From: Gallionella sp.
GTDB lineage: Bacteria; Pseudomonadota; Gammaproteobacteria; Burkholderiales; Gallionellaceae
Assembly: GCA_028689145.1 (NCBI GenBank)
Contig: JAQTWT010000011.1
Location: forward strand, 1-64,000
Reading direction: 5' to 3'
Length of the DNA: 64,000 nt
Shown here: positions 1-64,000 of the stretch, in pieces
How positions within the stretch are numbered: the stretch's first letter is position 1
How the letters are laid out: every line of letters begins with the position of its first letter
Notes under the pieces: model-generated
Told to the model about the DNA's origin: nothing
The model's input: the letters and a program-made list of their open reading frames with translations, nothing else
Databases searched by the model: none
Position numbers and translations under genes: made by a program

Positions 1-535
1 TGCTCACTGGTGCCGTCGTGCTCACCGGAGCAGTGGTGCTCACCGGAGCAGTGGTGCTCACTGGAGCAGTGGTGCTCACTGGAGCAGTGGTGCTCACTGG
101 TGCAGTGGTGCTCACTGGTGCAGTAGCGCTCACTGGTGCAGTAGCGCTCACTGGTGCAGTAGCGCTCACTGGTGCAGTAGCGCTCACTGGTGCAGTCGTG
201 CTCACCGGAGCAGTGGTACTCACCGGAGCAGTGGTACTCACTGGAGCAGTGGTACTCACTGGAGCAGTGGTGCTCACTGGAGCCGTGGTGCTGACCGGGG
301 CCGTAGTGCTCACTGGTGCAGTAGTGCTCACTGGTGCTGTGGTGCTGACTGGAGCCGTTGTGCTGACCGGAGCGGTGGTGCTGACCGGAGCGGTGGTGCT
401 GACCGGAGCGGTGGTGCTGACCGGAGCGGTGGTGCTGACCGGAGCGGTGGTGCTGACCGGAGCCGTAGTGCTGACTGGTGCGGTGGTGCTCACTGGAGCA
501 GTCGTGCTGACTGGTGCCGTTGTAGTTGTCGGTGC
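1..535 (-). repeat. 18-bp coding tandem repeat array (about 29 units)
   Basis: The 18-bp unit (minus strand AGCACCACTGCTCCGGTG and variants) is repeated head to tail and keeps the reading frame. Unit variants occur in runs: four adjacent units carry GCT in place of the usual ACC codon, and another run shares GCTCCGGTC. This points to recent unit duplication by slippage or recombination. The array continues beyond the window. Confidence 0.9.
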
Positions 536-1123
536 TGCAGTTTTTTCTGTCGCAGGTGTCACCACGGCCTCAGGTGTCACCGCTGCCTCAGCAGTCACTG
601 CAGCCTGATCACCCTGCTCCACAAAATCGGCAGATGCTGCTGCACCACCAGATGTTGCACCGCCGCCGATAGGCGTTTCAACGTCTGGCGCTTGTTGGCT
701 TGGTGTTGCATCTCTTGCAATGGTTGGATTGTCAACATCCACTTCGGCTTGGGGAAGCGTCTGATCAACAAGAGGAACGGGAATTTGCTGTCCGTCGCTG
801 CTGTGAGCATCCATGACAGGCACTGCATTTCCGGTCGAGACATCACGACTCTTTACACTCAAAGCCTCGTCGCGAAGCGTACCCTCATCAACACGAGCGC
901 GATCACGCGCATCGTCTTTCTTTATGTCGGATTGGATATTCTCGTTGCCGGCACTGTCAACCCGCGTCTGCGTTTCGGTTGCATTTTCAGCCTTGCCAAT
1001 ATTCTCTTCGTCCTGATCCTGACTAAGCACCGTCATTTCGTCAAACGCAACGGCTTCCTGATCGCCCGCTGCATTCACGTCGGCCGGTTGGTTTTGAGTG
1101 TTGTTTTCGTCGCTTGTTGCCAT
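1..1123 (-). CDS. N-terminal part of a large Thr/Pro/Ser repeat protein, candidate type I secretion substrate (partial, runs off window)
   Basis: The ORF track does not list this gene because no stop falls inside the window, but the minus frame is open from an ATG at 1123 to base 1 (about 374 codons). The first 175 or so residues are acidic and low in complexity (MATSDENNTQNQPADVNAAG at the start). A Gly/Ala-rich stretch follows, then about 29 copies of a six-residue unit TTAPVS (sometimes ATAPVS). No signal peptide is seen. It lies just downstream of an HlyD adaptor and an ABC exporter on the same strand, and an N-terminus without a Sec signal is what a type I substrate would have. The C-terminal secretion signal and any RTX or Ig-like repeats would lie outside the window. 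The repeats probably form an extended, perhaps glycosylated, linker; that is inference. It could instead be an unrelated mucin-like protein. Confidence 0.72.
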   Translation of the reverse strand, partial: MATSDENNTQNQPADVNAAGDQEAVAFDEMTVLSQDQDEENIGKAENATETQTRVDSAGNENIQSDIKKDDARDRARVDEGTLRDEALSVKSRDVSTGNAVPVMDAHSSDGQQIPVPLVDQTLPQAEVDVDNPTIARDATPSQQAPDVETPIGGGATSGGAAASADFVEQGDQAAVTAEAAVTPEAVVTPATEKTAAPTTTTAPVSTTAPVSTTAPVSTTAPVSTTAPVSTTAPVSTTAPVSTTAPVSTTAPVSTTAPVSTTAPVSTTAPVSTTAPVSTTAPVSTTAPVSTTAPVSTTAPVSTTAPVSTTAPVSATAPVSATAPVSATAPVSATAPVSTTAPVSTTAPVSTTAPVSTTAPVSTTAPVSTTAPVS

Positions 1124-1447
1124 GATCAATCCCCTTGGGTTAGTGGCTGGCTGATTGAACAATCCGTTTCAATCAACTTTCAGTGATGCCATATTACAAG
1201 GGGGAATTGCAACTTTGTAGACAGCCGGAAGTTATAGGCTATTGCTTCGGGTTACATTGCTAATACGATCAAACAACTCTGCTAACAACACTTCAGGCTA
1301 TCACTTAACAATATGTTTATTAATGATCTTTAAAATAAAATAACATTACTTACCCCAAACCGTTTCGGATGCCAATAGAAGCCCAATAGAAGAAAGGGCA
1401 CGATAATCGTGCCCTTTCATATTATTTTGCTACTGATTCAGGCAACT
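1124..1447. other. AT-rich intergenic stretch between the HlyD-like gene and the repeat protein
   Basis: The 324 bp contain no credible ORF. The part nearest the repeat protein (about 1190-1370) is markedly AT-rich compared with the neighbouring genes and is the likely place for a separate promoter for the repeat protein. The end next to the HlyD gene carries a strong hairpin, listed separately. A short direct repeat (CCAATAGAAG, twice near 1372-1392) adjoins the hairpin. Confidence 0.5.
1393..1417 (-). terminator. Hairpin downstream of the HlyD-like gene
   Basis: AAAGGGCACGA and TCGTGCCCTTT form a perfect 11-bp stem with a TAA loop, 30 bp after the stop of the HlyD-like gene. The minus-strand sequence after the stem (CTTCTATTGGG) is only moderately T-rich, so termination may be partial. 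This would separate the exporter operon from the repeat-protein gene. Confidence 0.6.
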
Positions 1448-2833
1448 TTACCGCTCATGGAACGACATCGACACCACGTCAATTAGCGGTTTAATCAAAT
1501 ATGCCAGCAGGGTTTTCTCTCCAGTGAGAATCTCGGCTTCCACGCTCATGCCGGGTTGCAGGAGATTGCGCCCCGGCACATCGCCGACATAGGGATTGTC
1601 CAACTCGACAACACCCTGATAATACGGCGTTTTATCTTCCCCCACGATACTGGATGCGCTCACCCGTTTCAGGCGGCCTTTGACAAAGCCGAATCTGGAG
1701 TAATCATAACTCGTTACCCGCAGATTGACCGGCTGACCGACTCTGACAAAACCGATATCGCGTGGCGTGATACGCACCTCAGCCTCGAATACAGCATTAT
1801 TGGATACAATCTGCATGAGCAATGCCCCAGGTTGGATAACCTGACCAACGTTTTGTACTCGCATATCCAGAACAAACCCACGGATGGGCGCGCGCACTTC
1901 AAGACGGTCAACGCGGGCCTGCAGACGCTGCAGCGTCTCTTCCACCTCGGCCATCTCAGCCCGCACGTTTCCCAGTTCGGCCAAGGCATCGCGCCGCGAT
2001 TGATTCAGGGAATCAATGCGGCGGCTTTGAATCTCCGACAGCTCCTGCTTAACCACACCAATTTCTGCCGTCAAACGTGCCGTTTCGCCCAAAGCCGTTG
2101 ACTTTGCACGCCGCGTCTCCAGCAGCACGGTGCGGTTTATCAACTGACGGGCAGCCAGATTCTCGCGCATTGTGGCAAGCTCGCCGGTCATGGCTTGCTG
2201 CTCTCTGGCCACAGATAACGCTATTTCCAGTTGGCGGATACGCTGCTTGCGCTGGTCAATTTGGCTGTCCAATATCGACAGCATCGAGTCCTGTGCCGCC
2301 AGCTGCGTGGAGTATATTTCCTGCTGGTTGGAAACCATGCCCGGCTGTTCTATTCCGAGCGCGATAAAGTCGGGTTGCTTGTCTTCGGTAAACGCTTTCA
2401 GCCGTTCCTCGCGCAGCCGCAGCGAATCGAGGCGCGCTTTCATTTGCCCGTAATCGGCGTTGGCCTGCGTACCCTCGATGCGCAGCAATACCGAGCCCTG
2501 CTCGACCAGCTTGCGCTCTTCGGCCACGATTTCCGACACCACTCCTCCATCCAGATGCTGCACCACTTTGACGCTGCCGGAAGGGATGACTTCGCCCGGC
2601 GCGCGCGCGACTTCCTTCATGCGTGTCAACGCCGCCCATAGCAGGAAAATTACCACCAATGCCACAACCAGATACATGATCGGCCGGACAAAGGCCGGAA
2701 CCAGCTCTTCCTCGATATGAATGCTCTCGGAAAGCAGACTGCGTTCCCTGCTACCCATCGGTATTTGGCCCGTGGGTTCGGGCTCGTGAGGCACCTCTTT
2801 TTTCTTGAACAGCAGTCTATTCTTGAAAAACAT
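1448..2833 (-). CDS. Type I secretion membrane fusion protein, HlyD/LapC family
   Basis: The 461-residue protein has a short cytoplasmic N-terminus, one membrane segment at about residues 52-70 (IMYLVVALVVIFLLWAAL), a biotinyl-lipoyl-like half motif (GEVIPSGSVKVVQHLDGGVV), a long coiled-coil hairpin (about 110-300) and a beta-barrel-like C-terminus (RAPIRGFVLDMRVQNVGQVI onwards). This is the layout of HlyD/LapC adaptors, which span the periplasm and link the inner-membrane ABC exporter to an outer-membrane TolC-type channel. The start ATG directly follows the TAA of the ABC gene, and a GGAG Shine-Dalgarno lies inside that gene's end, so the two are translationally coupled. The length is typical for the family. 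The cognate substrate is probably the repeat protein downstream. Confidence 0.93.
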   Translation of the reverse strand: MFFKNRLLFKKKEVPHEPEPTGQIPMGSRERSLLSESIHIEEELVPAFVRPIMYLVVALVVIFLLWAALTRMKEVARAPGEVIPSGSVKVVQHLDGGVVSEIVAEERKLVEQGSVLLRIEGTQANADYGQMKARLDSLRLREERLKAFTEDKQPDFIALGIEQPGMVSNQQEIYSTQLAAQDSMLSILDSQIDQRKQRIRQLEIALSVAREQQAMTGELATMRENLAARQLINRTVLLETRRAKSTALGETARLTAEIGVVKQELSEIQSRRIDSLNQSRRDALAELGNVRAEMAEVEETLQRLQARVDRLEVRAPIRGFVLDMRVQNVGQVIQPGALLMQIVSNNAVFEAEVRITPRDIGFVRVGQPVNLRVTSYDYSRFGFVKGRLKRVSASSIVGEDKTPYYQGVVELDNPYVGDVPGRNLLQPGMSVEAEILTGEKTLLAYLIKPLIDVVSMSFHER

Positions 2834-5800
2834 TTAGGTTAGCTCCGACATAATTTTGTCTTTGATCTTTTCAAAAGAATCCATGGCAACAACGCTGCCG
2901 CGGTGCATCAGGATAACACTGTCGGCAGCGCGCATGTGTGCAGGGCGGTGAGTGACCATAATAACTGTAGAGCGCCCGCGCAACCAAGCGATACAACGCT
3001 CCAGCGCCTCGTCACCGCTCCGGTCCATCCCGGTGCCGGGTTCGTCGAGCAAAACGATGTCGGCCGGCTTGAGCATGGCACGCGCCAGCGAAAACCGCTG
3101 GCGAAAACCATGCGGCTGTTGCGACGAGCGGCTACTGGAAATACGGGTATTAAATCCCTGCGGAAGCGCCGCAATATCTTCGGCAAGCCCGGCCATCCCC
3201 ACAGCCCAATTCATCTCCGCATCCGATGCCGTCGGGTTGATCAGGCGCAGATTTTGCGCCACCGTACCGTAATACAATTCGCATTCCTGCGGCATATAAC
3301 TGATCTTGGCTCGCAGATCATCGGCGGTAAGCTGGCGTATATCCACATTATTGATGCGTATCGTTCCGGCTTGCGGAACATAAATGCGCTCCAATAGTTT
3401 GAGCAGGGTGGATTTGCCCGAGCCGTTACCGCCGACAATGGCAATAACCTGCCGCGGTGTCACGGAAAACGACACCCCCAGCAGAACCGGATCGGCATCG
3501 TTGGCATAGCGAAACGAGACCCGCGCAAAACTGAGCGAACCTCCCGAACCGGGGCTGATGGTTTGCACTACACCGGTATCCGATTCACCGCGGATACGCA
3601 TCAGATTTTCAACCTGACGGATACCGGAACGGATATGCACCACCGAGGTGGCCGCTAGGAATATGTTCTGGATCGGGCCGGTAACGCGCCACAGGATCAT
3701 CATGGTTGCCATCATGGTACCGCCGCTGATAGTACCCTGTATCGTAAGGTAAGCAGACAGCGCCAATGCCATCAGGCCGGTAGCCGAGCCAAGTATCTGC
3801 GCCATGCTATTAACGCGCGCATGCAGCTGGTTATTTTTAAAGTTGGCCATGACCGATTTGCCGCTCAATTCCCGGAACCGGCTTACCCACGACTGATCCG
3901 CACCCACCGCGCGAATGGAATGCATATCGGTCAAAGCTTCGTTCAAAAACTCCCAGCGTGCCGAGGCCAATAATCCGGATTTCGCCACCGATATTTCGCT
4001 GGATTTTCGCGTCAACAACCACAGCAGCGCAAACGACAGTACCGATGCCAGAATCACCAGCAACACCCATGGATTGATCACTGCAATCGCTACCAATAAC
4101 ACCAGCGTCGAGGGTAATTCAAACACCAGCAATGAAGCCGGGCCCAGGAAAAAATCACGCAAACTTTCCAGATTTTTAAACCGTCCCACCTGATTGCTGA
4201 CCGTAGCACCGTCGGTAGAAGAAGTCGGCAGATTAATGATGCGGTTAAACAGGGTGTTTCCCAGAATATATTCGAAGCGGCCGCCGACAAAAGCCATGAT
4301 CTGGCTTTTTAGATTGCGCAACAAACCGTCTGCGGTAATTGCGATAACCACCCCGATCATCAGAAAAGCGCCCATCACGATATCGCCGGACGGCAACACC
4401 AAATCGTAGATAGCCCGCACGAATAACGGCGCGGCCATGGCCAGCAACGCGCCTGCTATCGTCAGGATAAACGCCAGAAAAATATGATTGCGAAAACGCA
4501 ACAATAACGCCCCGATCCAGCTGGTTTCCTGACGGCGCGATTTGGCCACAACCTCCGCTTTCTGAAACAGATAGATTTCTCCCATATCGGCGGTAGGCTG
4601 TATTTCAGTTTCGGCACGCAAGTTACTGTCGAATATTTTTACATTTCCATTGGGCAACCGTTCCAAAACAATCATTGCCGGCTTGCCGAAAGGAGCAAAC
4701 AGGCAGGGCATCAGACGCGAGTCCAAACGCGCCAGATGACCGTTCAGATGCTTGGGGAAAAATTCCAGATTGGCCATGACCGAACACAGCACGGTAATAT
4801 CCATGCGCTTCACCAAATGCGGCATGGCATCGGCCAATTCGCGCGGCTGCCCCTCCCATCCAACCGCATGCAACAGCGGCAGCAGGCTTACCGACAGATC
4901 GGATTCCTCGTCAAACTGGCGGCGGATAACAGCGGCAAGATCCACGACCGATTCGGGACGTGCCGACAAATTGGTCACGTCTGTAGAAGTAGATGCCGCG
5001 ACAGCGATGTCGGAACGGGTCTCGATGACTCCTTCATGCAAGCGTCCATCGAGCAGCGAATAGGTTTTATCGGCAAGATTGATCAGCGAAGGACGGTGCG
5101 TCACCAGCACCACGCTGCATTTACCCTTCTGCTCCGCCAGATAATCGCGCAGCAGATTATCCAGACGCATATCCAGAGCGATATTGGCCTCGTCGAACAG
5201 AATAACACTGGGCTTGCGCACCAAGGCTCTGATGATGGTAATAATCTGGCGCAGACCTGCCGGCAGGGTATCGGCCACACCATTTCCGACATTGGTTTCA
5301 TAGCCCAACTTCATGCCTGCCACAATTTTATCCAAACCCAGTTTGCTTGCGAGGCCCAGCGCTTCCTCGTTCAAACTGGCATCGAACATGGTCATGTTTT
5401 CAAGGATATTGCCGGACACAATGGTGCCGGTTTGCGGCAACATCGCAATTTCCTTGTGCAGACTGCGCGTGGCAAATCTGTCCAGCGGCTCTCCATCCAC
5501 CAAAACCTGTCCCGAGTCGGGGGTGATCAAACCGTTCATCAACGACAACAGGCTGGTTTTACCGCTTCCGCTGGCCCCCAGAATAGCAACGAACTGACCG
5601 GCTTCAAGATTAAAAGACAGATTGGAAAACAACTCGCCGCGTTCATTGTTATTTTGCGGAGCCCCGCCGTAAAGCGCGCTCTTTCCCAGGGATTTAACGG
5701 CCATGGAATCGGCACCTTTAAACTTCAGGGTAATATTGCGCAGCTCCAGCGCTTTTGTAACAGGCGGCATAAGCGGTTTGCCCTCATCGTGTTCATAGGG

Positions 5801-6811
5801 CATGGCGAACACCTGATTAAGCCTGTCCTGCGCCGCGATAAAAGACTGGTAGCGCATCCATACCGACAGGCCGCGGCGCAACGGTTGCAGAGCGCGGACC
5901 GAAAGCATCATGCACGCGGCCAGACCGCCGGGGGTCATTTTTCCGCTGATCACAATCCACGAACTGGCAAAAACCACCGCCACAATCATGACCTGCGAAA
6001 ATAACGTGCCTATATTCGACGCCAATGCGTTGCCGCGTATCAGCGCCTCGCCCAGCCCGGAATTAGTTTCCTGCAACCGTTCATAGCGCCGCAGCATCAA
6101 CGATTCCATCGTCAGCGTCTTCACCGAATATATACCGGCCAATACTTCGGTCAAAAACCCCAGACGGCGGTCATCCTGAATGTTGCGTTTTTGAACCTGA
6201 TCGCGCATCCAGTTACCGAAGTAATAAATCAGGTAAGAAAACAGCAGCAGCAGAGCAACCGGCACAAGGAACAGCCACCCGCCGATGATGTAAATCAGCA
6301 GCGGATAGAGTGCCACGAAAGGCAGATCGAATAACACCAGTAGTGCCTGGCCCGAATAAAATTCGGCCACTTTGGTGGTAGCCAGTATCCTTTCTTCATG
6401 GATGCCCGGCTCCTCCTTTTGATAACGCTGCAACGGAACATGCATCAGCCGTTCGAGCGCGGCAACGCTGGTGTTATGTTCGAAGCGCGCGCCCAACCAG
6501 CTGGTAACCCGCCCGTTGACGGCACGTAAAATCTCTTCCAAGAATAACGCGACGACGACCCCGATCACCAGAAATGCCAGGGTCTCCAGAGATTGATTGG
6601 ACACCACACGGTCAAGAATCTGCAGAATTGCAAGAGGAAGCGCCAACGCCAGAACGTTGGATAATAAAGACGAGACCCCAAGCCACGGCAATACCCGGCG
6701 CAAATCGGGCGAACGAAATAACTGGCGCAAAGCACTTTCCCCCGGCTCCCCCCCGGTCGGCCTGCCATTGCCATGCGTATTCCGGTCAAGTGTCGAACGC
6801 GCTTTTTCCAT
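2834..6811 (-). CDS. Single-chain double ABC transporter of type I secretion type (TMD-NBD-C39-like-TMD-NBD)
   Basis: This 1325-residue protein is two half-transporters in one chain. Using the 1332-aa ORF numbering, TMD1 is about 40-335, NBD1 about 360-605 (Walker A GASGSGKT at 419, Walker B VILFDEA at 543, H-loop at 579), a C39-peptidase-like domain without a visible catalytic Cys-His arrangement about 640-755, TMD2 about 770-1065, and NBD2 about 1090-1325 (Walker A GGNGSGKS at 1134, Walker B LLDEPG, H-loop at 1295). Type I exporters are normally homodimers of one half-transporter with an N-terminal C39-like domain that binds substrate, as in LapB. Both ABC signature motifs are altered (LPAGLRQ and QPHGFRQ instead of LSGGQRQ), although both catalytic Glu residues remain. 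The ORF-track start is a TTG; the ATG at 6811 preceded by TTGGAT is preferred. Confidence 0.9.
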   Translation of the reverse strand: MEKARSTLDRNTHGNGRPTGGEPGESALRQLFRSPDLRRVLPWLGVSSLLSNVLALALPLAILQILDRVVSNQSLETLAFLVIGVVVALFLEEILRAVNGRVTSWLGARFEHNTSVAALERLMHVPLQRYQKEEPGIHEERILATTKVAEFYSGQALLVLFDLPFVALYPLLIYIIGGWLFLVPVALLLLFSYLIYYFGNWMRDQVQKRNIQDDRRLGFLTEVLAGIYSVKTLTMESLMLRRYERLQETNSGLGEALIRGNALASNIGTLFSQVMIVAVVFASSWIVISGKMTPGGLAACMMLSVRALQPLRRGLSVWMRYQSFIAAQDRLNQVFAMPYEHDEGKPLMPPVTKALELRNITLKFKGADSMAVKSLGKSALYGGAPQNNNERGELFSNLSFNLEAGQFVAILGASGSGKTSLLSLMNGLITPDSGQVLVDGEPLDRFATRSLHKEIAMLPQTGTIVSGNILENMTMFDASLNEEALGLASKLGLDKIVAGMKLGYETNVGNGVADTLPAGLRQIITIIRALVRKPSVILFDEANIALDMRLDNLLRDYLAEQKGKCSVVLVTHRPSLINLADKTYSLLDGRLHEGVIETRSDIAVAASTSTDVTNLSARPESVVDLAAVIRRQFDEESDLSVSLLPLLHAVGWEGQPRELADAMPHLVKRMDITVLCSVMANLEFFPKHLNGHLARLDSRLMPCLFAPFGKPAMIVLERLPNGNVKIFDSNLRAETEIQPTADMGEIYLFQKAEVVAKSRRQETSWIGALLLRFRNHIFLAFILTIAGALLAMAAPLFVRAIYDLVLPSGDIVMGAFLMIGVVIAITADGLLRNLKSQIMAFVGGRFEYILGNTLFNRIINLPTSSTDGATVSNQVGRFKNLESLRDFFLGPASLLVFELPSTLVLLVAIAVINPWVLLVILASVLSFALLWLLTRKSSEISVAKSGLLASARWEFLNEALTDMHSIRAVGADQSWVSRFRELSGKSVMANFKNNQLHARVNSMAQILGSATGLMALALSAYLTIQGTISGGTMMATMMILWRVTGPIQNIFLAATSVVHIRSGIRQVENLMRIRGESDTGVVQTISPGSGGSLSFARVSFRYANDADPVLLGVSFSVTPRQVIAIVGGNGSGKSTLLKLLERIYVPQAGTIRINNVDIRQLTADDLRAKISYMPQECELYYGTVAQNLRLINPTASDAEMNWAVGMAGLAEDIAALPQGFNTRISSSRSSQQPHGFRQRFSLARAMLKPADIVLLDEPGTGMDRSGDEALERCIAWLRGRSTVIMVTHRPAHMRAADSVILMHRGSVVAMDSFEKIKDKIMSELT

Positions 6812-6922
6812 GCTATCCAAAAATCCAGTCAATCCTGAGCCGGATGAGCCATTTTCCCGCTAAACCGCATGTTCTTGGGGTTTGCCGGTGCTTGTTCGGG
6901 TTTGCGTTTGCTTTAAGCAACA

Positions 6923-8578
6923 TCATTCCATAGCCAGATTGCCTATTGCCCGACGCAGCAACGGATGGGTGAACGAAAGCCATCCATCCGCACTGTATGC
7001 CAATACCCCCGCCGCTATCGCATGCTCCACCTGGTTGCACAGTGCCGCGGCATCCTCGCCCAGATTCGCCGCCGCCTCAGCCAGACTTGTGCCAACGGCA
7101 TTTTTGGCCACTTCTCGCAACAAATGATGATCCAGATGCAAACTGTCAAGACGGGCAGTGATCGCCACCCGCAACGGCAGAGCCAATTGCTCCGCATCAT
7201 GATGCCGCGCCAGCCCGACTGCGAACAACGGCACTCCGGCTGCCGCACTGGCGATCCGCTGAACCTTGCTCGCACGTCCATCGATTGCACCTTTACCCAA
7301 TGCATCGCGCACCAACACCTGAACAGAGTGCGCGGACAAACGCCGCAGACTGATCATCCCGAATGCGTTCGTTCCGGTTTGACGGGCGGCATTTTCGCGT
7401 ATCCCTCTGCGCCCCGAAAAAATCACCAATTTCCCTTTGCCAACAGCCTCCGCCCCGGCTGCCGACAGCAATATTTGCTGGTCTTGGGTTAACAAATGAA
7501 AGTCGTCGACAACGACAAGATCCGGAAAACGAACCGGCTCGGCGCGTAGCGATACCGCTGCCTGCTCCACAGAACATTCCACCCCCTTTACAGTATCGTA
7601 CAGGCAGTTGCCCAGCACTGACGGTAAACTGCGGCAGAACGACACATCACCCTCATGCTTGAGACAAAGTTTTGCAATGGCATCGCAAAGGCGGGATTTG
7701 CCCATGCCCATCTCGCCTTCTACAACAAACAGCTTGCCGTGACCTTTCGCCGCTTCAGTCAAAGCGGCATAAAGCTGGCCCAATTCATCATCGCGTCCGA
7801 CCAGATGATAAGCGCGCCGCGATCCTGTCCAGTGCAGGTTTTTCAGCTCCGGCAATCGCATCGTCGGTGACACCTGCTGCATTCCCCCTATGCCAAACAA
7901 TTCAATCAAATCGAGCGCGGTTGGGTCGAATGCAAACTGACCCGGCTGAACATCGTTCAGCAACTCGCGTGCGGTTGCGATAGCAACACTGGCAATTGCC
8001 TCGCCAGTCCAGCCGCCAAATCGTTTCATGCTCGCAAATGCCACTCCCGCCGTCATACAACCGCGCAATGTCCCGGCGATCCCGGCATCCATCGCTTGTA
8101 GGTCGTCATATACCGCGCGTGCAGTTTGTACGGCAATTGCCAAATCGTATTCGGTGACCCGCTGGATACCGAAAATAACATCCCCGGCATTGCCGTTGCG
8201 CGCCAGAAAAACAGCATCGTTGGCCGATGCCATCGCCGCCAGGCTGCCATACATAAGTTTTGTTGCCAGCTGGCTTGCGTCTTCCGGCAGTGCAATACTC
8301 AGCACGACACAGGGGCGGCACTCCAGCAAATCGGCCATCGGCAGAACAGATTCGCGGCTTTCCTGCTCATGAAGCATCTCCATGCCATGTGATACCGCCA
8401 TCGCCCGGTTGCTAACATTTAACTTTTTGAAAATCGCGACCAGATGCTGCTTGACTGTGCCGAGGCCGATACCCAACTCCTGCGCAACCTCCTTATTCAC
8501 CTTTCCCGCCTGCAACAGCTTGAGTATCTGGTGCTGGCGCTGGCTGAGTTCGGGCTGATTCCTTGTCTTCCCGTTCAT
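6923..8578 (-). CDS. Transcriptional regulator with N-terminal LuxR-type HTH, cyclase-like domain and AAA ATPase domain
   Basis: The 551-residue protein begins with a GerE/LuxR-type helix-turn-helix (about 10-65; LGIGLGTVKQHLVAIFKKLN). A region of about 88-225 resembles the fold of class III nucleotide cyclases but lacks their metal-binding motifs. A STAND/AAA-type ATPase module follows from about 258, with Walker A GEMGMGKS at 288 and Walker B LVVVDDFHL near 354. In the well-known LuxR-STAND regulators the HTH is C-terminal after a TPR region; here it comes first and no TPR region is present. The start codon overlaps the stop of the upstream TolA-like gene (ATGA) and the exporter gene lies 111 bp further on, so it is embedded in the secretion operon and probably controls it. 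The ligand is unknown. Confidence 0.82.
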   Translation of the reverse strand: MNGKTRNQPELSQRQHQILKLLQAGKVNKEVAQELGIGLGTVKQHLVAIFKKLNVSNRAMAVSHGMEMLHEQESRESVLPMADLLECRPCVVLSIALPEDASQLATKLMYGSLAAMASANDAVFLARNGNAGDVIFGIQRVTEYDLAIAVQTARAVYDDLQAMDAGIAGTLRGCMTAGVAFASMKRFGGWTGEAIASVAIATARELLNDVQPGQFAFDPTALDLIELFGIGGMQQVSPTMRLPELKNLHWTGSRRAYHLVGRDDELGQLYAALTEAAKGHGKLFVVEGEMGMGKSRLCDAIAKLCLKHEGDVSFCRSLPSVLGNCLYDTVKGVECSVEQAAVSLRAEPVRFPDLVVVDDFHLLTQDQQILLSAAGAEAVGKGKLVIFSGRRGIRENAARQTGTNAFGMISLRRLSAHSVQVLVRDALGKGAIDGRASKVQRIASAAAGVPLFAVGLARHHDAEQLALPLRVAITARLDSLHLDHHLLREVAKNAVGTSLAEAAANLGEDAAALCNQVEHAIAAGVLAYSADGWLSFTHPLLRRAIGNLAME

Positions 8579-11500
8579 GGCGCACTCCCTGTTGCATCTT
8601 GGCTGGAATTACTTTTGGAAGACTCCGCTTTGATTGATTCCTGCTCTTCCAGTATCTTCCATTCGCTGCCGCGATCTTTGCGGATCAAAATCAATTGCTT
8701 CCGCGAAGTCTTTTTATAACCGCCAACTTCAAGCGTTTCCACAAAATATGCCGCCGCTCTCAGAGCACCGCGTGGTTCAATTTTGAGATTTTCCGCACGC
8801 ACCCTGATTGAGGCAGCCTCGCCAATCCGGCTGCCGCGTTTATTTTCCCATGCTGCACGCTCTTCCCCGCCTGCCGGCTGAAACTTGATGTCATAGTGAG
8901 ACAGATAACCCGCCACATTCTTTGCCGACCAATCATTTAACCAGCGTGCAACCAGCAATTCCGGGGAACCTGCCGGAATTTCTGCAGATTGTTTGGCTTC
9001 CGCTTCCGCCGCAGCTTTGGCCGACTGCTCCGCTTTTATGCGCGCGGCCTCAATCTTTGCCGCACGCTTGGCCTCTTCAGCGGCCTGTTTCTCCGCAGCT
9101 GCTTTGACTTTCTGCTCGGCCTTCAGCTTGGCTGCTTCGGCTTCCGCTTCCTGTTTGGCTTTCAGCTTTGCCGCTTTGGCCTCTGCGTCCAACTTGGCTT
9201 GCTCTGCCGCTTTAGCTTGCTGCTCCGCTCTCACCCGAGCAGCCTCGGCTTTGGCTTCTTCCTTTGCCTTGAGCTTGGCAGCCCTGGCTTCCGCTGCCAA
9301 TTTTGCTTTCTCTTCTGCTGCCGCTTTGGCAACTGCCTCACGTTGCGGGCGTGCGGCTTCCGCTCCCGCAGCAGCCATGGCCTGCTGCCCCGGTTTGACA
9401 CGTGCAGCTTCTGCCAGTGCCGCGCGTTTGACCTCATCGGCTGCTTGTTTCTCCGCTGCTGAATTGGCTTTCTGCTCGGCCTTCAGCTTGGCTGCTCCGG
9501 CTTCCGCTTCCTGTTTGGCTTTCAGCTTTGCCGCTTTGGCCTCTGCGTCCAGCCTGGCTTGCTCTGCTGCTTTCGCTTGCCGTTCAGCTTTCACGCGTGC
9601 CGCTTCGGCTTTAGCTTCTTCCTGTGCCTTGAGCTTGGCAACCCTGGCTTCCGCTGCCAATTTCGCTTTCTCTTCTGCTGCCGCTTTGGCAGCTGCCTCA
9701 CGTTGCGGGCGTGCAGCTTCCGCTTCCGCAGCAGCCATGGCCTGCTGTTCCACTTTGACACGTGCAGCTTCTGCCAGTGCCGCGCGTTTGGCCTCATCGG
9801 CTGCTTGTTTCTCCGCTGCTGATTTGGCTTTCTGCTCGGCCTTCAGCTTGGCTGCTTCGACTTCCGCTTCCTGTTTGGCTTTCAGCTTTGCCGCTTTGGC
9901 CTCTGCGTCCAACTTGGCTTGCTCTGCCGCTTTAGCTTGCTGCTCCGCTCTCACCCGAGCAGCTTCGGCTTTGGCTTCTGCCTTTGCCTTGAGCTTGGCG
10001 GCCCTAGCTTCCGCTGCCAATTTTGCTTTCTCTTCTGCTGCCTCATGAGCTTCAAACTTTGCACGGGTTTCTTCTTTCTCTTCCAAAATCTTCCATCCGC
10101 CATCCGGACCGCTGCGAATCAACACCAATTGTTTCCATGAGTTCTCTTCACGCCCATCAACTTCTCTTGACTCTACAAAACGGGCAATCGCCATCAGCTT
10201 GCCCTGCTGCACAATCTTCAGCTTTTCCGCGCGCGCTTTGACTGGGGCAGCTTCGACAATTTGCTTGCGGCGTTGCGCTTCCCATGACGCACGATTAGTC
10301 CCGTCTTCCGGGCGGAAAGCGATGTCATAATGCGACAAATAGCTCGTCACATTTATTCCCGACCAATCCTGCAACCAGCGTTCAACCAATATTTCCGGTG
10401 AACTCATCGGAATTTGGACAACTTCGGCTTCTGCCGCTTGATTGGTTTCCGGCACTGCCGTTTTTTCCGCTGGCAGTTCTGCTTTTTGCCCGGACTTTAC
10501 CGATGGCATCTCAACTCCGGTGGCAACTCCTGTATCCCTCTTATCCTCGACGTTATTAGCCGGTACAGGCAAACTATTTTTTCCAGTCAGCGCTTGCGAC
10601 GATACGACACCGCAACGCTGCTGCTCTGCACGCAACACGGCACAAAACTCTTCGGCTATCTGCTTCTCGGAAAATTGTGCAATAAATAACTGATACTGCG
10701 GGGGCTGCGCATCGCCTGCATCACCCGTCCCGTGTTGACGGCGCGGAAGTATCGTCCGGCCTTCCATCTGTTTTGGAAAACGGGCACGCAAGTCACGCCA
10801 TACGGCGGTAACCGCGCGTCGATCATGCACATCGGACATTTCCACCAGCCAAAACCGCTGATTGGACCAGTCCACCCCGTCGAATTTTTCCTGATTCGGC
10901 AAGGTTGCAGCGGTTGCGGGTGCGGCTTCCTGTTCCGCAATTATGCGCGGAGCTTCTGTATTCGCTGCACGTTTGGCCTCTTCCGCTACTTGTTTCTCCG
11001 CAGCTGCTTTGGCTTTCTGCTCGGCCTTCAGTTTGGCTGCCCCGGCTTCCTGTTTGGCTTTCAGCTTTGCCGCTTTGGCCTCTGCGTCCAGCCTGGCTTG
11101 CTCTGCTGCTTTCGCTTGCCGTTCAGCTTTCACGCGTGCCGCTTCGGCTTTAGCTTCTTCCTGTGCCTTGAGCTTGGCAACCCTGGCTTCCGCTGCCAAT
11201 TTCGCTTTCTCTTCTGCTGCCGCTTTGGCAGCTGCCTCACGTTGCGGGCGTGCAGCTTCCGCTTCTGCAGCCGCCTTAACTTCCTGTTCCGCTTTGACAC
11301 GTGCTGCTTCTGCCTGTGCCGCACGTTTAACCTCGTCAGCAGCTTGTTTCTCCGCTGCTGCTTTGGCTTTCTGTTCTGCTTTCAGCTTCGCTGCAGCGAC
11401 TTCAGCTTCCCGTCTGGCTTTCAGCTTCGCCGCTTTAAGCTCCGCGTCCACCCTGGCATTCTCAGCCGCTTGGCCTTGCTGCTCTGCTTTCAACCGCGCC

Positions 11501-12618
11501 ACTTCGGCTTTGGCTTGTTCCAGTGTATTGAGTTTCGCCGCTTTGGCTTCTGCAGCCGCACGAGCTTGCTGTTCCGCGACTACGCGCGCTACTTCAGCCT
11601 TCTCCGCCTGCCGGGCTTCTTCAAACGCTTGTTTTTCTGCATTCGCTCTAGCCAGCTTCTCGGCCTTCAACCGATCAACATCGGTTTTCAACCGCAAAAT
11701 TTCCGCTTCAGTTTCCTGCCGGACTTTCAACTTTGCGTCCTTGGCTATAGATTCCAGATACGTTCTTTCTGCTTCAGCATGCGCGTCATGTTCGACTTTC
11801 AGGCGAGCGGCTTCCGCATCGGCTTTGGCTTTCTGCTCAACCTGCAGCCTGGCCGCCACGGCTTCCGCTTCCCGCTTGGCTTTCAACTTCGCCGCTTTAG
11901 CCTCCGCGTCCTGCCTGGCTTTTTCCGCTGCCTTGGCTTGCAGTTCAGCTTTCACACGTACCGCTTCGGCTTTGGCTTCTTCCTGCACTTTAAGCTTGGC
12001 GGCTTTGGCCTCCTCCGCCAGCCTCGCTTTCTCTTCTGCAGCGGCAGCCTTGGCATCCTGCTCAGCTTTGACACGCGCGGCTTCAACTTGGGCAGCCTGT
12101 TTAGCTTCTTCTGCAGCCTGTTTTTCCGCATCATCCTGCGCGGTTCTCGCGCTAATAACCCCGGCTGCTTTATTAGCGTCTGCTCTGGCCTGCCTCTCGG
12201 CCTTCAACCGCGCCACATCAGCTTTTAAACGCAAAATTTCGGCTTCAGTTTCCCGCTGTACTTTCAACTTTGCGGCCTTGGCTATGAATTCCAGATAGGC
12301 TCTTTCTTCCTCTGCCACCTGCGCTTCACGCCCCGACTCCTTGGCTACAGCCTTTTCCGGCTGACTTGGCGCTATATTGTTTTCAGCTTTCGGCACCATA
12401 CCGGCCTCTGCCACAACCAACCGGTAGCCGTTCACACCGGATGACCCTGCTGTCTGCGAAGCGCCTGTGCGCGGGGTGGAATCGAACGTCAAAGATTTTT
12501 CGTGTTGCCGGTAAAGTTCGAGCGCATACACATTGCCGCTACCCGACAACAACAAAAAACACAGCGCGCCAAACGCCGCGTTGCGCAAACACAAACTCTG
12601 CCGATACAGGTGTTCCAT
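8575..12618 (-). CDS. TolA-like Ala/Lys/Glu repeat protein with SPOR-like and two NTF2-like domains
   Basis: The ORF is open from an ATG at 12783 that overlaps the upstream stop, but the ATG at 12618 is preferred. It has GGAGG at good spacing and starts a plausible signal peptide (MEHLYRQSLCLRNAAFGALC, ending near VYALE). The mature protein is mostly charged helical repeats such as AKAEAARVKAEQQAKAAEQA, likely long coiled coil as in TolA. Between the repeats are a SPOR-like domain (ORF residues about 632-735, with FCAVLRAEQQRC) and two related NTF2/SnoaL-like domains (about 792-905 and 1271-1381; each has the pattern W-x2-DW-x10-YLSHYDI and ends WKILEE). SPOR domains usually bind denuded peptidoglycan. 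A periplasm-spanning scaffold or tether for the secretion channel is a reasonable inference. The gene shares its SPOR-like domain with the upstream channel gene. Confidence 0.8.
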   Translation of the reverse strand: MEHLYRQSLCLRNAAFGALCFLLLSGSGNVYALELYRQHEKSLTFDSTPRTGASQTAGSSGVNGYRLVVAEAGMVPKAENNIAPSQPEKAVAKESGREAQVAEEERAYLEFIAKAAKLKVQRETEAEILRLKADVARLKAERQARADANKAAGVISARTAQDDAEKQAAEEAKQAAQVEAARVKAEQDAKAAAAEEKARLAEEAKAAKLKVQEEAKAEAVRVKAELQAKAAEKARQDAEAKAAKLKAKREAEAVAARLQVEQKAKADAEAARLKVEHDAHAEAERTYLESIAKDAKLKVRQETEAEILRLKTDVDRLKAEKLARANAEKQAFEEARQAEKAEVARVVAEQQARAAAEAKAAKLNTLEQAKAEVARLKAEQQGQAAENARVDAELKAAKLKARREAEVAAAKLKAEQKAKAAAEKQAADEVKRAAQAEAARVKAEQEVKAAAEAEAARPQREAAAKAAAEEKAKLAAEARVAKLKAQEEAKAEAARVKAERQAKAAEQARLDAEAKAAKLKAKQEAGAAKLKAEQKAKAAAEKQVAEEAKRAANTEAPRIIAEQEAAPATAATLPNQEKFDGVDWSNQRFWLVEMSDVHDRRAVTAVWRDLRARFPKQMEGRTILPRRQHGTGDAGDAQPPQYQLFIAQFSEKQIAEEFCAVLRAEQQRCGVVSSQALTGKNSLPVPANNVEDKRDTGVATGVEMPSVKSGQKAELPAEKTAVPETNQAAEAEVVQIPMSSPEILVERWLQDWSGINVTSYLSHYDIAFRPEDGTNRASWEAQRRKQIVEAAPVKARAEKLKIVQQGKLMAIARFVESREVDGREENSWKQLVLIRSGPDGGWKILEEKEETRAKFEAHEAAEEKAKLAAEARAAKLKAKAEAKAEAARVRAEQQAKAAEQAKLDAEAKAAKLKAKQEAEVEAAKLKAEQKAKSAAEKQAADEAKRAALAEAARVKVEQQAMAAAEAEAARPQREAAAKAAAEEKAKLAAEARVAKLKAQEEAKAEAARVKAERQAKAAEQARLDAEAKAAKLKAKQEAEAGAAKLKAEQKANSAAEKQAADEVKRAALAEAARVKPGQQAMAAAGAEAARPQREAVAKAAAEEKAKLAAEARAAKLKAKEEAKAEAARVRAEQQAKAAEQAKLDAEAKAAKLKAKQEAEAEAAKLKAEQKVKAAAEKQAAEEAKRAAKIEAARIKAEQSAKAAAEAEAKQSAEIPAGSPELLVARWLNDWSAKNVAGYLSHYDIKFQPAGGEERAAWENKRGSRIGEAASIRVRAENLKIEPRGALRAAAYFVETLEVGGYKKTSRKQLILIRKDRGSEWKILEEQESIKAESSKSNSSQDATGSAP
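9001..11420 (-). repeat. Long internal coding repeats, 360-bp period
   Basis: Blocks beginning near 9121, 9481 and 9841 are almost identical at exactly 360-bp spacing (120 codons). A further, partly matching copy lies at about 10990-11420. The copies differ at only a few positions each, so they are recent duplications or kept similar by recombination. The repeat unit itself is built from smaller Lys/Ala/Glu helical units. Confidence 0.88.
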
Positions 12619-12779
12619 ATATACCCACGCCTCCAATCCCGCGCATGCGATCAGCCAATACCCCTGCAAACTTCTGTTCCAACGCGTGCAGATGCGTATT
12701 GGCAAGTGGAATGTAAAATCGCCCCCCGATAACCGCCAATCCGGCGACCTCCATTTTGTGTCTTCATTGGAATATTGCT

Positions 12780-15638
12780 TCATGGCTTATGCCCGCCAAG
12801 TCCGGATTCAGGCATGGCTGCATTGGTCTCCGCCCCAACTCCTGCTTTTTCTTCCTCATCCAACAGTGCTTTTTGCTCCGCTTTCAAGCGCTCCAGTTCT
12901 GCTTCCACTGCCGCACGGGCTTCCCGCTCCGCTTTCTCGCGTGTCGCCTCAGCTTTGGCTGATTGCTCTGCCGCAGCATGTTGTTGCACGTGTGCCGCAT
13001 TTTTTTGTTCCGACTTTAATTGCGACGTTTCGGCTGTCAACCCGGCATTTTCTTCTTCGTCCAGCAGTGCTTTGTACTCTGCTTTTAAGCGCGCCAGTTC
13101 GGCTTCCGCTGCTTCTCTGGCTTCATATTCCGCTTTCGCGCGCGCGACACCGGCCTGCACTCGCCCCACTTCAGATGTTAATTTTTCCGGTGCATTGCTT
13201 ATCGCGACAGACGCTTCACCTGCCAGTCCAGCTTTTGCTTCCCCATCCAGCAGTGCCTGTTGCTCTGCTTTCAGACGTTCCAATTCAACTTCCGCAGCAG
13301 CCCTTGCTTCCCGTTCCGCTGCCACGCGCACAGCCTCTATTTTGGCAGCCAGACCAGCTGCTGCCTGCACTGCCTCAGGCTCAGCAGTTTTTTCAACAGG
13401 CATTTGCCCATCCTGCGCTGCTGCACCATCCGCATGATCCGATGGATTTCCGTCTTTATCATTCCTGCCAGAAACTTTCGCACCCGCCGTCGTGGTCGCA
13501 GTGATTGCTCCGCTAGCGGCGTTTGGCTGCAGATCAGATGCCGGAGGCACCACAAAGCCGTCTCTTCCCTCCAGCGATCGGGAAGAAACTGCTTCGCAAC
13601 GTTGCTGCCCGGCACGCAGTGTTATACAAAAATCTTCTGCTACTTTCTGATCGGGGAAGGTTGCGATAAATAACCGGTACCATGCAGCGCGCTCCTTCCC
13701 CGCCGCATTCACTTGCCCTTGCCGCTGCGGGAGCAGAGTTCGCCCGTCCATCAGTTGCTGCGAAAAGCGCGAGCGCAAGTCCCTCCAGGCGGGCAACACA
13801 GCACCCCGGTCATACACGCCGGAAAGCTCCACCAGCCAATGCACTTTTCCGTCGTTCAGCGTATTCCCCTCCCAGTCCACCGCTTTAGCTTCGTTAGCCT
13901 GCTCCCTGCTTCTGGCTTTATCATCTTCTCGTTTTTTGTACTTGCCAAATAATGTCGGAGCAACTTCCCCGACCGCGTTATCTGCCTTGTCTGCAATATT
14001 TCCTGTCCGGTTTTGCGCAGCACCCTCAACCCCCTGCTTTGCGCCAGACTCCGCAAAAACAGTGCCATAATCGGCCTCGTCTGCCAACGGCGCGGGACGC
14101 GCGCCGTCTCCCGGCATGACATCGCCGCCGGATACACCTCCGCCCAACGCGCTGAACAAATTGATCAGCCCGCGGTAGCGATCCATGCGTACACTGTACC
14201 AGTCATCCAGATTGCGCTGATAGGCGCGTTGCGCATCCAGCACAGCCAGATAATCAACCGCTCCGGCCATATAAGTTTCCTGGCTGTAATTCCATGCGCG
14301 CAGCGATGAATCAACGGCCACACCCTGCGCTTTCAGGCGCTTGCCGATAAAACTGATCGCGCTCAGCGAATCATCGACTTCGCGTACCGCGTCATAAATC
14401 ACGCGCATATAAGTTTCCAGCAACTCTTCATGCATAGCCTGCGCAAATTCCACTTCCTTGGATCGCTTGCCGCTGTCGAATATAGTTGCTGAAAGATTGG
14501 CAATCGTGCTCCAAAACAGTGCCTGCGGCGTGAACAACCCAGACATGTAGATACTACCGTAACCTATTTGCGCAGTCAGATCGAGCGGTGGCAGCACCCG
14601 CGCACGCGCAACGTCAATATCGGCATCAGCCGCCAACATCCTCGCCTCCACCGCACGCACGTCGGGTCTGCGCAACAACAATGCCGAGGGTACGCCGGGA
14701 AGCACCGGCAAAAATTTTACCGAGTTTAATCCATTACGCGAAAGCTTCAGCGCCACCGGTGCCGAGCCGGTCAACGCAGCCAAACGATTGAGTACGGTTT
14801 CACGCTGTTGTTCAAGTACCGGAAAGGTAGCTTTTACCGCAAAAACAGCCGCCTTCTGCTGCTCCATTTCCGTTATGGTTGCATCCCCCACAGCCAAACG
14901 TTCGCTTACCGAGACCAGCATCTCGCCCAGTGAATTCTCGGTCTCGCGCGCGACTTTCAAACGGTCATTGAGCGACAGGTATTCGATGTAAGCGGCAGCC
15001 ACATCGGCGGCCACTTTTCTCTGCATATCATCGCGCTGGTAGGTTGCCCGCAACAACTGCAACTCGGCGGACTCATACAACGATTCAGTTTCACCCCAAA
15101 TATCGGGACGCCAATCACCCTTGAGACTGATCTGATGGCTGGAGCGCGACTTGTTATTGCCCGTCGCACTACCTCTCCCGACACCAAATTCCGGATACTC
15201 GTTTTTAACCTGGGCCGGCAGCGTAACAACCGGAACCTTATCCGCTCCCGCCTGATCGAGCCGTGCTTTGCTTTGCGCGATACGCAATGCCGCAATCCGC
15301 AGATCCGGATTATTCGCCAGCGCGCGATCCATCAAACCGTTGAGTTCCTGGCTCCCCAACAGTCGCCACCACTCTGCCAGCGCAGCCGTCAATGGCGACG
15401 AAGCAGACAGTGCAGGGCGGGATACCGGTGAAGGCGAGGTGATATTTTTAGAATTGGCTATATCAACAACCGTTGGAGCGGCCGGATACTGCTTGGGAAG
15501 ATCAAGCGCGGGCACATTGTATTTATCGCGTTTTGCCGCACAGCCTGCCAACAGCAAAAAACATGACAGCATGAACGTGATGCCGCGCAAACACGACAAC
15601 CGATGATATTTCGGATAAGTCAATTTACTCACCGGCAC
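12780..15638 (-). CDS. Outer-membrane efflux lipoprotein (TolC/NodT type) with C-terminal SPOR-like and coiled-coil extension
   Basis: The 952-residue product starts at a GTG. A lipoprotein signal ends in LLLAGC with the lipidated Cys at residue 33. Residues of about 80-500 match the outer-membrane factor fold of NodT/OprM-type channels (LADWW-like AEWWRLLGSQELNGLMDRAL, DIWGETESLYE, LLLRRPDVRAVEARMLAADA, VDYLAVLDAQRAYQRNLDDW). Such proteins are usually about 450-500 residues long and stop there. This one continues with a SPOR-like domain (about 590-695, with DFCITLRAGQQRC) and three Lys/Glu-rich repeats (each containing RLKAEQ-type and ALLDEEE-type segments). It is the first gene of the minus-strand exporter operon and supplies its outer-membrane component, in the LapE role. 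The next gene overlaps by 4 bp. Confidence 0.9.
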   Translation of the reverse strand: MPVSKLTYPKYHRLSCLRGITFMLSCFLLLAGCAAKRDKYNVPALDLPKQYPAAPTVVDIANSKNITSPSPVSRPALSASSPLTAALAEWWRLLGSQELNGLMDRALANNPDLRIAALRIAQSKARLDQAGADKVPVVTLPAQVKNEYPEFGVGRGSATGNNKSRSSHQISLKGDWRPDIWGETESLYESAELQLLRATYQRDDMQRKVAADVAAAYIEYLSLNDRLKVARETENSLGEMLVSVSERLAVGDATITEMEQQKAAVFAVKATFPVLEQQRETVLNRLAALTGSAPVALKLSRNGLNSVKFLPVLPGVPSALLLRRPDVRAVEARMLAADADIDVARARVLPPLDLTAQIGYGSIYMSGLFTPQALFWSTIANLSATIFDSGKRSKEVEFAQAMHEELLETYMRVIYDAVREVDDSLSAISFIGKRLKAQGVAVDSSLRAWNYSQETYMAGAVDYLAVLDAQRAYQRNLDDWYSVRMDRYRGLINLFSALGGGVSGGDVMPGDGARPAPLADEADYGTVFAESGAKQGVEGAAQNRTGNIADKADNAVGEVAPTLFGKYKKREDDKARSREQANEAKAVDWEGNTLNDGKVHWLVELSGVYDRGAVLPAWRDLRSRFSQQLMDGRTLLPQRQGQVNAAGKERAAWYRLFIATFPDQKVAEDFCITLRAGQQRCEAVSSRSLEGRDGFVVPPASDLQPNAASGAITATTTAGAKVSGRNDKDGNPSDHADGAAAQDGQMPVEKTAEPEAVQAAAGLAAKIEAVRVAAEREARAAAEVELERLKAEQQALLDGEAKAGLAGEASVAISNAPEKLTSEVGRVQAGVARAKAEYEAREAAEAELARLKAEYKALLDEEENAGLTAETSQLKSEQKNAAHVQQHAAAEQSAKAEATREKAEREARAAVEAELERLKAEQKALLDEEEKAGVGAETNAAMPESGLGGHKP

Positions 15639-16193
15639 AGCAACCCGCGCACGGAATCAATGAGAAGCCGACAGCTTCATGCACGGGCAGTGTGATGTGA
15701 ATAACCATTTGCGATGACGCAAAAATTATAAGCAAGCGCTGTTTTTCTTGCATGGACATGATGTGTACAACTTAGCCAATCAGAGTGATTTTCATTTGAA
15801 AATACTACCAAGCGGGCAGGGGTTAATAACTATCCAATACCCCCCAAAAAACAACCCTATTCGCGACTTAAAAAGCATCAGGGGAACCCCGCTGACTCGC
15901 AGCGCAATCCGACTCCAATCAGTGCCAACAAAACAGATGAGTGGCAGCGCGCCTCCGTTGCTATTGCCGAGCCACACGCTGAGCTTTTATCCGAAATAAT
16001 ACTATCAATACACAGTGTTTTTAAGCTGACAAATACTGACAACTCGCCGTTCAAACGCTCGTCGTCCGAACGGGGAAAAACTTGCGGGGAGAAATTTTTG
16101 AATGGCGCTCTAGATCACCAACCGAACATACTGTAGAAAAAGTACAGCAAACGAAACGTCGGGCAAATATTGCTGAAGTTTTATTACAAGAAA
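15639..16193. other. Regulatory intergenic region upstream of the secretion operon
   Basis: The 555 bp lie between the response regulator stop and the GTG of the channel gene, both on the minus strand. The stretch is AT-richer than its neighbours, especially at 16000-16190. The 83-residue plus-strand ORF within it (15748-15999) shows no protein-like features. Read-through from the response regulator into the operon is possible because no strong terminator is seen. Confidence 0.5.
15725..15730 (-). promoter_or_regulatory. Candidate -10 element of the secretion operon
   Basis: A perfect TATAAT on the minus strand lies about 87 bp upstream of the channel gene start. No good -35 hexamer sits at 16-18 bp, and an inverted repeat (GCAAG, 10 nt, CTTGC; about 15732-15751) covers that position, which would suit an activator-dependent promoter. 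The neighbouring response regulator is the obvious candidate; this is inference. Confidence 0.4.
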
Positions 16194-16898
16194 CTACTCC
16201 AACACAACCAGCGGGCGAATGAATTTATAACCCACTCCGCGCACGGTTTGCAGGGAATCACTGTCATTATCAAACCCCCGCAATTTGCGCCGTAACCGGC
16301 TCATACAGGCTTCCAGAGCGCGCGGATCGTAGTGCGACGGGTTCTTGCCCATAGCCCGGATCAGGGTATCGCGATCTGCCTGCTGATTTTCAGCAGCAGC
16401 CATTGCCCGCAACAGCGATAACTCCCAACCGGTCAATGGAATGGCAGGCTCACCCGGCGGCCTCAGCTCGGATCGCGCCTGCAGCAACTGCCACGCTTGA
16501 TTCAGCGTTGGCAATGAATTGTGATGCACCGCTTCAAGGCGATTGACCATGTTGCCGATGAGTGCCAGCAACTCGGTGAAGTTGATCGGTTTAACGAGGT
16601 AATTATCCGCACCGGCAAGGCGGCACTCGATACGGTCACTCCCCCGGTTAAGCGCCGTCACCATGACAATGCCGATCAATGCACCAAACTTCTTGCGCAA
16701 CCGTTCCGCCAGAATTGAACCGCTATCGCCGGGAAGGCAATAATCCAGCAGTGCGATCTCGGGAGTGAATTGCGATAACTTGCTTTCCAGCTCCGCGCCA
16801 TTCGTTGCACCGTGTACTTCATGCCCGGAAAACTCAAGAAAAGAGACTAGCTCTTCAAGTTGTCCGATATCATCTTCCACTACAATAATGCGTGTCAT
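16194..16898 (-). CDS. OmpR-family response regulator
   Basis: The 234-residue protein has a receiver domain (acidic pair EDD at 8-10, phospho-acceptor Asp52 in LLDYCLPG, Thr81, and Lys103 in LVKPINF) and a C-terminal winged-helix DNA-binding domain (about 140-230, ending SLQTVRGVGYKFIRPL). It is 30 bp from the divergent sensor kinase and so is its probable partner. It lies upstream of the secretion operon on the same strand, which makes that operon a likely target. No DNA site could be proven from sequence alone. Confidence 0.93.
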   Translation of the reverse strand: MTRIIVVEDDIGQLEELVSFLEFSGHEVHGATNGAELESKLSQFTPEIALLDYCLPGDSGSILAERLRKKFGALIGIVMVTALNRGSDRIECRLAGADNYLVKPINFTELLALIGNMVNRLEAVHHNSLPTLNQAWQLLQARSELRPPGEPAIPLTGWELSLLRAMAAAENQQADRDTLIRAMGKNPSHYDPRALEACMSRLRRKLRGFDNDSDSLQTVRGVGYKFIRPLVVLE

Positions 16899-16928
16899 AA
16901 GGTCACCCAGGTTCAGGATTTGAATTCT

Positions 16929-19004
16929 ATGTTTAATTTACAAAATCGTCTGCATGGTGTGCAACTATTTTTAGCCCGGCAAAGCCTGCAAACCCGCTTT
17001 ATATTGATCTTCGCGCTACCGTCATTGTTGTTTGCACTGGCTGCCTGGACGACTTTCAACGGCGTTGCCGAACGGATGGTGGAGCGCATCGGAGCGCGTT
17101 TTGCCGAACAGCAGGCACTCTATGACAAAGCACGCACCCTGCAACCGCTTATCCGCGAAGTGGCGCTGGCGCGCCAGATGGCCGCCAACACCATTATTCG
17201 GCAATGGGCGGCAAACGAACATGATCCGCAACTATACCGGCAGGCAATGGCGGAGCTGGAAAAATATCGCCAACGTTTTCAGGACGGAAATTATTTTCTG
17301 GCACTTACCCAGTCGGAGCATTGTTATTTTAACGATGCCCGTGTGCAAGATAGTCATCCATCTACCAAAGACAAGCAACTCCGCTACACCCTCAACCCGA
17401 TGAAACCGGCGGATGCATGGTTCTACTCCGCCATCAAAAATTCCGACAGCTACAACCTCAATGCGGAAACCAATCCGAACCTAGGCATCACTAGGCTCTG
17501 GATCAACGTGCCGTTGCTCCATAACGGCAAAGTGCTGGGCGTACTGGGAACAGGCCTGAATATGGATAGTTTCACCAGCTATACAGCAGGGACTCACCAA
17601 ACCGGCATAACCAGCATGCTCATTGACCGCAATACGGCCATCCAGATTTATCGCGACACCGGCAGCATCGACTTTTCCGGCATGACCTTGCTTTCCAGCT
17701 CAAAACCTTCGTTCACGCGGCTACTGGACAAACCGGAAGACCGCGCATGGATACAGCAGACCATCACTCAACTTGATGCCGTCAACCCGACTGCAACGGC
17801 AAAATCCGTGTATATCAATGGCCAGCGCTATTCGGGCAACTCGATCGTGGCGACCAGATTCCTGCACATCAAAGGCAAGCGTTATCTTGCCAGTATGGTG
17901 TCATTGCCGGAAACCGGCTGGTACAACCTCACGCTGCTCGACATGTCGGTGATACTGCCAACACATGATTATCTGGGAGTGATGCTGGCTATCGGAGGCG
18001 TCTCGCTCGGGCTGATGATCATCCTGCTGTTTGCACTGCGCAGGCTGGTATTAAAGCCCGTAGCTGTCCTGACTGCCGCCTCAGAGCGTATCCGCCGCGG
18101 TGATTACGCGGGTACGCCGGCGGAGAAAAGCGGCGGTGAAATCGGGCAACTCACCGCACAATTTCAGGCGATGCGCCATGCCGTCCACAAGACGCACCAC
18201 TGGATGGAAGAAGAGATCGAGAAACGCACCCGCGAACTCAGCGAAGCCAAGCAAATGCTGGAGGTCTCGTTGCAACAGGAAAAAAATAGCCGCGAAAACC
18301 AGGTCAATCTGCTATCCCTAATGGCACACGAAATCCGCAGTCCGATCGCGGTAATAGGCAATACCGCGCAAATGCTGAATGCGCTGGCACGATCGCAACA
18401 ACCCGACTGGCAACCGCGTATCGAGAAGATCATGGGGGCAGTGTTGCAACTTGCCTTGCTGATGAACAAATTTCTCGACCAGGACCGACTCAACATGGAA
18501 AGCACCGAGCTCGATATGCAAACGGGCGACCTGAATATTTTCTGCGAGGGACTCGCGGATACACTGGCATCAAACCATTGCCGCCGCATTTGCTTCACGC
18601 CCTGTGACGGCGACACCATGCTGCTGGCAGACTGGCATCTGGTCGGTATTGCCGTCAATAATCTCATCGACAACGCCGTCAAATACTCGCCGCCGGATAG
18701 CGGCATCGATATATGCATTACGCGTGACCAGACAAACATCCTGTGCGTCGAAGTAACCGACCATGGCCCGGGTATCGCCCCGGAGTTGCAACAGCGCATT
18801 TTCAACGAGAAATTTATCCGCGGCGAACACGGCAGCAATATCCGCGGCACCGGCCTCGGACTGTACCTGATCAACTGGATCGCCACTTCCCACGGGGGGT
18901 ATGCCGAAGTATTCTCGACACCGGGCAGCGGCAGCACGTTCCGTTTTTGCCTGCCGGTGTCGCATACCAGACTTGCAGGGAATAAAAGACTTGCCCGTGA
19001 ATAA
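16929..19004 (+). CDS. Membrane sensor histidine kinase
   Basis: The ORF track starts at a TTG inside the divergent regulator gene. The ATG at 16929 (MFNLQNRLHGVQLF) is preferred and gives 691 residues. A first membrane segment (about 24-42) is followed by a roughly 300-residue periplasmic sensor of dCache-like length, a second membrane segment (VMLAIGGVSLGLMIILLFAL), a HAMP domain, a HisKA domain with the phospho-acceptor in MAHEIRSP, and an HATPase domain with N box NNLIDNAVKYS, G1 DHGPGIAPE and G2 GTGLGLYLI. The protein should phosphorylate the divergent OmpR-type regulator. The starts of the two genes are so close that at least one promoter must lie within the other gene's coding sequence. 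The stimulus is unknown. Confidence 0.92.
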   Translation: MFNLQNRLHGVQLFLARQSLQTRFILIFALPSLLFALAAWTTFNGVAERMVERIGARFAEQQALYDKARTLQPLIREVALARQMAANTIIRQWAANEHDPQLYRQAMAELEKYRQRFQDGNYFLALTQSEHCYFNDARVQDSHPSTKDKQLRYTLNPMKPADAWFYSAIKNSDSYNLNAETNPNLGITRLWINVPLLHNGKVLGVLGTGLNMDSFTSYTAGTHQTGITSMLIDRNTAIQIYRDTGSIDFSGMTLLSSSKPSFTRLLDKPEDRAWIQQTITQLDAVNPTATAKSVYINGQRYSGNSIVATRFLHIKGKRYLASMVSLPETGWYNLTLLDMSVILPTHDYLGVMLAIGGVSLGLMIILLFALRRLVLKPVAVLTAASERIRRGDYAGTPAEKSGGEIGQLTAQFQAMRHAVHKTHHWMEEEIEKRTRELSEAKQMLEVSLQQEKNSRENQVNLLSLMAHEIRSPIAVIGNTAQMLNALARSQQPDWQPRIEKIMGAVLQLALLMNKFLDQDRLNMESTELDMQTGDLNIFCEGLADTLASNHCRRICFTPCDGDTMLLADWHLVGIAVNNLIDNAVKYSPPDSGIDICITRDQTNILCVEVTDHGPGIAPELQQRIFNEKFIRGEHGSNIRGTGLGLYLINWIATSHGGYAEVFSTPGSGSTFRFCLPVSHTRLAGNKRLARE

Positions 19005-19063
19005 AGCGCAAGCGTTCTTGCACATGCCGCCCCCGCACGCTTTATCGGGCCAGCAGCCCGGAA

Positions 19064-20146
19064 TCAGGCGTTGCCGATACCGCGCGTCGGCAGGTGTATC
19101 TGTCTGGCGAAATCCAGCATGCGCTGTACCGGCAGCACCGCGCGCCGCCCGATAGCCGGATCGATATGAATCTCGTTGTGGCCGTGTTCCAGCACCTCCG
19201 CCAGATTGACCAGCCCGTTCATCGCCATCCACGGGCAATGCGCGCAGCTCTTGCAGTTCGCGCCGCTGCCTGCCGTCGGCGCTTCGATGAACAGCTTGTG
19301 CGGCGACAGGGTGCGCATCTTGTGCAGGATACCGTTGTCGGTCGCGACGATGAATTCGCCGGCATCCGCTTGTTGCGATGCCTTGATGATCTGCGTGGTA
19401 GAGCCGACCACATCCGCCAGCGCGATCACCGCCGCGGGCGATTCGGGATGCACCAGCACCCTGGCGTTGGGATGTTGCGCCTTGAGCGCCGCCAGTTCAC
19501 CGGCCTTAAATTCGTCATGCACCATGCATGAGCCTTGCCACAGCAGCATATCCGCACCGGTCTGCTGGCGGATGTAATCGCCCAGATGTCGATCCGGTGC
19601 CCAGATAATCTTTTGCCCCTGCTCCTTGAGATGTTTGACCACGGGCAAAGCGATCGAGCTGGTCACCATCCAGTCGGCACGCGCCTTCACCGCCGCGCTG
19701 GTGTTGGCGTACACCACCACGGTGTAGTCGGGGTGCGCGTCGCAGAACGCGCTGAACTCGTCGGCCGGACAGCCCAGATCGAGCGAACAAGTCGCGTCCA
19801 AATCCGGCATCAGCACACGCTTTTCCGGATTGAGTATTTTCGCGGTCTCACCCATGAAGCGCACCCCGGCGACCACGATGGTTTGAGCCGGATGCTGGTG
19901 ACCGAAGTTTGCCATATCCAGCGAGTCGGAGACCATGCCGCCGGTGGCTTCCGCCAGATCCTGCAAATCCGGATGCACATAATAATGCGCCACCAGCACC
20001 GCATCCTGCTCAATTAACAAGCGCTTGATGCGCGCGATCAGCTCGGGCTTGTCCTGAGCATCCGGCTCATGCGGGGCTTTCGCCCAAGCCGCAGCAGTCG
20101 CGCAACCGGGATGGTCGTAAGCAATCGGGATGATGTTTTCGCTCAT
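19064..20146 (-). CDS. nadA: Quinolinate synthase NadA
   Basis: NadA condenses iminoaspartate with dihydroxyacetone phosphate to quinolinate in NAD biosynthesis and carries a [4Fe-4S] cluster. The protein shows the family motifs [49 protein letters not shown] and a C-terminal [13 protein letters not shown]. Three Cys in conserved places (DLGC, QGSC and the CAHCPWM segment) can hold the cluster. The ORF track starts 23 codons earlier; the ATG at 20146 ([14 protein letters not shown]) is preferred because the extra residues derive from an upstream repeat element. It has about 360 residues, normal for the family. nadB and nadC are not adjacent. Confidence 0.97.
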
Positions 20147-20176
20147 GGTGTTTGGCCCGTCATATAGTGCAATGTT

Positions 20177-20310
20177 GTAGGGGCGCGATTTATCGCGCCC
20201 TTGTTTCCGACACACGAATAAATTGGGTCGCGATGATAAGTAGTGGCTTAGACGCAGATTCTTCGCGTCTTAGTCCAATACTTAGTAGTTCCATCAATCA
20301 CGCCCCTACA
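20177..20310. repeat. 134-bp element with terminal inverted repeats, upstream of nadA
   Basis: The ends TGTAGGGGCGCGAT and ATCACGCCCCTACA are inverted repeats matching at 13 of 14 positions. Inside, GGGCGCGAT and ATCGCGCCC form a perfect 9-bp hairpin, and a second weaker hairpin contains AGACGC and GCGTCT. No coding capacity is seen. It resembles a REP-type or miniature inverted-repeat element. It lies 31 bp upstream of the nadA start and may affect its transcription. Confidence 0.65.
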
Positions 20311-20361
20311 TGGTCATTGTTGTCTTGAAAGACAGTGGAATTATATGCTGTTCCGCAAATG

Positions 20362-20391
20362 AAAAGCCCCACCTTGCGGCAGGGCTTTTTT
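20362..20391 (-). terminator. Terminator of the rplU-rpmA operon
   Basis: AAAAGCCCC-ACC-TTGC-GGC-AGGGCTTTT forms a strong GC-rich stem flanked by A- and T-tracts on both sides, so it can work in either direction. It lies about 60 bp after the rpmA stop. Confidence 0.85.
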
Positions 20392-20450
20392 GCGCCAATT
20401 GGCGCGACAACTATTCTTTGCATAAACCTCCCCATGCGGGAAGGTTCAGG

Positions 20451-20708
20451 TCAGGCAGCTACTACGGAAACAGTCCTGCGCTGCTGCGCGCCCTTGATGG
20501 CGAACACGACTTTGCCGGTAATCTTGGCAAACAGCGTGTGATCCTTGCCCATGCCGACGTTGTCACCGGGGTGGAATTCGGTGCCGCGCTGACGCACGAT
20601 GATGCTGCCCGCGCTGATCAATTCGCCGCCGTAGCTCTTCACGCCCAGACGTTTTGAGTGTGAGTCGCGTCCGTTACTGGTACTGCCGCCGCCTTTTTTT
20701 GATGCCAT
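20451..20708 (-). CDS. rpmA: 50S ribosomal protein L27
   Basis: The 85-residue protein starts [20 protein letters not shown] and contains [15 protein letters not shown] and [14 protein letters not shown], which are diagnostic of L27. The N-terminus reaches the ribosomal peptidyl-transferase centre. It is the second gene of the rplU-rpmA operon, 35 bp after rplU. The obg GTPase gene that often follows is absent here; a terminator follows instead. Confidence 0.99.
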
Positions 20709-20743
20709 GTTATCTGCTCCTTACGAGAATTACGCGCAAAAAC

Positions 20744-21055
20744 TTAAGCCGAGATGCCGTCGATGCGGATTTCGGTGTAGTTTTGACGATGACCTTGATT
20801 CTTCTGATAGTGCTTGCGGCGGCGCATCTTGAAGATACGCACCTTGTCGCCGCGACCGTGCGCGACAATCGTCGCTTTCACCGAAGCGCCGATCAGCATA
20901 GGCTTGCCCACGGACAGCTTGTCGCCGTCGGCTACCATCAGCACTTTGTCCAGCACGATTGCGCTGCCCACGTCGCCGGGAATGATTTCAACTTTTAAAG
21001 TTTCACCGTTCGTAACGCGATATTGCTTACCACCGGTTTTAATGACTGCGTACAT
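20744..21055 (-). CDS. rplU: 50S ribosomal protein L21
   Basis: The 103-residue protein starts [14 protein letters not shown] and contains [20 protein letters not shown] and [12 protein letters not shown], typical of bacterial L21, which binds 23S rRNA. It is the first gene of the operon and has a short 5' leader from the promoter at 21094-21121. Confidence 0.99.
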
Positions 21056-21093
21056 AACAACCTCGACTTAATGCGTTTTTTGCGAAGGCGCGG

Positions 21094-21121
21094 ATTATAC
21101 ATAAATATCCGGCCCAGTCAA
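21094..21121 (-). promoter_or_regulatory. Sigma-70 promoter of rplU-rpmA
   Basis: On the minus strand, TTGACT and TATAAT are separated by 16 bp, and the GC-rich discriminator (CCGCGCC) typical of ribosomal promoters follows. The -10 ends about 39 bp from the rplU ATG. Confidence 0.82.
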
Positions 21122-21248
21122 AAGCATTTTTAGTGGCGAAAATGCAGGGCTGGGTATCAGGTTGCGGGATTCTCGGCTAATTTAAGGTTTGGGCACTTGG
21201 CATGGCTACCCAGAAACCAAGGTGAGGCAGCCAACAATGCCCGCACGT

Positions 21249-22481
21249 TCACCACGGCGCAGCCGACACGTCGCTCCACAGTTCCTGAATGTCGCGGATG
21301 TCCCATTCCGCCGGGTCTTCGTGCGAGACGATCCTGTCCTTGCAGAACGGTTTCGACAGATCCACTATCTCCGGCGGGATGCGCGCGTTGGATTTGATGG
21401 AGAAAAATACTTTAACAACCGGGGTGAGCAGCGATTGTTCGGTCTGTCCGATGACAACGCCCAGCCGCTCGGATGACAGTTTGACCATCGAACCGATCGG
21501 GTAGATGCCGATGCTGCGCACGAAGGCCTCGAAGATGCGCTGGTCGAAATGGCCGTGGCTCCATTCGGCCATCTTGCGGATGGATTCGGCGGGTTCCCAG
21601 CCGTTTTTGTACGGGCGGTTGGAGGTGATCGCATCGTACACGTCGCACACCGCGCCCATCTTGGCATACAGGCTGATTTGCTCGTTGGTGAGCCCGTCTG
21701 GGTAGCCGCTGCCGTCCACTTTTTCGTGGTGGTGCAGGCAAACGAACAGCGCGACATCGCTGGTTATTCCGTTGCTCCCCAGCAAAATTTTGTTGCCATC
21801 GACCGGGTGGTTCTTCATCACCTTGAATTCCGCATCGGTCAGCTTGCCGGGTTTATTGAGAATATCCGGCGGCGACAGGGTTTTGCCGATGTCGTGCATC
21901 AGCCCAGCCAGCCCGGCCTCGTGGATTTGCTCGTTATTCAGCCCCAGTTGGCGTGCCAGCGACACCATCAGCGCGCATACCGCGACCGAGTGCATATAGG
22001 TGTAATCGTCCTTGTTTTTCAGGCGCGCCAGGCTAATCAGCGCGCCGGGATTGCGCATCACCGAGCTGGTGATTTCCTCGACGACCGGCAGCGCATCGCT
22101 GGCGTTCAGGGCTTGGCCCATGCGCGCCTCCTTGAACATCGAAGAGACAGCCTGCTTGGATTGGTTGCAGATACTGACAGCGCGCGCGGCTTCCCGCGCG
22201 ATGTCGAGCTGGGGCGCAACATGCCGGCTTGCGTCGGCCCGCGCCAGCGTGTCGTCGATTTCCGCGGCAACCGTCTCTTCGGTCTTGCCGCCCTCGACAT
22301 CCAGCCCCTTGTCGGTGTCTATCCAGACTTCCTTGATGCCGGTGGACAGGACATTGCGCAGATCTTCCGGGTTGTCCAGCTTGAACGCCTTGCGCCAGAA
22401 CGGATGGTCGTACCACGAGCCGCAAAACTCGTGGATGTACATGCCGATGCGCAGTTGCTTGACTGGGATACGGACCAACAT
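21249..22481 (-). CDS. HD-GYP c-di-GMP phosphodiesterase (paralogue 1 of 3)
   Basis: The 410-residue protein has an N-terminal DUF3391-type domain (MLVRIPVKQLRIGMYIHEFC) and an HD-GYP domain with MHDIGKT and HHEKVDGSGYPDGL. HD-GYP enzymes hydrolyse c-di-GMP to pGpG or GMP and so lower this biofilm-promoting messenger. It is the most downstream of three tandem paralogues. The catalytic residues are intact, and an insertion (SNGITSD) relative to its neighbours shows divergence. No receiver or membrane sensor is present, so it is probably a soluble enzyme. Confidence 0.95.
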   Translation of the reverse strand: MLVRIPVKQLRIGMYIHEFCGSWYDHPFWRKAFKLDNPEDLRNVLSTGIKEVWIDTDKGLDVEGGKTEETVAAEIDDTLARADASRHVAPQLDIAREAARAVSICNQSKQAVSSMFKEARMGQALNASDALPVVEEITSSVMRNPGALISLARLKNKDDYTYMHSVAVCALMVSLARQLGLNNEQIHEAGLAGLMHDIGKTLSPPDILNKPGKLTDAEFKVMKNHPVDGNKILLGSNGITSDVALFVCLHHHEKVDGSGYPDGLTNEQISLYAKMGAVCDVYDAITSNRPYKNGWEPAESIRKMAEWSHGHFDQRIFEAFVRSIGIYPIGSMVKLSSERLGVVIGQTEQSLLTPVVKVFFSIKSNARIPPEIVDLSKPFCKDRIVSHEDPAEWDIRDIQELWSDVSAAPW

Positions 22482-22596
22482 GGTTAGCTCGCTGTGCCGG
22501 TGGGAGGACAGATTCTACCGCAAAGAATAACGGCGCTGGATAGTGTTCTGCAGGATGCGTTACACGCATCACTATAGCTTCAGCCATAAACAGTTT

Positions 22597-22675
22597 GTAG
22601 GCTGGCGGTGAGGCACAAACCCCAGCGTTTGTTTGCCTCGAACATGCTGGGGTTCGTGCCTCACCGCTAGCCTAC
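22597..22675. repeat. 79-nt near-perfect hairpin element between HD-GYP genes 1 and 2
   Basis: Two 30-nt arms (GTAGGCTGGCGGTGAGGCAC... and its complement) differ at only two positions and enclose a 19-nt loop. The sequence resembles dispersed GTGAGGCACGAACCCCAGC-type elements of proteobacteria. It is too long and lacks the T-tract of a simple terminator. A smaller hairpin (GATGCGT-TAC-ACGCATC) lies just beside it at about 22554-22570. Confidence 0.8.
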
Positions 22676-22764
22676 GCAAGCGACCTTTCAATCTATTTAA
22701 TAATCAAGGTCGATAACGTTGGTGCGCATGCTGCCCCCTGTTCTTCCTGCATTTGCAAACGCAC

Positions 22765-23994
22765 CTACCAGGGTGCGGCGGAGATATCGCTCCACAGCTC
22801 CTGAATGTCGCCAATATTCCATTTGGACGGGTCTTCGTGCGCGACGATTTTGTCCGTGCAGGACGATTTCGACAGGTCCAGTATTTCCGGCGGGATGCGC
22901 ATATTGGACTTGATGGAGAAGAACACTTTCACCTTGGGGGTAAGCAGCGATTGTTCGGTCTGCCCGATCACCACCCCCAGATGTCCGGAGGCCAGCCTGA
23001 CCAGTGAACCGACCGGGTAGATGCCGATGCTGCGCACGAATGCCTCGAAAATGCGCCAGTCGAAATGGCCGTGGCTCCACTCGGCCATTTTGCGGATAGA
23101 TTCGGCGGGTTCCCAGCCGTTCTTGTAGGCGCGTATCGAAGTAATTGCGTCATACACATCGCATACCGCAGCCATCTTGGCAAACAGGTCGATCTGCTCA
23201 TTGGCGAGCTTCTCGGGATAGCCGCTGCCGTCTATTTTTTCGTGATGACGCAAACAGACATGCAGCGCGATATCGCTGATGCCCTGACTTTCCAGCAGGA
23301 TGATGTGCCCGTCGATCGGATGGTTTTTCATCACCTGAAATTCGGTCTCTGATAGCTTGCCGGGCTTATTGATGATCTCCAGCGGGATCATCGTTTTGCC
23401 GATGTCGTGCATCAAACCGGCCAGTCCGGCCTGTCGGGTCTGCTCTTCGTCCAGCCCCAATTGGCGTGACAGGGAAACCATCAGGGCGCATACCGCCACC
23501 GAGTGCATGTAGGTGTAATTATCCTTGTCCTTCAGGCGAGCCAGACTAATCAGCGCGCCGGGGTTGCGCAGCACCGAGGTGGTGATCTCCTCGACCACCG
23601 GCAGCGCGTCGCCTGCATTCAGCGCTTTGCCCATGCGCGCTTCATGGAACATCGAAGCGACCGCCTGCTTGGATTGGGCGCAGATTTTGACGGCGCGGGC
23701 GGCCTCTTGGGCGATATCGGCATGGTGCGCTACCTTGCTGCCGGTGCTGGCCCGTGCCAGCGTGTCATCGATTTCCGATGCAACCGCCTTCTCGCTCTTG
23801 CCACCCTCGACATCCAGCCCTTTTCCGGTATCGATCCAGACTTCCCTGATGCCGGTGGTCAGTATTTCCTGTAAATCTTCGGGCTTGTCCAGCAGAAATG
23901 CGGTGCGCCAGAACGGGTGGTCATACCACGAGCCGCAAAACTCGTGGATGTACATGCCGGTGCGCAATTGTTCAATGGGGATACGGACTAACAT
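22765..23994 (-). CDS. HD-GYP c-di-GMP phosphodiesterase (paralogue 2 of 3)
   Basis: The 409-residue protein has the same layout as its two neighbours: a DUF3391-type N-terminus (MLVRIPIEQLRTGMYIHEFC) and an HD-GYP domain with MHDIGKT and RHHEKIDGSGYPEKL. Sequence similarity to paralogues 1 and 3 runs through the full length, so the set arose by tandem duplication. It is separated from paralogue 1 by 283 bp containing a large hairpin, and from paralogue 3 by 76 bp. Confidence 0.95.
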   Translation of the reverse strand: MLVRIPIEQLRTGMYIHEFCGSWYDHPFWRTAFLLDKPEDLQEILTTGIREVWIDTGKGLDVEGGKSEKAVASEIDDTLARASTGSKVAHHADIAQEAARAVKICAQSKQAVASMFHEARMGKALNAGDALPVVEEITTSVLRNPGALISLARLKDKDNYTYMHSVAVCALMVSLSRQLGLDEEQTRQAGLAGLMHDIGKTMIPLEIINKPGKLSETEFQVMKNHPIDGHIILLESQGISDIALHVCLRHHEKIDGSGYPEKLANEQIDLFAKMAAVCDVYDAITSIRAYKNGWEPAESIRKMAEWSHGHFDWRIFEAFVRSIGIYPVGSLVRLASGHLGVVIGQTEQSLLTPKVKVFFSIKSNMRIPPEILDLSKSSCTDKIVAHEDPSKWNIGDIQELWSDISAAPW

Positions 23995-24070
23995 GGATGA
24001 GCCGATTTGCCGGTGAAATGCTTATTTTACTCTAATGGTTTCTTTGAAATTGTACCGTGCGCGCGGGCAT

Positions 24071-25318
24071 TTACCACGGTGTAGCAGGCATGTCGCTCCA
24101 CAACTCTTGAAGATCATGGATATCCCATTTTGCCGGGTCTTCGTGCGAGACGATCTTGTCCTTGCTGGACGGTTTTGACAGATCCAGTATTTCCGGAGCA
24201 ATCCGGGCATTCGACTTGATCGAAAAAAATACTTTTACCACGGGGGTAAGCAGCGATTTTTCGGTTTGCTCGATGATCACGCCCAGACGATTGGACTCCA
24301 ACTTGACCAGCGAACCGATCGGATAAATGCCGATGCTTTTGACAAAGGCCTGAAAAATACGCAGATCAAAATGACCGCTGCTCCACTCCGCCATTTTTCT
24401 CAGCGATTCGGCGGGCTCCCAGCCGCTCTTGTACGGGCGGTTGGAGGTGATCGCGTCATATACATCGCACACCGCGCCCATCTTGGCATACAGGCTGATC
24501 TGTTCGCCGCTGAGCTTCTCTGGATAGCCGCTGCCGTCCACTTTTTCGTGATGGTGCAGGCAGACATCCAGCGCAACCTCGCTGATCCCCTTGCCTTCCA
24601 ATAGCATTTTGTGCCCCTGGCTGGGATGGTCTCTCACCGTCATAAATTCGGCATCGGTCAGCTTGCCGGGTTTGTTGAGGATTCCCAGCGGGATCATCAT
24701 TTTGCCGACATCGTGCAACAAACCGGCCAATCCGGCCATGCGGGTTTGCTGCTCATCCAAACCCAGTTGGCGGGACAGGGAAACCATCAAGGCGCATACC
24801 GCCACCGAATGCATGTAGGTGTAATCGTCCTTGTCTTTCAGGCGCGCCAGACTAATCAGCGCGCCGGGGTTGCGCATCACCGAAGTGGATATTTCCTCGA
24901 CAATCGGTAGCGCGTCTTCGGCATCCAGCGCCTTGCCCATGCGCGCTTCATGAAACATCGAGCTGACCGCCTGTTTGGATTTGGCACAAATCTTGACGGC
25001 GCGCGCGGCTTCTTGCGCGATATTGACGCGTTCCACTATCGGGGCGCTCTTGTCAGCCTGTGCCAGCGTGGCTTCGATCTCTTCCGCAACCGCCTGTTCC
25101 GATGCTCCCGCATCCCCCTCTTCATCGACAGCGATGCCCAGACCTTTGGCGGTATCTATCCATACCTCCTTGATGCCGGTGGCCAGCAGGGTCTTCAAGT
25201 CTTTGGGATCATCCAGCGTGAAAGCGCCACGCCAGAACGGATGATCCATCCACGATCCGCACAGCTCGTGTACATGCATACCGAGGCGCAGTTGTTTGAC
25301 TTGGATGCGTATTAGCAT
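24071..25318 (-). CDS. HD-GYP c-di-GMP phosphodiesterase (paralogue 3 of 3)
   Basis: The 415-residue protein starts MLIRIQVKQLRLGMHVHELC (DUF3391-type) and carries LHDVGKM and HHEKVDGSGYPEKL in its HD-GYP domain. A short acidic insertion (AVDEEGDAGASEQAV) in the linker distinguishes it from the other two. It is the first of the three in transcription order and may drive paralogue 2 as well, since only 76 bp separate them. Confidence 0.95.
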   Translation of the reverse strand: MLIRIQVKQLRLGMHVHELCGSWMDHPFWRGAFTLDDPKDLKTLLATGIKEVWIDTAKGLGIAVDEEGDAGASEQAVAEEIEATLAQADKSAPIVERVNIAQEAARAVKICAKSKQAVSSMFHEARMGKALDAEDALPIVEEISTSVMRNPGALISLARLKDKDDYTYMHSVAVCALMVSLSRQLGLDEQQTRMAGLAGLLHDVGKMMIPLGILNKPGKLTDAEFMTVRDHPSQGHKMLLEGKGISEVALDVCLHHHEKVDGSGYPEKLSGEQISLYAKMGAVCDVYDAITSNRPYKSGWEPAESLRKMAEWSSGHFDLRIFQAFVKSIGIYPIGSLVKLESNRLGVIIEQTEKSLLTPVVKVFFSIKSNARIAPEILDLSKPSSKDKIVSHEDPAKWDIHDLQELWSDMPATPW

Positions 25319-25445
25319 GGAAATTCAGGAAGCCGGGTTATGGTGAAAGTTTTTAATAGCCGTATAAAACGCAAAAAACTAAACCGCTGACTCCGTGATT
25401 TTACTTGCGAGTCGCCAAAAATACTGACGATTGCTGAAAAATATT

Positions 25446-26720
25446 TCAGTTGACAGCCGACAGCATCATGATGATTTGCAGTGATTTATCTGTCGCGCCG
25501 CGATTATGCTGCACGAATCCGGCGCACTGTCGGTGCATGCCGGACAATGCTTCCGGATCATCCAGCAGGTGTTGCAATATCACCGTAAATTCACCGGCAT
25601 CCTTCACCTGTGCTGCCGCTCCGGCAGCGACCGCCAGCCGGGTCGCCTCGGTAAAATTATAGGTGTGCGGCCCGACCAGCACCGGCGTTCCGACCGCGCA
25701 GGCTTCGATCAGATTCTGTCCGCCGTACGGCAGCAGGCTGCCACCGATGAAAGCGAGATCGGCGGCAGCATAGTAGGCAAACATCTCGCCCATGCTGTCG
25801 CCCAGCACCGCTTGAATCTCCGCAGATACCCCGCTATCACGCCCCATTTCACTCCGGTGCAAAAATGCGATGCCTTGCTGTTCCAGCAACTGTGCGACTG
25901 CGCTGAATCGTTGCGGATGGCGCGGCACGATGACCAACAGCAATTCAGGAATCTGCAGCGCCCGCAGCGCATCCAGCAGCAATGCCTCTTCCCCGTCGCG
26001 GGTGCTGGCGGCGAGCAATACTTTGCGCCCGGCACCGAACTGCGCGCGCAATTGCCCGCCCAGTTGCAGCATGGCCACAGGCGGTTCGATGTCGAATTTG
26101 AGGTTACCCGTCACGGCAACCTGCCGCGCACCCAAACCGGTCAGGCGCGCGGCATCGTCGCCGGTTTGCGCGGCGACGGCGGCCAGTTCTCCGAGTGCGT
26201 TGCGAGTCAGTCGCGCAAACCGCGCATAATTGCGCGCCGATTTTTCCGACATGCGCGCATTCAGCAACAACAACGGCATGTTGGTTTTGTGGCAGACATG
26301 GATCAGGTTGAACCAGATTTCCGTTTCCATCAGGATGCCGAGTTGCGGCCGGAAGTGTCGCAAAAACCGCTTCACCGCGAACGGATAGTCGTAGGGCAGA
26401 TACACGCGCAGCACACTGTCGCCATATAGCTGTTCACTGGTGGCGCGCCCGGTGGGGGTGGTGTGGGTGAGCAGTATCTGATGGCGCGGATAAGTCTGGC
26501 GCAGCCGGGCGATGAGGCTCTGCGCGGCGCGGGTCTCGCCCACCGACACAGTGTGCAGCCAGATGACCGGCTTGCCGCTGCGCACGGCATAACAGCCGAA
26601 CCGTTCGCCGATGTGGCGCAAATATTCCGGCTGTTTGCGCGCACGCCACAGCAGGCGCAGGAAAATGTACGGCAGCAGCAGCCACAGCGCAAACGTGTAA
26701 AAAAACCTCGCGTTCAACAT
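25446..26720 (-). CDS. waaA: 3-deoxy-D-manno-octulosonic acid transferase WaaA (KdtA)
   Basis: WaaA adds Kdo to lipid IVA in the inner core of LPS. The 424-residue protein has an N-terminal hydrophobic anchor (FFYTFALWLLLPYIFLRLLW), the conserved HIGERFG with the catalytic Glu, VIWLHTVSVGETRAAQSLI, METEIWFNLI and the C-terminal GGSLLPYGGQNLIEACAVGTPV motif of GT30. It overlaps the 3' end of waaC by 7 bp, so the two are coupled. Confidence 0.97.
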   Translation of the reverse strand: MLNARFFYTFALWLLLPYIFLRLLWRARKQPEYLRHIGERFGCYAVRSGKPVIWLHTVSVGETRAAQSLIARLRQTYPRHQILLTHTTPTGRATSEQLYGDSVLRVYLPYDYPFAVKRFLRHFRPQLGILMETEIWFNLIHVCHKTNMPLLLLNARMSEKSARNYARFARLTRNALGELAAVAAQTGDDAARLTGLGARQVAVTGNLKFDIEPPVAMLQLGGQLRAQFGAGRKVLLAASTRDGEEALLLDALRALQIPELLLVIVPRHPQRFSAVAQLLEQQGIAFLHRSEMGRDSGVSAEIQAVLGDSMGEMFAYYAAADLAFIGGSLLPYGGQNLIEACAVGTPVLVGPHTYNFTEATRLAVAAGAAAQVKDAGEFTVILQHLLDDPEALSGMHRQCAGFVQHNRGATDKSLQIIMMLSAVN

Positions 26721-27703
26721 ACTGCCGCCTGTTGCAGCGCAGCGACCACCGCCGCGACATCGGGCGCATGCTGGGCGCCGCCCAGATTGGTGACATTCGT
26801 ACCGGCATACAGCCCGGTCAGCGCCGGATCGGTTGCGGTGTAAATGCCGACCGTGGGCACATTCAGCGCCGCCGCAAGATGGGCGAGGCCGGTGTCCACG
26901 CCGATCACCGCCCGCGCTCCGCCGAGCAATGCGGCTGCTTCATTCAGATTCAGACGCGGCGGTACGATGGCATCGGGAATCGCGGCGGCAAGGCGACGGC
27001 TGCGCGCCTGTTCCGTTGCATTGCCCCACGGCAACACGCAGCGGATATTTTTTTCCTGCAGAAAACGCCCCAGCGCGATCCAACTCGCCTCATCCCACAG
27101 CTTGTCGGCGCGGCTGGTGGCGTGCAGCAGCACCATATATCGTTCCTCTGCAAGCCATGCCGGGCATGGGATTGCTGGCGGCGCAATGCCGTAATCGGCA
27201 CGATCTTTTAGCGTGTAACCGAGTGCCTGCGCCGCCAGTTGGCGGTTGCGCTCGACGGCATGTTGCCCGGTCACAACCGGGAAGGTTTGTTGATACAGGC
27301 GGGCTGCCAGCGGTTCGCGTGCGCTGTGCCGGTCGAAACCGCAGCGCAACCCGTGAGCGCAGCGCATCAGCAAGGCGCTCTTGAGCAAACCCTGGGTATC
27401 GATCGCGATGTCGTAGGTTTGGGAGGCCAAGGTGCGGCGCAGCGCGGCGATCTCGTGCCAAGTCGCCGCACTCAGCAGCTTGTCGCGCCAGCGCCGTATC
27501 GCAACCGGGATGACGTTGCGCACCGCCGGATGCAGTCCGGGCAATGCGGCAAAACTTTCTTCCACCAGCCAATCGATCTGCGCCCCCGGATAATGGCGTG
27601 CGATATCGCTGACCACCGGCAGGTTGTGCAGCACATCGCCCAGCGAGGAGGTTTTGACCAACAGGATGCGCGGTTTACGGGGATCGGCGAAAGGATGCGC
27701 CAT
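26714..27703 (-). CDS. waaC: LPS heptosyltransferase I WaaC
   Basis: The 329-residue GT9 protein contains ILLVKTSSLGDVLHNLPVV, DWLVEESF, DTQGLLKSALL and GVDTGLAHLAAALNVPTVGIYTATDP, all typical of WaaC, which adds the first heptose to Kdo2-lipid A. It is the first gene of the waaC-waaA pair and is divergent from the O-antigen-like operon at 27793. Confidence 0.95.
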   Translation of the reverse strand: MAHPFADPRKPRILLVKTSSLGDVLHNLPVVSDIARHYPGAQIDWLVEESFAALPGLHPAVRNVIPVAIRRWRDKLLSAATWHEIAALRRTLASQTYDIAIDTQGLLKSALLMRCAHGLRCGFDRHSAREPLAARLYQQTFPVVTGQHAVERNRQLAAQALGYTLKDRADYGIAPPAIPCPAWLAEERYMVLLHATSRADKLWDEASWIALGRFLQEKNIRCVLPWGNATEQARSRRLAAAIPDAIVPPRLNLNEAAALLGGARAVIGVDTGLAHLAAALNVPTVGIYTATDPALTGLYAGTNVTNLGGAQHAPDVAAVVAALQQAAVC

Positions 27704-27792
27704 AAATTAAAGTGCCAAACTATCGGAGATAATGGGAACGCATCTTATAGGATGGTGTGCTGCTTTAGGAAGTATCACGACGTAATGCTAAA

Positions 27793-28803
27793 ATGCGCGA
27801 CCTTAAACTGATGGTAAATGGCATGACCCTTTACGCCCCGCTGATTAGCATGCTGGCAACGCTGGCGCTGGCGTTCGTCTTGACGACGGGCAAGGTCGGC
27901 GGCATCGTTCACGACATTCCCAACGAACGTTCGCTGCATGAAAAACCGGTGCCGCGCACCGGCGGCATTGCGCTGATGGCCGGCGTACTGGCAGGCTGGT
28001 CGCTGCTGCAATATTGGCCGCTGTGGATTGTGCTGCCCGCGTTGGGCTTGTTCGCGCTGTCGCTGCTGGATGATGTGCGCAACCTGTCACCCGGAGTACG
28101 GCTGATCGGGCATTTCATCGCCGCACTGGTCGCGGTAGCAGGCGCGGGGGTGTCATTGGCATGGTTCATCCCGGTATTGTTATTTGTGGTATGGATGACC
28201 AATTTGTACAACTTTATGGACGGCTCGGACGGATTGGCGGGCGGCATGGCGTTATTCGGTTTCGGCTGCTACGGGGTCGGTGCATGGATGGGCGGGAATG
28301 AAGCGTTCGCGCTGCTGAATTTTTCGGTTGCGGCGGCGGCGCTGGGTTTCCTGTTTTTAAATTTTCATCCCGCCAGAATATTTATGGGCGATGCGGGTTC
28401 CATCCCGCTTGGTTTTATGGCTGCCGTCTTCGGCGTGTGGGGTTGGCAAACGGGGTATTGGCCGTTCTGGTTTCCGCTGCTGGTCTTTTCCCCGTTCATA
28501 GCCGACGCAACCGTCACGCTGCTCAAGCGCGCGCGGCGCGGCGAAAGACTTTCGCAGGCGCATCGAAGCCATTATTACCAGCGTCTGGTGCAAATGGGCT
28601 GGGGGCATCGCAATACCGCGCTCGCCGAATATGCGCTGATGTTGCTGGCGGGCGCGTCAGCCCTGTGGGGGATCGGCATGGACAATACCGCGCAGGGTTG
28701 CCTGTTGCTGGTTTGGGGTATGGTTTATCTTGCACCGACTATCTGGATAGACAGACGTTGGCGTGAATATCAATTTGTGGAAAAAAAGGCTGCCGATGTT
28801 TAA
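27793..28803 (+). CDS. Undecaprenyl-phosphate N-acetylhexosamine-1-phosphate transferase, WecA/WbpL type
   Basis: This membrane protein of the MraY/WecA family carries DIPNERSLHEKPVPRTGG, the Asp-rich LLDDVRNLSP, NLYNFMDGSDGLAGGMALFG and FMGDAGSIPLGFM. Enzymes of this group start a lipid-linked glycan by moving a sugar phosphate to undecaprenyl phosphate. The start is uncertain: ATG at 27793, 27811 or 27823 are possible, and the last (MTLYAPLISMLAT) best resembles WbpL N-termini. The next gene overlaps by 8 bp and encodes a WbpM-like dehydratase, a common partner of WbpL. Confidence 0.92.
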   Translation: MRDLKLMVNGMTLYAPLISMLATLALAFVLTTGKVGGIVHDIPNERSLHEKPVPRTGGIALMAGVLAGWSLLQYWPLWIVLPALGLFALSLLDDVRNLSPGVRLIGHFIAALVAVAGAGVSLAWFIPVLLFVVWMTNLYNFMDGSDGLAGGMALFGFGCYGVGAWMGGNEAFALLNFSVAAAALGFLFLNFHPARIFMGDAGSIPLGFMAAVFGVWGWQTGYWPFWFPLLVFSPFIADATVTLLKRARRGERLSQAHRSHYYQRLVQMGWGHRNTALAEYALMLLAGASALWGIGMDNTAQGCLLLVWGMVYLAPTIWIDRRWREYQFVEKKAADV

Positions 28804-30673
28804 ATCCAACGCACGCACTATCCTGGCCATGCTGCACGATGCCGTTGCCGCGGCATTGGCATGGAGTTGCGCCTATCTGCTGCGCTTCAATTTCGAACTG
28901 CCGGGCAGTTTTGTCACAGAATTGCAGCAAACCGTGCTTTGGATAGTACCGCTACAACTGATAATTTTCTGGCAATTCGGCCTGTATCGCGGGATTTGGC
29001 GCTATGCTAGCACCACGGATTTGCGGCGTATCTTTCTGGCGGTCATGCTGTCTGCAGCCGTGATTCCGCTGGTATTCTGGATGCTGCGCCTGGGCCTGGT
29101 AGTTCCGCGCGCTGTACTGATCATCAATCCGCTGTTACTGATTCTGCTGATGGGCGGCAGCCGTTTCATTTATCGTTTGTGGAAAGAACAGGGGCTGTAC
29201 AGCACCCTCAAACTGCGCGGCGAACCGGTACTGGTGCTGGGTGCCGGCGATGCGGCGGCAAGCTTGGCCAAGGAACTTGCCAAGAGCAGCACATGGCGGC
29301 TGGTGGGTTTTCTCGACGATGACAGCGAACACCATGGACGCACCCTGAACGGTATCCGCGTGCTGGGCGGTCTGGACAGTTTGCCGGAATGGGCAAAACG
29401 GCTCGGCGTAGCGCAAGTGATTATCGCCATGCCATCCAGCTCGCACCAGCAGCGCAAGCGGGCGATCCAGCTGTGCAATCAGGCCCAGCTGAAAGCGCTT
29501 ACCGTCCCCTCTTTCGACGACCTGATGAGCGGCAAAATCGAGGTGTCGCAATTGCGCGCCATCGAGCTGGACGATCTGCTGGGACGCGACCCGGTGGTGC
29601 TGGACGATGCCGGCTTACACGGCCTGTTGAGCGGCAAGACGGTGATGGTAACCGGCGCGGGCGGCTCGATCGGCTCGGAATTATGCCGCCAGATCGCGCG
29701 TTTCGCACCCGCCAAACTGATGCTGTTCGATTCATGCGAATTCGCCTTGTACACCATCGAGCAGGAGCTGAAACAGACATTCCCGGCGTTGAATTTCGTC
29801 TGCCTGATCGGCGATGTGCGCGATACCGCGCGGGTAAATGAAGCCATGCAGCGACACCAGCCCGGCGTGTTATTCCATGCGGCTGCTTACAAGCATGTGC
29901 CGATGATGGAGCAGCACAATGCCTGGCAGGCGATCCGCAACAATGTGCTGGGAACCTGGACAGTGGCACGCGCGGCACAGCAACACGGGGTAGGCAAATT
30001 CGTGATGATCTCCACCGACAAGGCGGTCAACCCGACCAATGTGATGGGTGCCAGCAAGCGGCTCGCCGAAATGGTGTGCCAGGCACTGCAGCCGCCCTCG
30101 CCCCAGACTCCGCTCCCGCTGAATGGCGGGAGCGACGGGCGTACCCGCTTTGTGATGGTGCGTTTCGGCAACGTGCTGGGCAGCACCGGCAGCGTGATCC
30201 CCAAATTTCGCGCGCAAATTGCACAGGGCGGACCGATCACCGTCACCCATCCCGAGATTACCCGCTACTTCATGTCCATTCCCGAAGCGGCGCAACTGGT
30301 ACTGCAAGCCGGCCTGATGGGACAGGGCGGCGAGATCTTCGTGCTGGATATGGGCGAGCCGGTCAAGATCGTTGATCTGGCAAAAGACCTGATCCGCCTG
30401 TCCGGCCTGACCGAAGAGGAGATCAGGATTGAATTCACCGGCCTGCGCCCCGGCGAAAAACTTTACGAAGAACTGTTGGCGGACAACGAACAAACCCTGC
30501 CCACCCCGCATCCGAAACTGCGCATCGCGCAAGCCCGGCAGGCCGACGCCGAATGGCTGGCACAACTGCTGGAGTGGACGGAAGCCACCACGATGGATGA
30601 TGAAAATGTGCGCAGCGCATTGCAGGTTTGGGTTCCGGAATATCAACCGAACGGGCAAGGGCAGCCTCAATGA
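28796..30673 (+). CDS. Membrane nucleotide-sugar 4,6-dehydratase, WbpM/PglF/CapD family
   Basis: The 625-residue protein (start MFKSNARTILAMLHDAV, preceded by AAAGG) has four N-terminal membrane segments, a first Rossmann-like region (VLVLGAGDAAASLAKEL) and a catalytic SDR domain (GKTVMVTGAGGSIGSELCRQ). The active site reads STDKAVNPTNVMGASKR, the Met-Lys variant found in WbpM rather than the Tyr-Lys of soluble dehydratases. WbpM-type enzymes convert UDP-GlcNAc to its 4-keto-6-deoxy form for QuiNAc, FucNAc or bacillosamine. It fits the adjacent WbpL-type transferase. Confidence 0.94.
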   Translation: MFKSNARTILAMLHDAVAAALAWSCAYLLRFNFELPGSFVTELQQTVLWIVPLQLIIFWQFGLYRGIWRYASTTDLRRIFLAVMLSAAVIPLVFWMLRLGLVVPRAVLIINPLLLILLMGGSRFIYRLWKEQGLYSTLKLRGEPVLVLGAGDAAASLAKELAKSSTWRLVGFLDDDSEHHGRTLNGIRVLGGLDSLPEWAKRLGVAQVIIAMPSSSHQQRKRAIQLCNQAQLKALTVPSFDDLMSGKIEVSQLRAIELDDLLGRDPVVLDDAGLHGLLSGKTVMVTGAGGSIGSELCRQIARFAPAKLMLFDSCEFALYTIEQELKQTFPALNFVCLIGDVRDTARVNEAMQRHQPGVLFHAAAYKHVPMMEQHNAWQAIRNNVLGTWTVARAAQQHGVGKFVMISTDKAVNPTNVMGASKRLAEMVCQALQPPSPQTPLPLNGGSDGRTRFVMVRFGNVLGSTGSVIPKFRAQIAQGGPITVTHPEITRYFMSIPEAAQLVLQAGLMGQGGEIFVLDMGEPVKIVDLAKDLIRLSGLTEEEIRIEFTGLRPGEKLYEELLADNEQTLPTPHPKLRIAQARQADAEWLAQLLEWTEATTMDDENVRSALQVWVPEYQPNGQGQPQ

Positions 30674-30876
30674 ACGCAACTGCCGCGGCGAATCTTTTGC
30701 AACGATTCGCCATGCCGCCCCTGCGTACCGCCGCAGTATTGATTGGCTTTACTATACCCATCGCGGTAGCGCTGGATAATATATTGCTGGCATTGCTGCC
30801 CCAAAATACCGGCGGCCGGTTAATCGTCCGGTGCCGCGTAACAAACTGCCCGATGCAGTGCGTCCATGCGCTATGA
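30670..30876 (+). pseudogene. 5' remnant of an O-antigen ligase/polymerase gene
   Basis: The reading frame starts at an ATG overlapping the upstream TGA and encodes MNATAAANLLQRFAMPPLRT followed by AAVLIGFTIPIAVALDNILL. This matches the start of the intact O-antigen ligase family protein at 38519 (LLALLGFSVPISTVLDNVLL). After about 43 residues the similarity ends and an unrelated tail of 25 residues leads to a stop. Intact members have about 400 residues and ten or more membrane segments, so this is a decayed gene. A neighbouring frame stays open to a TGA at 30923-30925 (ending GTYFADAGLTGDAA), which might be the end of the deleted gene or of another. Confidence 0.7.
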
Positions 30877-30922
30877 ATATGGGCACATATTTTGCCGATG
30901 CCGGATTGACGGGTGATGCGGC

Positions 30923-32422
30923 GTGAAATTGGGTAGAAATCTGCTAGCAGGGCTAGCCAATTCAATCTGGTCTGCGCTCATCGGCTTGGCAGTTATCCCG
31001 TTTTATCTCAAGTATCTGGGAATAGAAGCTTACGGCTTGATAGGCTTTTTCGTTACCACGCAAGCGGTGCTGAGCCTGCTCGATATGGGTATGGCTCCGA
31101 CCATCAACCGCGAAGTGGCACGCTGTTCGGCATTGGGAAATCTGCGGGAAGCGGGAGGACTGCTGCACACCCTTGCCGTCGTCTACGGGTGCATGGCGCT
31201 AATGATTGCCTTGCTGATCGCAGCACTCGCACCATGGATTGCGGAATACTGGCTGCAATCCAGCCGGCTTTCATCGCAAACTATTTCAAACGCGATCATG
31301 TTGATGGGACTGGTGATCGCTTGCCGCTGGCCGGTCGGTTTGTATCAGGGGGCATTGATCGGGGCGCAACGTTTGACGGTATCGAGCGGCATCAGTATTG
31401 TCATGACGACGGTCAGCAGTCTGGGAGCAGTGGCAGTACTCGCCTTTGTTTCGCCGACGATCGAGGCATTTTTCATCTGGCAGGCACTGGCCGGTCTCGC
31501 TTATGTGGCCGCCATGCGTCTGGGGGCATGGCGTGTTATCGGACGCATCACGGATGTCCGGTTTGATGTGAACGCACTGAAAAATATCTGGCGCTTTTCT
31601 GCGGGAATGAGCGGCGTTGCTTTATCTGCGACAGTATTTAACCAGTTGGATAAATTAATTCTCAGCAAGACCATCGGGTTGGAAGCATTCGGGAACTACA
31701 TGCTTGCTACGGTTGTAGCGAGTGGTTTGTACGTTTTGGTTATACCGATGTTCAACGCAATATATCCCCGCCTGTCCGCGCTTGTGGTTACTGGCGAGAC
31801 CGACAAATTAACTAACTTATACCGATGGGGAACACGCCTGCTTGCAACTGCGCTTTTCCCGATTGCAATGGTGCTAGCCGTCTTTTCAGAGGAATTAATA
31901 TATATCTGGACGGGAAATTCAGATATTGCTCTAAGCGCAGCCCCGGTTGTTTCACTACTGGCAATAGGCTCTGCGCTGCACGGTGTCATGTTTTTTCCGT
32001 ATGCCCTGCAATTGGCTTACGGAATGACTCGATTGCCTTTAACCATCAATGCCATTCTGATGACTATTTTAGTTCCGCTGACCATTTTTTTCTCACTGAA
32101 ATATGGCGCAGTGGGCGGAGCCATGGCATGGCTGGTACTTCATGTGCTTTATGTATTGCTCGGAACCTGGCTTACGCATCGGCAATTGCTAAAAGGCATC
32201 GGCATGACATGGCTTCTGCAGGATGTCGCAGTCCCGTTTGGTTTGTCGATCATGGCGGGACTTATTGGATTTTACGCAATCAAGGAGTCAGGGTATTCAC
32301 TTAGCTTGAAATTGATCTATGCAGGTATGCTAGCATTGGCGACCACTGTACTTTTGTTTGCCGCAATGCCCAAAGCACTTCAGGCTGCTTTATTGCATAA
32401 AATCAATTGGAAAAATCAATGA
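30923..32422 (+). CDS. wzx: Polysaccharide flippase (Wzx, MATE/MOP superfamily)
   Basis: The 499-residue protein starts at a GTG with MKLGRNLLAGLANSIWSALI and has about 12-14 predicted membrane segments. The pattern VIPFYLKYLGIEAYGLIGFF is typical of oligosaccharide flippases, which move undecaprenyl-linked glycan units across the inner membrane. It fits the Wzx/Wzy pathway implied by the neighbouring ligase/polymerase and initiating transferases. Base composition drops towards AT at its 3' end and in the following gene. Confidence 0.93.
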   Translation: MKLGRNLLAGLANSIWSALIGLAVIPFYLKYLGIEAYGLIGFFVTTQAVLSLLDMGMAPTINREVARCSALGNLREAGGLLHTLAVVYGCMALMIALLIAALAPWIAEYWLQSSRLSSQTISNAIMLMGLVIACRWPVGLYQGALIGAQRLTVSSGISIVMTTVSSLGAVAVLAFVSPTIEAFFIWQALAGLAYVAAMRLGAWRVIGRITDVRFDVNALKNIWRFSAGMSGVALSATVFNQLDKLILSKTIGLEAFGNYMLATVVASGLYVLVIPMFNAIYPRLSALVVTGETDKLTNLYRWGTRLLATALFPIAMVLAVFSEELIYIWTGNSDIALSAAPVVSLLAIGSALHGVMFFPYALQLAYGMTRLPLTINAILMTILVPLTIFFSLKYGAVGGAMAWLVLHVLYVLLGTWLTHRQLLKGIGMTWLLQDVAVPFGLSIMAGLIGFYAIKESGYSLSLKLIYAGMLALATTVLLFAAMPKALQAALLHKINWKNQ

Positions 32423-32450
32423 AAACCAGCCCGACGACGGTATTGGCGAT

Positions 32451-33227
32451 ATGAAAACAAGGGATAACAAAATGTATTATTCTCAGTTTGGCGAAGATAA
32501 AATACTTGCTAAAATTTTCAAGGGAAAAAGCAGTGGATTGTGCATCGAAGTTGGCGCAAATGACGGGGTCAATGACAGCACCACCATGTTCTTTGAGAAA
32601 GCCGGTTGGCACTGTATTCTGGTCGAGCCAAACCCTGTTTTATGCAAACTGATCCGTGCCTCGCGAAACTCGACATTGTTTGAATTTGCCGCCTCCGATA
32701 GCAGCGGAGAAGTTACGCTCCTTGTGGCAGAAGGCACAGAGAGAGCCCACGGGGTATCTGCCATAAACTCCGTGGCAGAGGCACCAAATACAATCGAGTC
32801 ATACGGATTTACTTACAGCAAGGTACGGGTTAAGACAAAAACACTGGACGAAATATTAAGCGATTTAAGGGGTGACCAGAAAATCGATTTCATTTCCGTG
32901 GATGTTGAAGGCCATGAACTCGAAGTGCTCAAGGGCTTTTCCATTGAACGATGGGCACCGACGATTATCCTGATAGAAGATAACTCGAATTGTGAAAATA
33001 ATGTTGTATGCGATTATCTGAAACAGTTTAATTACTTTCGTTTTAAGCGCACAGGAGTAAATGACTGGTACGCGCATAAAAACAACCATGAACTGGTGAA
33101 TTTGCACAACAGAAGCATGTATCTCTTGTCAGTAATAAAAAATAAAATAAAAAATAAAATAAAAAAGATTCCGGGAGCTATCAAACTCAAGCGCTTTTTA
33201 TCAAACTACTTTATGAAATCCGCATAA
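32451..33227 (+). CDS. FkbM-family methyltransferase
   Basis: The protein has the FkbM start MYYSQFGEDKILAKIF, the SAM-binding motif CIEVGANDGVNDSTTMFFEK, and FISVDVEGHELEVLKGF. Such enzymes methylate sugar hydroxyls or related groups. The ORF track starts inside wzx; ATG 32451 or, with a better Shine-Dalgarno (AAGGG), ATG 32472 is more likely. The gene is clearly AT-richer than its neighbours, and the 3' end holds a run of AAAATAAAAT repeats, so it may be a later arrival in the locus. Confidence 0.88.
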   Translation: MKTRDNKMYYSQFGEDKILAKIFKGKSSGLCIEVGANDGVNDSTTMFFEKAGWHCILVEPNPVLCKLIRASRNSTLFEFAASDSSGEVTLLVAEGTERAHGVSAINSVAEAPNTIESYGFTYSKVRVKTKTLDEILSDLRGDQKIDFISVDVEGHELEVLKGFSIERWAPTIILIEDNSNCENNVVCDYLKQFNYFRFKRTGVNDWYAHKNNHELVNLHNRSMYLLSVIKNKIKNKIKKIPGAIKLKRFLSNYFMKSA

Positions 33228-33301
33228 AATTTTCCCGGATACCAGGTTGACTGCTTTATCTATTGACTATCGTGCTTATTACGTTTGTCCATTGTGATTA
33301 A

Positions 33302-33365
33302 GAGCCTATTTCGGCAGGCTTCAACCCCGCGGAGAATGAAAAATGAAACCGGCTGAAATAGGCTC
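33302..33365. repeat. Inverted repeat with flanking direct repeats
   Basis: GAGCCTATTTCGGCAGG and CCGGCTGAAATAGGCTC are 17-nt arms with two mismatches around a 30-nt loop. Each arm is followed by CAACCCCGC. The element fills most of the gap between the FkbM gene and the next glycosyltransferase and looks like a small dispersed element or the scar of one. Confidence 0.65.
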
Positions 33366-33385
33366 CAACCCCGCATCAACCCTCC

Positions 33386-34429
33386 ATGACACCGGCAAGA
33401 TTCTGTATGATACCTCTAACAATTTGTATCCCGATCTATAACTGTGCCGAATTTGTCGGGCAGGCGCTGGACTCCATTTTGCCGCAGACCGGGGACGGAT
33501 TTGAGATTGTCGTTTATGACGGCGGCTCAACCGATCAGACACCTGCCTTAATGGAAAAGTACACCGGCAAATGGGGCAATTTGCACTATCACCGGGGAAA
33601 CACGCGCGGCGGTATTGATGCGGATATGGCAACCTGTGTGAATTTTGCCAAAGGCGAATACTGCTGGCTATTCAGCGGTGATGATGTGATGCGGCCGGGC
33701 GCGATAAAACGGGTTCTGGAATGGATAAAGCGGGATGCCGACATTTACATTTGCAAGCACACCATCTGCAACAAAAAAATGGTGGTATCCCATGAGCATC
33801 CGGTATTAAAACCGGATCAGGCATTCACGGTAAATCTGAAAAATCAAAACGAGCGGCAGGAATGGTTCCGGCGTGCCGTAAAGACGGAAGCTTTTTTTAG
33901 CTTCATGAGCGGGCTGGTGGTTCGCAGAGAAAAATGGCTGGCCGGCGAACTGCCCGAAGCATTCAACAGGAGTTGCTGGGGCCATGTCGCGCGTTTTTTT
34001 GGCCTCGCAGCTTCGGGCTTAACGGTTTGCTATGTTGCCGAGGTGTGGCTGGATCAGCGCGGCGAAAACGATTCGTTCGCGGACAAGGGACTGGTTAACC
34101 GCTATAGAATCGGCATCGACGGCTACCATCGGCTCGCAGATTGCTACTTCGGGCATGAAAGCATCGAAGCTTTCCATATACGCAGGGTGATACGGAACGA
34201 GTTCTCACTCTTGCACTTACTGAAAGGCAAGCTGTACTGCTTCAAGTACCCGCAGCGTGAAAACCGGCAGCTGATGGACGAACTGGCAAGAATGGCGTAT
34301 TGCGATAGCTCGCCGACAGCACAAATAACATTGTTCATCTACTTTGCCATGCCCTATTGGTTATTGGCGATAGCCCAGCTTGCCGAAACACCGCTCAGAC
34401 GCGTACTCCGGGCGATGAAAAGTTTCTGA
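33386..34429 (+). CDS. Glycosyltransferase family 2
   Basis: The N-terminus holds the GT-A pattern LTICIPIYNCAEFVGQALDS, then VVYDGGSTDQTPALM and the metal-binding SGDDV, which serves as the DXD motif. The 347-residue length is normal. The internal ATG at 33407 (MIPLTICIPIYN) is an equally good start and matches the family better. It probably adds a sugar to the lipid-linked unit in the cytoplasm; donor and acceptor cannot be told from sequence. Confidence 0.9.
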   Translation: MTPARFCMIPLTICIPIYNCAEFVGQALDSILPQTGDGFEIVVYDGGSTDQTPALMEKYTGKWGNLHYHRGNTRGGIDADMATCVNFAKGEYCWLFSGDDVMRPGAIKRVLEWIKRDADIYICKHTICNKKMVVSHEHPVLKPDQAFTVNLKNQNERQEWFRRAVKTEAFFSFMSGLVVRREKWLAGELPEAFNRSCWGHVARFFGLAASGLTVCYVAEVWLDQRGENDSFADKGLVNRYRIGIDGYHRLADCYFGHESIEAFHIRRVIRNEFSLLHLLKGKLYCFKYPQRENRQLMDELARMAYCDSSPTAQITLFIYFAMPYWLLAIAQLAETPLRRVLRAMKSF

Positions 34430-34618
34430 TTGGAAATTGCGTTTGCCGGTGAACCTTGCTTCAAGTTCCGGCCAAATGCGGAAAACCGCAGCAATGTCCG
34501 TCTCGCGGGGTTATTCGTGCTTTATAATTACGGGGTTTGAAGTATTGGGCCGTTATGGCAAATATGTTGCGGTGATTATTCATCGGGCATTTTATATTAG
34601 TTAAAGGGGCGTGGCGCG
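34430..34618. other. Intergenic gap with a possible -10 element
   Basis: The 189 bp have no ORF of note. A perfect TATAAT lies at 34523-34528 on the plus strand without a good -35 element at normal spacing, so an internal promoter for the genes downstream is possible but weakly supported. Confidence 0.35.
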
Positions 34619-35854
34619 ATGTACTCAAAAGTTGAAAAATGCAGAATTTGCGGCAATAGCCGCCTCGAGCGTGTATTGGATCTGGGAGAGCAAATGCTCA
34701 CCGGGGTATTCCCGCGCGAGAAGGGTGCAGATGTCACGACCGGCCCGCTCAGACTGGTAAAATGCACGGGGGGCGATGATGTGTGCGGACTATTGCAGCT
34801 GGAACATTCCTACGATCTGGGGGAAATGTACGGCGAAAACTACGGCTATCGATCCGGCCTCAATGCCAGCATGGTTGCGCATTTGCACGGCAAGGTTAAA
34901 AAAATTCTCGGGCTGGTCGAATTGCGCGACGGCGATCTGGTAATTGATATCGGCAGCAACGACAGCACCACGTTGCAGGCCTACCCGTCCGGCACAGTGC
35001 TGGTGGGGATTGATCCAACCGGCATCAAATTTCACAGTTATTACCCTGCGCATATTCAGCTGATTCCGGATTTCTTTTCCGCATCGCTGGTGAATGCACG
35101 CTTTCCCGGAAAAAAGGCCAAAGTAGTCACCTCCTTTTCCATGTTCTACGATCTGGAAGACCCGGTGGGCTTTATGCGGCAGGTTTCCGACGTTCTCGCG
35201 GATGACGGGATATGGGTATTTGAGCAAAGCTACATGCCCACCATGCTGGAGACTAATTCATACGACACGGTTTGCCACGAGCACCTTGAATTCTATGCGC
35301 TGCGCCAAATCAAGTGGATGACGGACAAAGTCGGACTCCGAATTGTCGATGTCGAGTTCAATGATGTGAACGGCGGAAGCTTCTCGATAACGGTATCGAA
35401 AGCCAACGGCAATTTATCCGTTGCCCCGGCAGTGCAAAAGATTCTCGATGCGGAACGCGCGCAGGGACTCGACACACTGGCCCCCTATCAGGCATTCGCA
35501 AAGCGCGCGGAACAAACCAGAAGCGATTTGCGGGAATTTATAACCGCTGCGCACGCCCAAGGCAAAACAGTCGCCGCGCTGGGCGCATCGACCAAAGGCA
35601 ATGTGCTGCTGCAATACTGCGGGTTCACGGAAAAAGATATCGCTTATGTCGGCGAAGTGAATACCGAGAAGTACGGGTGTTTTACACCCGGAACATGGAT
35701 ACCCATCATTCCTGAAACAGAATTGCTGTCGAAAAATCCCGATTATTTGATCGTCTTGCCATGGCATTTCAGAAAGTTCTTCCAGGGGCAGGAAAGATAC
35801 CGGCAATCCAATCTGGTGTTCCCGTTACCGGTTCTGGATGTTGTACGCAAATAA
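34619..35854 (+). CDS. Sugar C-methyltransferase, zinc-binding (NovU/TylC3-like)
   Basis: The 411-residue protein has an N-terminal zinc-binding segment (KCRICGNSRLERVLDLGEQ), a SAM-dependent methyltransferase core (VIDIGSNDSTTLQAYPSG, then TSFSMFYDLEDP and EQSYMPTMLETNSYDTVCHE) and the C-terminal domain with GASTKGNVLLQYCGF. This three-part layout is that of C-methyltransferases acting on dTDP-keto-sugars in branched deoxysugar synthesis. It implies a C-branched deoxysugar in the glycan; the exact sugar is not known. Confidence 0.9.
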   Translation: MYSKVEKCRICGNSRLERVLDLGEQMLTGVFPREKGADVTTGPLRLVKCTGGDDVCGLLQLEHSYDLGEMYGENYGYRSGLNASMVAHLHGKVKKILGLVELRDGDLVIDIGSNDSTTLQAYPSGTVLVGIDPTGIKFHSYYPAHIQLIPDFFSASLVNARFPGKKAKVVTSFSMFYDLEDPVGFMRQVSDVLADDGIWVFEQSYMPTMLETNSYDTVCHEHLEFYALRQIKWMTDKVGLRIVDVEFNDVNGGSFSITVSKANGNLSVAPAVQKILDAERAQGLDTLAPYQAFAKRAEQTRSDLREFITAAHAQGKTVAALGASTKGNVLLQYCGFTEKDIAYVGEVNTEKYGCFTPGTWIPIIPETELLSKNPDYLIVLPWHFRKFFQGQERYRQSNLVFPLPVLDVVRK

Positions 35855-35862
35855 GCACTGAC

Positions 35863-36960
35863 GTGAAAATCGCCATCGTTCACGACTACCTTTGCGGGCT
35901 TGGCGGTTCAGAGCGTGTTTTTCAGTATATGTGCGAGGAATTTCAGGAAGCGGATATTTACACGCTCGCATACAACCCTGACGCGACTTACCCTTATTTC
36001 AGGGAACGCCAAATAAAGACCACCTGGTTGAACCCGTTTGTTCGCACCATGGAGGCGTTCCGCTGGTCGTTCCCGCTGGCGACCTTCGCCATGGCGGGGC
36101 TGGACTTGCGCAAATACGATGTGGTGCTCAGTTCGTCCGCCACAGTGGCAAAATACGTGCGCGTGCCGAACGGTCACCATATTTGCTATTGCTACATACC
36201 GACGCGAGCCCTATGGCAGTTTGATGAATATTTCGGCTCAAGCTGGAAATCAAAGCTGGTAAAGCTGTTTCTGCCTTATCTCCGCAAGCGCGATTACCGG
36301 GCCGCGCAACGGGTGGACAAGTTCATTGCAATTTCCAATGTCACAAAAGAGCAGATCCTTGCCTGCTACGGCAAACAATCCGACATCATTTACTCTCCGA
36401 TCAACCTGAAAAACTTTCACCCCGCGGCAGGCAAAAAAGATCATTTCCTGCTCGTTTCCCGGCTTGAACAATGGAAACGCGTGGATTACGCTGTCGAGGC
36501 ATTTAACCGTCTCGGGTTGCCGCTCAGGATCATTGGGACAGGCATCGAAGAAGCGCGACTGAAAGCGCTGGCGCTACCCAACATTGAATTTCTCGGGTCG
36601 GTTGACGATGCAACGCTGGCCAGAGAGTACGGCGAAGCGAGGGCGGTCATATTCACCCCGTTTCTCGAATACGGCCTGATACCTCTCGAAGCCAATGCAA
36701 GCGGAACGCCGGTAATTTGCCTGGGAAAAGGCGGCATAACGGAAACAATGGTGCCATTTGAAGAGGGAGCAAGCGGATCGGGCAAAGCCCCGACGGCAGT
36801 GTTCTTTTATGAACAGACGGCGGATGCCCTGATGGAAGCGGTGGAACGTTTTGGCAGGGCCACTTTTGATGCTGCGCAATTGGTCAATCATGCGTCACAA
36901 TGGGATGTTCCCGCTTTCAAGAGCAAAATCCGGCACGAGATTGAAGCATTTATTGATTAG
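35863..36960 (+). CDS. Glycosyltransferase family 4
   Basis: The real start is the GTG at 35863 (VKIAIVHDYLCGLGGSERVF); the ORF-track start lies inside the preceding gene. The 365 residues include the N-terminal GGSER acceptor-side motif, LLVSRLEQWKRVDYAVEAF, and the C-terminal EX7E-type segment FLEYGLIPLEANASGTPVI. GT4 enzymes are retaining GT-B transferases. It lies 8 bp after the methyltransferase gene and is likely co-transcribed. Confidence 0.92.
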   Translation: MKIAIVHDYLCGLGGSERVFQYMCEEFQEADIYTLAYNPDATYPYFRERQIKTTWLNPFVRTMEAFRWSFPLATFAMAGLDLRKYDVVLSSSATVAKYVRVPNGHHICYCYIPTRALWQFDEYFGSSWKSKLVKLFLPYLRKRDYRAAQRVDKFIAISNVTKEQILACYGKQSDIIYSPINLKNFHPAAGKKDHFLLVSRLEQWKRVDYAVEAFNRLGLPLRIIGTGIEEARLKALALPNIEFLGSVDDATLAREYGEARAVIFTPFLEYGLIPLEANASGTPVICLGKGGITETMVPFEEGASGSGKAPTAVFFYEQTADALMEAVERFGRATFDAAQLVNHASQWDVPAFKSKIRHEIEAFID

Positions 36961-37052
36961 CGAAACCCCGCACGGCATCTTGGTAATTTCATTCACGAGC
37001 GTATTCGTTACCGATAGGTTTTATATTTTTCTGACCCTACATAACCGACACA

Positions 37053-38450
37053 ATGAACAACAGTTTGCTCCGCCCCCACCACTCGGGAATTTCAGTATCC
37101 CAACGCATCATTGATGCGGGACTGATTTGCGTCACACTGTGGGCTTCGCACAGGTTGTACGGGGTCGAAATTTCCGATCACAATATCGTGTCGCTGGTAC
37201 TGGCGGTTTCCTGTTTTTACTTCGCCGCGGAAGCCAAAAGCTTGTACGCTTCATGGCGCATGGGGGGATTGGTTGTAGAGATCACCGATCTCGCCACGGC
37301 TTGGGGAGTGGTTGTCGTCGTGTTGGTCATGCTGGCTTTCATGAGCAAGACATCGACCGATTTTTCACGTCTGGTGGTCATGAGCTGGTTTATCATGGCC
37401 CCTTCCGGCATGGTGATGGCGCGGGTGCTGGTCAGGTTAATTCTGCGCGAGATGCGCCGCGCGGGAATGAACATCAGAACGCTGGCAATCGTCGGTGCCA
37501 ATTCACAGGCAGTGCGTTTAATCGAAAAGTCACAACAGGCACCGTGGATGGGTATGTCGCCTTTGGGTATATTCGACGACGTGTCGGGCGTACCGATCCC
37601 GGATGAAGTTAAACCCTATTTAAAGGGGGATGTGGCAGACCTGATTCGCGAATCGCGGGACGGGCGGATCGACTATATCTATATCGCTTTATCAATGCAG
37701 CAGGAAAACCGGATTATAGAATTGATCGATTTGCTCGCGGACACCACATCTTCCGTGTACATCGTTCCCGATATGTTCATCTCGGATTTGCTGCAGGCAA
37801 AGTGGACTAATTTCCACGGCGTGCCGGTAGTCGGGGTTTACGAAACACCCTTTATGGGTGTAAATGCCGTGATCAAACGCCTGGAAGATGCAATTCTGGG
37901 CGCAATATTCATGGCCATTGCAATCGTGCCGATGATTGCAATCGGCATGATGATCAGGCTATCTTCGCCGGGGCCGGCGATTTTCAAGCAGCGGCGCTAC
38001 GGCTTAAACGGGGAGGTTGTCGAGGTATGGAAATTTCGCACCATGTCAGTTTGCGAGGACGGCGACAAAATTCCGCAGGCTAAACAGGGCGATCCCCGCA
38101 TCACGCCGCTGGGGAAATTTCTCAGAAAAACATCACTGGATGAATTTCCGCAATTGATAAATGTCCTGCAGGGGCGGATGTCGTTGGTGGGTCCGCGCCC
38201 GCACGCTGTCGCCCACAATGAGCAGTACCGCAAGTTGATCCACGGATACATGCTGAGACACAAGGTAAAACCGGGAATAACGGGGTGGGCACAGGTTAAC
38301 GGATGGCGCGGCGAAACCGACACCCTCGACAAGATGGAAAAAAGGATTGAATACGACCTGGAGTACATCCGCAATTGGTCGTTATGGCTGGATATCAAGA
38401 TAATATGGCTGACCGTGCTGCGCGGATTTTACGGCAAGAATACCTACTGA
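37053..38450 (+). CDS. Undecaprenyl-phosphate glucose/galactose-1-phosphate transferase, WcaJ family
   Basis: The 465-residue protein has N-terminal membrane segments and a CoA-binding-like region (LAIVGANSQAVRLIEKS). The C-terminal bacterial sugar transferase domain contains RRYGLNGEVVEVWKFRTM, SLDEFPQLINVLQGRMSLVG, PRPHAVAHNEQYR and KPGITGWAQVNGWRGET. WcaJ-type enzymes start a glycan by attaching a hexose-1-phosphate to undecaprenyl phosphate. A second, unrelated initiating enzyme is present at 27793 in the same locus. Confidence 0.95.
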   Translation: MNNSLLRPHHSGISVSQRIIDAGLICVTLWASHRLYGVEISDHNIVSLVLAVSCFYFAAEAKSLYASWRMGGLVVEITDLATAWGVVVVVLVMLAFMSKTSTDFSRLVVMSWFIMAPSGMVMARVLVRLILREMRRAGMNIRTLAIVGANSQAVRLIEKSQQAPWMGMSPLGIFDDVSGVPIPDEVKPYLKGDVADLIRESRDGRIDYIYIALSMQQENRIIELIDLLADTTSSVYIVPDMFISDLLQAKWTNFHGVPVVGVYETPFMGVNAVIKRLEDAILGAIFMAIAIVPMIAIGMMIRLSSPGPAIFKQRRYGLNGEVVEVWKFRTMSVCEDGDKIPQAKQGDPRITPLGKFLRKTSLDEFPQLINVLQGRMSLVGPRPHAVAHNEQYRKLIHGYMLRHKVKPGITGWAQVNGWRGETDTLDKMEKRIEYDLEYIRNWSLWLDIKIIWLTVLRGFYGKNTY

Positions 38451-38518
38451 ATCCCGTGTCCACTATTTGTTCCGGCGGCACATAAAAGCCGCTTTATTAA
38501 CTCAAACCATCCGCAGCC

Positions 38519-39775
38519 ATGGGTTCACTCAACAAATTATTGATTAACGACGTGCAGTTTGCGCGAGTGTTGCTGGCGCTGCTGGGATTTTCAGTACCCA
38601 TATCAACCGTACTGGACAACGTGCTGCTGGTGGCGGTGCTGATTTTCGGGCTGATAATCTGCTGGCGGGACGCGTTGAAAATCAGCTATCAAAATCCGGT
38701 TGCACAAGCCGCACTGCTATTGTTCGGCATGCTGCTAATCGCGACCTGTTACGGGGAAACGCCGTTTGATAAAGCCTTCGGCATACTGGGAAAATATCTG
38801 GATATCGCCATGATTCCTTTGTTTATCGCGATGATAAGAAAAGAGCAAAACCGGGACAGCGTATTAAACGGATTTCTGCTGGCGATGCTGGTTACCCTGA
38901 TACTTTCATATCTGGTTTTCTACCAAGTCTTGAGCCCCAAGCCCTGGATGTGGTGGCAAGCCAGCGTGGGCAGCCCGGCAATTTTCCGTCACCAGCTCAC
39001 GCAAAACACCTTTATGGCGCTGGCGGTATTCTTCGCGCTATTGCGGATGCGCAAAGCGACCGTCCCCTTCCATCGGACTTTCTGGTGCACATTGGCAGTG
39101 CTGGGTATGTTCAATGTATTTTTTATGGTTGAAGGCCGCACCGGATACGCGACGCTGCTCATACTGCTGGGCTGGTTTGCTTGGACAACGCTCTCCGGAT
39201 ATTTGGCCGCACGGGGCAAACACATAAGCTTGCGGCATGGCATCGCGGTGGCTCTGATCATGGCGCTCACTATTGTCAGCGTTTACTTTTCTTCAGCGCG
39301 ATTGCAAACCAGAATGGACTTGATTGTTGCGGAACTCGGTGCCTGGAAGCCGCACGCCGGCAATGAAACATCCGTCGGGATTCGCATGGAGTTTTACTAC
39401 AACACCCTGCACATCATTCGCCAAAATCCGCTGCTCGGTGTTGGAACCGGCGGCCTGCCGGCGGCCTATGCGGAGCAAGACAAACATTTCAGTCTGGGGA
39501 GAGTAGACAATCCCCATAACGAGTATTTGATGATTTCGGTGCAAACCGGAATCATCGGGCTGGCCTTACTGTTGTATTTATTCTATGCGCAATGGCGCTT
39601 TGCGCCCCTGCTTGATTCCGCTTTCCAACGGGACGCCGCAAGAGGACTGGTTTTGGCCACCATGACCGACAGCCTGTTTAACTCCCCGCTGCTTGATCAT
39701 GCCCCGGGCTTGCTGTTTGCCTTGATGAGCGCAACATTTTTTGCCAACCTGAAGGCGAGCCGGAACCATGGCTAA
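38519..39775 (+). CDS. O-antigen ligase/polymerase family membrane protein (WaaL/Wzy)
   Basis: The 418-residue protein has about 11-12 hydrophobic segments and the Wzy_C region with RMEFYYNTLHIIRQNPLLGV, followed by the periplasmic-loop motif VDNPHNEYLMISVQTGIIGL. The Asn-Pro-His-Asn-Glu pattern is typical of ligases and polymerases that act on undecaprenyl-linked glycans in the periplasm. Sequence alone does not separate WaaL from Wzy. Its 3' end overlaps the next gene by 8 bp. It is a paralogue of the remnant at 30670. Confidence 0.93.
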   Translation: MGSLNKLLINDVQFARVLLALLGFSVPISTVLDNVLLVAVLIFGLIICWRDALKISYQNPVAQAALLLFGMLLIATCYGETPFDKAFGILGKYLDIAMIPLFIAMIRKEQNRDSVLNGFLLAMLVTLILSYLVFYQVLSPKPWMWWQASVGSPAIFRHQLTQNTFMALAVFFALLRMRKATVPFHRTFWCTLAVLGMFNVFFMVEGRTGYATLLILLGWFAWTTLSGYLAARGKHISLRHGIAVALIMALTIVSVYFSSARLQTRMDLIVAELGAWKPHAGNETSVGIRMEFYYNTLHIIRQNPLLGVGTGGLPAAYAEQDKHFSLGRVDNPHNEYLMISVQTGIIGLALLLYLFYAQWRFAPLLDSAFQRDAARGLVLATMTDSLFNSPLLDHAPGLLFALMSATFFANLKASRNHG

Positions 39776-40538
39776 ACTCTCCGTCATTATCATCACCAAA
39801 AACGAAGCCGCCAATATTCAGGCCTGCCTTGAATCGGTGGCGTGGGCCGACGAGATCATCGTGGTGGATTCCGGCAGCAGCGACAAAACGGTGGAGATTT
39901 GCCGGCAATTTGCCGCGCACGTTCAGGTTCATCTACACGACTGGCCGGGGTTCGGCGCGCAGAAAAACCGTGCGCTCGGCTACGCAACAAATGTATGGGT
40001 ATTTTCCATCGACGCGGACGAGCGCGTGACACCCGAATTACGCGGCGCGATCGAAGCGGTATTGCGCGATGATGGCGACACCTGCGCCGCCTATCGCGTC
40101 TCGCGACTGTCCAGCTATTGCGGGCGCTTCATGCGCCATTCCGGCTGGTACCCGGACTGCATTGTGCGGCTGTTCAAACGCGATGCCGCACACTTCTCCA
40201 ATGCGGCGGTGCATGAATCCATCGAAGTTAACGGCAGCACCGGCATGTTGAACGGTGAATTACTGCATTATTCTTACGTGAATCTCGAACAAACCCTGGA
40301 CAAACTCAACAGCTACTCCACGGCTGCCGCCCGGATGCAGCAGCAACAGGGCAAACAGGGGGGGCTTGCAACGGCTATCGGCCACGGGCTGTGGAGCTTC
40401 GCCCGCACTTATTTTCTGCGCGGCGGATTTCTCGATGGCCGCGAAGGCTTTATGCTGGCGGTACTCAATGCGGAACACAGCTACTACCGCTATCTCAAGC
40501 TGATGCTGTTAAACGAACCGCGCGACGGCAATCAATGA
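39768..40538 (+). CDS. Glycosyltransferase family 2, WaaE/KdtX type
   Basis: The 256-residue protein carries LSVIIITKNEAANIQACLES, WADEIIVVDSGSSDKTVEIC and VFSIDADERVTPELR, with the DAD metal site. This set marks the WaaE family, which adds a sugar (often glucose) to the LPS inner core. It overlaps both neighbours, so translation is coupled. The second half (ARTYFLRGGFLDGREGFMLAV) is also a WaaE-family feature. Confidence 0.92.
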   Translation: MAKLSVIIITKNEAANIQACLESVAWADEIIVVDSGSSDKTVEICRQFAAHVQVHLHDWPGFGAQKNRALGYATNVWVFSIDADERVTPELRGAIEAVLRDDGDTCAAYRVSRLSSYCGRFMRHSGWYPDCIVRLFKRDAAHFSNAAVHESIEVNGSTGMLNGELLHYSYVNLEQTLDKLNSYSTAAARMQQQQGKQGGLATAIGHGLWSFARTYFLRGGFLDGREGFMLAVLNAEHSYYRYLKLMLLNEPRDGNQ

Positions 40539-41581
40539 AGCTGATTCATGTGGTGCGCCGCTACGGGCCGGTCGGCGGCATGGAACGCTATGTGTGGGAG
40601 CTGACGCACGAGCTGCACAATCTCGGCCATGAGGTACTGGTGCTGTGCGAACGATGCCTTGCCGAAAAGCCGCACGGTATTGCCGTGTACGAGCTGGGCG
40701 AAATCGCACCGCGCCCGCGCTGGCTATCGCTGCTGCGTTTCGGTCGGCGCGTGGCCCGCTGGCTGGAGCACAACCCGCACCCGGGCTGGCTGATTCACAG
40801 CCATGAACGCTTGAGTTCGCATCACATCACCACCTTCCACGGCCCGCCTTTCGCCTCGGTGCGCGAGATGCCCTGGTGGCGCAAAATCTCGTTGCGCGTG
40901 GCGATGCAGTTTTATCTGGAACGGCGCGAACTCACAGTGGCGTGGCAGATCGTGCCCAATTCGCCGTTTATCCGCGAACGTCTGGCGCATTATTATCCCG
41001 AACTGGCACACAAGCTCACCGAACCGGTTGTACCCGGTGTCGCCGCCATGCCGCTGCGCGAAGCGCGCAGCGTTGCCGAGGACGGCGGCGTGATCGGCTT
41101 CGTCGGCAAGGAATGGCAGCGCAAGGGGTTGCCCTTGGCGGTTAAAATTGTCGGGCAATTGCGCCGTACCCGCCCCAACATTCAACTGCAGGTGGCAGGC
41201 CCCGCATCTGCAGAAGTGATGCATCTGTTTGCCGGCTGGCCGGGCGGTTATCGTTTGCTGGGCTGGAGCGATCAGGCACCTTACGCCGGATTCGATGTGC
41301 TGCTGCACCCCGCAAAGGCCGAGCCTTACGGCATGGTAATCAGCGAAGCGATGGCGGCGCGCGTGCCGGTGGTGATTTCCGACGTGTGCGGTGCGGCGGC
41401 GCAGGTCACGCCGGACGCGGGCGCGATATTGCCGCTTGCCGCCTCGCCCGACGCATGGGTAAACGCTGTCGAACAGCAACTGCGGCGTAGCAGCGCGCCG
41501 CCCGTATTTGTGCGGGGCTGGAACCGGGTCGCACAGGAATACGAAAAAATTTATCTCCATAATTTTACAGAGCAGCCATGA
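40535..41581 (+). CDS. Glycosyltransferase family 4, WaaG-like LPS core enzyme
   Basis: The preferred start is the ATG at 40535, which overlaps the previous stop (ATGA) and gives MKLIHVVRRYGPVGGMERYV. The 348 residues include GVIGFVGKEWQRKGLPLAVK and the C-terminal HPAKAEPYGMVISEAMAARV with the EX7E pair. The combination with a WaaE-like and a ligase gene points to LPS outer-core assembly. Donor sugar is unknown. Confidence 0.9.
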   Translation: MKLIHVVRRYGPVGGMERYVWELTHELHNLGHEVLVLCERCLAEKPHGIAVYELGEIAPRPRWLSLLRFGRRVARWLEHNPHPGWLIHSHERLSSHHITTFHGPPFASVREMPWWRKISLRVAMQFYLERRELTVAWQIVPNSPFIRERLAHYYPELAHKLTEPVVPGVAAMPLREARSVAEDGGVIGFVGKEWQRKGLPLAVKIVGQLRRTRPNIQLQVAGPASAEVMHLFAGWPGGYRLLGWSDQAPYAGFDVLLHPAKAEPYGMVISEAMAARVPVVISDVCGAAAQVTPDAGAILPLAASPDAWVNAVEQQLRRSSAPPVFVRGWNRVAQEYEKIYLHNFTEQP

Positions 41582-42303
41582 ATCCAAGTTTCATCTACCG
41601 CAATCTCAAAGCGCGTTACCGCGACCAGAAACAGGAAATCAGCGCCTTGTTGGCCTGCATCCAGCCCGGCGACAGCGTGGTGGATTGCGGCGCGAACAAA
41701 GGCAGCTATGTCTGGACACTGAGCCGGGCGGTCGGAAAGAACGGGCAAGTCACCGCCTTCGAGCCGCAGCGCAAACTCGCGGCTTACTTGAGGGCAATGG
41801 TGCAAAGCTGCGGCTTGGCCAATGTGCGCATCGAGGAAAAAGGCATCTCGGACCACGCCGGAACCATGCAGCTGATGATTCCGGGCAGCGACACTTCGCC
41901 GGGGGCTTCGCTGGAACAAAGCATTTTGCAGCGCGAAGATTGCGCCACCTACCCCGTCGAAGTGGTGTCTCTGGACGAGTATTTCGCCGCGCGCAAGCGC
42001 AGGATTTCCGCGCTCAAAATCGACGTCGAAGGCCATGAATTCGCCGTGCTGCAGGGTGCCAAAAATATTCTGGCACAGGACGGGCCGCTACTGGTGTTCG
42101 AATGCGAGCAACGCCATCTGACCGGAATCACCGTGCCGGAGATTCTGGCGTGGCTGCAGGCACAGGGCTATGACGGCTGGTTTATCCTGCGCGGCGAGTT
42201 GCGCCCCATCGCCGAATTCCGTATCGAGCTGCATCAGAAGCAGCAAGGCGAGCGCTTCTGGGATGCGCCGGATTACTGCAATAATTTCATCATGAAGAAA
42301 TAG
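41578..42303 (+). CDS. FkbM-family methyltransferase
   Basis: The 241-residue protein has VVDCGANKGSYVWTLSRAVG (SAM site), VTAFEPQRKLAAYL and ALKIDVEGHEFAVLQGAKNI, all FkbM features. The start overlaps the end of the WaaG-like gene by 4 bp. It closes the plus-strand polysaccharide operon. It is only distantly related to the FkbM gene at 32451 and has the base composition of the locus core. Confidence 0.92.
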   Translation: MNPSFIYRNLKARYRDQKQEISALLACIQPGDSVVDCGANKGSYVWTLSRAVGKNGQVTAFEPQRKLAAYLRAMVQSCGLANVRIEEKGISDHAGTMQLMIPGSDTSPGASLEQSILQREDCATYPVEVVSLDEYFAARKRRISALKIDVEGHEFAVLQGAKNILAQDGPLLVFECEQRHLTGITVPEILAWLQAQGYDGWFILRGELRPIAEFRIELHQKQQGERFWDAPDYCNNFIMKK

Positions 42304-42435
42304 CTTGGCTGCTGTTCAGACTTAATCTCTTCGAGTAAATCCCCCACATCTTGATGCGAGGACTGGCGGCAGCCAGCAGCTTGAATATCTGTGTTTGGGT
42401 GTTTGGGTGTCTTGGTGTCATAACAAAAGGGCGTA

Positions 42436-42482
42436 TTGAGAATGGCGCGCATGGGTGTTATATTGTGTACCTCATTAGGTAC
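42436..42482 (+). promoter_or_regulatory. Promoter and palindromic operator of the toxin-antitoxin pair
   Basis: TTGAGA and TATATT are exactly 17 bp apart. Directly after the -10 lies the palindrome GTACCT-CATT-AGGTAC (42467-42482), which would cover the transcription start. This placement fits autorepression by the Phd/YefM-type antitoxin. Confidence 0.78.
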
Positions 42483-42493
42483 TGGAGAGTGTC

Positions 42494-42799
42494 ATGGATT
42501 TTGTTACCACCAAAGAATTGCGCGCTGAATCCGGCAAGGTGTGGGCCAAGCTGGAAGCGGGCGAAGACATTGTCATTACGCGCAACGGCAAGCCCTTTGC
42601 GTTGATGGTGCATACCGAATCTGCAAGTCTGGAAGACGATCTGCGCTCTATTCGTGCAGAACGTTTTGCCGAGAGCATGCGCAAATTACAACAACGCTCC
42701 GTCGAACAAGGGCTGGATAAAATTACCATGGAAGAGATTGATGCCGAAATCGCGCTGGCACGCAAAGAGCGAAAGGAACGCAGTGCGAGCAGTCATTGA
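42494..42799 (+). CDS. Phd/YefM-family antitoxin
   Basis: The 101-residue protein starts MDFVTTKELRAESGKVWAKL and continues GEDIVITRNGKPFALMVHTE, the DNA-binding N-terminal fold of Phd/YefM antitoxins. The charged C-terminus (RKERKERSASSH) would wrap the toxin. It overlaps the toxin gene by 17 bp. An upstream palindrome suggests autoregulation. Confidence 0.92.
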   Translation: MDFVTTKELRAESGKVWAKLEAGEDIVITRNGKPFALMVHTESASLEDDLRSIRAERFAESMRKLQQRSVEQGLDKITMEEIDAEIALARKERKERSASSH

Positions 42800-43184
42800 T
42801 ACCAACATTCTGGTATCGGCACTTCTTACCCCCGGCGGGGTGTCTGCACAATTGATTGCAGCAATACGCAGTCGGACTCTGATGCCGGTTGTCAGCGCAA
42901 TGATTCTTGCGGAGTATGCCGAAGTTTTGAACCGCCCTAAATTTAGTTTCGCAAATAAACTGACAGCCAGCCTGCTAGAAGATCTGAAAGGGCTAGCGCT
43001 GTTTCTAAAACCGCTGCCCATCCCACTCCAAGACTTGCCGGATCCGGACGATGCGCCTTTTATCGCGGCTGCACTCACCGCAGCTTGCCCTGTCATTACC
43101 GGCAACAGCAAACATTTTCCACAAGGTATAGGTATAGAAACTCTTTCGCCCTCCGAAGCCTTGGCCCGTCTGCAAGCCAAGTAG
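42783..43184 (+). CDS. PIN-domain toxin (putative ribonuclease)
   Basis: The true start is the GTG at 42783, preceded by AAAGGA, giving VRAVIDTNILVSALLTPGGV. The 133 residues hold the four acidic PIN positions: Asp in IDTN, Glu in AEYAEV, and the Asp cluster DLPDPDDAPFIAAA. ITGNSKHFP near the end is typical of the COG1569 group. PIN toxins cleave RNA unless bound by antitoxin. It lies at the edge of the polysaccharide locus and may stabilise it. Confidence 0.92.
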   Translation: MRAVIDTNILVSALLTPGGVSAQLIAAIRSRTLMPVVSAMILAEYAEVLNRPKFSFANKLTASLLEDLKGLALFLKPLPIPLQDLPDPDDAPFIAAALTAACPVITGNSKHFPQGIGIETLSPSEALARLQAK

Positions 43185-43344
43185 AATCCGATTCATACAC
43201 ACGTGAAGTACCGCTTGTGGCACACTGCCAAACTTCGTGCTATCAAATTGCTGGACGAAAAGCGGGCGCTTGCGACCGAATCTTAACCAATTTTAAGTCA
43301 ATCTCAGACACTGCCTATCAGATCAAATCACTACCGCTACCCCA

Positions 43345-44748
43345 TTATTTTATGGAGGTAGTTGTGCAGGCAGCACCCCGGCACACCAGAAAAGTCTGGT
43401 CCCCCGCCACCTGATAAGTTTCAACTAGCGTGCCTGATGCGTCATCTGCAAAAGGTGTAATGACAAAGCCGTCATTCCATCCCGCCTGCGGACTCACCAG
43501 CGGTGCTTGCGGCCAGCGCAGCATGTCGATATTACCGACGATATTCAATCCGATCGAGCGGTTATCCTGCACATACAGCGGGAACCCCTCGGTGCGGCGG
43601 ATGATTTCACGCGCAGTCTGGGCATAATTTTCACCCCGGAAATGGCCCTGATAATAAGGCACCAGAATCAGCGCAAACACAAATTTGAAAATGATGATTC
43701 CGGCGAACCAGCGCAACGCGAGGGTTATTGCCGGTTCTCCCGCACGCCAGATAATGCGCGCGCTGACCAGCGCGATCAGCGCATAAATCGGCAGCAGATA
43801 GCGGATGCTGCTCTGCGGCGACAGCCAATAGGGCAGGAAGCACAATCCGGTTACCAGCAACACGGCCTGAAAATTAACCGGTTCGGCCTCGGTCTGCGTT
43901 ACCCGTTTGCGCAGCAGCAGATAAACGGCCAGCAGCACGGCGGGAGAAAGGCGGAATGCTATTTCAAACGGAAACAGGGCGAGCTGTGCGAAATAACCGG
44001 GCGTATTGACTGCCGATAGTTTGCGCACAATTTCCTCCAGCATGGATGAGCTGTGCCCGCCCACTTGGGGCAGCGCCGAAAACCACGCAACCGGCACGGC
44101 CAGCGCCAGCAGAAAAATAAACAGCGCAAACGGGGACAGCAGAAAATTTCGCGCGGGACGCTGCCGCAGCAATACCAGTATCACCGTGCCATAAAAAATA
44201 TACGCGGTGAACGCTTTGGTCAGCATGGCACAACTGACCAGCAGCACGGAAACCACCAGCCAGCCTCTGCGCCGTTCGATGGCGGCAACCCACAGCGTTG
44301 CCATCGCGCCGAAGGTGAAAAAAGCGAATACCGGGTCGGTGTAGGTAAGCCAGCCGCGGTAAAGCAACAGATCGGCCAGAGATAAACCGGCCAGCGCGGC
44401 AAACAGTGCGAAAGATTGGTCGGCAAATAACTTCCGGCTCAGCCAATACAGCCAGCCGATCATACCCAGCGTTGCGGCAACCGCAACCAGACGCGCGGCA
44501 ATCACGACATGCGACCAGCCCAGCAAATTTGCCAGCGGCATGATCAGCCAATTCACCAGCGGCGGGCGCTGGTTATCCGCGCCGTACATGATCTGCTGCA
44601 CCCAATTATTCCGGTGCCACATTTCCATCGAAGTGATGGTGTAAATCCCCTCCTCGCCAACCAGATAAAAAAACAGCGTCGGCAAAAAACTGGCCGCAGC
44701 GAAAAATATCAGCCATTTGGTGAAATAATCCGTTTTGCAGGTCAACAT
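43345..44748 (-). CDS. Family 39 glycosyltransferase (ArnT/PMT-like), periplasmic
   Basis: The 467-residue protein has 11-13 membrane segments and a first periplasmic loop with GEEGIYTITSMEMWHRNNWV and NQRPPLVNWLIMPLANLLGW, the pattern of GT39 enzymes. These use undecaprenyl-phosphate sugars in the periplasm. As the last gene of an operon with GtrB, GtrA and sugar-nucleotide genes, it is the likely final transferase that puts the sugar on LPS or another glycan. The 56-bp gap to gtrA is short. Confidence 0.88.
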   Translation of the reverse strand: MLTCKTDYFTKWLIFFAAASFLPTLFFYLVGEEGIYTITSMEMWHRNNWVQQIMYGADNQRPPLVNWLIMPLANLLGWSHVVIAARLVAVAATLGMIGWLYWLSRKLFADQSFALFAALAGLSLADLLLYRGWLTYTDPVFAFFTFGAMATLWVAAIERRRGWLVVSVLLVSCAMLTKAFTAYIFYGTVILVLLRQRPARNFLLSPFALFIFLLALAVPVAWFSALPQVGGHSSSMLEEIVRKLSAVNTPGYFAQLALFPFEIAFRLSPAVLLAVYLLLRKRVTQTEAEPVNFQAVLLVTGLCFLPYWLSPQSSIRYLLPIYALIALVSARIIWRAGEPAITLALRWFAGIIIFKFVFALILVPYYQGHFRGENYAQTAREIIRRTEGFPLYVQDNRSIGLNIVGNIDMLRWPQAPLVSPQAGWNDGFVITPFADDASGTLVETYQVAGDQTFLVCRGAACTTTSIK

Positions 44749-44804
44749 GGGGATTACCTTTTGAAAAATGAGTACAAGCGATGTCTCCGGCCTATCCGGA
44801 TATT

Positions 44805-45179
44805 TTATTTGGCCAGCACGAAACGGCTCGCCAGAAATGTAACCGGGATCGTCAGGATAATCACGCCGATCATCGAGATGGCCGGTGAGATTCCGGCCCG
44901 GTCAACGAGCAGCCAGAGAATCCCAGCACCCAGACAATACTGGATAACATAAACAGCCGGAAACTTTATAAAGCTGCCAAAGGAGGCGCGCTTTTTAAAA
45001 ACGAAATACACATTCAGGAAATACGAGATCACGATGCCGATGCAATAAGCGAGCGAATAGGCCAGCAGGTAAACGAGAAATTCAAGCAGAAATAAATACA
45101 CCAGATAACTTAGCAGCGTGTTGGTTGCGCCAACCAGCAGAAACCGCGCAAACTCGCCTTGAATAATTTTCCGAACCAT
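44805..45179 (-). CDS. GtrA-family membrane protein (putative undecaprenyl-P-sugar flippase)
   Basis: The ATG at 45179 ([20 protein letters not shown]) is the proper start and overlaps the upstream stop by one base. The 124 residues contain four membrane segments and the motifs FARFLLVGATNTLLSYLVY and YFLNVYFVFKKR typical of GtrA. In gtr systems GtrA is thought to flip the undecaprenyl-P-linked sugar to the periplasm. Confidence 0.92.
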   Translation of the reverse strand: MVRKIIQGEFARFLLVGATNTLLSYLVYLFLLEFLVYLLAYSLAYCIGIVISYFLNVYFVFKKRASFGSFIKFPAVYVIQYCLGAGILWLLVDRAGISPAISMIGVIILTIPVTFLASRFVLAK

Positions 45180-46123
45180 CAAAGCTTGCCGACCAGCGCC
45201 TCGAACTCGCCATAGTCCCTGATGTAATCGTCCGGATCGTAATAGTCCGAAGCAAACACCAGCAGCACCGCGTCGCTCGAGTATTTGTACTGTATGCCCC
45301 ATGTCATGGCGGGTAAATAAATCCCCAGATTGGGGCGATCCAGCAGGAATTCGCGGCGCTGCATCCCGTCATCCGCAACCACCATGCAATTGCCTTTGAT
45401 GCAGATCAGGAATTGCCGGCAAGTCCGGTGCGCGTGTTCGCCGCGAATCTCGCGGCTGGGGACATCGAATACCAGAAAATATCGCTTGGGCGTAAACGGA
45501 ACGGAGCGGTCAAATTCCCCGACGCTCAGGCTGCCGCGCATATCTTCAATATGCGGGAGTTCGTGCAGACTGACCCCCCGCACATCGGATGAAGTGATTT
45601 TTTGCCGGCCCGGTTCGGATACCTTGGTGGCCGGAGTACCCTGTGCCGTGTCGCAGGTACCTACATAGCCGGTGATACGCGCCGGATTACCGACGGCAAT
45701 CGCGTTGGGCGGAACGGAGCGCGTGATCACCGCACCGGCCCCGATCATCGCGCCGGAGCCGATTTCCAGCCCCGGCAGAATCGTCGCATTCGCCCCGATG
45801 GAAGCCCCTTTGCGGATAATCGTCCGGGAGAATTGTTCGGGATAGATTTTGCTGCGCGGGAAACGGTCATTGGTGAAAGTGGCATTCGGCCCGATGAAAA
45901 CATCGTCCTCGACGGTCAAACCGTCCCAGAGTTGCACCCCGCATTTAACCGTGACCCGGTCACCGATGCGCACGTCGTTTTCGATAAACACGCCGTCGCA
46001 GATATTGCAGTCCGCGCCGATGACCGCTGCGGGCAACACATGCGCAAATGCCCATATTCTGGTGTTGTCCCCGATGGCGGCGGATTCGCAGATTGCCTGT
46101 TCATGCACGAAATAATTTGTCAT
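45179..46123 (-). CDS. Bifunctional sugar N-acetyltransferase and dTDP-6-deoxyhexose 3,4-ketoisomerase (WxcM-like)
   Basis: Residues 1-150 form a left-handed beta-helix acetyltransferase (hexapeptide repeats such as [20 protein letters not shown] and a C-terminal [14 protein letters not shown]). Residues of about 180-310 are a cupin-like ketoisomerase ([40 protein letters not shown]). The two activities are separate proteins (FdtC and FdtA) in the dTDP-Fuc3NAc pathway and are fused in WxcM-type enzymes. With the aminotransferase upstream this gives the three last steps to a 3-acetamido-3,6-dideoxyhexose. The rmlA/rmlB genes that would supply the precursor are not in the window. Confidence 0.9.
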
Positions 46124-46160
46124 ATCTTTTTTACCCTTGGCTTAACTCTTGGCTGCGCGG

Positions 46161-47129
46161 TCAGTTTGCCGCAGCCGCGCCATCGAATTTTTGCGCGACC
46201 ATGACAACCGCCAGCGGCCTGCTCTTGGTGTTCTCGAACGCGCGCCACGCGTACGCCCCGACGATGCCCAGCCCGAGCGAGTTGAGGCCGCCGAAGAAAA
46301 TCACCGTCAGTACCGTCGCGGTATAACCGGGAACCGCGATGTCGCCGAATGCCTTGGCCAGCAGTATCACGATGCCCAATAATACGGAAGCAATGACACC
46401 GAGCAAGCCGAACAGTCCCAGCAGTTTAATCGGCAGGTCGGTAAACGAGAACACGCTATCCAGCAGATAATTTAATTTCTTTTTCAGTGTCCAGGCGCTC
46501 TTACCATGCTGGCGCACGCGCCGCTCGTAGGTGACCTCGCCGCGCCTGAATCCCAGCCAGAAAATCAATCCGACCAGCGAAGTGTTCGCCTCGCCGAGCG
46601 CGATCAGCTGGTCGCGAAACGCCTTGTTGCAGCCGAACACATCCACGCCTTTTTCCGGAATCTCGCGGATGACGAATTTTTTGTAAAGCTTCCAAAACAG
46701 GTTCGATGCGCTGCGCGACAGCAACGGGTCATGGCGGTTCTCGCGGCATCCAACCACCACGTCGCAATCTCCCGCTGCCAGTTTTTCCAGAAATTGCAGC
46801 AGCAGTTCGGGCGGTTCCTGAAGATCGGCAGCCACCACGCCGAAATAATTTCCGGTGGCGGCCTGCAAGCCGGTGCGGATCGCCGCAAAAGAACCGAAGT
46901 TGCGCGAATGCAGCAACAGCTGTGATACAAAAGGTACCGAAGGGAGTGCCTGCGCAAGCATCGCATAGCTGTTATCCGGACTGCCGTCCACGACGAAAAT
47001 CACCTCGGTGGCGCAATTAAAATCCTGTTTTGCCCGCTGTGCGACATCCGCCAGCGCCGCGATCAAATGCGGGAGGGATTCTTCATTGCGATACACCGGG
47101 ATGACAATGGAAAGCATAGGGGTCACCAT
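46161..47129 (-). CDS. GtrB-type glycosyltransferase (undecaprenyl-phosphate sugar synthase, GT2)
   Basis: The GT2 domain (LSIVIPVYRNEESLPHLIAA, VIFVVDGSPDNSYAML, VVAADLQEPPELL) is followed by two C-terminal membrane segments (about 235-300), as in GtrB/ArnC/DPM1-like enzymes that load a sugar onto a polyprenyl phosphate. The start could be the ATG at 47129, which overlaps the aminotransferase stop, or the ATG at 47117 (MLSIVIPVYRNE), which has GGTGA just upstream. It is part of the minus-strand seven-gene operon. Confidence 0.92.
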   Translation of the reverse strand: MVTPMLSIVIPVYRNEESLPHLIAALADVAQRAKQDFNCATEVIFVVDGSPDNSYAMLAQALPSVPFVSQLLLHSRNFGSFAAIRTGLQAATGNYFGVVAADLQEPPELLLQFLEKLAAGDCDVVVGCRENRHDPLLSRSASNLFWKLYKKFVIREIPEKGVDVFGCNKAFRDQLIALGEANTSLVGLIFWLGFRRGEVTYERRVRQHGKSAWTLKKKLNYLLDSVFSFTDLPIKLLGLFGLLGVIASVLLGIVILLAKAFGDIAVPGYTATVLTVIFFGGLNSLGLGIVGAYAWRAFENTKSRPLAVVMVAQKFDGAAAAN

Positions 47130-48223
47130 GAATTGACTCGGTCGCAAATCATATCCACTTCAGCATTGGACATTTCCGGGAAGCATGGCAGCGTCAGCAC
47201 TTCGGCGCAGGCTTGCGCTGTAACCGGTTTGTCGATAGCCTCGAACAGGTGGCGGCAGGATGCCTGCAAATAATCGGGGACGGGATAGTGGATGTCGCTC
47301 GGAATACCGGCCTCTGCAAGATGCTGTTTCAGGCCATCCCGCTTTGCCGAGCGGATGACATAGAGATGCGCGACAGACTCCTCCGCATGAATCGCCGGAG
47401 CGCTCACCGCGGGATGGGAAATTTTTGCGCTATAGCGCGCGGCGATCTCGCGGCGCCGCGCATTCCACCCGTCGAGTTTCGGCAGCATGACGCGCAGCAG
47501 CGCCGCCTGAATTTCATCTAGGCGGCTGTTGCAGCCGCCCGCCATTTCCGCATGATATTTTCCGCTCCAGCCGTATTGCCTTAACTGGCGCACCTTGTCC
47601 GCGAGATCGGCGCGACCGGTCACGATCGCCCCGCCATCGCCCAGCGCGCCGAGATTCTTGGTGGGATAAAAACTGAAACAGCCGATATCGCCGAACGCCC
47701 CGGCCTTCTGCCCGCGCAGCATCGCACCATGCGCCTGCGCGCAATCCTCGATGAGCGGGATGCCGCGGTCGCGAACCAGCCGGACGATTTCCGGAATGTC
47801 GCCGAGCAAGCCGTACAGATGCGTCACGATCACCGCGTCGACCGGCTGTTGATCCAGCACACGCCGCAAGTCGGCAACATCCATCAGCAAAGTGTCCGGC
47901 AAAATGTCGGCATAAACAGGCTTGGCTCCAGTGGCCAGAATGGCGACGCTGCTATACATCCCGGCATTGGCGACGGTCAGGACCTGCTTGCCCGGCCCGA
48001 TACCCAGCGCGCGCAAAGCCAGTTCCAGCGCATCGGTCCCATTGGCCAGCGACACGCAATGCGGCGCGCCGCAATAAGCGGCGAATTCCGCCTCGAATGC
48101 TTTCACTTCCGGGCCAAGCACAAACCAGCCACTGTGCAGCACCCGTTCAATGGCGGCGCTCAGCTCGGTTTGCATAGGCCGGGTGTGCCGGTTCAGGTCG
48201 TTGATGGATTTCAGTGTCGGCAT
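47123..48223 (-). CDS. DegT/DnrJ/EryC1 aminotransferase, FdtB-like
   Basis: The 366-residue PLP enzyme has ANGTDALELALRALGIGPGK, DCAQAHGAMLRGQKAGAFGD, FSFYPTKNLGALGDGGAIVT with the catalytic Lys, and HYPVPDYLQ near the end. Sugar aminotransferases of this group transfer an amino group to a keto-sugar nucleotide. Next to a WxcM-type ketoisomerase/acetyltransferase it most likely acts at C3, as in FdtB. Six bp separate it from the SGNH gene. Confidence 0.92.
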   Translation of the reverse strand: MPTLKSINDLNRHTRPMQTELSAAIERVLHSGWFVLGPEVKAFEAEFAAYCGAPHCVSLANGTDALELALRALGIGPGKQVLTVANAGMYSSVAILATGAKPVYADILPDTLLMDVADLRRVLDQQPVDAVIVTHLYGLLGDIPEIVRLVRDRGIPLIEDCAQAHGAMLRGQKAGAFGDIGCFSFYPTKNLGALGDGGAIVTGRADLADKVRQLRQYGWSGKYHAEMAGGCNSRLDEIQAALLRVMLPKLDGWNARRREIAARYSAKISHPAVSAPAIHAEESVAHLYVIRSAKRDGLKQHLAEAGIPSDIHYPVPDYLQASCRHLFEAIDKPVTAQACAEVLTLPCFPEMSNAEVDMICDRVNSW

Positions 48224-48228
48224 GTCAT

Positions 48229-49422
48229 CTATTTGGCGGTTGTTTGCTGCAATGTCCGGTTCAGTAGCGCATTTGATCGGCCGTCATTTTGCCAGAAAGC
48301 CGAGAAAATTTTCTGGTAACAGCTTTGCGTCGCGTGGTGCTCGTCGGTAAATTCATTGCTCGTACAACCGAATTGCTCCGATTGCCCGGCATCGAGCAGC
48401 ACCAGATTTTCCTGCCTGGCCCAGTCAAGCAGCATTTGTTTGGTCTGTGCCAAATAAACCGACCATTCCGGATGTTGCATAAATTCCGCTTCCATTCCGC
48501 TTAACAGCGGCGGCATGAAGAAAATCGCCGCACCGCCGCGCTTTTCCGCCCGGTGCGCCACCGCAGCCAGCCGCTGCAGGTACAGCGGATTGGGAACGCC
48601 GCGCGTTTTCAGCAGATTCTGCGGGTATTTTGAATTGGATGCGGTGGCCAGCATGATTAACCGGCGGGCATCGCCCACCCGTTCCATGCCGCTATATGTC
48701 CAGCTGCCGTCCGCGCGAAACCCACGGCAATTGCCCCGGCTTTGAATATCGAAATCTTTGGCACGCGTACCGTCCGGGCACAGATATTCATCGCTGGCCG
48801 GTTGCAGGAAAATCTGGCGGAATGCGGCGTAGCGATGTTCCGCGGCAAAAATATTCTGCAACAATTTGAACAACCCGGCGATGCGCGGATAGGACAGCGA
48901 ATCGCGTATTTTTTGCAGCCATGACGCTTGCTGCCCCCCGCTCTGCGGCGGGTCAATCGAAAGGTTTGTCGCGGGCGGCGTATCGTTTTGATAAACGAAT
49001 CCGATAGACCAGTCCAGCGGTATCACCAGCCACTTCACGTTGTCGGCATGCTCCGTCAGATATTCCGCCTCGCCGATGATAGTGCCTAGCCCGATGCCGT
49101 TCTTGGAAAAATTGTAAATATGCAGCGGCGCGGGAAACATGCTCTGCTCTATGGCAAAAGAGGTGGATGCGCCAAAAACCACGGTGTTGATTTCCGGCAG
49201 CCGGTCACGCAGGCGTAGCGATTTGAAACGATTGTTGTCCAGCACGCTGGGCGCGCTGACGATGCCGCCGGTAGCCTGCTGCCAATTGCTGGCCTGCAGG
49301 GTATTGCCGCGACTGTCCAGAGAGTTGCTGACCAGAATCAGGTTCAGCGCGAGGATCGGCAGCAGCGTCGCGCCGAAGCAGGCTATCACTATCCAGAAAA
49401 AACGTTTGTGTGAGGTGCGCAT
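48229..49422 (-). CDS. SGNH-like membrane-anchored protein, MBOAT partner
   Basis: The 397-residue protein has an N-terminal signal anchor (FFWIVIACFGATLLPILALN), a block-I-like VVFGASTSFAIEQ and a C-terminal DEHHATQSCYQKI, which could supply the Asp-His pair of an SGNH fold. Proteins of this kind (AlgJ/AlgX/DltD-like) work with MBOAT O-acyltransferases in the periplasm. It starts one base after the MBOAT stop. Four Cys in the mature part (for example CPDGTRAK and RGNCRGF) could form disulfides. The specific acceptor is unknown. Confidence 0.75.
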   Translation of the reverse strand: MRTSHKRFFWIVIACFGATLLPILALNLILVSNSLDSRGNTLQASNWQQATGGIVSAPSVLDNNRFKSLRLRDRLPEINTVVFGASTSFAIEQSMFPAPLHIYNFSKNGIGLGTIIGEAEYLTEHADNVKWLVIPLDWSIGFVYQNDTPPATNLSIDPPQSGGQQASWLQKIRDSLSYPRIAGLFKLLQNIFAAEHRYAAFRQIFLQPASDEYLCPDGTRAKDFDIQSRGNCRGFRADGSWTYSGMERVGDARRLIMLATASNSKYPQNLLKTRGVPNPLYLQRLAAVAHRAEKRGGAAIFFMPPLLSGMEAEFMQHPEWSVYLAQTKQMLLDWARQENLVLLDAGQSEQFGCTSNEFTDEHHATQSCYQKIFSAFWQNDGRSNALLNRTLQQTTAK

Positions 49423-49423
49423 A

Positions 49424-50983
49424 TCAGAACTGGAAGTACAGGAACACCGACTGCTTGTTCAGATTGATGATCGCGACCAGCCCCAGCACGCAGACCAGCA
49501 GTGCCGAAAACACCGACGGTTGCCACAGCAAGCGTTTGGCCTTGCCGCCCTCGGGCACATCCAGCGCCGGTTTGTAGGATGCCATGATCTGCTGGGTGTT
49601 GGGTGCCAGCCACACGACCAGCAGCGAGATCCAAATCCAGTTGATCGCCCCGCCCATGATCAGGTCGTTGGTCGCGCCGAACGACACGCCCTGCTGCGCC
49701 AGCCACTGCCCCGCCCCGCCCCATTTGGCCAACCATGCATCCGGCAGCACCAGCCCGTTCATACCCGCCATCGCCTTGAGTAGTGACGTGGCGGTGGCCA
49801 AGTTGTCGGCGCGGAACACCACCCATGCGGCGACCACCGCAAGGAAGGTTATCAATACCGCCAGCATATGCAGCGGTTTGGACAATGGCTTAGCGGGGTT
49901 CTGTCCGGCCGCCCTGCGCAAGCTGTGCCAGCCGTGGTTGACCACCAGATACAGGCCGTGCAATCCGCCCCAGATCACGAACGTCCAGCCCGCGCCGTGC
50001 CACAGCCCGCCGAGCAGCATGGTGGCCATCAGGTTCAGGTAGCGGCGCGGTGTGCCGTAGCGGTTGCCGCCGAGCGGTATATACAGATAGTCGCGCAGGA
50101 AGCGCGACAGGGTCATGTGCCAGCGCCGCCAGAATTCGATGATGTTGGCCGACTTGTACGGCGAGTGGAAATTCAGCGGCAGCGTCACGCCGAACATTCT
50201 GGACAGGCCGATAGCCATGTCCGAATAGCCGGAGAAGTCGAAGTACAGTTGCAGGGTGTAGCACAGCGCGCCGCCCCATGCGTCGATGAAGGTCAGCTCG
50301 ACCCCGGCGGCCGGTGCGGCGAATACCGGACCGACATAGACTGCCAGACCGTCGGCGAGGATGACTTTCTTGAACAGGCCGATGAAGAAGATGGTCAGCC
50401 CCACCGACAGGTTCTCGTAGTTGAAGCGGTAGGTGGAGGCCAATGCGAACTGCGGCATCATCTCCCGGTGGTGCAACACCGGCCCGGCGATCAGGTGCGG
50501 AAAGTAGGTGACGAACAGCAGGTAGTGGACGAAGTTGTATTCCTTGACCTTGCCCTGATAGGTATCGACCAGATAGGCGATCTGGGTGAAAGTGAAGAAC
50601 GAGATACCCAGCGGCAGCATGATCTCGCCGAGGCTCCACTGCGTGCCTGCGATCCCGTTGATGCTGCCGACAAAAAAGTTGGCGTATTTGTAGTAGCCCA
50701 GCAGCAGCAGGTTGGCGGCGATGGCAACGACGAGCAGTTGTTTTTTACGGGTTGCGTCATGCCGCACGCCAGCCTTGGCAATCCATAACCCGAAAGCGTA
50801 GTTGCAGACGATGGAGCCGAGCAGCAGCCCGACATAAGCGGGGTTCCAGTAGCCGTAGAAGAACAGCGAGGCCAGCGCCAGCCATCCGGCGGCAAAGGCA
50901 TGGCTGATCCGCGCCAGCCAGAAGAATCCCAGTAGGGCGGCAGGCAGGTACAGGAAGATGAAGCCGTAGGAGTTGAACAGCAT
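49424..50983 (-). CDS. MBOAT-family O-acyltransferase (AlgI type)
   Basis: The 519-residue polytopic protein carries the MBOAT core: FDFSGYSDMAIGLSRMFG, NFHSPYKSANIIEFWRRWH, LSRFLRDYLYIPLGGNR and GGLWHGAGWTFVIWGGLHG with the catalytic His. AlgI-type enzymes move an acyl group, mostly acetyl, across the membrane to a periplasmic partner. It is the first gene of the minus-strand operon and is divergent from apaH. Confidence 0.95.
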   Translation of the reverse strand: MLFNSYGFIFLYLPAALLGFFWLARISHAFAAGWLALASLFFYGYWNPAYVGLLLGSIVCNYAFGLWIAKAGVRHDATRKKQLLVVAIAANLLLLGYYKYANFFVGSINGIAGTQWSLGEIMLPLGISFFTFTQIAYLVDTYQGKVKEYNFVHYLLFVTYFPHLIAGPVLHHREMMPQFALASTYRFNYENLSVGLTIFFIGLFKKVILADGLAVYVGPVFAAPAAGVELTFIDAWGGALCYTLQLYFDFSGYSDMAIGLSRMFGVTLPLNFHSPYKSANIIEFWRRWHMTLSRFLRDYLYIPLGGNRYGTPRRYLNLMATMLLGGLWHGAGWTFVIWGGLHGLYLVVNHGWHSLRRAAGQNPAKPLSKPLHMLAVLITFLAVVAAWVVFRADNLATATSLLKAMAGMNGLVLPDAWLAKWGGAGQWLAQQGVSFGATNDLIMGGAINWIWISLLVVWLAPNTQQIMASYKPALDVPEGGKAKRLLWQPSVFSALLVCVLGLVAIINLNKQSVFLYFQF

Positions 50984-51100
50984 CAGGCAGCGCCGCTTTT
51001 CAAATCAGGATGAACAACTGGAAATAGATGGATGGATTTCATCAGAACAACGCAAAAATCTGTTACGCTATTTTACAGGTAAACACGGCGGGAAAGCGCG

Positions 51101-51922
51101 ATGGCGATTTATGCGGTGGGCGATGTGCAGGGCTGTTATGCCGAGCTGATGCGGCTGCTGGACGATGTCCGTTTCGACGCGGCAGCGGACAAGCTGTGGC
51201 TGGTCGGCGACCTGGTTAACCGCGGGCCCGAATCGCTGGCGGTGCTGCGGATGGTCAGATCGCTGGGCGACAGCGCGATCACCGTGCTCGGCAACCACGA
51301 CCTGCACCTGATCGCCGTCGCGGAAGGCATCGGGGAATTGCACCGCACCGACACGCTGGACGAAATACTCAACGCGCCGGATCGCGACGAACTGCTGCAC
51401 TGGCTGCGCAACCAGCGCCTGCTGTATGCGCAGGACAACTACGTGCTGGTGCACGCAGGACTGCTGCCGCAATGGAGCGTAAAGCAGGCCGAAAGGCTGG
51501 CGCGCGAAGTCGAAACCGCGCTGCGCGGCGACGACTACACCACCTTCCTCGAACGCATGTACGGCAACTCCCCGCACAACTGGGACGACGAACTGACCGG
51601 CTACAAACGCCTGCGCGTCATCGTCAACGCCTTCACCCGCATGCGCATCTGCACCAAAAGCGGCGAGATGGAATTCAAGTTCAAGGGCGAGGTGGAGAAT
51701 ATTCCCACAGGCTACCTGCCGTGGTTCGACATCCCCAAACGCGCCAGCCGCGATACCACCGTCATCTTCGGCCACTGGTCGGCGCTCGGCCTGCTGAACC
51801 GGAAAAACGTCATCGCGCTCGACACCGGCTGCCTGTGGGGCGGCCCGATGAGCGCCGTGCGCCTGGAAGACCGCCAGCTGTTCCAAGCTGCCTGCAACAA
51901 CCCGGTCGCGAAGCATTGGTGA
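51101..51922 (+). CDS. apaH: Symmetrical bis(5'-nucleosyl)-tetraphosphatase ApaH
   Basis: The 273-residue metallophosphatase has [50 protein letters not shown] and the C-terminal [10 protein letters not shown] and DTGCLWGG motifs. ApaH splits Ap4A into two ADP and also removes Np4 caps from RNA. It is a single gene here, not with ksgA or apaG as in enterics. Confidence 0.97.
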
Positions 51923-52011
51923 TGGCGGTTAATGATTTTGTTACAAAAATAAAAGCAGTGTCAAAACATATGACGTTTTACCATCTCTTTCTGCTTTAGG
52001 CATTAAAGGTA

Positions 52012-52629
52012 ATGATTGAATCCATTCTAAATTTAGTTTCAAACCTTATCACTCCCATAGTGGTGTGGTTCATTGGTCGTTTCAAACGACCAACAGTCAC
52101 GCGAACGCGTGCTCCGGAAAATATTTTTGAACAGTTATGTCCAGGTACGTCATTGGAGCGCATGAAAGAAATTTTGGGTGTTCCCCATCGGGAAAGCAAA
52201 GGGCAGTACAGTTATTCGTTTAGTGATGCACTTGTCCAAGTCCGCTCAAACGACAGTAGCTCCATAACTACACTAGCCGTTGCACTTCCAAAAATTAAAA
52301 AGAGATCGCACTTCGCAATCCACCCAATGCACTTCGTACTTGGCAAGGCTCGCTTGAACGAAGTACTTGATACTGATTCTGCAATCAAGAAGGACAATTC
52401 CTCCAAGCACTGGACATTTTGGGTAAGAAACTACTACGGTTTTCCCGGCCTATATCGCTACTACACATTTGGCGTATTGGAGGCTCCGTGTTTGGAGTGC
52501 CCGCCTTTTGAATGGGATCACGACAAAGGTAACTTAAAGAGCGATCCGAAAGACATAACTATTAACTGGGCTTCGGTATCTGGAAGTTCCGAAGATGGAG
52601 AGTATTTTGATTTTTGGGCATTCGTGTAA
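52012..52629 (+). CDS. Hypothetical protein, unrecognised
   Basis: The 205-residue product has a short hydrophobic N-terminus (ILNLVSNLITPIVVWFIGRF, possibly a membrane anchor) followed by a soluble region with no motif I can name. A segment PGTSLERMKEILGVPHRESK followed by beta-strand-like sequence resembles the small-lipoprotein/BamE-type fold seen in many proteins, but this is weak. Base composition is lower in GC than the neighbours, and it sits between apaH and a block of dispersed repeats, so it may be a transferred gene. Codon use looks protein-like. Confidence 0.6.
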   Translation: MIESILNLVSNLITPIVVWFIGRFKRPTVTRTRAPENIFEQLCPGTSLERMKEILGVPHRESKGQYSYSFSDALVQVRSNDSSSITTLAVALPKIKKRSHFAIHPMHFVLGKARLNEVLDTDSAIKKDNSSKHWTFWVRNYYGFPGLYRYYTFGVLEAPCLECPPFEWDHDKGNLKSDPKDITINWASVSGSSEDGEYFDFWAFV

Positions 52630-52639
52630 CTACTTGTAT

Positions 52640-53010
52640 CCTACTCGGCATTTTCATACACCTCCATTTCCCCCTGAGCGCCGCCGAGTAGCGCAGGCTG
52701 GTCAGGGGTTTTCGGCGAGGACTGTCTGAGCGCGTAGCGCGAGTTCCGCAGCCGCCTGACCAGTCGAGCAACGCAGGGAACCCGAAGGGCGGCAAACTGG
52801 GGTCGCCTTCTTTTTGGTTACTTTTTCTTGGCGAAGCAAGAAAAAGTGACTAGCTGCCGGGCTACCCCCGGCGGTGTTGATTTTGCTTTGGTTCAACAAG
52901 CAGATTATGAGCCTGAGTTTCTACCCTCTCCCTAGCCCTCTCCCTAGCCCTCTCCCTGCAAGGGAGAGGGGATATTGCTCACCCTTCGACAGGCTCAGGG
53001 CGAACGGCCA
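52640..53010. repeat. Block of dispersed repeats downstream of the hypothetical gene
   Basis: The region has three parts: a betaproteobacterial-type intergenic repeat (about 52670-52880, including the GGTTACTTTTTCTTGGCGAA hairpin); three copies of CCCTCTCCCTAG ending in a perfect 10-bp hairpin (52922-52970); and a short ACCCTTCGACAGGCTCAGGG element (52981-53008). The short ORFs on either strand are typical spurious ORFs of this repeat type. No gene is supported here. Confidence 0.8.
52817..52850. terminator. Strong hairpin inside the repeat block
   Basis: GTTACTTTTTCTTG and CAAGAAAAAGTGAC pair over 14 bp (one wobble) with a GCGAAG loop. The A/T-rich stem could end transcripts from the hypothetical gene, but it is also a fixed part of a dispersed repeat. 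Confidence 0.5.
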
Positions 53011-53035
53011 TTCATTTTAGGAGCCGGATACCAGG

Positions 53036-54577
53036 CTATTCCCCGGTACGGTTCAAACGCGGATCGAACGCATCGCGCACCGCGTCGGCGAACAGGTTCG
53101 CCGCCAACACCAGCGCCAGCATGAAACTGAACGCCGCCGCCAGCGCCCACCACACCATCGGCTCGCGTCCCATTTCCATACGCGCCGCGTTGATCATGGT
53201 ACCGAAGCTGATGGTGGAAGGATCGACGCCCACGCCGACATAGGACAGCACCGCCTCGGCCAGCACTAATCCGCTGAAGTCCATCACCAGCGCGATCAAA
53301 ATAATATGCATCACGTTCGGCACGATGTGGCGGGTGAGGATGCGGAACGACGACACGCCGAACGCCTGCGCCGCCTGGATGTATTCCTGCTCGCGCAGCT
53401 TGAGTGTCTCGCCGCGCAGCAGTCGGCACAGCCCTGTCCAACTGGTCATACCGAGGATCAGGCACAGAAATACCAGTCGCAGGTCGGCGCGCGACGCGGC
53501 GGTATCGAACCACTCGGGGTGGGTGTCGATGGTGACCTGCATCATCAGCACCGCCGCCGCGATCAGCAGCACGCTAGGGATCGAACTTAACACGGTATAG
53601 ACATACTGGATCACATCGTCCACCCAGCCGCGCAGATAGCCCGCCGCGATGCCGAGCAGCAACGCCAGCGGCAATGTCACCAGCGTGGTCACCGTGCCGA
53701 TGATCAGCCCGGTGCGGATGCTTTTCAGCGACAGGTACAGCACGTCCTGCCCGACCTTGTCGGTGCCGAGGATGTGATAGGCGGTAGCAAGATTGATGGT
53801 GATGCCGATCAGGGTGAAGATGATCAGAGTGGCGATAAGCATGGGGCGTAGCGGCAAACCCAGCCCCCTCTCCCGCAGGCGGGAGAGGGTTGGGGTGAGG
53901 GATGTTGGGCGAACTTTGCTCTCGAAAATGTCCTGCTTCGATTGAACACCCTCTCCCTCAATCCCTCTGATGGAACTACTAGCCATTCGACTAGGCTGGG
54001 GAACTACTCCAGCCAAGTCGCTGGTTATCCCGCTTGCGGGAGAGGGAAGCAAAAGCCAGGCACCGCAAAATGCAATCAGCAATCCCACTGCAAACCCCGC
54101 CAGCGCACCCACCAAAGCCCTCTTCACCACATCCCCGTCGCGCTGCGCCATATCCGCCAGATGCACGCCTCCGAATTTCAAGCGCGGATAGACGCGCAGC
54201 ACCCTGCCCTGCGCGTCACTGAAGCTTTCCTTGGCATACAGCGTCAGCGCCAGCGGCGCGGAATAGGTCTTTTCGGTCTGGGTGCGCAACGGCTCGACCA
54301 GTTTATCGAACACGCTCAGCACTTCCGGTGAATACACGGTTGCGCCGCCGTTGCTTTCCGGCAGGGCGGCGCGGTAATGCAGCGTATCCAGCAACCCGAC
54401 CAGCAGGAACAGCGACAGCACCAGCAGCGACACCATCGCCGTCGCACTGCGCGCCACGCGCCGCCACGGCAGCAGCAGATGCTCGCGCTGCCTGATGTAC
54501 CATGCACCGGCGAGGCACGCCGCCAGCAGCAGGAATACCAGCGCGTCGCTCCACAGGATCACCGGCATGAAGTTCAT
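53036..54577 (-). CDS. ABC transporter permease, OppC/DppC type, with repeat-derived insertion
   Basis: The C-terminal half is a clear binding-protein-dependent permease: five or six membrane segments and the EAA loop EQEYIQAAQAFGVSSFRILT, then DAVRDAFDPRLNR at the end. The N-terminal part has two extra membrane segments and a soluble region (YSPEVLSVFDKLVEPLRTQT) that is longer than in E. coli OppC. Between N- and C-terminal parts, about 63 residues (PSPASGITSD to RERGLGLP) are encoded by a dispersed repeat in frame. The ORF-track start lies in another repeat; ATG 54577 with GGAGG upstream is preferred. The partner permease is upstream; no ATPase or binding-protein gene is adjacent. Confidence 0.88.
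   Translation of the reverse strand: MNFMPVILWSDALVFLLLAACLAGAWYIRQREHLLLPWRRVARSATAMVSLLVLSLFLLVGLLDTLHYRAALPESNGGATVYSPEVLSVFDKLVEPLRTQTEKTYSAPLALTLYAKESFSDAQGRVLRVYPRLKFGGVHLADMAQRDGDVVKRALVGALAGFAVGLLIAFCGAWLLLPSPASGITSDLAGVVPQPSRMASSSIRGIEGEGVQSKQDIFESKVRPTSLTPTLSRLRERGLGLPLRPMLIATLIIFTLIGITINLATAYHILGTDKVGQDVLYLSLKSIRTGLIIGTVTTLVTLPLALLLGIAAGYLRGWVDDVIQYVYTVLSSIPSVLLIAAAVLMMQVTIDTHPEWFDTAASRADLRLVFLCLILGMTSWTGLCRLLRGETLKLREQEYIQAAQAFGVSSFRILTRHIVPNVMHIILIALVMDFSGLVLAEAVLSYVGVGVDPSTISFGTMINAARMEMGREPMVWWALAAAFSFMLALVLAANLFADAVRDAFDPRLNRTGE
53862..54048. repeat. In-frame repeat insertion within the OppC-like gene
   Basis: The segment contains CCCTCTCCCGC-AG-GCGGGAGAGGG (53866-53889), a second GGCTGG...CCAGCC hairpin, and CTTGCGGGAGAGGG at the other end. 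These are hallmarks of dispersed CCCTCTCCC-type elements. Its length of about 187-189 bp keeps the frame and no stop occurs. Confidence 0.75.
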
Positions 54578-54586
54578 GGAATCGAT

Positions 54587-54697
54587 GGCCTCCATCCCGT
54601 TCGTGGTGAGCCTGTCGAACCATGCACGGGGTGACAACACCGCCCTTCGACAAGGCTCTCCTGAGCAATGTCGAAGGGCTCAGGGCTAACGGTGTTT
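54587..54697. repeat. TTCGACAGGCTCA-type composite repeat between the two permease genes
   Basis: CGTTCGTGGTGAGCCTGTCG and GCCCTTCGACAAGGCTCTCC, then GAGCAATGTCGAAGGGCTCA, form an element that is nearly the same as, and inverted relative to, the one inside lnt at 63753-63838. It supplies the spurious N-terminal extension of the OppC-like ORF. Confidence 0.82.
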
Positions 54698-54713
54698 TGG
54701 CTTATAAAATACA

Positions 54714-55691
54714 TCATGACAGCCTCACCCTCGGATCCACCATCGTATAGGAAATATCGGTCAGGATCAGCCCTACGATGTACAGCAATGAGCCGAGAAA
54801 CACCATCGCGCGCACCACACTGAAATCCTGCGCGTTGATCGCGTCGATGGTGTAACTACCCAAGCCGGGGATACCGAAGAACGACTCGGTGAGCAGGCTG
54901 CCCATAAACAACAGCGGAATGACCACCACCACGCCGGTGAGGATCGGGATCATGGCGTTCTTCAGCACATGGCGGAACAGCACCGCCAGTTCGGACAAGC
55001 CTTTTGCGCGCGCGGTGCGCACATAGTCCTTGCCGATCTCTTCGAGGAAGATGGTACGGTACCAGCGGCTGCTTGAACCGATGCTGCCGACCACGCCGAT
55101 GACGATGGGCAGCGCCACAAATTTGAAGCCGCCGAGTCCGCCGTCGTAACCGGAGATCGGCACCAGATGCCACAACTTGCTCACCACGAATTGCCCGCCG
55201 ATGATGTAGAACAGCCCGGACACCGACATCAGCAGCACGCACAGCGCCACGCCCGCGATGTCCAGCGCGGTGGCGCGGAACAGCGTCATCAGCAGCGCGA
55301 AGCTGATATACACCACCAGTCCGACCAGAAAAGTCGGCAGCGCAATCGCCAGACTCGGCCCCATGCGCGTGGCAATCTCCCGCGAAATGCTGCGCCCGTC
55401 GTCCGAGTAGCCGAAATCCAGCACGAACATGCTGGCGGACTTCTGCCAGAAGATCGTGTCGGTAAGTTTGCCCGCGCCACTCGCCGCACTGTTGAGCAGC
55501 AGCGGCTTGTCGTAGCCGTGCTGCTGCTTCCATTTGTCGATGGCTTCCGGCGTGACGCGCTTGATGCCGAGCTGCATGCGCGCCATATCGTCCGGCGTAT
55601 TCACCACGAAAAACAGCGTAAAGGTGAGCAGGTTCACCCCGATCAGGATCGGCACGGCGTAAAGGATACGGCGCAGCAGGTAGGCAAGCAT
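54714..55691 (-). CDS. ABC transporter permease, OppB/DppB type
   Basis: The 325-residue protein starts MLAYLLRRILYAVPILIGVN, has about six membrane segments and the EAA motif GKDYVRTARAKGLSELAVLF, and ends with ILTDISYTMVDPRVRLS, all typical of oligopeptide/dipeptide permease subunit B. Together with the OppC-like protein it would form the membrane channel of a peptide or similar solute importer. Binding protein and ATPases must be elsewhere or lost. Confidence 0.94.
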   Translation of the reverse strand: MLAYLLRRILYAVPILIGVNLLTFTLFFVVNTPDDMARMQLGIKRVTPEAIDKWKQQHGYDKPLLLNSAASGAGKLTDTIFWQKSASMFVLDFGYSDDGRSISREIATRMGPSLAIALPTFLVGLVVYISFALLMTLFRATALDIAGVALCVLLMSVSGLFYIIGGQFVVSKLWHLVPISGYDGGLGGFKFVALPIVIGVVGSIGSSSRWYRTIFLEEIGKDYVRTARAKGLSELAVLFRHVLKNAMIPILTGVVVVIPLLFMGSLLTESFFGIPGLGSYTIDAINAQDFSVVRAMVFLGSLLYIVGLILTDISYTMVDPRVRLS

Positions 55692-56106
55692 CGGGCGTTT
55701 ATGGTCGGCAGGTAATGGTTGCGCGAATTATAGGGCAATATCCGCTTGCGGTCGGTTAGATACGCCAGTTGCGGCCAGCATTTTAAAAGCAGGCTCCTTA
55801 CATACCGCCCTGCTGCGCGGGGATTCGTTCAAATACCCCATGTATTTTGTCAGATACCTCCCGCATCCCATACGGATGAACATTACAGGTGCGACAGAAT
55901 GACGCACCTTTGGTTTTTTTGCGGTAACTGGCATAATGCCCGACCTCAAGCGCAATTTTCATTCATAAACATGTGCCTGAATTAAAGTTGAACTCATAAG
56001 CCCCAAACAATATGAACTCAAAATATAAATCCAACCTCGGGCAACATGCGGCCATTCGCAACCGCAGCCTGACGTTCGCGGCCGCGTCGCGCAGGACTTT
56101 TTAACC
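55692..56106. other. Divergent intergenic region between the permease and HDOD genes
   Basis: The 415 bp contain no convincing gene. A GGGGATT/AATACCCC hairpin (near 55817-55837) and a terminator-like hairpin (55887-55920) lie in the middle. The part near the HDOD gene (55960-56035) is AT-rich and probably holds its promoter. The 79-residue plus ORF at 55746 has no protein-like features. Confidence 0.45.
55887..55920 (+). terminator. Orphan Rho-independent terminator, possible small RNA end
   Basis: AGGTGCG and CGCACCT form a 7-bp stem with a 9-nt loop and are followed by TTTGGTTTTTTT on the plus strand. No plus-strand gene ends here; the nearest upstream genes are on the minus strand. It may end a small RNA that starts in 55740-55830, or be an attenuator of a long HDOD leader. 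Confidence 0.5.
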
Positions 56107-56979
56107 ATGAACGAACTTTCCGCAGACCTGAATAAAAAACTTGGCGAAGCCGTGGAACGAATGCCGGCTTTTCCGAAGAGCGTGCAAAAAGTCCTCGAGC
56201 TAACACGCGATCTGAACTGTTCGCCCAAGGTGCTGGTACAAGTCATCGAGAACGATCCGGTGATGACGATGAAGATCCTGCGGGTGTTGAACTCGGCTTA
56301 CTACAGCCTGCCCAGCAAGATCACTTCGATCAACCATTCGGTGGTGTTTCTCGGCTTGAATACGGTCAAGAACATTGCGCTGAGTATCGCCGCAATCGGC
56401 ATCCTGCCCAAGCAGAACGCCGCCGATTTTGATGTTAACCAGTATCTGCTGCATTCCCTGACAACCGCCGCCATTGCCAAGCATCTGTGCGGCAAGGTGG
56501 GCGGTGCCGATCCGATGGATTGTTACGTTGCGGGTTTGCTGCACGATTTCGGCAAGGTGGTTTTTGCCCAGTTCATGCCGGAACAATTCAAAATATCGCT
56601 CGAAAAATGCCAAGAAGGCGAGATGTCGCTGTTTACCGCGGAACAGGACGCGATTGGAACGGACCATACCGTGGTCGGTTCGATGCTGGCCGAAAAATGG
56701 CAGTTCCCCCAGCCGTTGATCGACAGCATCCGCAACCATCACTCTGAAAAAGCCGGCGAAACGGCAATGGGTGCGTGTGTCTATACCGCCAATCAGATCA
56801 GCAAGAAATTGGAATTCGGCTTCGCCGGGGATGCGCGTCTGGAGAGCTTGCCTCCCGCCGTTGCCAAACACTTCGGTGTCAATATCAACCTGGACACTTT
56901 GATTTCTTCAATCGGCGAAGCCGAACTGTCGAAGATTCTCGAGCAGGCCAGACAATTCTCGCAAATGGACGGATCATGA
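56107..56979 (+). CDS. HDOD-domain signalling protein
   Basis: The 290-residue protein is a single HDOD domain (LPAFPKSVQKVLELTRD-like MPAFPKSVQKVLELTRDLNC, ILRVLNSAYYSLPSKITSIN, GLLHDFGKVVFAQF, DSIRNHHSEKA). HDOD proteins look like HD hydrolases and usually act as protein-interaction regulators in signalling or motility. Start of a three-gene operon with an MBL-fold hydrolase and a cyclase; it overlaps the next gene by 4 bp. Confidence 0.93.
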   Translation: MNELSADLNKKLGEAVERMPAFPKSVQKVLELTRDLNCSPKVLVQVIENDPVMTMKILRVLNSAYYSLPSKITSINHSVVFLGLNTVKNIALSIAAIGILPKQNAADFDVNQYLLHSLTTAAIAKHLCGKVGGADPMDCYVAGLLHDFGKVVFAQFMPEQFKISLEKCQEGEMSLFTAEQDAIGTDHTVVGSMLAEKWQFPQPLIDSIRNHHSEKAGETAMGACVYTANQISKKLEFGFAGDARLESLPPAVAKHFGVNINLDTLISSIGEAELSKILEQARQFSQMDGS

Positions 56980-57863
56980 AAGTAAAATTCTGGGGTGTAC
57001 GCGGTTCAATTCCCTCGCCTCGTGCCGGCACGGTACGCTACGGTGGCAATACCACCTGTATCGAAATCCGCACCGACAACAACGAGCTAATCATCATTGA
57101 CGGCGGAACCGGAATATTCCCGTTGTCGCAAACTCTACTGAAAGAGTTGCCGGTCACCGCCAATGTATTCATCAGTCACAGCCACTGGGATCACATCCAC
57201 GGCTTACCTTTCTTCATTCCCAACTTCATCCCGGGCAACAAGATGATCTTGCACGGCGCGATCGACCCGGTTTCCGGGCGCGGTGTCGAACAAGTCATGG
57301 ATGTACAGCTGCAATACAGCTACTTCCCGGTGCGCGAGGCCGAGATGAAAGCCAGTATCGAATATGTTTCGCTCTCCCCCGGCCAGACTGTTCAGGCCGG
57401 TTCGGCCACGGTAAAGGCAACGCTGCTGAACCATCCTGTGGTCAATTTCGGTTACCGGGTGGAATGCAACGGCAAGTCGGTGTTCTTTACCGGCGACCAC
57501 GAACCGTATTCAAATATCTACTCGCCGGAAGACGAAAGTTATGAGGAATACCGCGGGCTGATCGCGGCGCAGGAAAAGATGGTCTTCGACGCGATGCAGG
57601 GCGTGGATGTGCTGATCGCCGATTCCTCATACACCATCGAGGAATATCCGGCCAAAAAAGGCTGGGGCCACGGCACATTCGATTCCTGCATGAGCATGGC
57701 CGATGCGGTCGGCGCAAAGATTCTTTACTGCACCCACCACGAACCGACTCGCGACGATGACGTACTGGAACGCGAATTCGCCAAGGCGCTGGCAAGACAT
57801 CCACGCAGCGAAGGAATGGCCGATTTCCGGCTGGCACGCGAGGGCATCGAAATCGAATTTTAA
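56976..57863 (+). CDS. Metallo-beta-lactamase-fold hydrolase, possible cyclic-nucleotide phosphodiesterase
   Basis: The correct start is the ATG at 56976 that overlaps the HDOD stop, giving MKVKFWGVRGSIPSPRAGTV and 295 residues. The metal-binding set is present: SHSHWDHIHG (HxHxDH), a later His in LLNHPVVNFGY, FTGDHEPYS and CTHHEP. Related proteins are annotated as class II cAMP phosphodiesterase-like. Placement before a class III cyclase makes a cyclic-nucleotide substrate attractive, but this is inference. Confidence 0.85.
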   Translation: MKVKFWGVRGSIPSPRAGTVRYGGNTTCIEIRTDNNELIIIDGGTGIFPLSQTLLKELPVTANVFISHSHWDHIHGLPFFIPNFIPGNKMILHGAIDPVSGRGVEQVMDVQLQYSYFPVREAEMKASIEYVSLSPGQTVQAGSATVKATLLNHPVVNFGYRVECNGKSVFFTGDHEPYSNIYSPEDESYEEYRGLIAAQEKMVFDAMQGVDVLIADSSYTIEEYPAKKGWGHGTFDSCMSMADAVGAKILYCTHHEPTRDDDVLEREFAKALARHPRSEGMADFRLAREGIEIEF

Positions 57864-57917
57864 TCGCTGGCATTATTGGCATGGCAACGCTATTGAGCGC
57901 CATGCATGGAGCAAGTC

Positions 57918-59288
57918 ATGAGTTCCACCTTTAATAGTTCCAAGATCAATCCCGCAAATGCTGTTGCGGAACTGGCGGCCGAGCGCGATGCCCATGCGGG
58001 AACACGCGCCAGATTAAAGCTGCTCGAACACACGGTATTGCAATTCGTCCCGCGCGACTTGATCTCTTTTTTGGGCAAGGCTAGTCTGCTCGACGTAGAG
58101 CTCGGCGACCAGGTTGAAAAAACCATGTCGGTGGTATTTACCGACATACGCGATTTCACCACGTTGTCGGAAAGCATGACACCGCAGCAAACCTTCAACA
58201 TGATCAACTCCTACCTGTCGGTGATGAACCCGGTTATCAGCACGCATCAGGGGATCATCGACAAGTACATGGGCGACGCGATCATGGCGCTGTTCCCCAC
58301 CTCGGCCGATGACGCGCTTGCCGCGGCCTTGTCGATGCTGGCACGTCTCGACGAATACAATAATGGCCGTTCACGGGCCGCTTATCCGCCGATACGGATC
58401 GGGATTGGTGTCAATACCGGGTTATTGATGCTCGGCGTGATCGGCGGCGGCAACCGGATGGAAGGCACGGTGATCAGCCATGCGGTTAATCTGGCATCGC
58501 GTCTGGAAACCCTGACCAAGACCTACGGCGTACCTTTGCTGATCAGCGAACATACCCTTTACAGTCTTTCCGATTCGGACCGGTTCTCGGTACGCTACCT
58601 CGGCAGGTCAAAAGTGGCCGAAAACACCCCGGCAGAATCGGTCTATGAAGTGTTCAACCATGACCCGCACCCGGTAAGGGATATGAAGACCAGATCGCTG
58701 AAGAAATTCGAGGAAGCGATTGCCTATTATCATATCCGCGCGGCGAAAAAAGCGCTGCCGATGCTGGAAGAGATCGTGCAGGAAAACCCCGGCGACAAAC
58801 CCGCAAAAGTTTATCTGAAACGCTGCATCGATTACATCAAGACCGGTGTCTACATCGGCACCGAAGAGCTGGCGGATGAAATAGCCTGGCGCGCGGAATA
58901 TGAAACCGGCATCGAAGAGATTGATCGCCAGCTCAGCGAACTGTTGGCTCTTATCCGGCAATTGCACGAAGCCGTGACCGTCACCAGCAACATCGACGAT
59001 ATATTGTCAACCATGGATATTCTGGAAAAGTGTATTCAGGAACATTTTGACTTTGAAAACGAATTAATGACAAAACATTACTACCCGTTTTCTTCCGATC
59101 ACATTGCCCAGCACAATTCCTACAAAAACTACTTCCATAAACTCAGGTCCGAAATTGAGGCCAACACAGAGAACTCGCTTTATCTCGGTTTCCGCATTAA
59201 CTTGTCCCTTTCAAACTGGCTGCTGAACCATTTGTCACGCGATGATCGCCACCTTGGCCGCTTCCTGAATGAACGCGGGGGCATTTGA
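57918..59288 (+). CDS. Class III adenylate/guanylate cyclase fused to a bacteriohemerythrin-like domain
   Basis: The ATG at 57918 has GGAG at good spacing and is preferred to 57906. In ORF numbering (460 aa from 57906), residues 70-250 form a class III cyclase: VVFTDIRDFT with metal Asp80, DKYMGDAIMALF with Asp124 and Lys120, and AVNLASRLE with Asn195 and Arg199. The usual base-recognising Asp before VNLA is His192. After a helical linker, residues 328-455 are hemerythrin-like: H380-x3-E384, H399-x3-H403 and H442-x4-D447 are kept, but the first iron ligand His (in the IDRQH pattern) is Leu343. Hemerythrin domains sense O2 or redox state through a di-iron site. The protein may couple such a signal to cyclic-nucleotide synthesis. 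A terminator follows. Confidence 0.88.
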   Translation: MSSTFNSSKINPANAVAELAAERDAHAGTRARLKLLEHTVLQFVPRDLISFLGKASLLDVELGDQVEKTMSVVFTDIRDFTTLSESMTPQQTFNMINSYLSVMNPVISTHQGIIDKYMGDAIMALFPTSADDALAAALSMLARLDEYNNGRSRAAYPPIRIGIGVNTGLLMLGVIGGGNRMEGTVISHAVNLASRLETLTKTYGVPLLISEHTLYSLSDSDRFSVRYLGRSKVAENTPAESVYEVFNHDPHPVRDMKTRSLKKFEEAIAYYHIRAAKKALPMLEEIVQENPGDKPAKVYLKRCIDYIKTGVYIGTEELADEIAWRAEYETGIEEIDRQLSELLALIRQLHEAVTVTSNIDDILSTMDILEKCIQEHFDFENELMTKHYYPFSSDHIAQHNSYKNYFHKLRSEIEANTENSLYLGFRINLSLSNWLLNHLSRDDRHLGRFLNERGGI

Positions 59289-59322
59289 TACTTACCGGGC
59301 TGGCAGGGAGTGACATGCACAA

Positions 59323-59356
59323 CTAAAAAACCAGCCGAAGCTGGTTTTTTAGTTTT
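59323..59356 (+). terminator. Terminator of the HDOD-MBL-cyclase operon
   Basis: CTAAAAAACCAGC-CGAA-GCTGGTTTTTTAG is a perfect stem with a CGAA loop followed by TTTT, 35 bp after the cyclase stop. It is nearly symmetrical and may act in both directions. Confidence 0.92.
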
Positions 59357-59648
59357 CTTATTTTTACTTGGCACCTGATAAACCGTTACAGCATCCACTA
59401 ATCAAACATGGCCTGTCACTACGGTGCCTATTGATGCTACATCAGCGATAATCGCCGTTTTTCTCCTCCCGAGAGAACCGAATCGAGCCGGATAACCGAC
59501 TCAAGCTGATGTGAATCGTAACATAATTTTTTGTACTGACAATCCATTTTTACCTGATAACCATAAAATTAACAGGCGCGAGGGCAAATTGGCCGCTGAT
59601 CGTTAACTTTAGACGTTCCCACCAAAATTTGAAAAACGATATTCCAGA
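59357..59648. other. Intergenic region upstream of miaB
   Basis: The 292 bp hold no ORF that looks real. The stretch contains a small palindrome (GCGATAATCGC near 59447) followed by a short T-run and an AT-rich part (59520-59570) where the miaB promoter is likely. No clear -35/-10 pair could be assigned. Confidence 0.4.
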
Positions 59649-60971
59649 ATGACCGAAAAACTTTATATCAAAACTTACGGCTGCCAGATGAACGAATACG
59701 ATTCGGACAAGATGGCGGATGTGCTGCGCGCCTGCGCGGGCATGGAACAGACCGACAACCCCGAAGAGGCCGATGTCATCCTGTTCAACACCTGTTCGAT
59801 TCGCGAGAAAGCGGAGGAAAAAGTATTTTCGGATCTGGGGCGGGTGCGCCCGCTCAAGCTGAACAACCCCGCTTTGCTGATCGGCGTGGGGGGCTGCGTG
59901 GCCAGCCAGGAAGGCGCAACGATCATACGACGCGCGCCCTATGTGGATATCGTATTCGGCCCGCAAACCCTGCACCGCTTGCCGCAACTTATCCGGGCTT
60001 GCCGGGCTACCGGCCGCCCGCAACTGGACATCAGTTTTCCGGAAATCGAAAAATTCGATCATTTACCCGCCCCGCAAACCACCTCCGGTACGGCGTTTGT
60101 CGCCATCATGGAAGGTTGCAGCAAATACTGCACCTATTGCGTGGTGCCCTATACACGCGGCGAGGAAGTATCGCGCCCCCTTGCCGATGTGCTGCACGAC
60201 GTACAGGAACTGGTCGCGCAAGGCGTGGCGGAAATCACCCTGATCGGGCAGAACGTGAACGCCTACTGCGGCGCAAGCGATGACGGCGACACGGTGGATT
60301 TTGCGTTCCTGCTGCAAACCATCGCCGCGCTGGAAGGACTGCAAAGATTGCGCTACACCACCTCGCACCCCAGAGAAATGACACAACGGCTGATCGACGT
60401 GTATGCCACCACCCCAAAACTGGTCAGCCATTTGCACCTGCCGGTACAATCCGGCTCGGACCGGGTGCTGGCGGCGATGAAACGCGGCCACACCGTGCTC
60501 GAATATAAATCCATCATCCGGCGGATACGCGCGGTGCGCCCCGATATCTGCATCACTTCGGATTTTATCGTCGGTTTCCCCGGCGAGACCGAACAGGATT
60601 TCGAGGCCACCATGAAGCTGATCGACGAGATCGGTTTCGATAACAGCTTCAGTTACCTGTACAGCCCGCGCCCCGGCACACCGGCCGCGGAAATGCACGA
60701 CGACACGCCGCACGAGGTAAAGGCCGCACGCCTGAAGCGCCTGCAGGATCGCATCATGGAGCAGGAGGCGGCAGTGGCGCAGTCGATGCTCGGCACGGTG
60801 CAGCGCGTGCTGGTGGAAGGCTTCTCGAAAAAAGATGCGCATGAACTGGCCGGGCGTACCGACAATAACCGCGTGGTAAATTTCAGCGGCCCGCCCGACC
60901 TGATCGGCCGCTTTGCCCATGTCAAAATCACCCAAGTGGTGCGTCACACTTTGCGCGGTGAACTGGCATAG
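59649..60971 (+). CDS. miaB: tRNA-2-methylthio-N6-dimethylallyladenosine synthase MiaB
   Basis: The 440-residue protein has the N-terminal UPF0004 domain with three cluster Cys (YGCQMN, NTCSIRE, GGCVASQ), the radical SAM motif [15 protein letters not shown], and a C-terminal TRAM domain ([20 protein letters not shown]). MiaB thiomethylates A37 of tRNAs that read UNN codons. It starts the miaB-ybeY-corC cluster. The phoH/ybeZ gene usually found between miaB and ybeY is missing. Confidence 0.98.
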
Positions 60972-60979
60972 GATTAGAC

Positions 60980-61474
60980 ATGAAAAAACAGCCCCTGAAT
61001 AATCGCCCCGCCCATACGCTTTCCTTGTCCGTGCAATATGCCAGCACCGCGCCGGACATGCCGACCCGCGCGCAATTGCGCCGCTGGATAAAAACCGCAT
61101 TGCAAAAGGATGTGCAAATGACCCTGCGCATCGTCGACGAAACCGAGGGGCGCGAGCTGAACAGCAATTATCGCGGCAAGGATTACGCAACCAATGTGCT
61201 GACGTTTGTTTACGACGATGCTGCCACGGTGTCCGGCGACGTGGTGATCTGCGCGCCGGTAGTTGAGCGGGAAGCCGGCGCGCAGCACAAGGACAGGCTG
61301 GCGCACTATGCCCATCTGGCCATTCATGCCGCGCTGCATTTGCAGGGCTACGACCACGAAAACGATACCGAGGCTGCGCAGATGGAAGCACTGGAAACCG
61401 CGCTGATGGTAAAATTGCATTACCCCGATCCTTATCAGGAAACACGCACCAAAAATGGACGAAACAGAAAGTAG
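60980..61474 (+). CDS. ybeY: Endoribonuclease YbeY (rRNA maturation and quality control)
   Basis: The 164-residue protein contains the zinc motif HAALHLQGYDHEND and the upstream NYRGKDYATNVLTFVYDD typical of YbeY, a single-strand RNase needed for 16S rRNA 3' end processing. It lies 8 bp after miaB and overlaps corC by 20 bp, so it belongs to the same operon. Confidence 0.97.
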   Translation: MKKQPLNNRPAHTLSLSVQYASTAPDMPTRAQLRRWIKTALQKDVQMTLRIVDETEGRELNSNYRGKDYATNVLTFVYDDAATVSGDVVICAPVVEREAGAQHKDRLAHYAHLAIHAALHLQGYDHENDTEAAQMEALETALMVKLHYPDPYQETRTKNGRNRK

Positions 61475-62294
61475 TAAACCCAGCCTGCTGGAACGCCTGT
61501 CGGCATTGCTGCTGCGCGAACCGGAAGACCGGGAACAACTGGTGCAGCTGCTGCACTCCGCCTACGAGCACAACCTGCTGGATGCCGATGCACTGTCGAT
61601 GATGGAAGGCGTACTGCAAGTCTCCGAGCGCCAGGTGCGCGAAATCATGATTCCGCGCGCGCAAATGGATGTCATCGACATCAGCCAGCCCCCCGAACAA
61701 TTCATCCCCTTTGTCATCGATGCCGCGCACTCGCGTTTTCCGGTGATCGACGGCGACAAAGACAACATCATCGGTATCCTGCTGGCGAAAGACTTGCTGC
61801 GCTATTACGCGGGCGAAGAATTCGACGTGCGTGACATGCTGCGTCCGGCGGTATTTGTGCCGGAAGCCAAACGGCTCAACGTGCTGCTGCGCGATTTCCG
61901 CAGCAACCGCAACCACATAGCACTGGTCGCGGACGAATACGGCGGCGTATCCGGCATGGTGACCATCGAGGATGTGCTGGAGCAGATCGTCGGCGACATC
62001 GAGGACGAATACGATTTTGACGAGGACGAGGACAATATTATTCCGGATGGCGCGGGACACTATCGCGTCAAAGCCGACACCGAGATCGCCGATTTTAACG
62101 GGGTGCTCGGTACCGAATTCAGCGACGAGGAATACGACACGGTAGGCGGTCTGGTATTAAAAGCCGCCGGTCAGCTTCCCAAACGCGGCGACCATATCCA
62201 CTTCGGCGAGCTAACCTTCACCGTGCTGCGCGCGGATAGCCGCAGGCTGCATTCGCTGTTGGTGGAACGCCAGAAAGTCGAAGAAGACTTGTAG
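61455..62294 (+). CDS. corC: CorC/YbeX-family protein with CBS pair
   Basis: The 279-residue soluble protein has VREIMIPRAQMDVIDISQPP and the second CBS domain (FVPEAKRLNVLLRDFRSNRN, VADEYGGVSGMVTIEDVLEQ), then a C-terminal transporter-associated domain (FSDEEYDTVGGLV). CorC/YbeX is linked to Mg/Co efflux and, more recently, to ribosome-related functions. The position next to ybeY and lnt is the usual one. Confidence 0.96.
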   Translation: MDETESSKPSLLERLSALLLREPEDREQLVQLLHSAYEHNLLDADALSMMEGVLQVSERQVREIMIPRAQMDVIDISQPPEQFIPFVIDAAHSRFPVIDGDKDNIIGILLAKDLLRYYAGEEFDVRDMLRPAVFVPEAKRLNVLLRDFRSNRNHIALVADEYGGVSGMVTIEDVLEQIVGDIEDEYDFDEDEDNIIPDGAGHYRVKADTEIADFNGVLGTEFSDEEYDTVGGLVLKAAGQLPKRGDHIHFGELTFTVLRADSRRLHSLLVERQKVEEDL

Positions 62295-62312
62295 GAAATT
62301 ACGCGCCAAAAT

Positions 62313-62358
62313 ACCTCTGCACAACGTAGCGAGCGAAGTAGTTGTGCGGAGGTTTTAG
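62313..62358. terminator. Bidirectional terminator between corC and the rluF-like gene
   Basis: ACCTCTGCACAAC and GTTGTGCGGAGGT form a 13-bp stem (one wobble) with a 15-nt loop. It is preceded by an A-run and followed by TTT, and it lies exactly between two convergent genes. Confidence 0.8.
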
Positions 62359-63098
62359 AACTGTTCGTTTTCGCCCAAATACCGCCACTGTCCGACCGGC
62401 AGATTACCCAGCTTGACCTTGCCGATGCGGATGCGTTTCAGTCCTGTCACTTTCAATTCGACCAGTTCGCACATGCGGCGGATCTGGCGCTTCTTGCCTT
62501 CGCGCAACACGAAGCGAAGTTGATCTTCGTTCTGCCACGTTACCTTGGCGGGCTTGAGATATTCCCCGTCCAGTTTTAGACCCTGATTGAGCAAAGCCAG
62601 TCCGGTATCCTTCAGTGTACCCTGCACGCGTACCAGATATTCCTTGTCCACTTTGGAATCGTCGCCGATCAGTTGCTTGGCGACACGGCCATCCTGGGTG
62701 AGCACCAGCAAACCCTGCGAATCAATATCCAGACGGCCTGCCGGAGCAATTCCGAGCAACTGGCTGCGATGAAAGCGCAGCGGCGACGGGTCTTCCGCCC
62801 AGTGGGTCGCGTCGTCGATCAGCGTGACGGCGGGTTTGTAATTGTGCTCGGCCTGCCCGGATACATAACCGACCGGTTTGTTGAGCAGGATTGTCACGCG
62901 CTGCTGCTGGGTGTTCTGCGCGGCGGTGCGCAAAGTGATTTTCTGGGTAGCATAGACTTTGCTGCCCAGTTCGCTGACGACTTCGCCATCGACCTCCACC
63001 CAGCCTTTTTCAATATAGACATCCGCTTCGCGGCGCGAGCACAGCCCGAGTTCTGACATGCGTTTGGAGAGGCGAATCTTTTCCATGGTGTGCGGCAT
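62355..63098 (-). CDS. rluF: 23S rRNA pseudouridine synthase, RluF/RsuA family
   Basis: The protein has an S4 domain (IRLSKRMSELGLCSRREADV) and a pseudouridine synthase domain with the catalytic Asp in GRLDIDSQGLLVLT. The DSQGL variant and the ending GNLPVGQWRYLGEN match RluF better than RsuA or RluB. The ORF-track start is a GTG at 63128; the ATG at 63098 or 63086 is more likely. It lies in opposite direction between corC and lnt, breaking the usual cluster. Confidence 0.9.
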   Translation of the reverse strand: MPHTMEKIRLSKRMSELGLCSRREADVYIEKGWVEVDGEVVSELGSKVYATQKITLRTAAQNTQQQRVTILLNKPVGYVSGQAEHNYKPAVTLIDDATHWAEDPSPLRFHRSQLLGIAPAGRLDIDSQGLLVLTQDGRVAKQLIGDDSKVDKEYLVRVQGTLKDTGLALLNQGLKLDGEYLKPAKVTWQNEDQLRFVLREGKKRQIRRMCELVELKVTGLKRIRIGKVKLGNLPVGQWRYLGENEQF

Positions 63099-63187
63099 TT
63101 CTGAGTAGCGAGGTCGCGATTTAATCACAAATGCCGTATCGGAAGGAATCGGTTATTCTTGGCAGGTTGAATGTTTATGTCTGTCAG

Positions 63188-64000
63188 ATGAACAAAACTA
63201 AAAAATCATTGGCTGGCGCATTTGCGGCAGGCCTGCTGTGCGTGTCCGGTTTCGCGCCGTTCGGAATATTTGTCATGCCGGTGCTGGCACTCGCTGCGCT
63301 GTTTGCATTGTGGAGCCGCACCGATAAGCCATCTGCGGCGGCATGGCTGGGCTTTGCTTTTGGCTTGGGACTGTTCGTCGCGGGTGTCGGCTGGATCTAT
63401 GTCGCGCTGCACGATTACGGCGGCATGCCGCTGCCGCTGGCGCTGCCCGCCACGCTGCTGTTTGCCGCCTTTCTCGCGCTGTTTCCGGCGCTGGGCGGTT
63501 ATGCGCAAGCGCGTTTTCCGGTATCGAATGGATGGCGTGCGGTGCTGGTCATGCCCGCTGCATGGGTGCTGATCGAATGGCTGCGCGGCACTATCTTCAC
63601 CGGTTTCCCGTGGCTCACCTTCGGCTATGCACATCACGACAGCCCGCTGGCTGGCTACGCGCCGCTGTTCGGCGTGTACGGCGTGTCGCTGGTCGCAGCG
63701 GTAAGCGCGGGTTTGCTGGCAATTCTATTGGATCGACTATGCAGTAATTTAAAGCCCGTTCGCCCTGAGCCCTTCGACATTGCTCAGGAGAGCCTTGTCG
63801 AAGGGTCTGGTGGTTCGACAGGCTCACCACGAACGGTAGGGGGATTCTCAAAGCAGATTAGCCGTGATTTTATAACGGCAATCGTCGCAATCGTATTGCT
63901 CTGGAGCCTTGGCGCACTACTGCGCAACGTCGCATGGACGCAGCCGCTCGGCGAGCCGTTCAGCGTCGCATTGGTGCAGGGCAATATCGCGCAGGACATC
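63188..64000 (+). CDS. lnt: Apolipoprotein N-acyltransferase Lnt (partial, runs off window)
   Basis: The frame is open from the ATG at 63188 to the window end (271 codons) and is missing from the ORF track for lack of a stop. It begins MNKTKKSLAGAFAAGLLCVS and has five or six membrane segments with GFAFGLGLFVAGVGWIYVAL, AAWVLIEWLRGTIFTGFPWL and FGYAHHDSPLAGYAP, all Lnt motifs. The nitrilase domain starts at the very end (VALVQGNIAQDI). Lnt adds the third acyl chain to lipoproteins in the inner membrane. A dispersed repeat encodes about 28 residues in the loop before the last membrane segment. Confidence 0.95.
   Translation, partial: MNKTKKSLAGAFAAGLLCVSGFAPFGIFVMPVLALAALFALWSRTDKPSAAAWLGFAFGLGLFVAGVGWIYVALHDYGGMPLPLALPATLLFAAFLALFPALGGYAQARFPVSNGWRAVLVMPAAWVLIEWLRGTIFTGFPWLTFGYAHHDSPLAGYAPLFGVYGVSLVAAVSAGLLAILLDRLCSNLKPVRPEPFDIAQESLVEGSGGSTGSPRTVGGFSKQISRDFITAIVAIVLLWSLGALLRNVAWTQPLGEPFSVALVQGNIAQDI
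63753..63838. repeat. In-frame TTCGACAGGCTCA-type repeat within lnt
   Basis: CCGTTCGCCCTGAGCCCTTC through GGTTCGACAGGCTCACCACG is the inverted near-copy of the element at 54587-54697. It is read through as VRPEPFDIAQESLVEGSGGS followed by TGSPRTV and keeps the lnt frame open. Confidence 0.85.

Follow-up and report, generated by a model that had tools for sequence, protein, structure and literature searches.

Fusions of a bacterial hemerythrin domain to a second-messenger enzyme are known from Bhr-DGC of Vibrio cholerae and Bhr-HD-GYP of Ferrovum (PMC9388753), both with c-di-GMP as output. The iron ligands of hemerythrin-domain sensors have been described as completely conserved, with the exception of the P1B-5-ATPase (PMC9388753). 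In the diiron site, Fe1 is held by three histidines of helices C and D and Fe2 by two histidines of helices A and B (PMC2556348), and O2 binds to Fe2 (PMC9388753). Loss of iron-ligand histidines as such is known, with 58 of 327 bacterial sequences altered in the survey of Bailly et al. (2008); 45 of the 71 alterations were found in helix C, on the Fe1 side, and most in single-domain proteins (PMC2556348). The closest enzymes to the one described here, CyaB of P. aeruginosa and CyaC of Spirulina, have the same cyclase fold but are not hemerythrin fusions. No described fusion of a class III cyclase with a hemerythrin domain was found in the open-access literature; an earlier mention is possible.

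Such a fusion is encoded on the forward strand of the window, a stretch of 64,000 nucleotides from Gallionella sp. Like Bhr-DGC and Bhr-HD-GYP it joins a hemerythrin domain to a second-messenger enzyme, but differs from them in having a class III cyclase as its enzyme, in carrying the sensor at the C-terminus and in lacking an Fe2 ligand, so that the complete conservation of iron ligands seen in the Bhr-DGC type does not extend to it. The initial annotation had read cyclase and hemerythrin in one frame, and this is borne out by a single open reading frame (57906/57918-59288), Pfam and NCBIfam matches and an AF2 model of the whole protein (pLDDT 83.6, pTM 0.81). Judged from the sequence, the ATG at 57918 is favoured as start, with GGAG a few bases upstream and an MSS start common to relatives. 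The gene (57918-59288) then codes for 456 aa; residue numbers given earlier for a 460-aa frame are lowered by 4, and the former Leu343 and His192 become Leu339 and His188. At the N-terminus the secondary structure of the AF2 model has a helix (residues 12-41, 57951-58040) which resembles a signalling helix and may act as one, and between the two main domains lies a helical, TPR-like linker (residues 251-318, 58668-58871; AF2 helices, with a weak TPR_19 match below cut-off). Transmembrane segments were not predicted for this protein or the other members of its clade. A sub-group of the fusions (L025-L027, L029, L070, L246 and their kin) has predicted N-terminal transmembrane segments and mostly Ser or Cys at position 376, and in the fusion gene of the relative L032 an in-frame TGA stands between linker and hemerythrin domain at the place of a conserved Trp.

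For comparison, fusions were collected from 101 relatives, from the family of the window (158 genomes), its order (399 genomes) and named genomes (Ferrigenium, Gallionella, Sideroxydans, Sterolibacterium, Rhodocyclales, Thiomargarita and Parabeggiatoa), which gave a set of 94 non-identical cyclase-hemerythrin fusions, mostly from Gallionellaceae, the family to which Ferrigenium also belongs. A class III cyclase partner had been called unusual at the outset, which is fair against the accessible literature but less so within the family, where 75 of the 158 genomes carry the fusion.

The cyclase catalytic domain (residues 68-233, 58119-58616; PF00211, 64.5 bits) superposes in its model on CyaB (3r5g, Z 22.6), and superposition on CyaB, CyaC and OaPAC gave Z values of 21-24. 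The metal-binding Asp76 (58143-58145) and Asp120 (58275-58277) and the transition-state residues Asn191 and Arg195 (58488-58502) are each present in all 94 fusions, as expected for a class III adenylyl cyclase and in agreement with the first reading of these residues as intact. Equally invariant (94/94) is the pair Lys116 (58263-58265), for adenine recognition, and Thr184 (58467-58469), the second base-recognition position, which is of class IIIb type and aligns with the Thr of CyaB. It thus corresponds to the adenine-type combination of Lys with Asp or Thr, and the same Lys/Thr pair is found in CyaB, with 31% identity over 181 residues. A guanylyl cyclase, for which the first specificity residue is Glu (PMC4215837), was rejected from the Lys at position 116 in 94/94 fusions, and cAMP is the predicted product. 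The initial annotation had also proposed an altered base-recognition residue, His188 (58479-58481). This is contradicted by the invariant Lys116/Thr184 pair and by the alignment of the family with CyaB and Cya2: as His188 aligns with an Arg in the active CyaB and an Ala in the guanylyl cyclase Cya2, and Thr184 with the Thr of CyaB, His188 is specific to one clade and lies outside the base-recognition positions. Among the fusions, 76 have Asp at position 188, 17 have His and one has Arg, and the 17 His members and the Arg member form one clade in the tree.

The hemerythrin-fold domain (residues 322-451, 58881-59270) was detected with TIGR02481 (79.3 bits; cut-off 51.75), scored just under the cut-off of PF01814 and reached 80.7 bits against the curated cut-off of 84 for the NCBIfam bacteriohemerythrin model NF033749. 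The model of linker and hemerythrin domain (pLDDT 88.3) has the four-helix hemerythrin fold, with DcrH-Hr, a chemoreceptor domain of Desulfovibrio vulgaris, as closest solved structure (2avk; Z 19.0, rmsd 2.1 over 133 residues, 24% identity). From the seven-ligand set H-HxxxE-HxxxH-HxxxxD, the last three motifs are retained, as had been noticed before: H376-x3-E380, H395-x3-H399 and H438-x4-D443. They comprise the helix-B Fe2 ligand His376 (59043-59045), kept here and lost in 56 of the 94 relatives, the bridging carboxylates Glu380 (59055-59057; 93/94) and Asp443 (59244-59246; 93/94, one Glu), and the Fe1 ligands His395 and His399 of helix C (59100-59114; 93/94 and 94/94) and His438 of helix D (59229-59231; 93/94, one gap). 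The first His is replaced by Leu339 (CTC, 58932-58934), whose counterpart in the alignment with DcrH-Hr is the helix-A His of IDTQH. As the helix-A His is an Fe2 ligand and O2 binds to Fe2, the ligand lost here belongs to the O2-binding iron.

The loss of the first ligand His, already suspected from the single sequence, was confirmed by alignment of homologues: all of the four species L001, L009, L010 and L185, which form a supported clade in the tree, carry Leu339, while His is found in L011, the sister closest to them, and in each of the 13 others of the wider clade. The codon is CTC in the Leu members and CAC in L011. A sequencing error or decay was rejected because CTC is common to four species and the hemerythrin domain is under purifying selection within the Leu clade (dN/dS 0.07-0.15). 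Substitute ligands were also considered. The sisters have H, Y, R or Q at the place of His350, both His387 and His407 also occur outside the clade, and the other three Leu members have Arg where this protein has Cys372; all four were rejected. The family alignment held no His, Asp, Glu or Cys fixed solely in the Leu clade, so that no compensating ligand was found there, nor did the sequence alignment of the clade reveal a nearby His that fills the ligand place, an outcome that would have spoken against the initial annotation.

Within the family, at least one Fe2 histidine is lost in 60 of the 94 fusions (His376 in 56, His339 in 10 and both in 6), mostly by way of helix B, and in the 456-aa protein by way of helix A. 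The Fe1 ligands and both bridging carboxylates are retained in 93-94 of the 94. In the 60 fusions with Fe2 loss, E380, H395, H399, D443 and H445 were found in 60/60 and H438 in 59/60, with one gap, compared with a median column conservation of 0.5. As controls, 67 hemerythrin domains encoded in these genomes or in related ones were analysed, of which only 3 lacked an Fe2 His (Fisher 7e-16 against the fusions, relatedness ignored); for altered Fe1 His the direction was reversed, with 2/94 fusions, one of them a gap, against 9/67 controls (Fisher 0.008, relatedness ignored). Changes between intact and lost Fe2 His amount to at least six by parsimony on the tree and to seven on a cyclase-only tree. 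At the level of sequence, the fusions thus form a conserved, selected family of class III cyclase-hemerythrin proteins with asymmetric loss of Fe2 histidines. This pattern is opposite to that of the Bailly set, as the losses fall on helices A and B and occur in a signalling fusion. That the hemerythrin domain might be a drifting structural or dimerising module without metal sensing is decidedly improbable: it would fit the lost ligand and the higher dN of this domain within the Leu clade (0.08-0.16, vs ~0.02 for the cyclase), but the dN/dS values given above and the invariance, one gap apart, of Fe1 ligands and bridging carboxylates in members with Fe2 loss argue against it. Separately from the fusions, a recurring Fe1-side variant with His395 replaced by Gln (HHEQHHD) was observed in the hemerythrin domains of L045 and L294-L299, most of them in long multi-domain frames. 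Small hemerythrin paralogues of the same genome as the window (L050-L053) have Tyr at the place of His376 and, where helix D could be read, Ser or Ala for Asp443.

Further residues distinguish the fusions from the controls. The helix-D pair Arg444-His445 (59247-59252; R 87/94, H 91/94) is fusion-specific, as position 445 is mostly K, D or R in the control domains and Lys in DcrH, which has His at the position of Leu339. Arg426, Arg444, His445 and Arg448 are conserved in the fusions and different in the controls, and by helix periodicity the three arginines lie on one face of helix D. These four residues may form an interface, whether to the linker, to the cyclase or to a partner chain. His445 as a substitute ligand was rejected, because it is equally frequent in members with all seven ligands and is thus not a response to ligand loss. 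One helical turn before position 376, His372 is present in 39 of the 56 fusions without His376 and in 3 of the 34 intact ones; the raw association is strong but not independent on the tree, and His372 as a swapped ligand was therefore not accepted, although from the alignment a migration of the ligand to His372 is possible in these members.

From the ligand pattern, we give about an even chance to a metal-dependent adenylyl-cyclase sensor working on the Fe1 half-site, its Fe2 being absent or loosely bound. In this reading the protein would be soluble, would presumably form a homodimer and would convert ATP to cAMP as a class III adenylyl cyclase under control of a C-terminal hemerythrin-fold metal sensor, in which one metal, probably iron, would occupy the Fe1 position. 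A change at this site, whether in its oxidation state, in its metal occupancy or in a small ligand, be it O2, NO or peroxide, would alter the linker and cyclase dimer and with them the level of cAMP, the strip of Arg426, Arg444, His445 and Arg448 on helix D being the likely signal-carrying contact. With Fe2 absent or weakly bound, classic reversible O2 binding would be unlikely. The modified site proposed at first, with five ligands or a single iron, is compatible with all findings and is supported by the loss of Fe2 His across the family with the Fe1 set retained; only the accompanying claim on base recognition did not stand. Three observations count against the half-site: this protein retains His376 and both carboxylates and could thus still house two irons, with one coordination position vacant; 84/94 fusions keep His339, which suggests that the Fe2 side is often still functional; and His372 makes ligand swapping possible in members without His376. 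Unlikely, but to be taken seriously, is a diiron sensor minus one ligand, with Fe2 on His376, Glu380, Asp443 and solvent and an open position that speeds the reaction with O2 or peroxide. It agrees with the six of seven ligands present and with the characterised Bhr enzymes, which switch by redox state (PMC9388753), but the missing compensation in the Leu clade speaks against it, and a general need for Fe2 is hard to fit to related lineages that lost the other Fe2 His and to the six members without both. The latter also argue against a sensor of metal level, an improbable alternative by analogy to the iron sensing proposed for the plant hemerythrin protein BRUTUS, in which a weakened second site would fill only at high Fe(II) so that cAMP reports iron; in its favour are the occurrence of the fusions mainly in a family containing Fe(II) oxidisers and the fact that iron is labile in BTS/BTSL domains when these are reduced (PMC12022348).

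If the Fe1 half-site reading is right, this would be a natural family of hemerythrin-fold sensors that dispenses with the O2-binding iron but preserves the remainder of its site, as well as a hemerythrin that controls cAMP rather than c-di-GMP or chemotaxis. The natural series of full site, helix-B loss, helix-A loss and loss of both lends itself to a comparison of which half of the hemerythrin site carries the signal. It would also indicate that microaerophilic Fe(II) oxidisers, of whose iron and oxygen sensing little is known, use cAMP as a signal. More tentatively, and with less than an even chance, the Gallionellaceae fusions may have exchanged the diiron site that binds O2 for a mononuclear one of three His and carboxylate, with Fe1 only, independently through either Fe2 His, and may use it to control cAMP in bacteria that live at Fe(II)/O2 gradients.

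Directly upstream of the fusion gene, and separated from it by 54 bases, lies a gene for an MBL-fold hydrolase (56976-57863, forward strand; PF12706), which is overlapped by 4 bases by an HDOD-domain gene (56107-56979, forward strand; PF08668, 197.5 bits). The order HDOD, MBL, cyclase-hemerythrin recurs in L009, L010 and L185, in the sister L011 and in the distant L028 from another family, with 37% (HDOD) and 61% (MBL) identity between L028 and the window. The MBL-fold gene is therefore probably in one operon with the fusion gene, and the three genes possibly form a cAMP-related operon. A cAMP-degrading role of the MBL partner is a guess only, because its match to the cyclic-nucleotide phosphodiesterase model was far below cut-off. 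An anti-phage cyclase of Pycsar type is extremely improbable: PADLOC finds the cyclase with its PycC models (1.3e-21), but this match spans cyclase homology only, a sensor domain is present, and next to the HDOD, MBL-fold and MiaB neighbours no adjoining Pycsar effector was found. In the whole genome, 12 hemerythrin-domain, 10 class III cyclase and 16 cNMP-binding-domain matches were counted, and the last of these could serve as readers of cAMP. A terminator-like hairpin follows the fusion gene (59321-59354, forward strand), in a hairpin scan whose count was not above that of shuffled sequences. Further upstream, on the reverse strand (53881-53899), a repeat-like motif CTCACCCCAACCCTCTCCC was observed in frame within an ABC-permease ORF (53036-54640), where it is read as SLTPTLSRLRERG; none is expected by chance.
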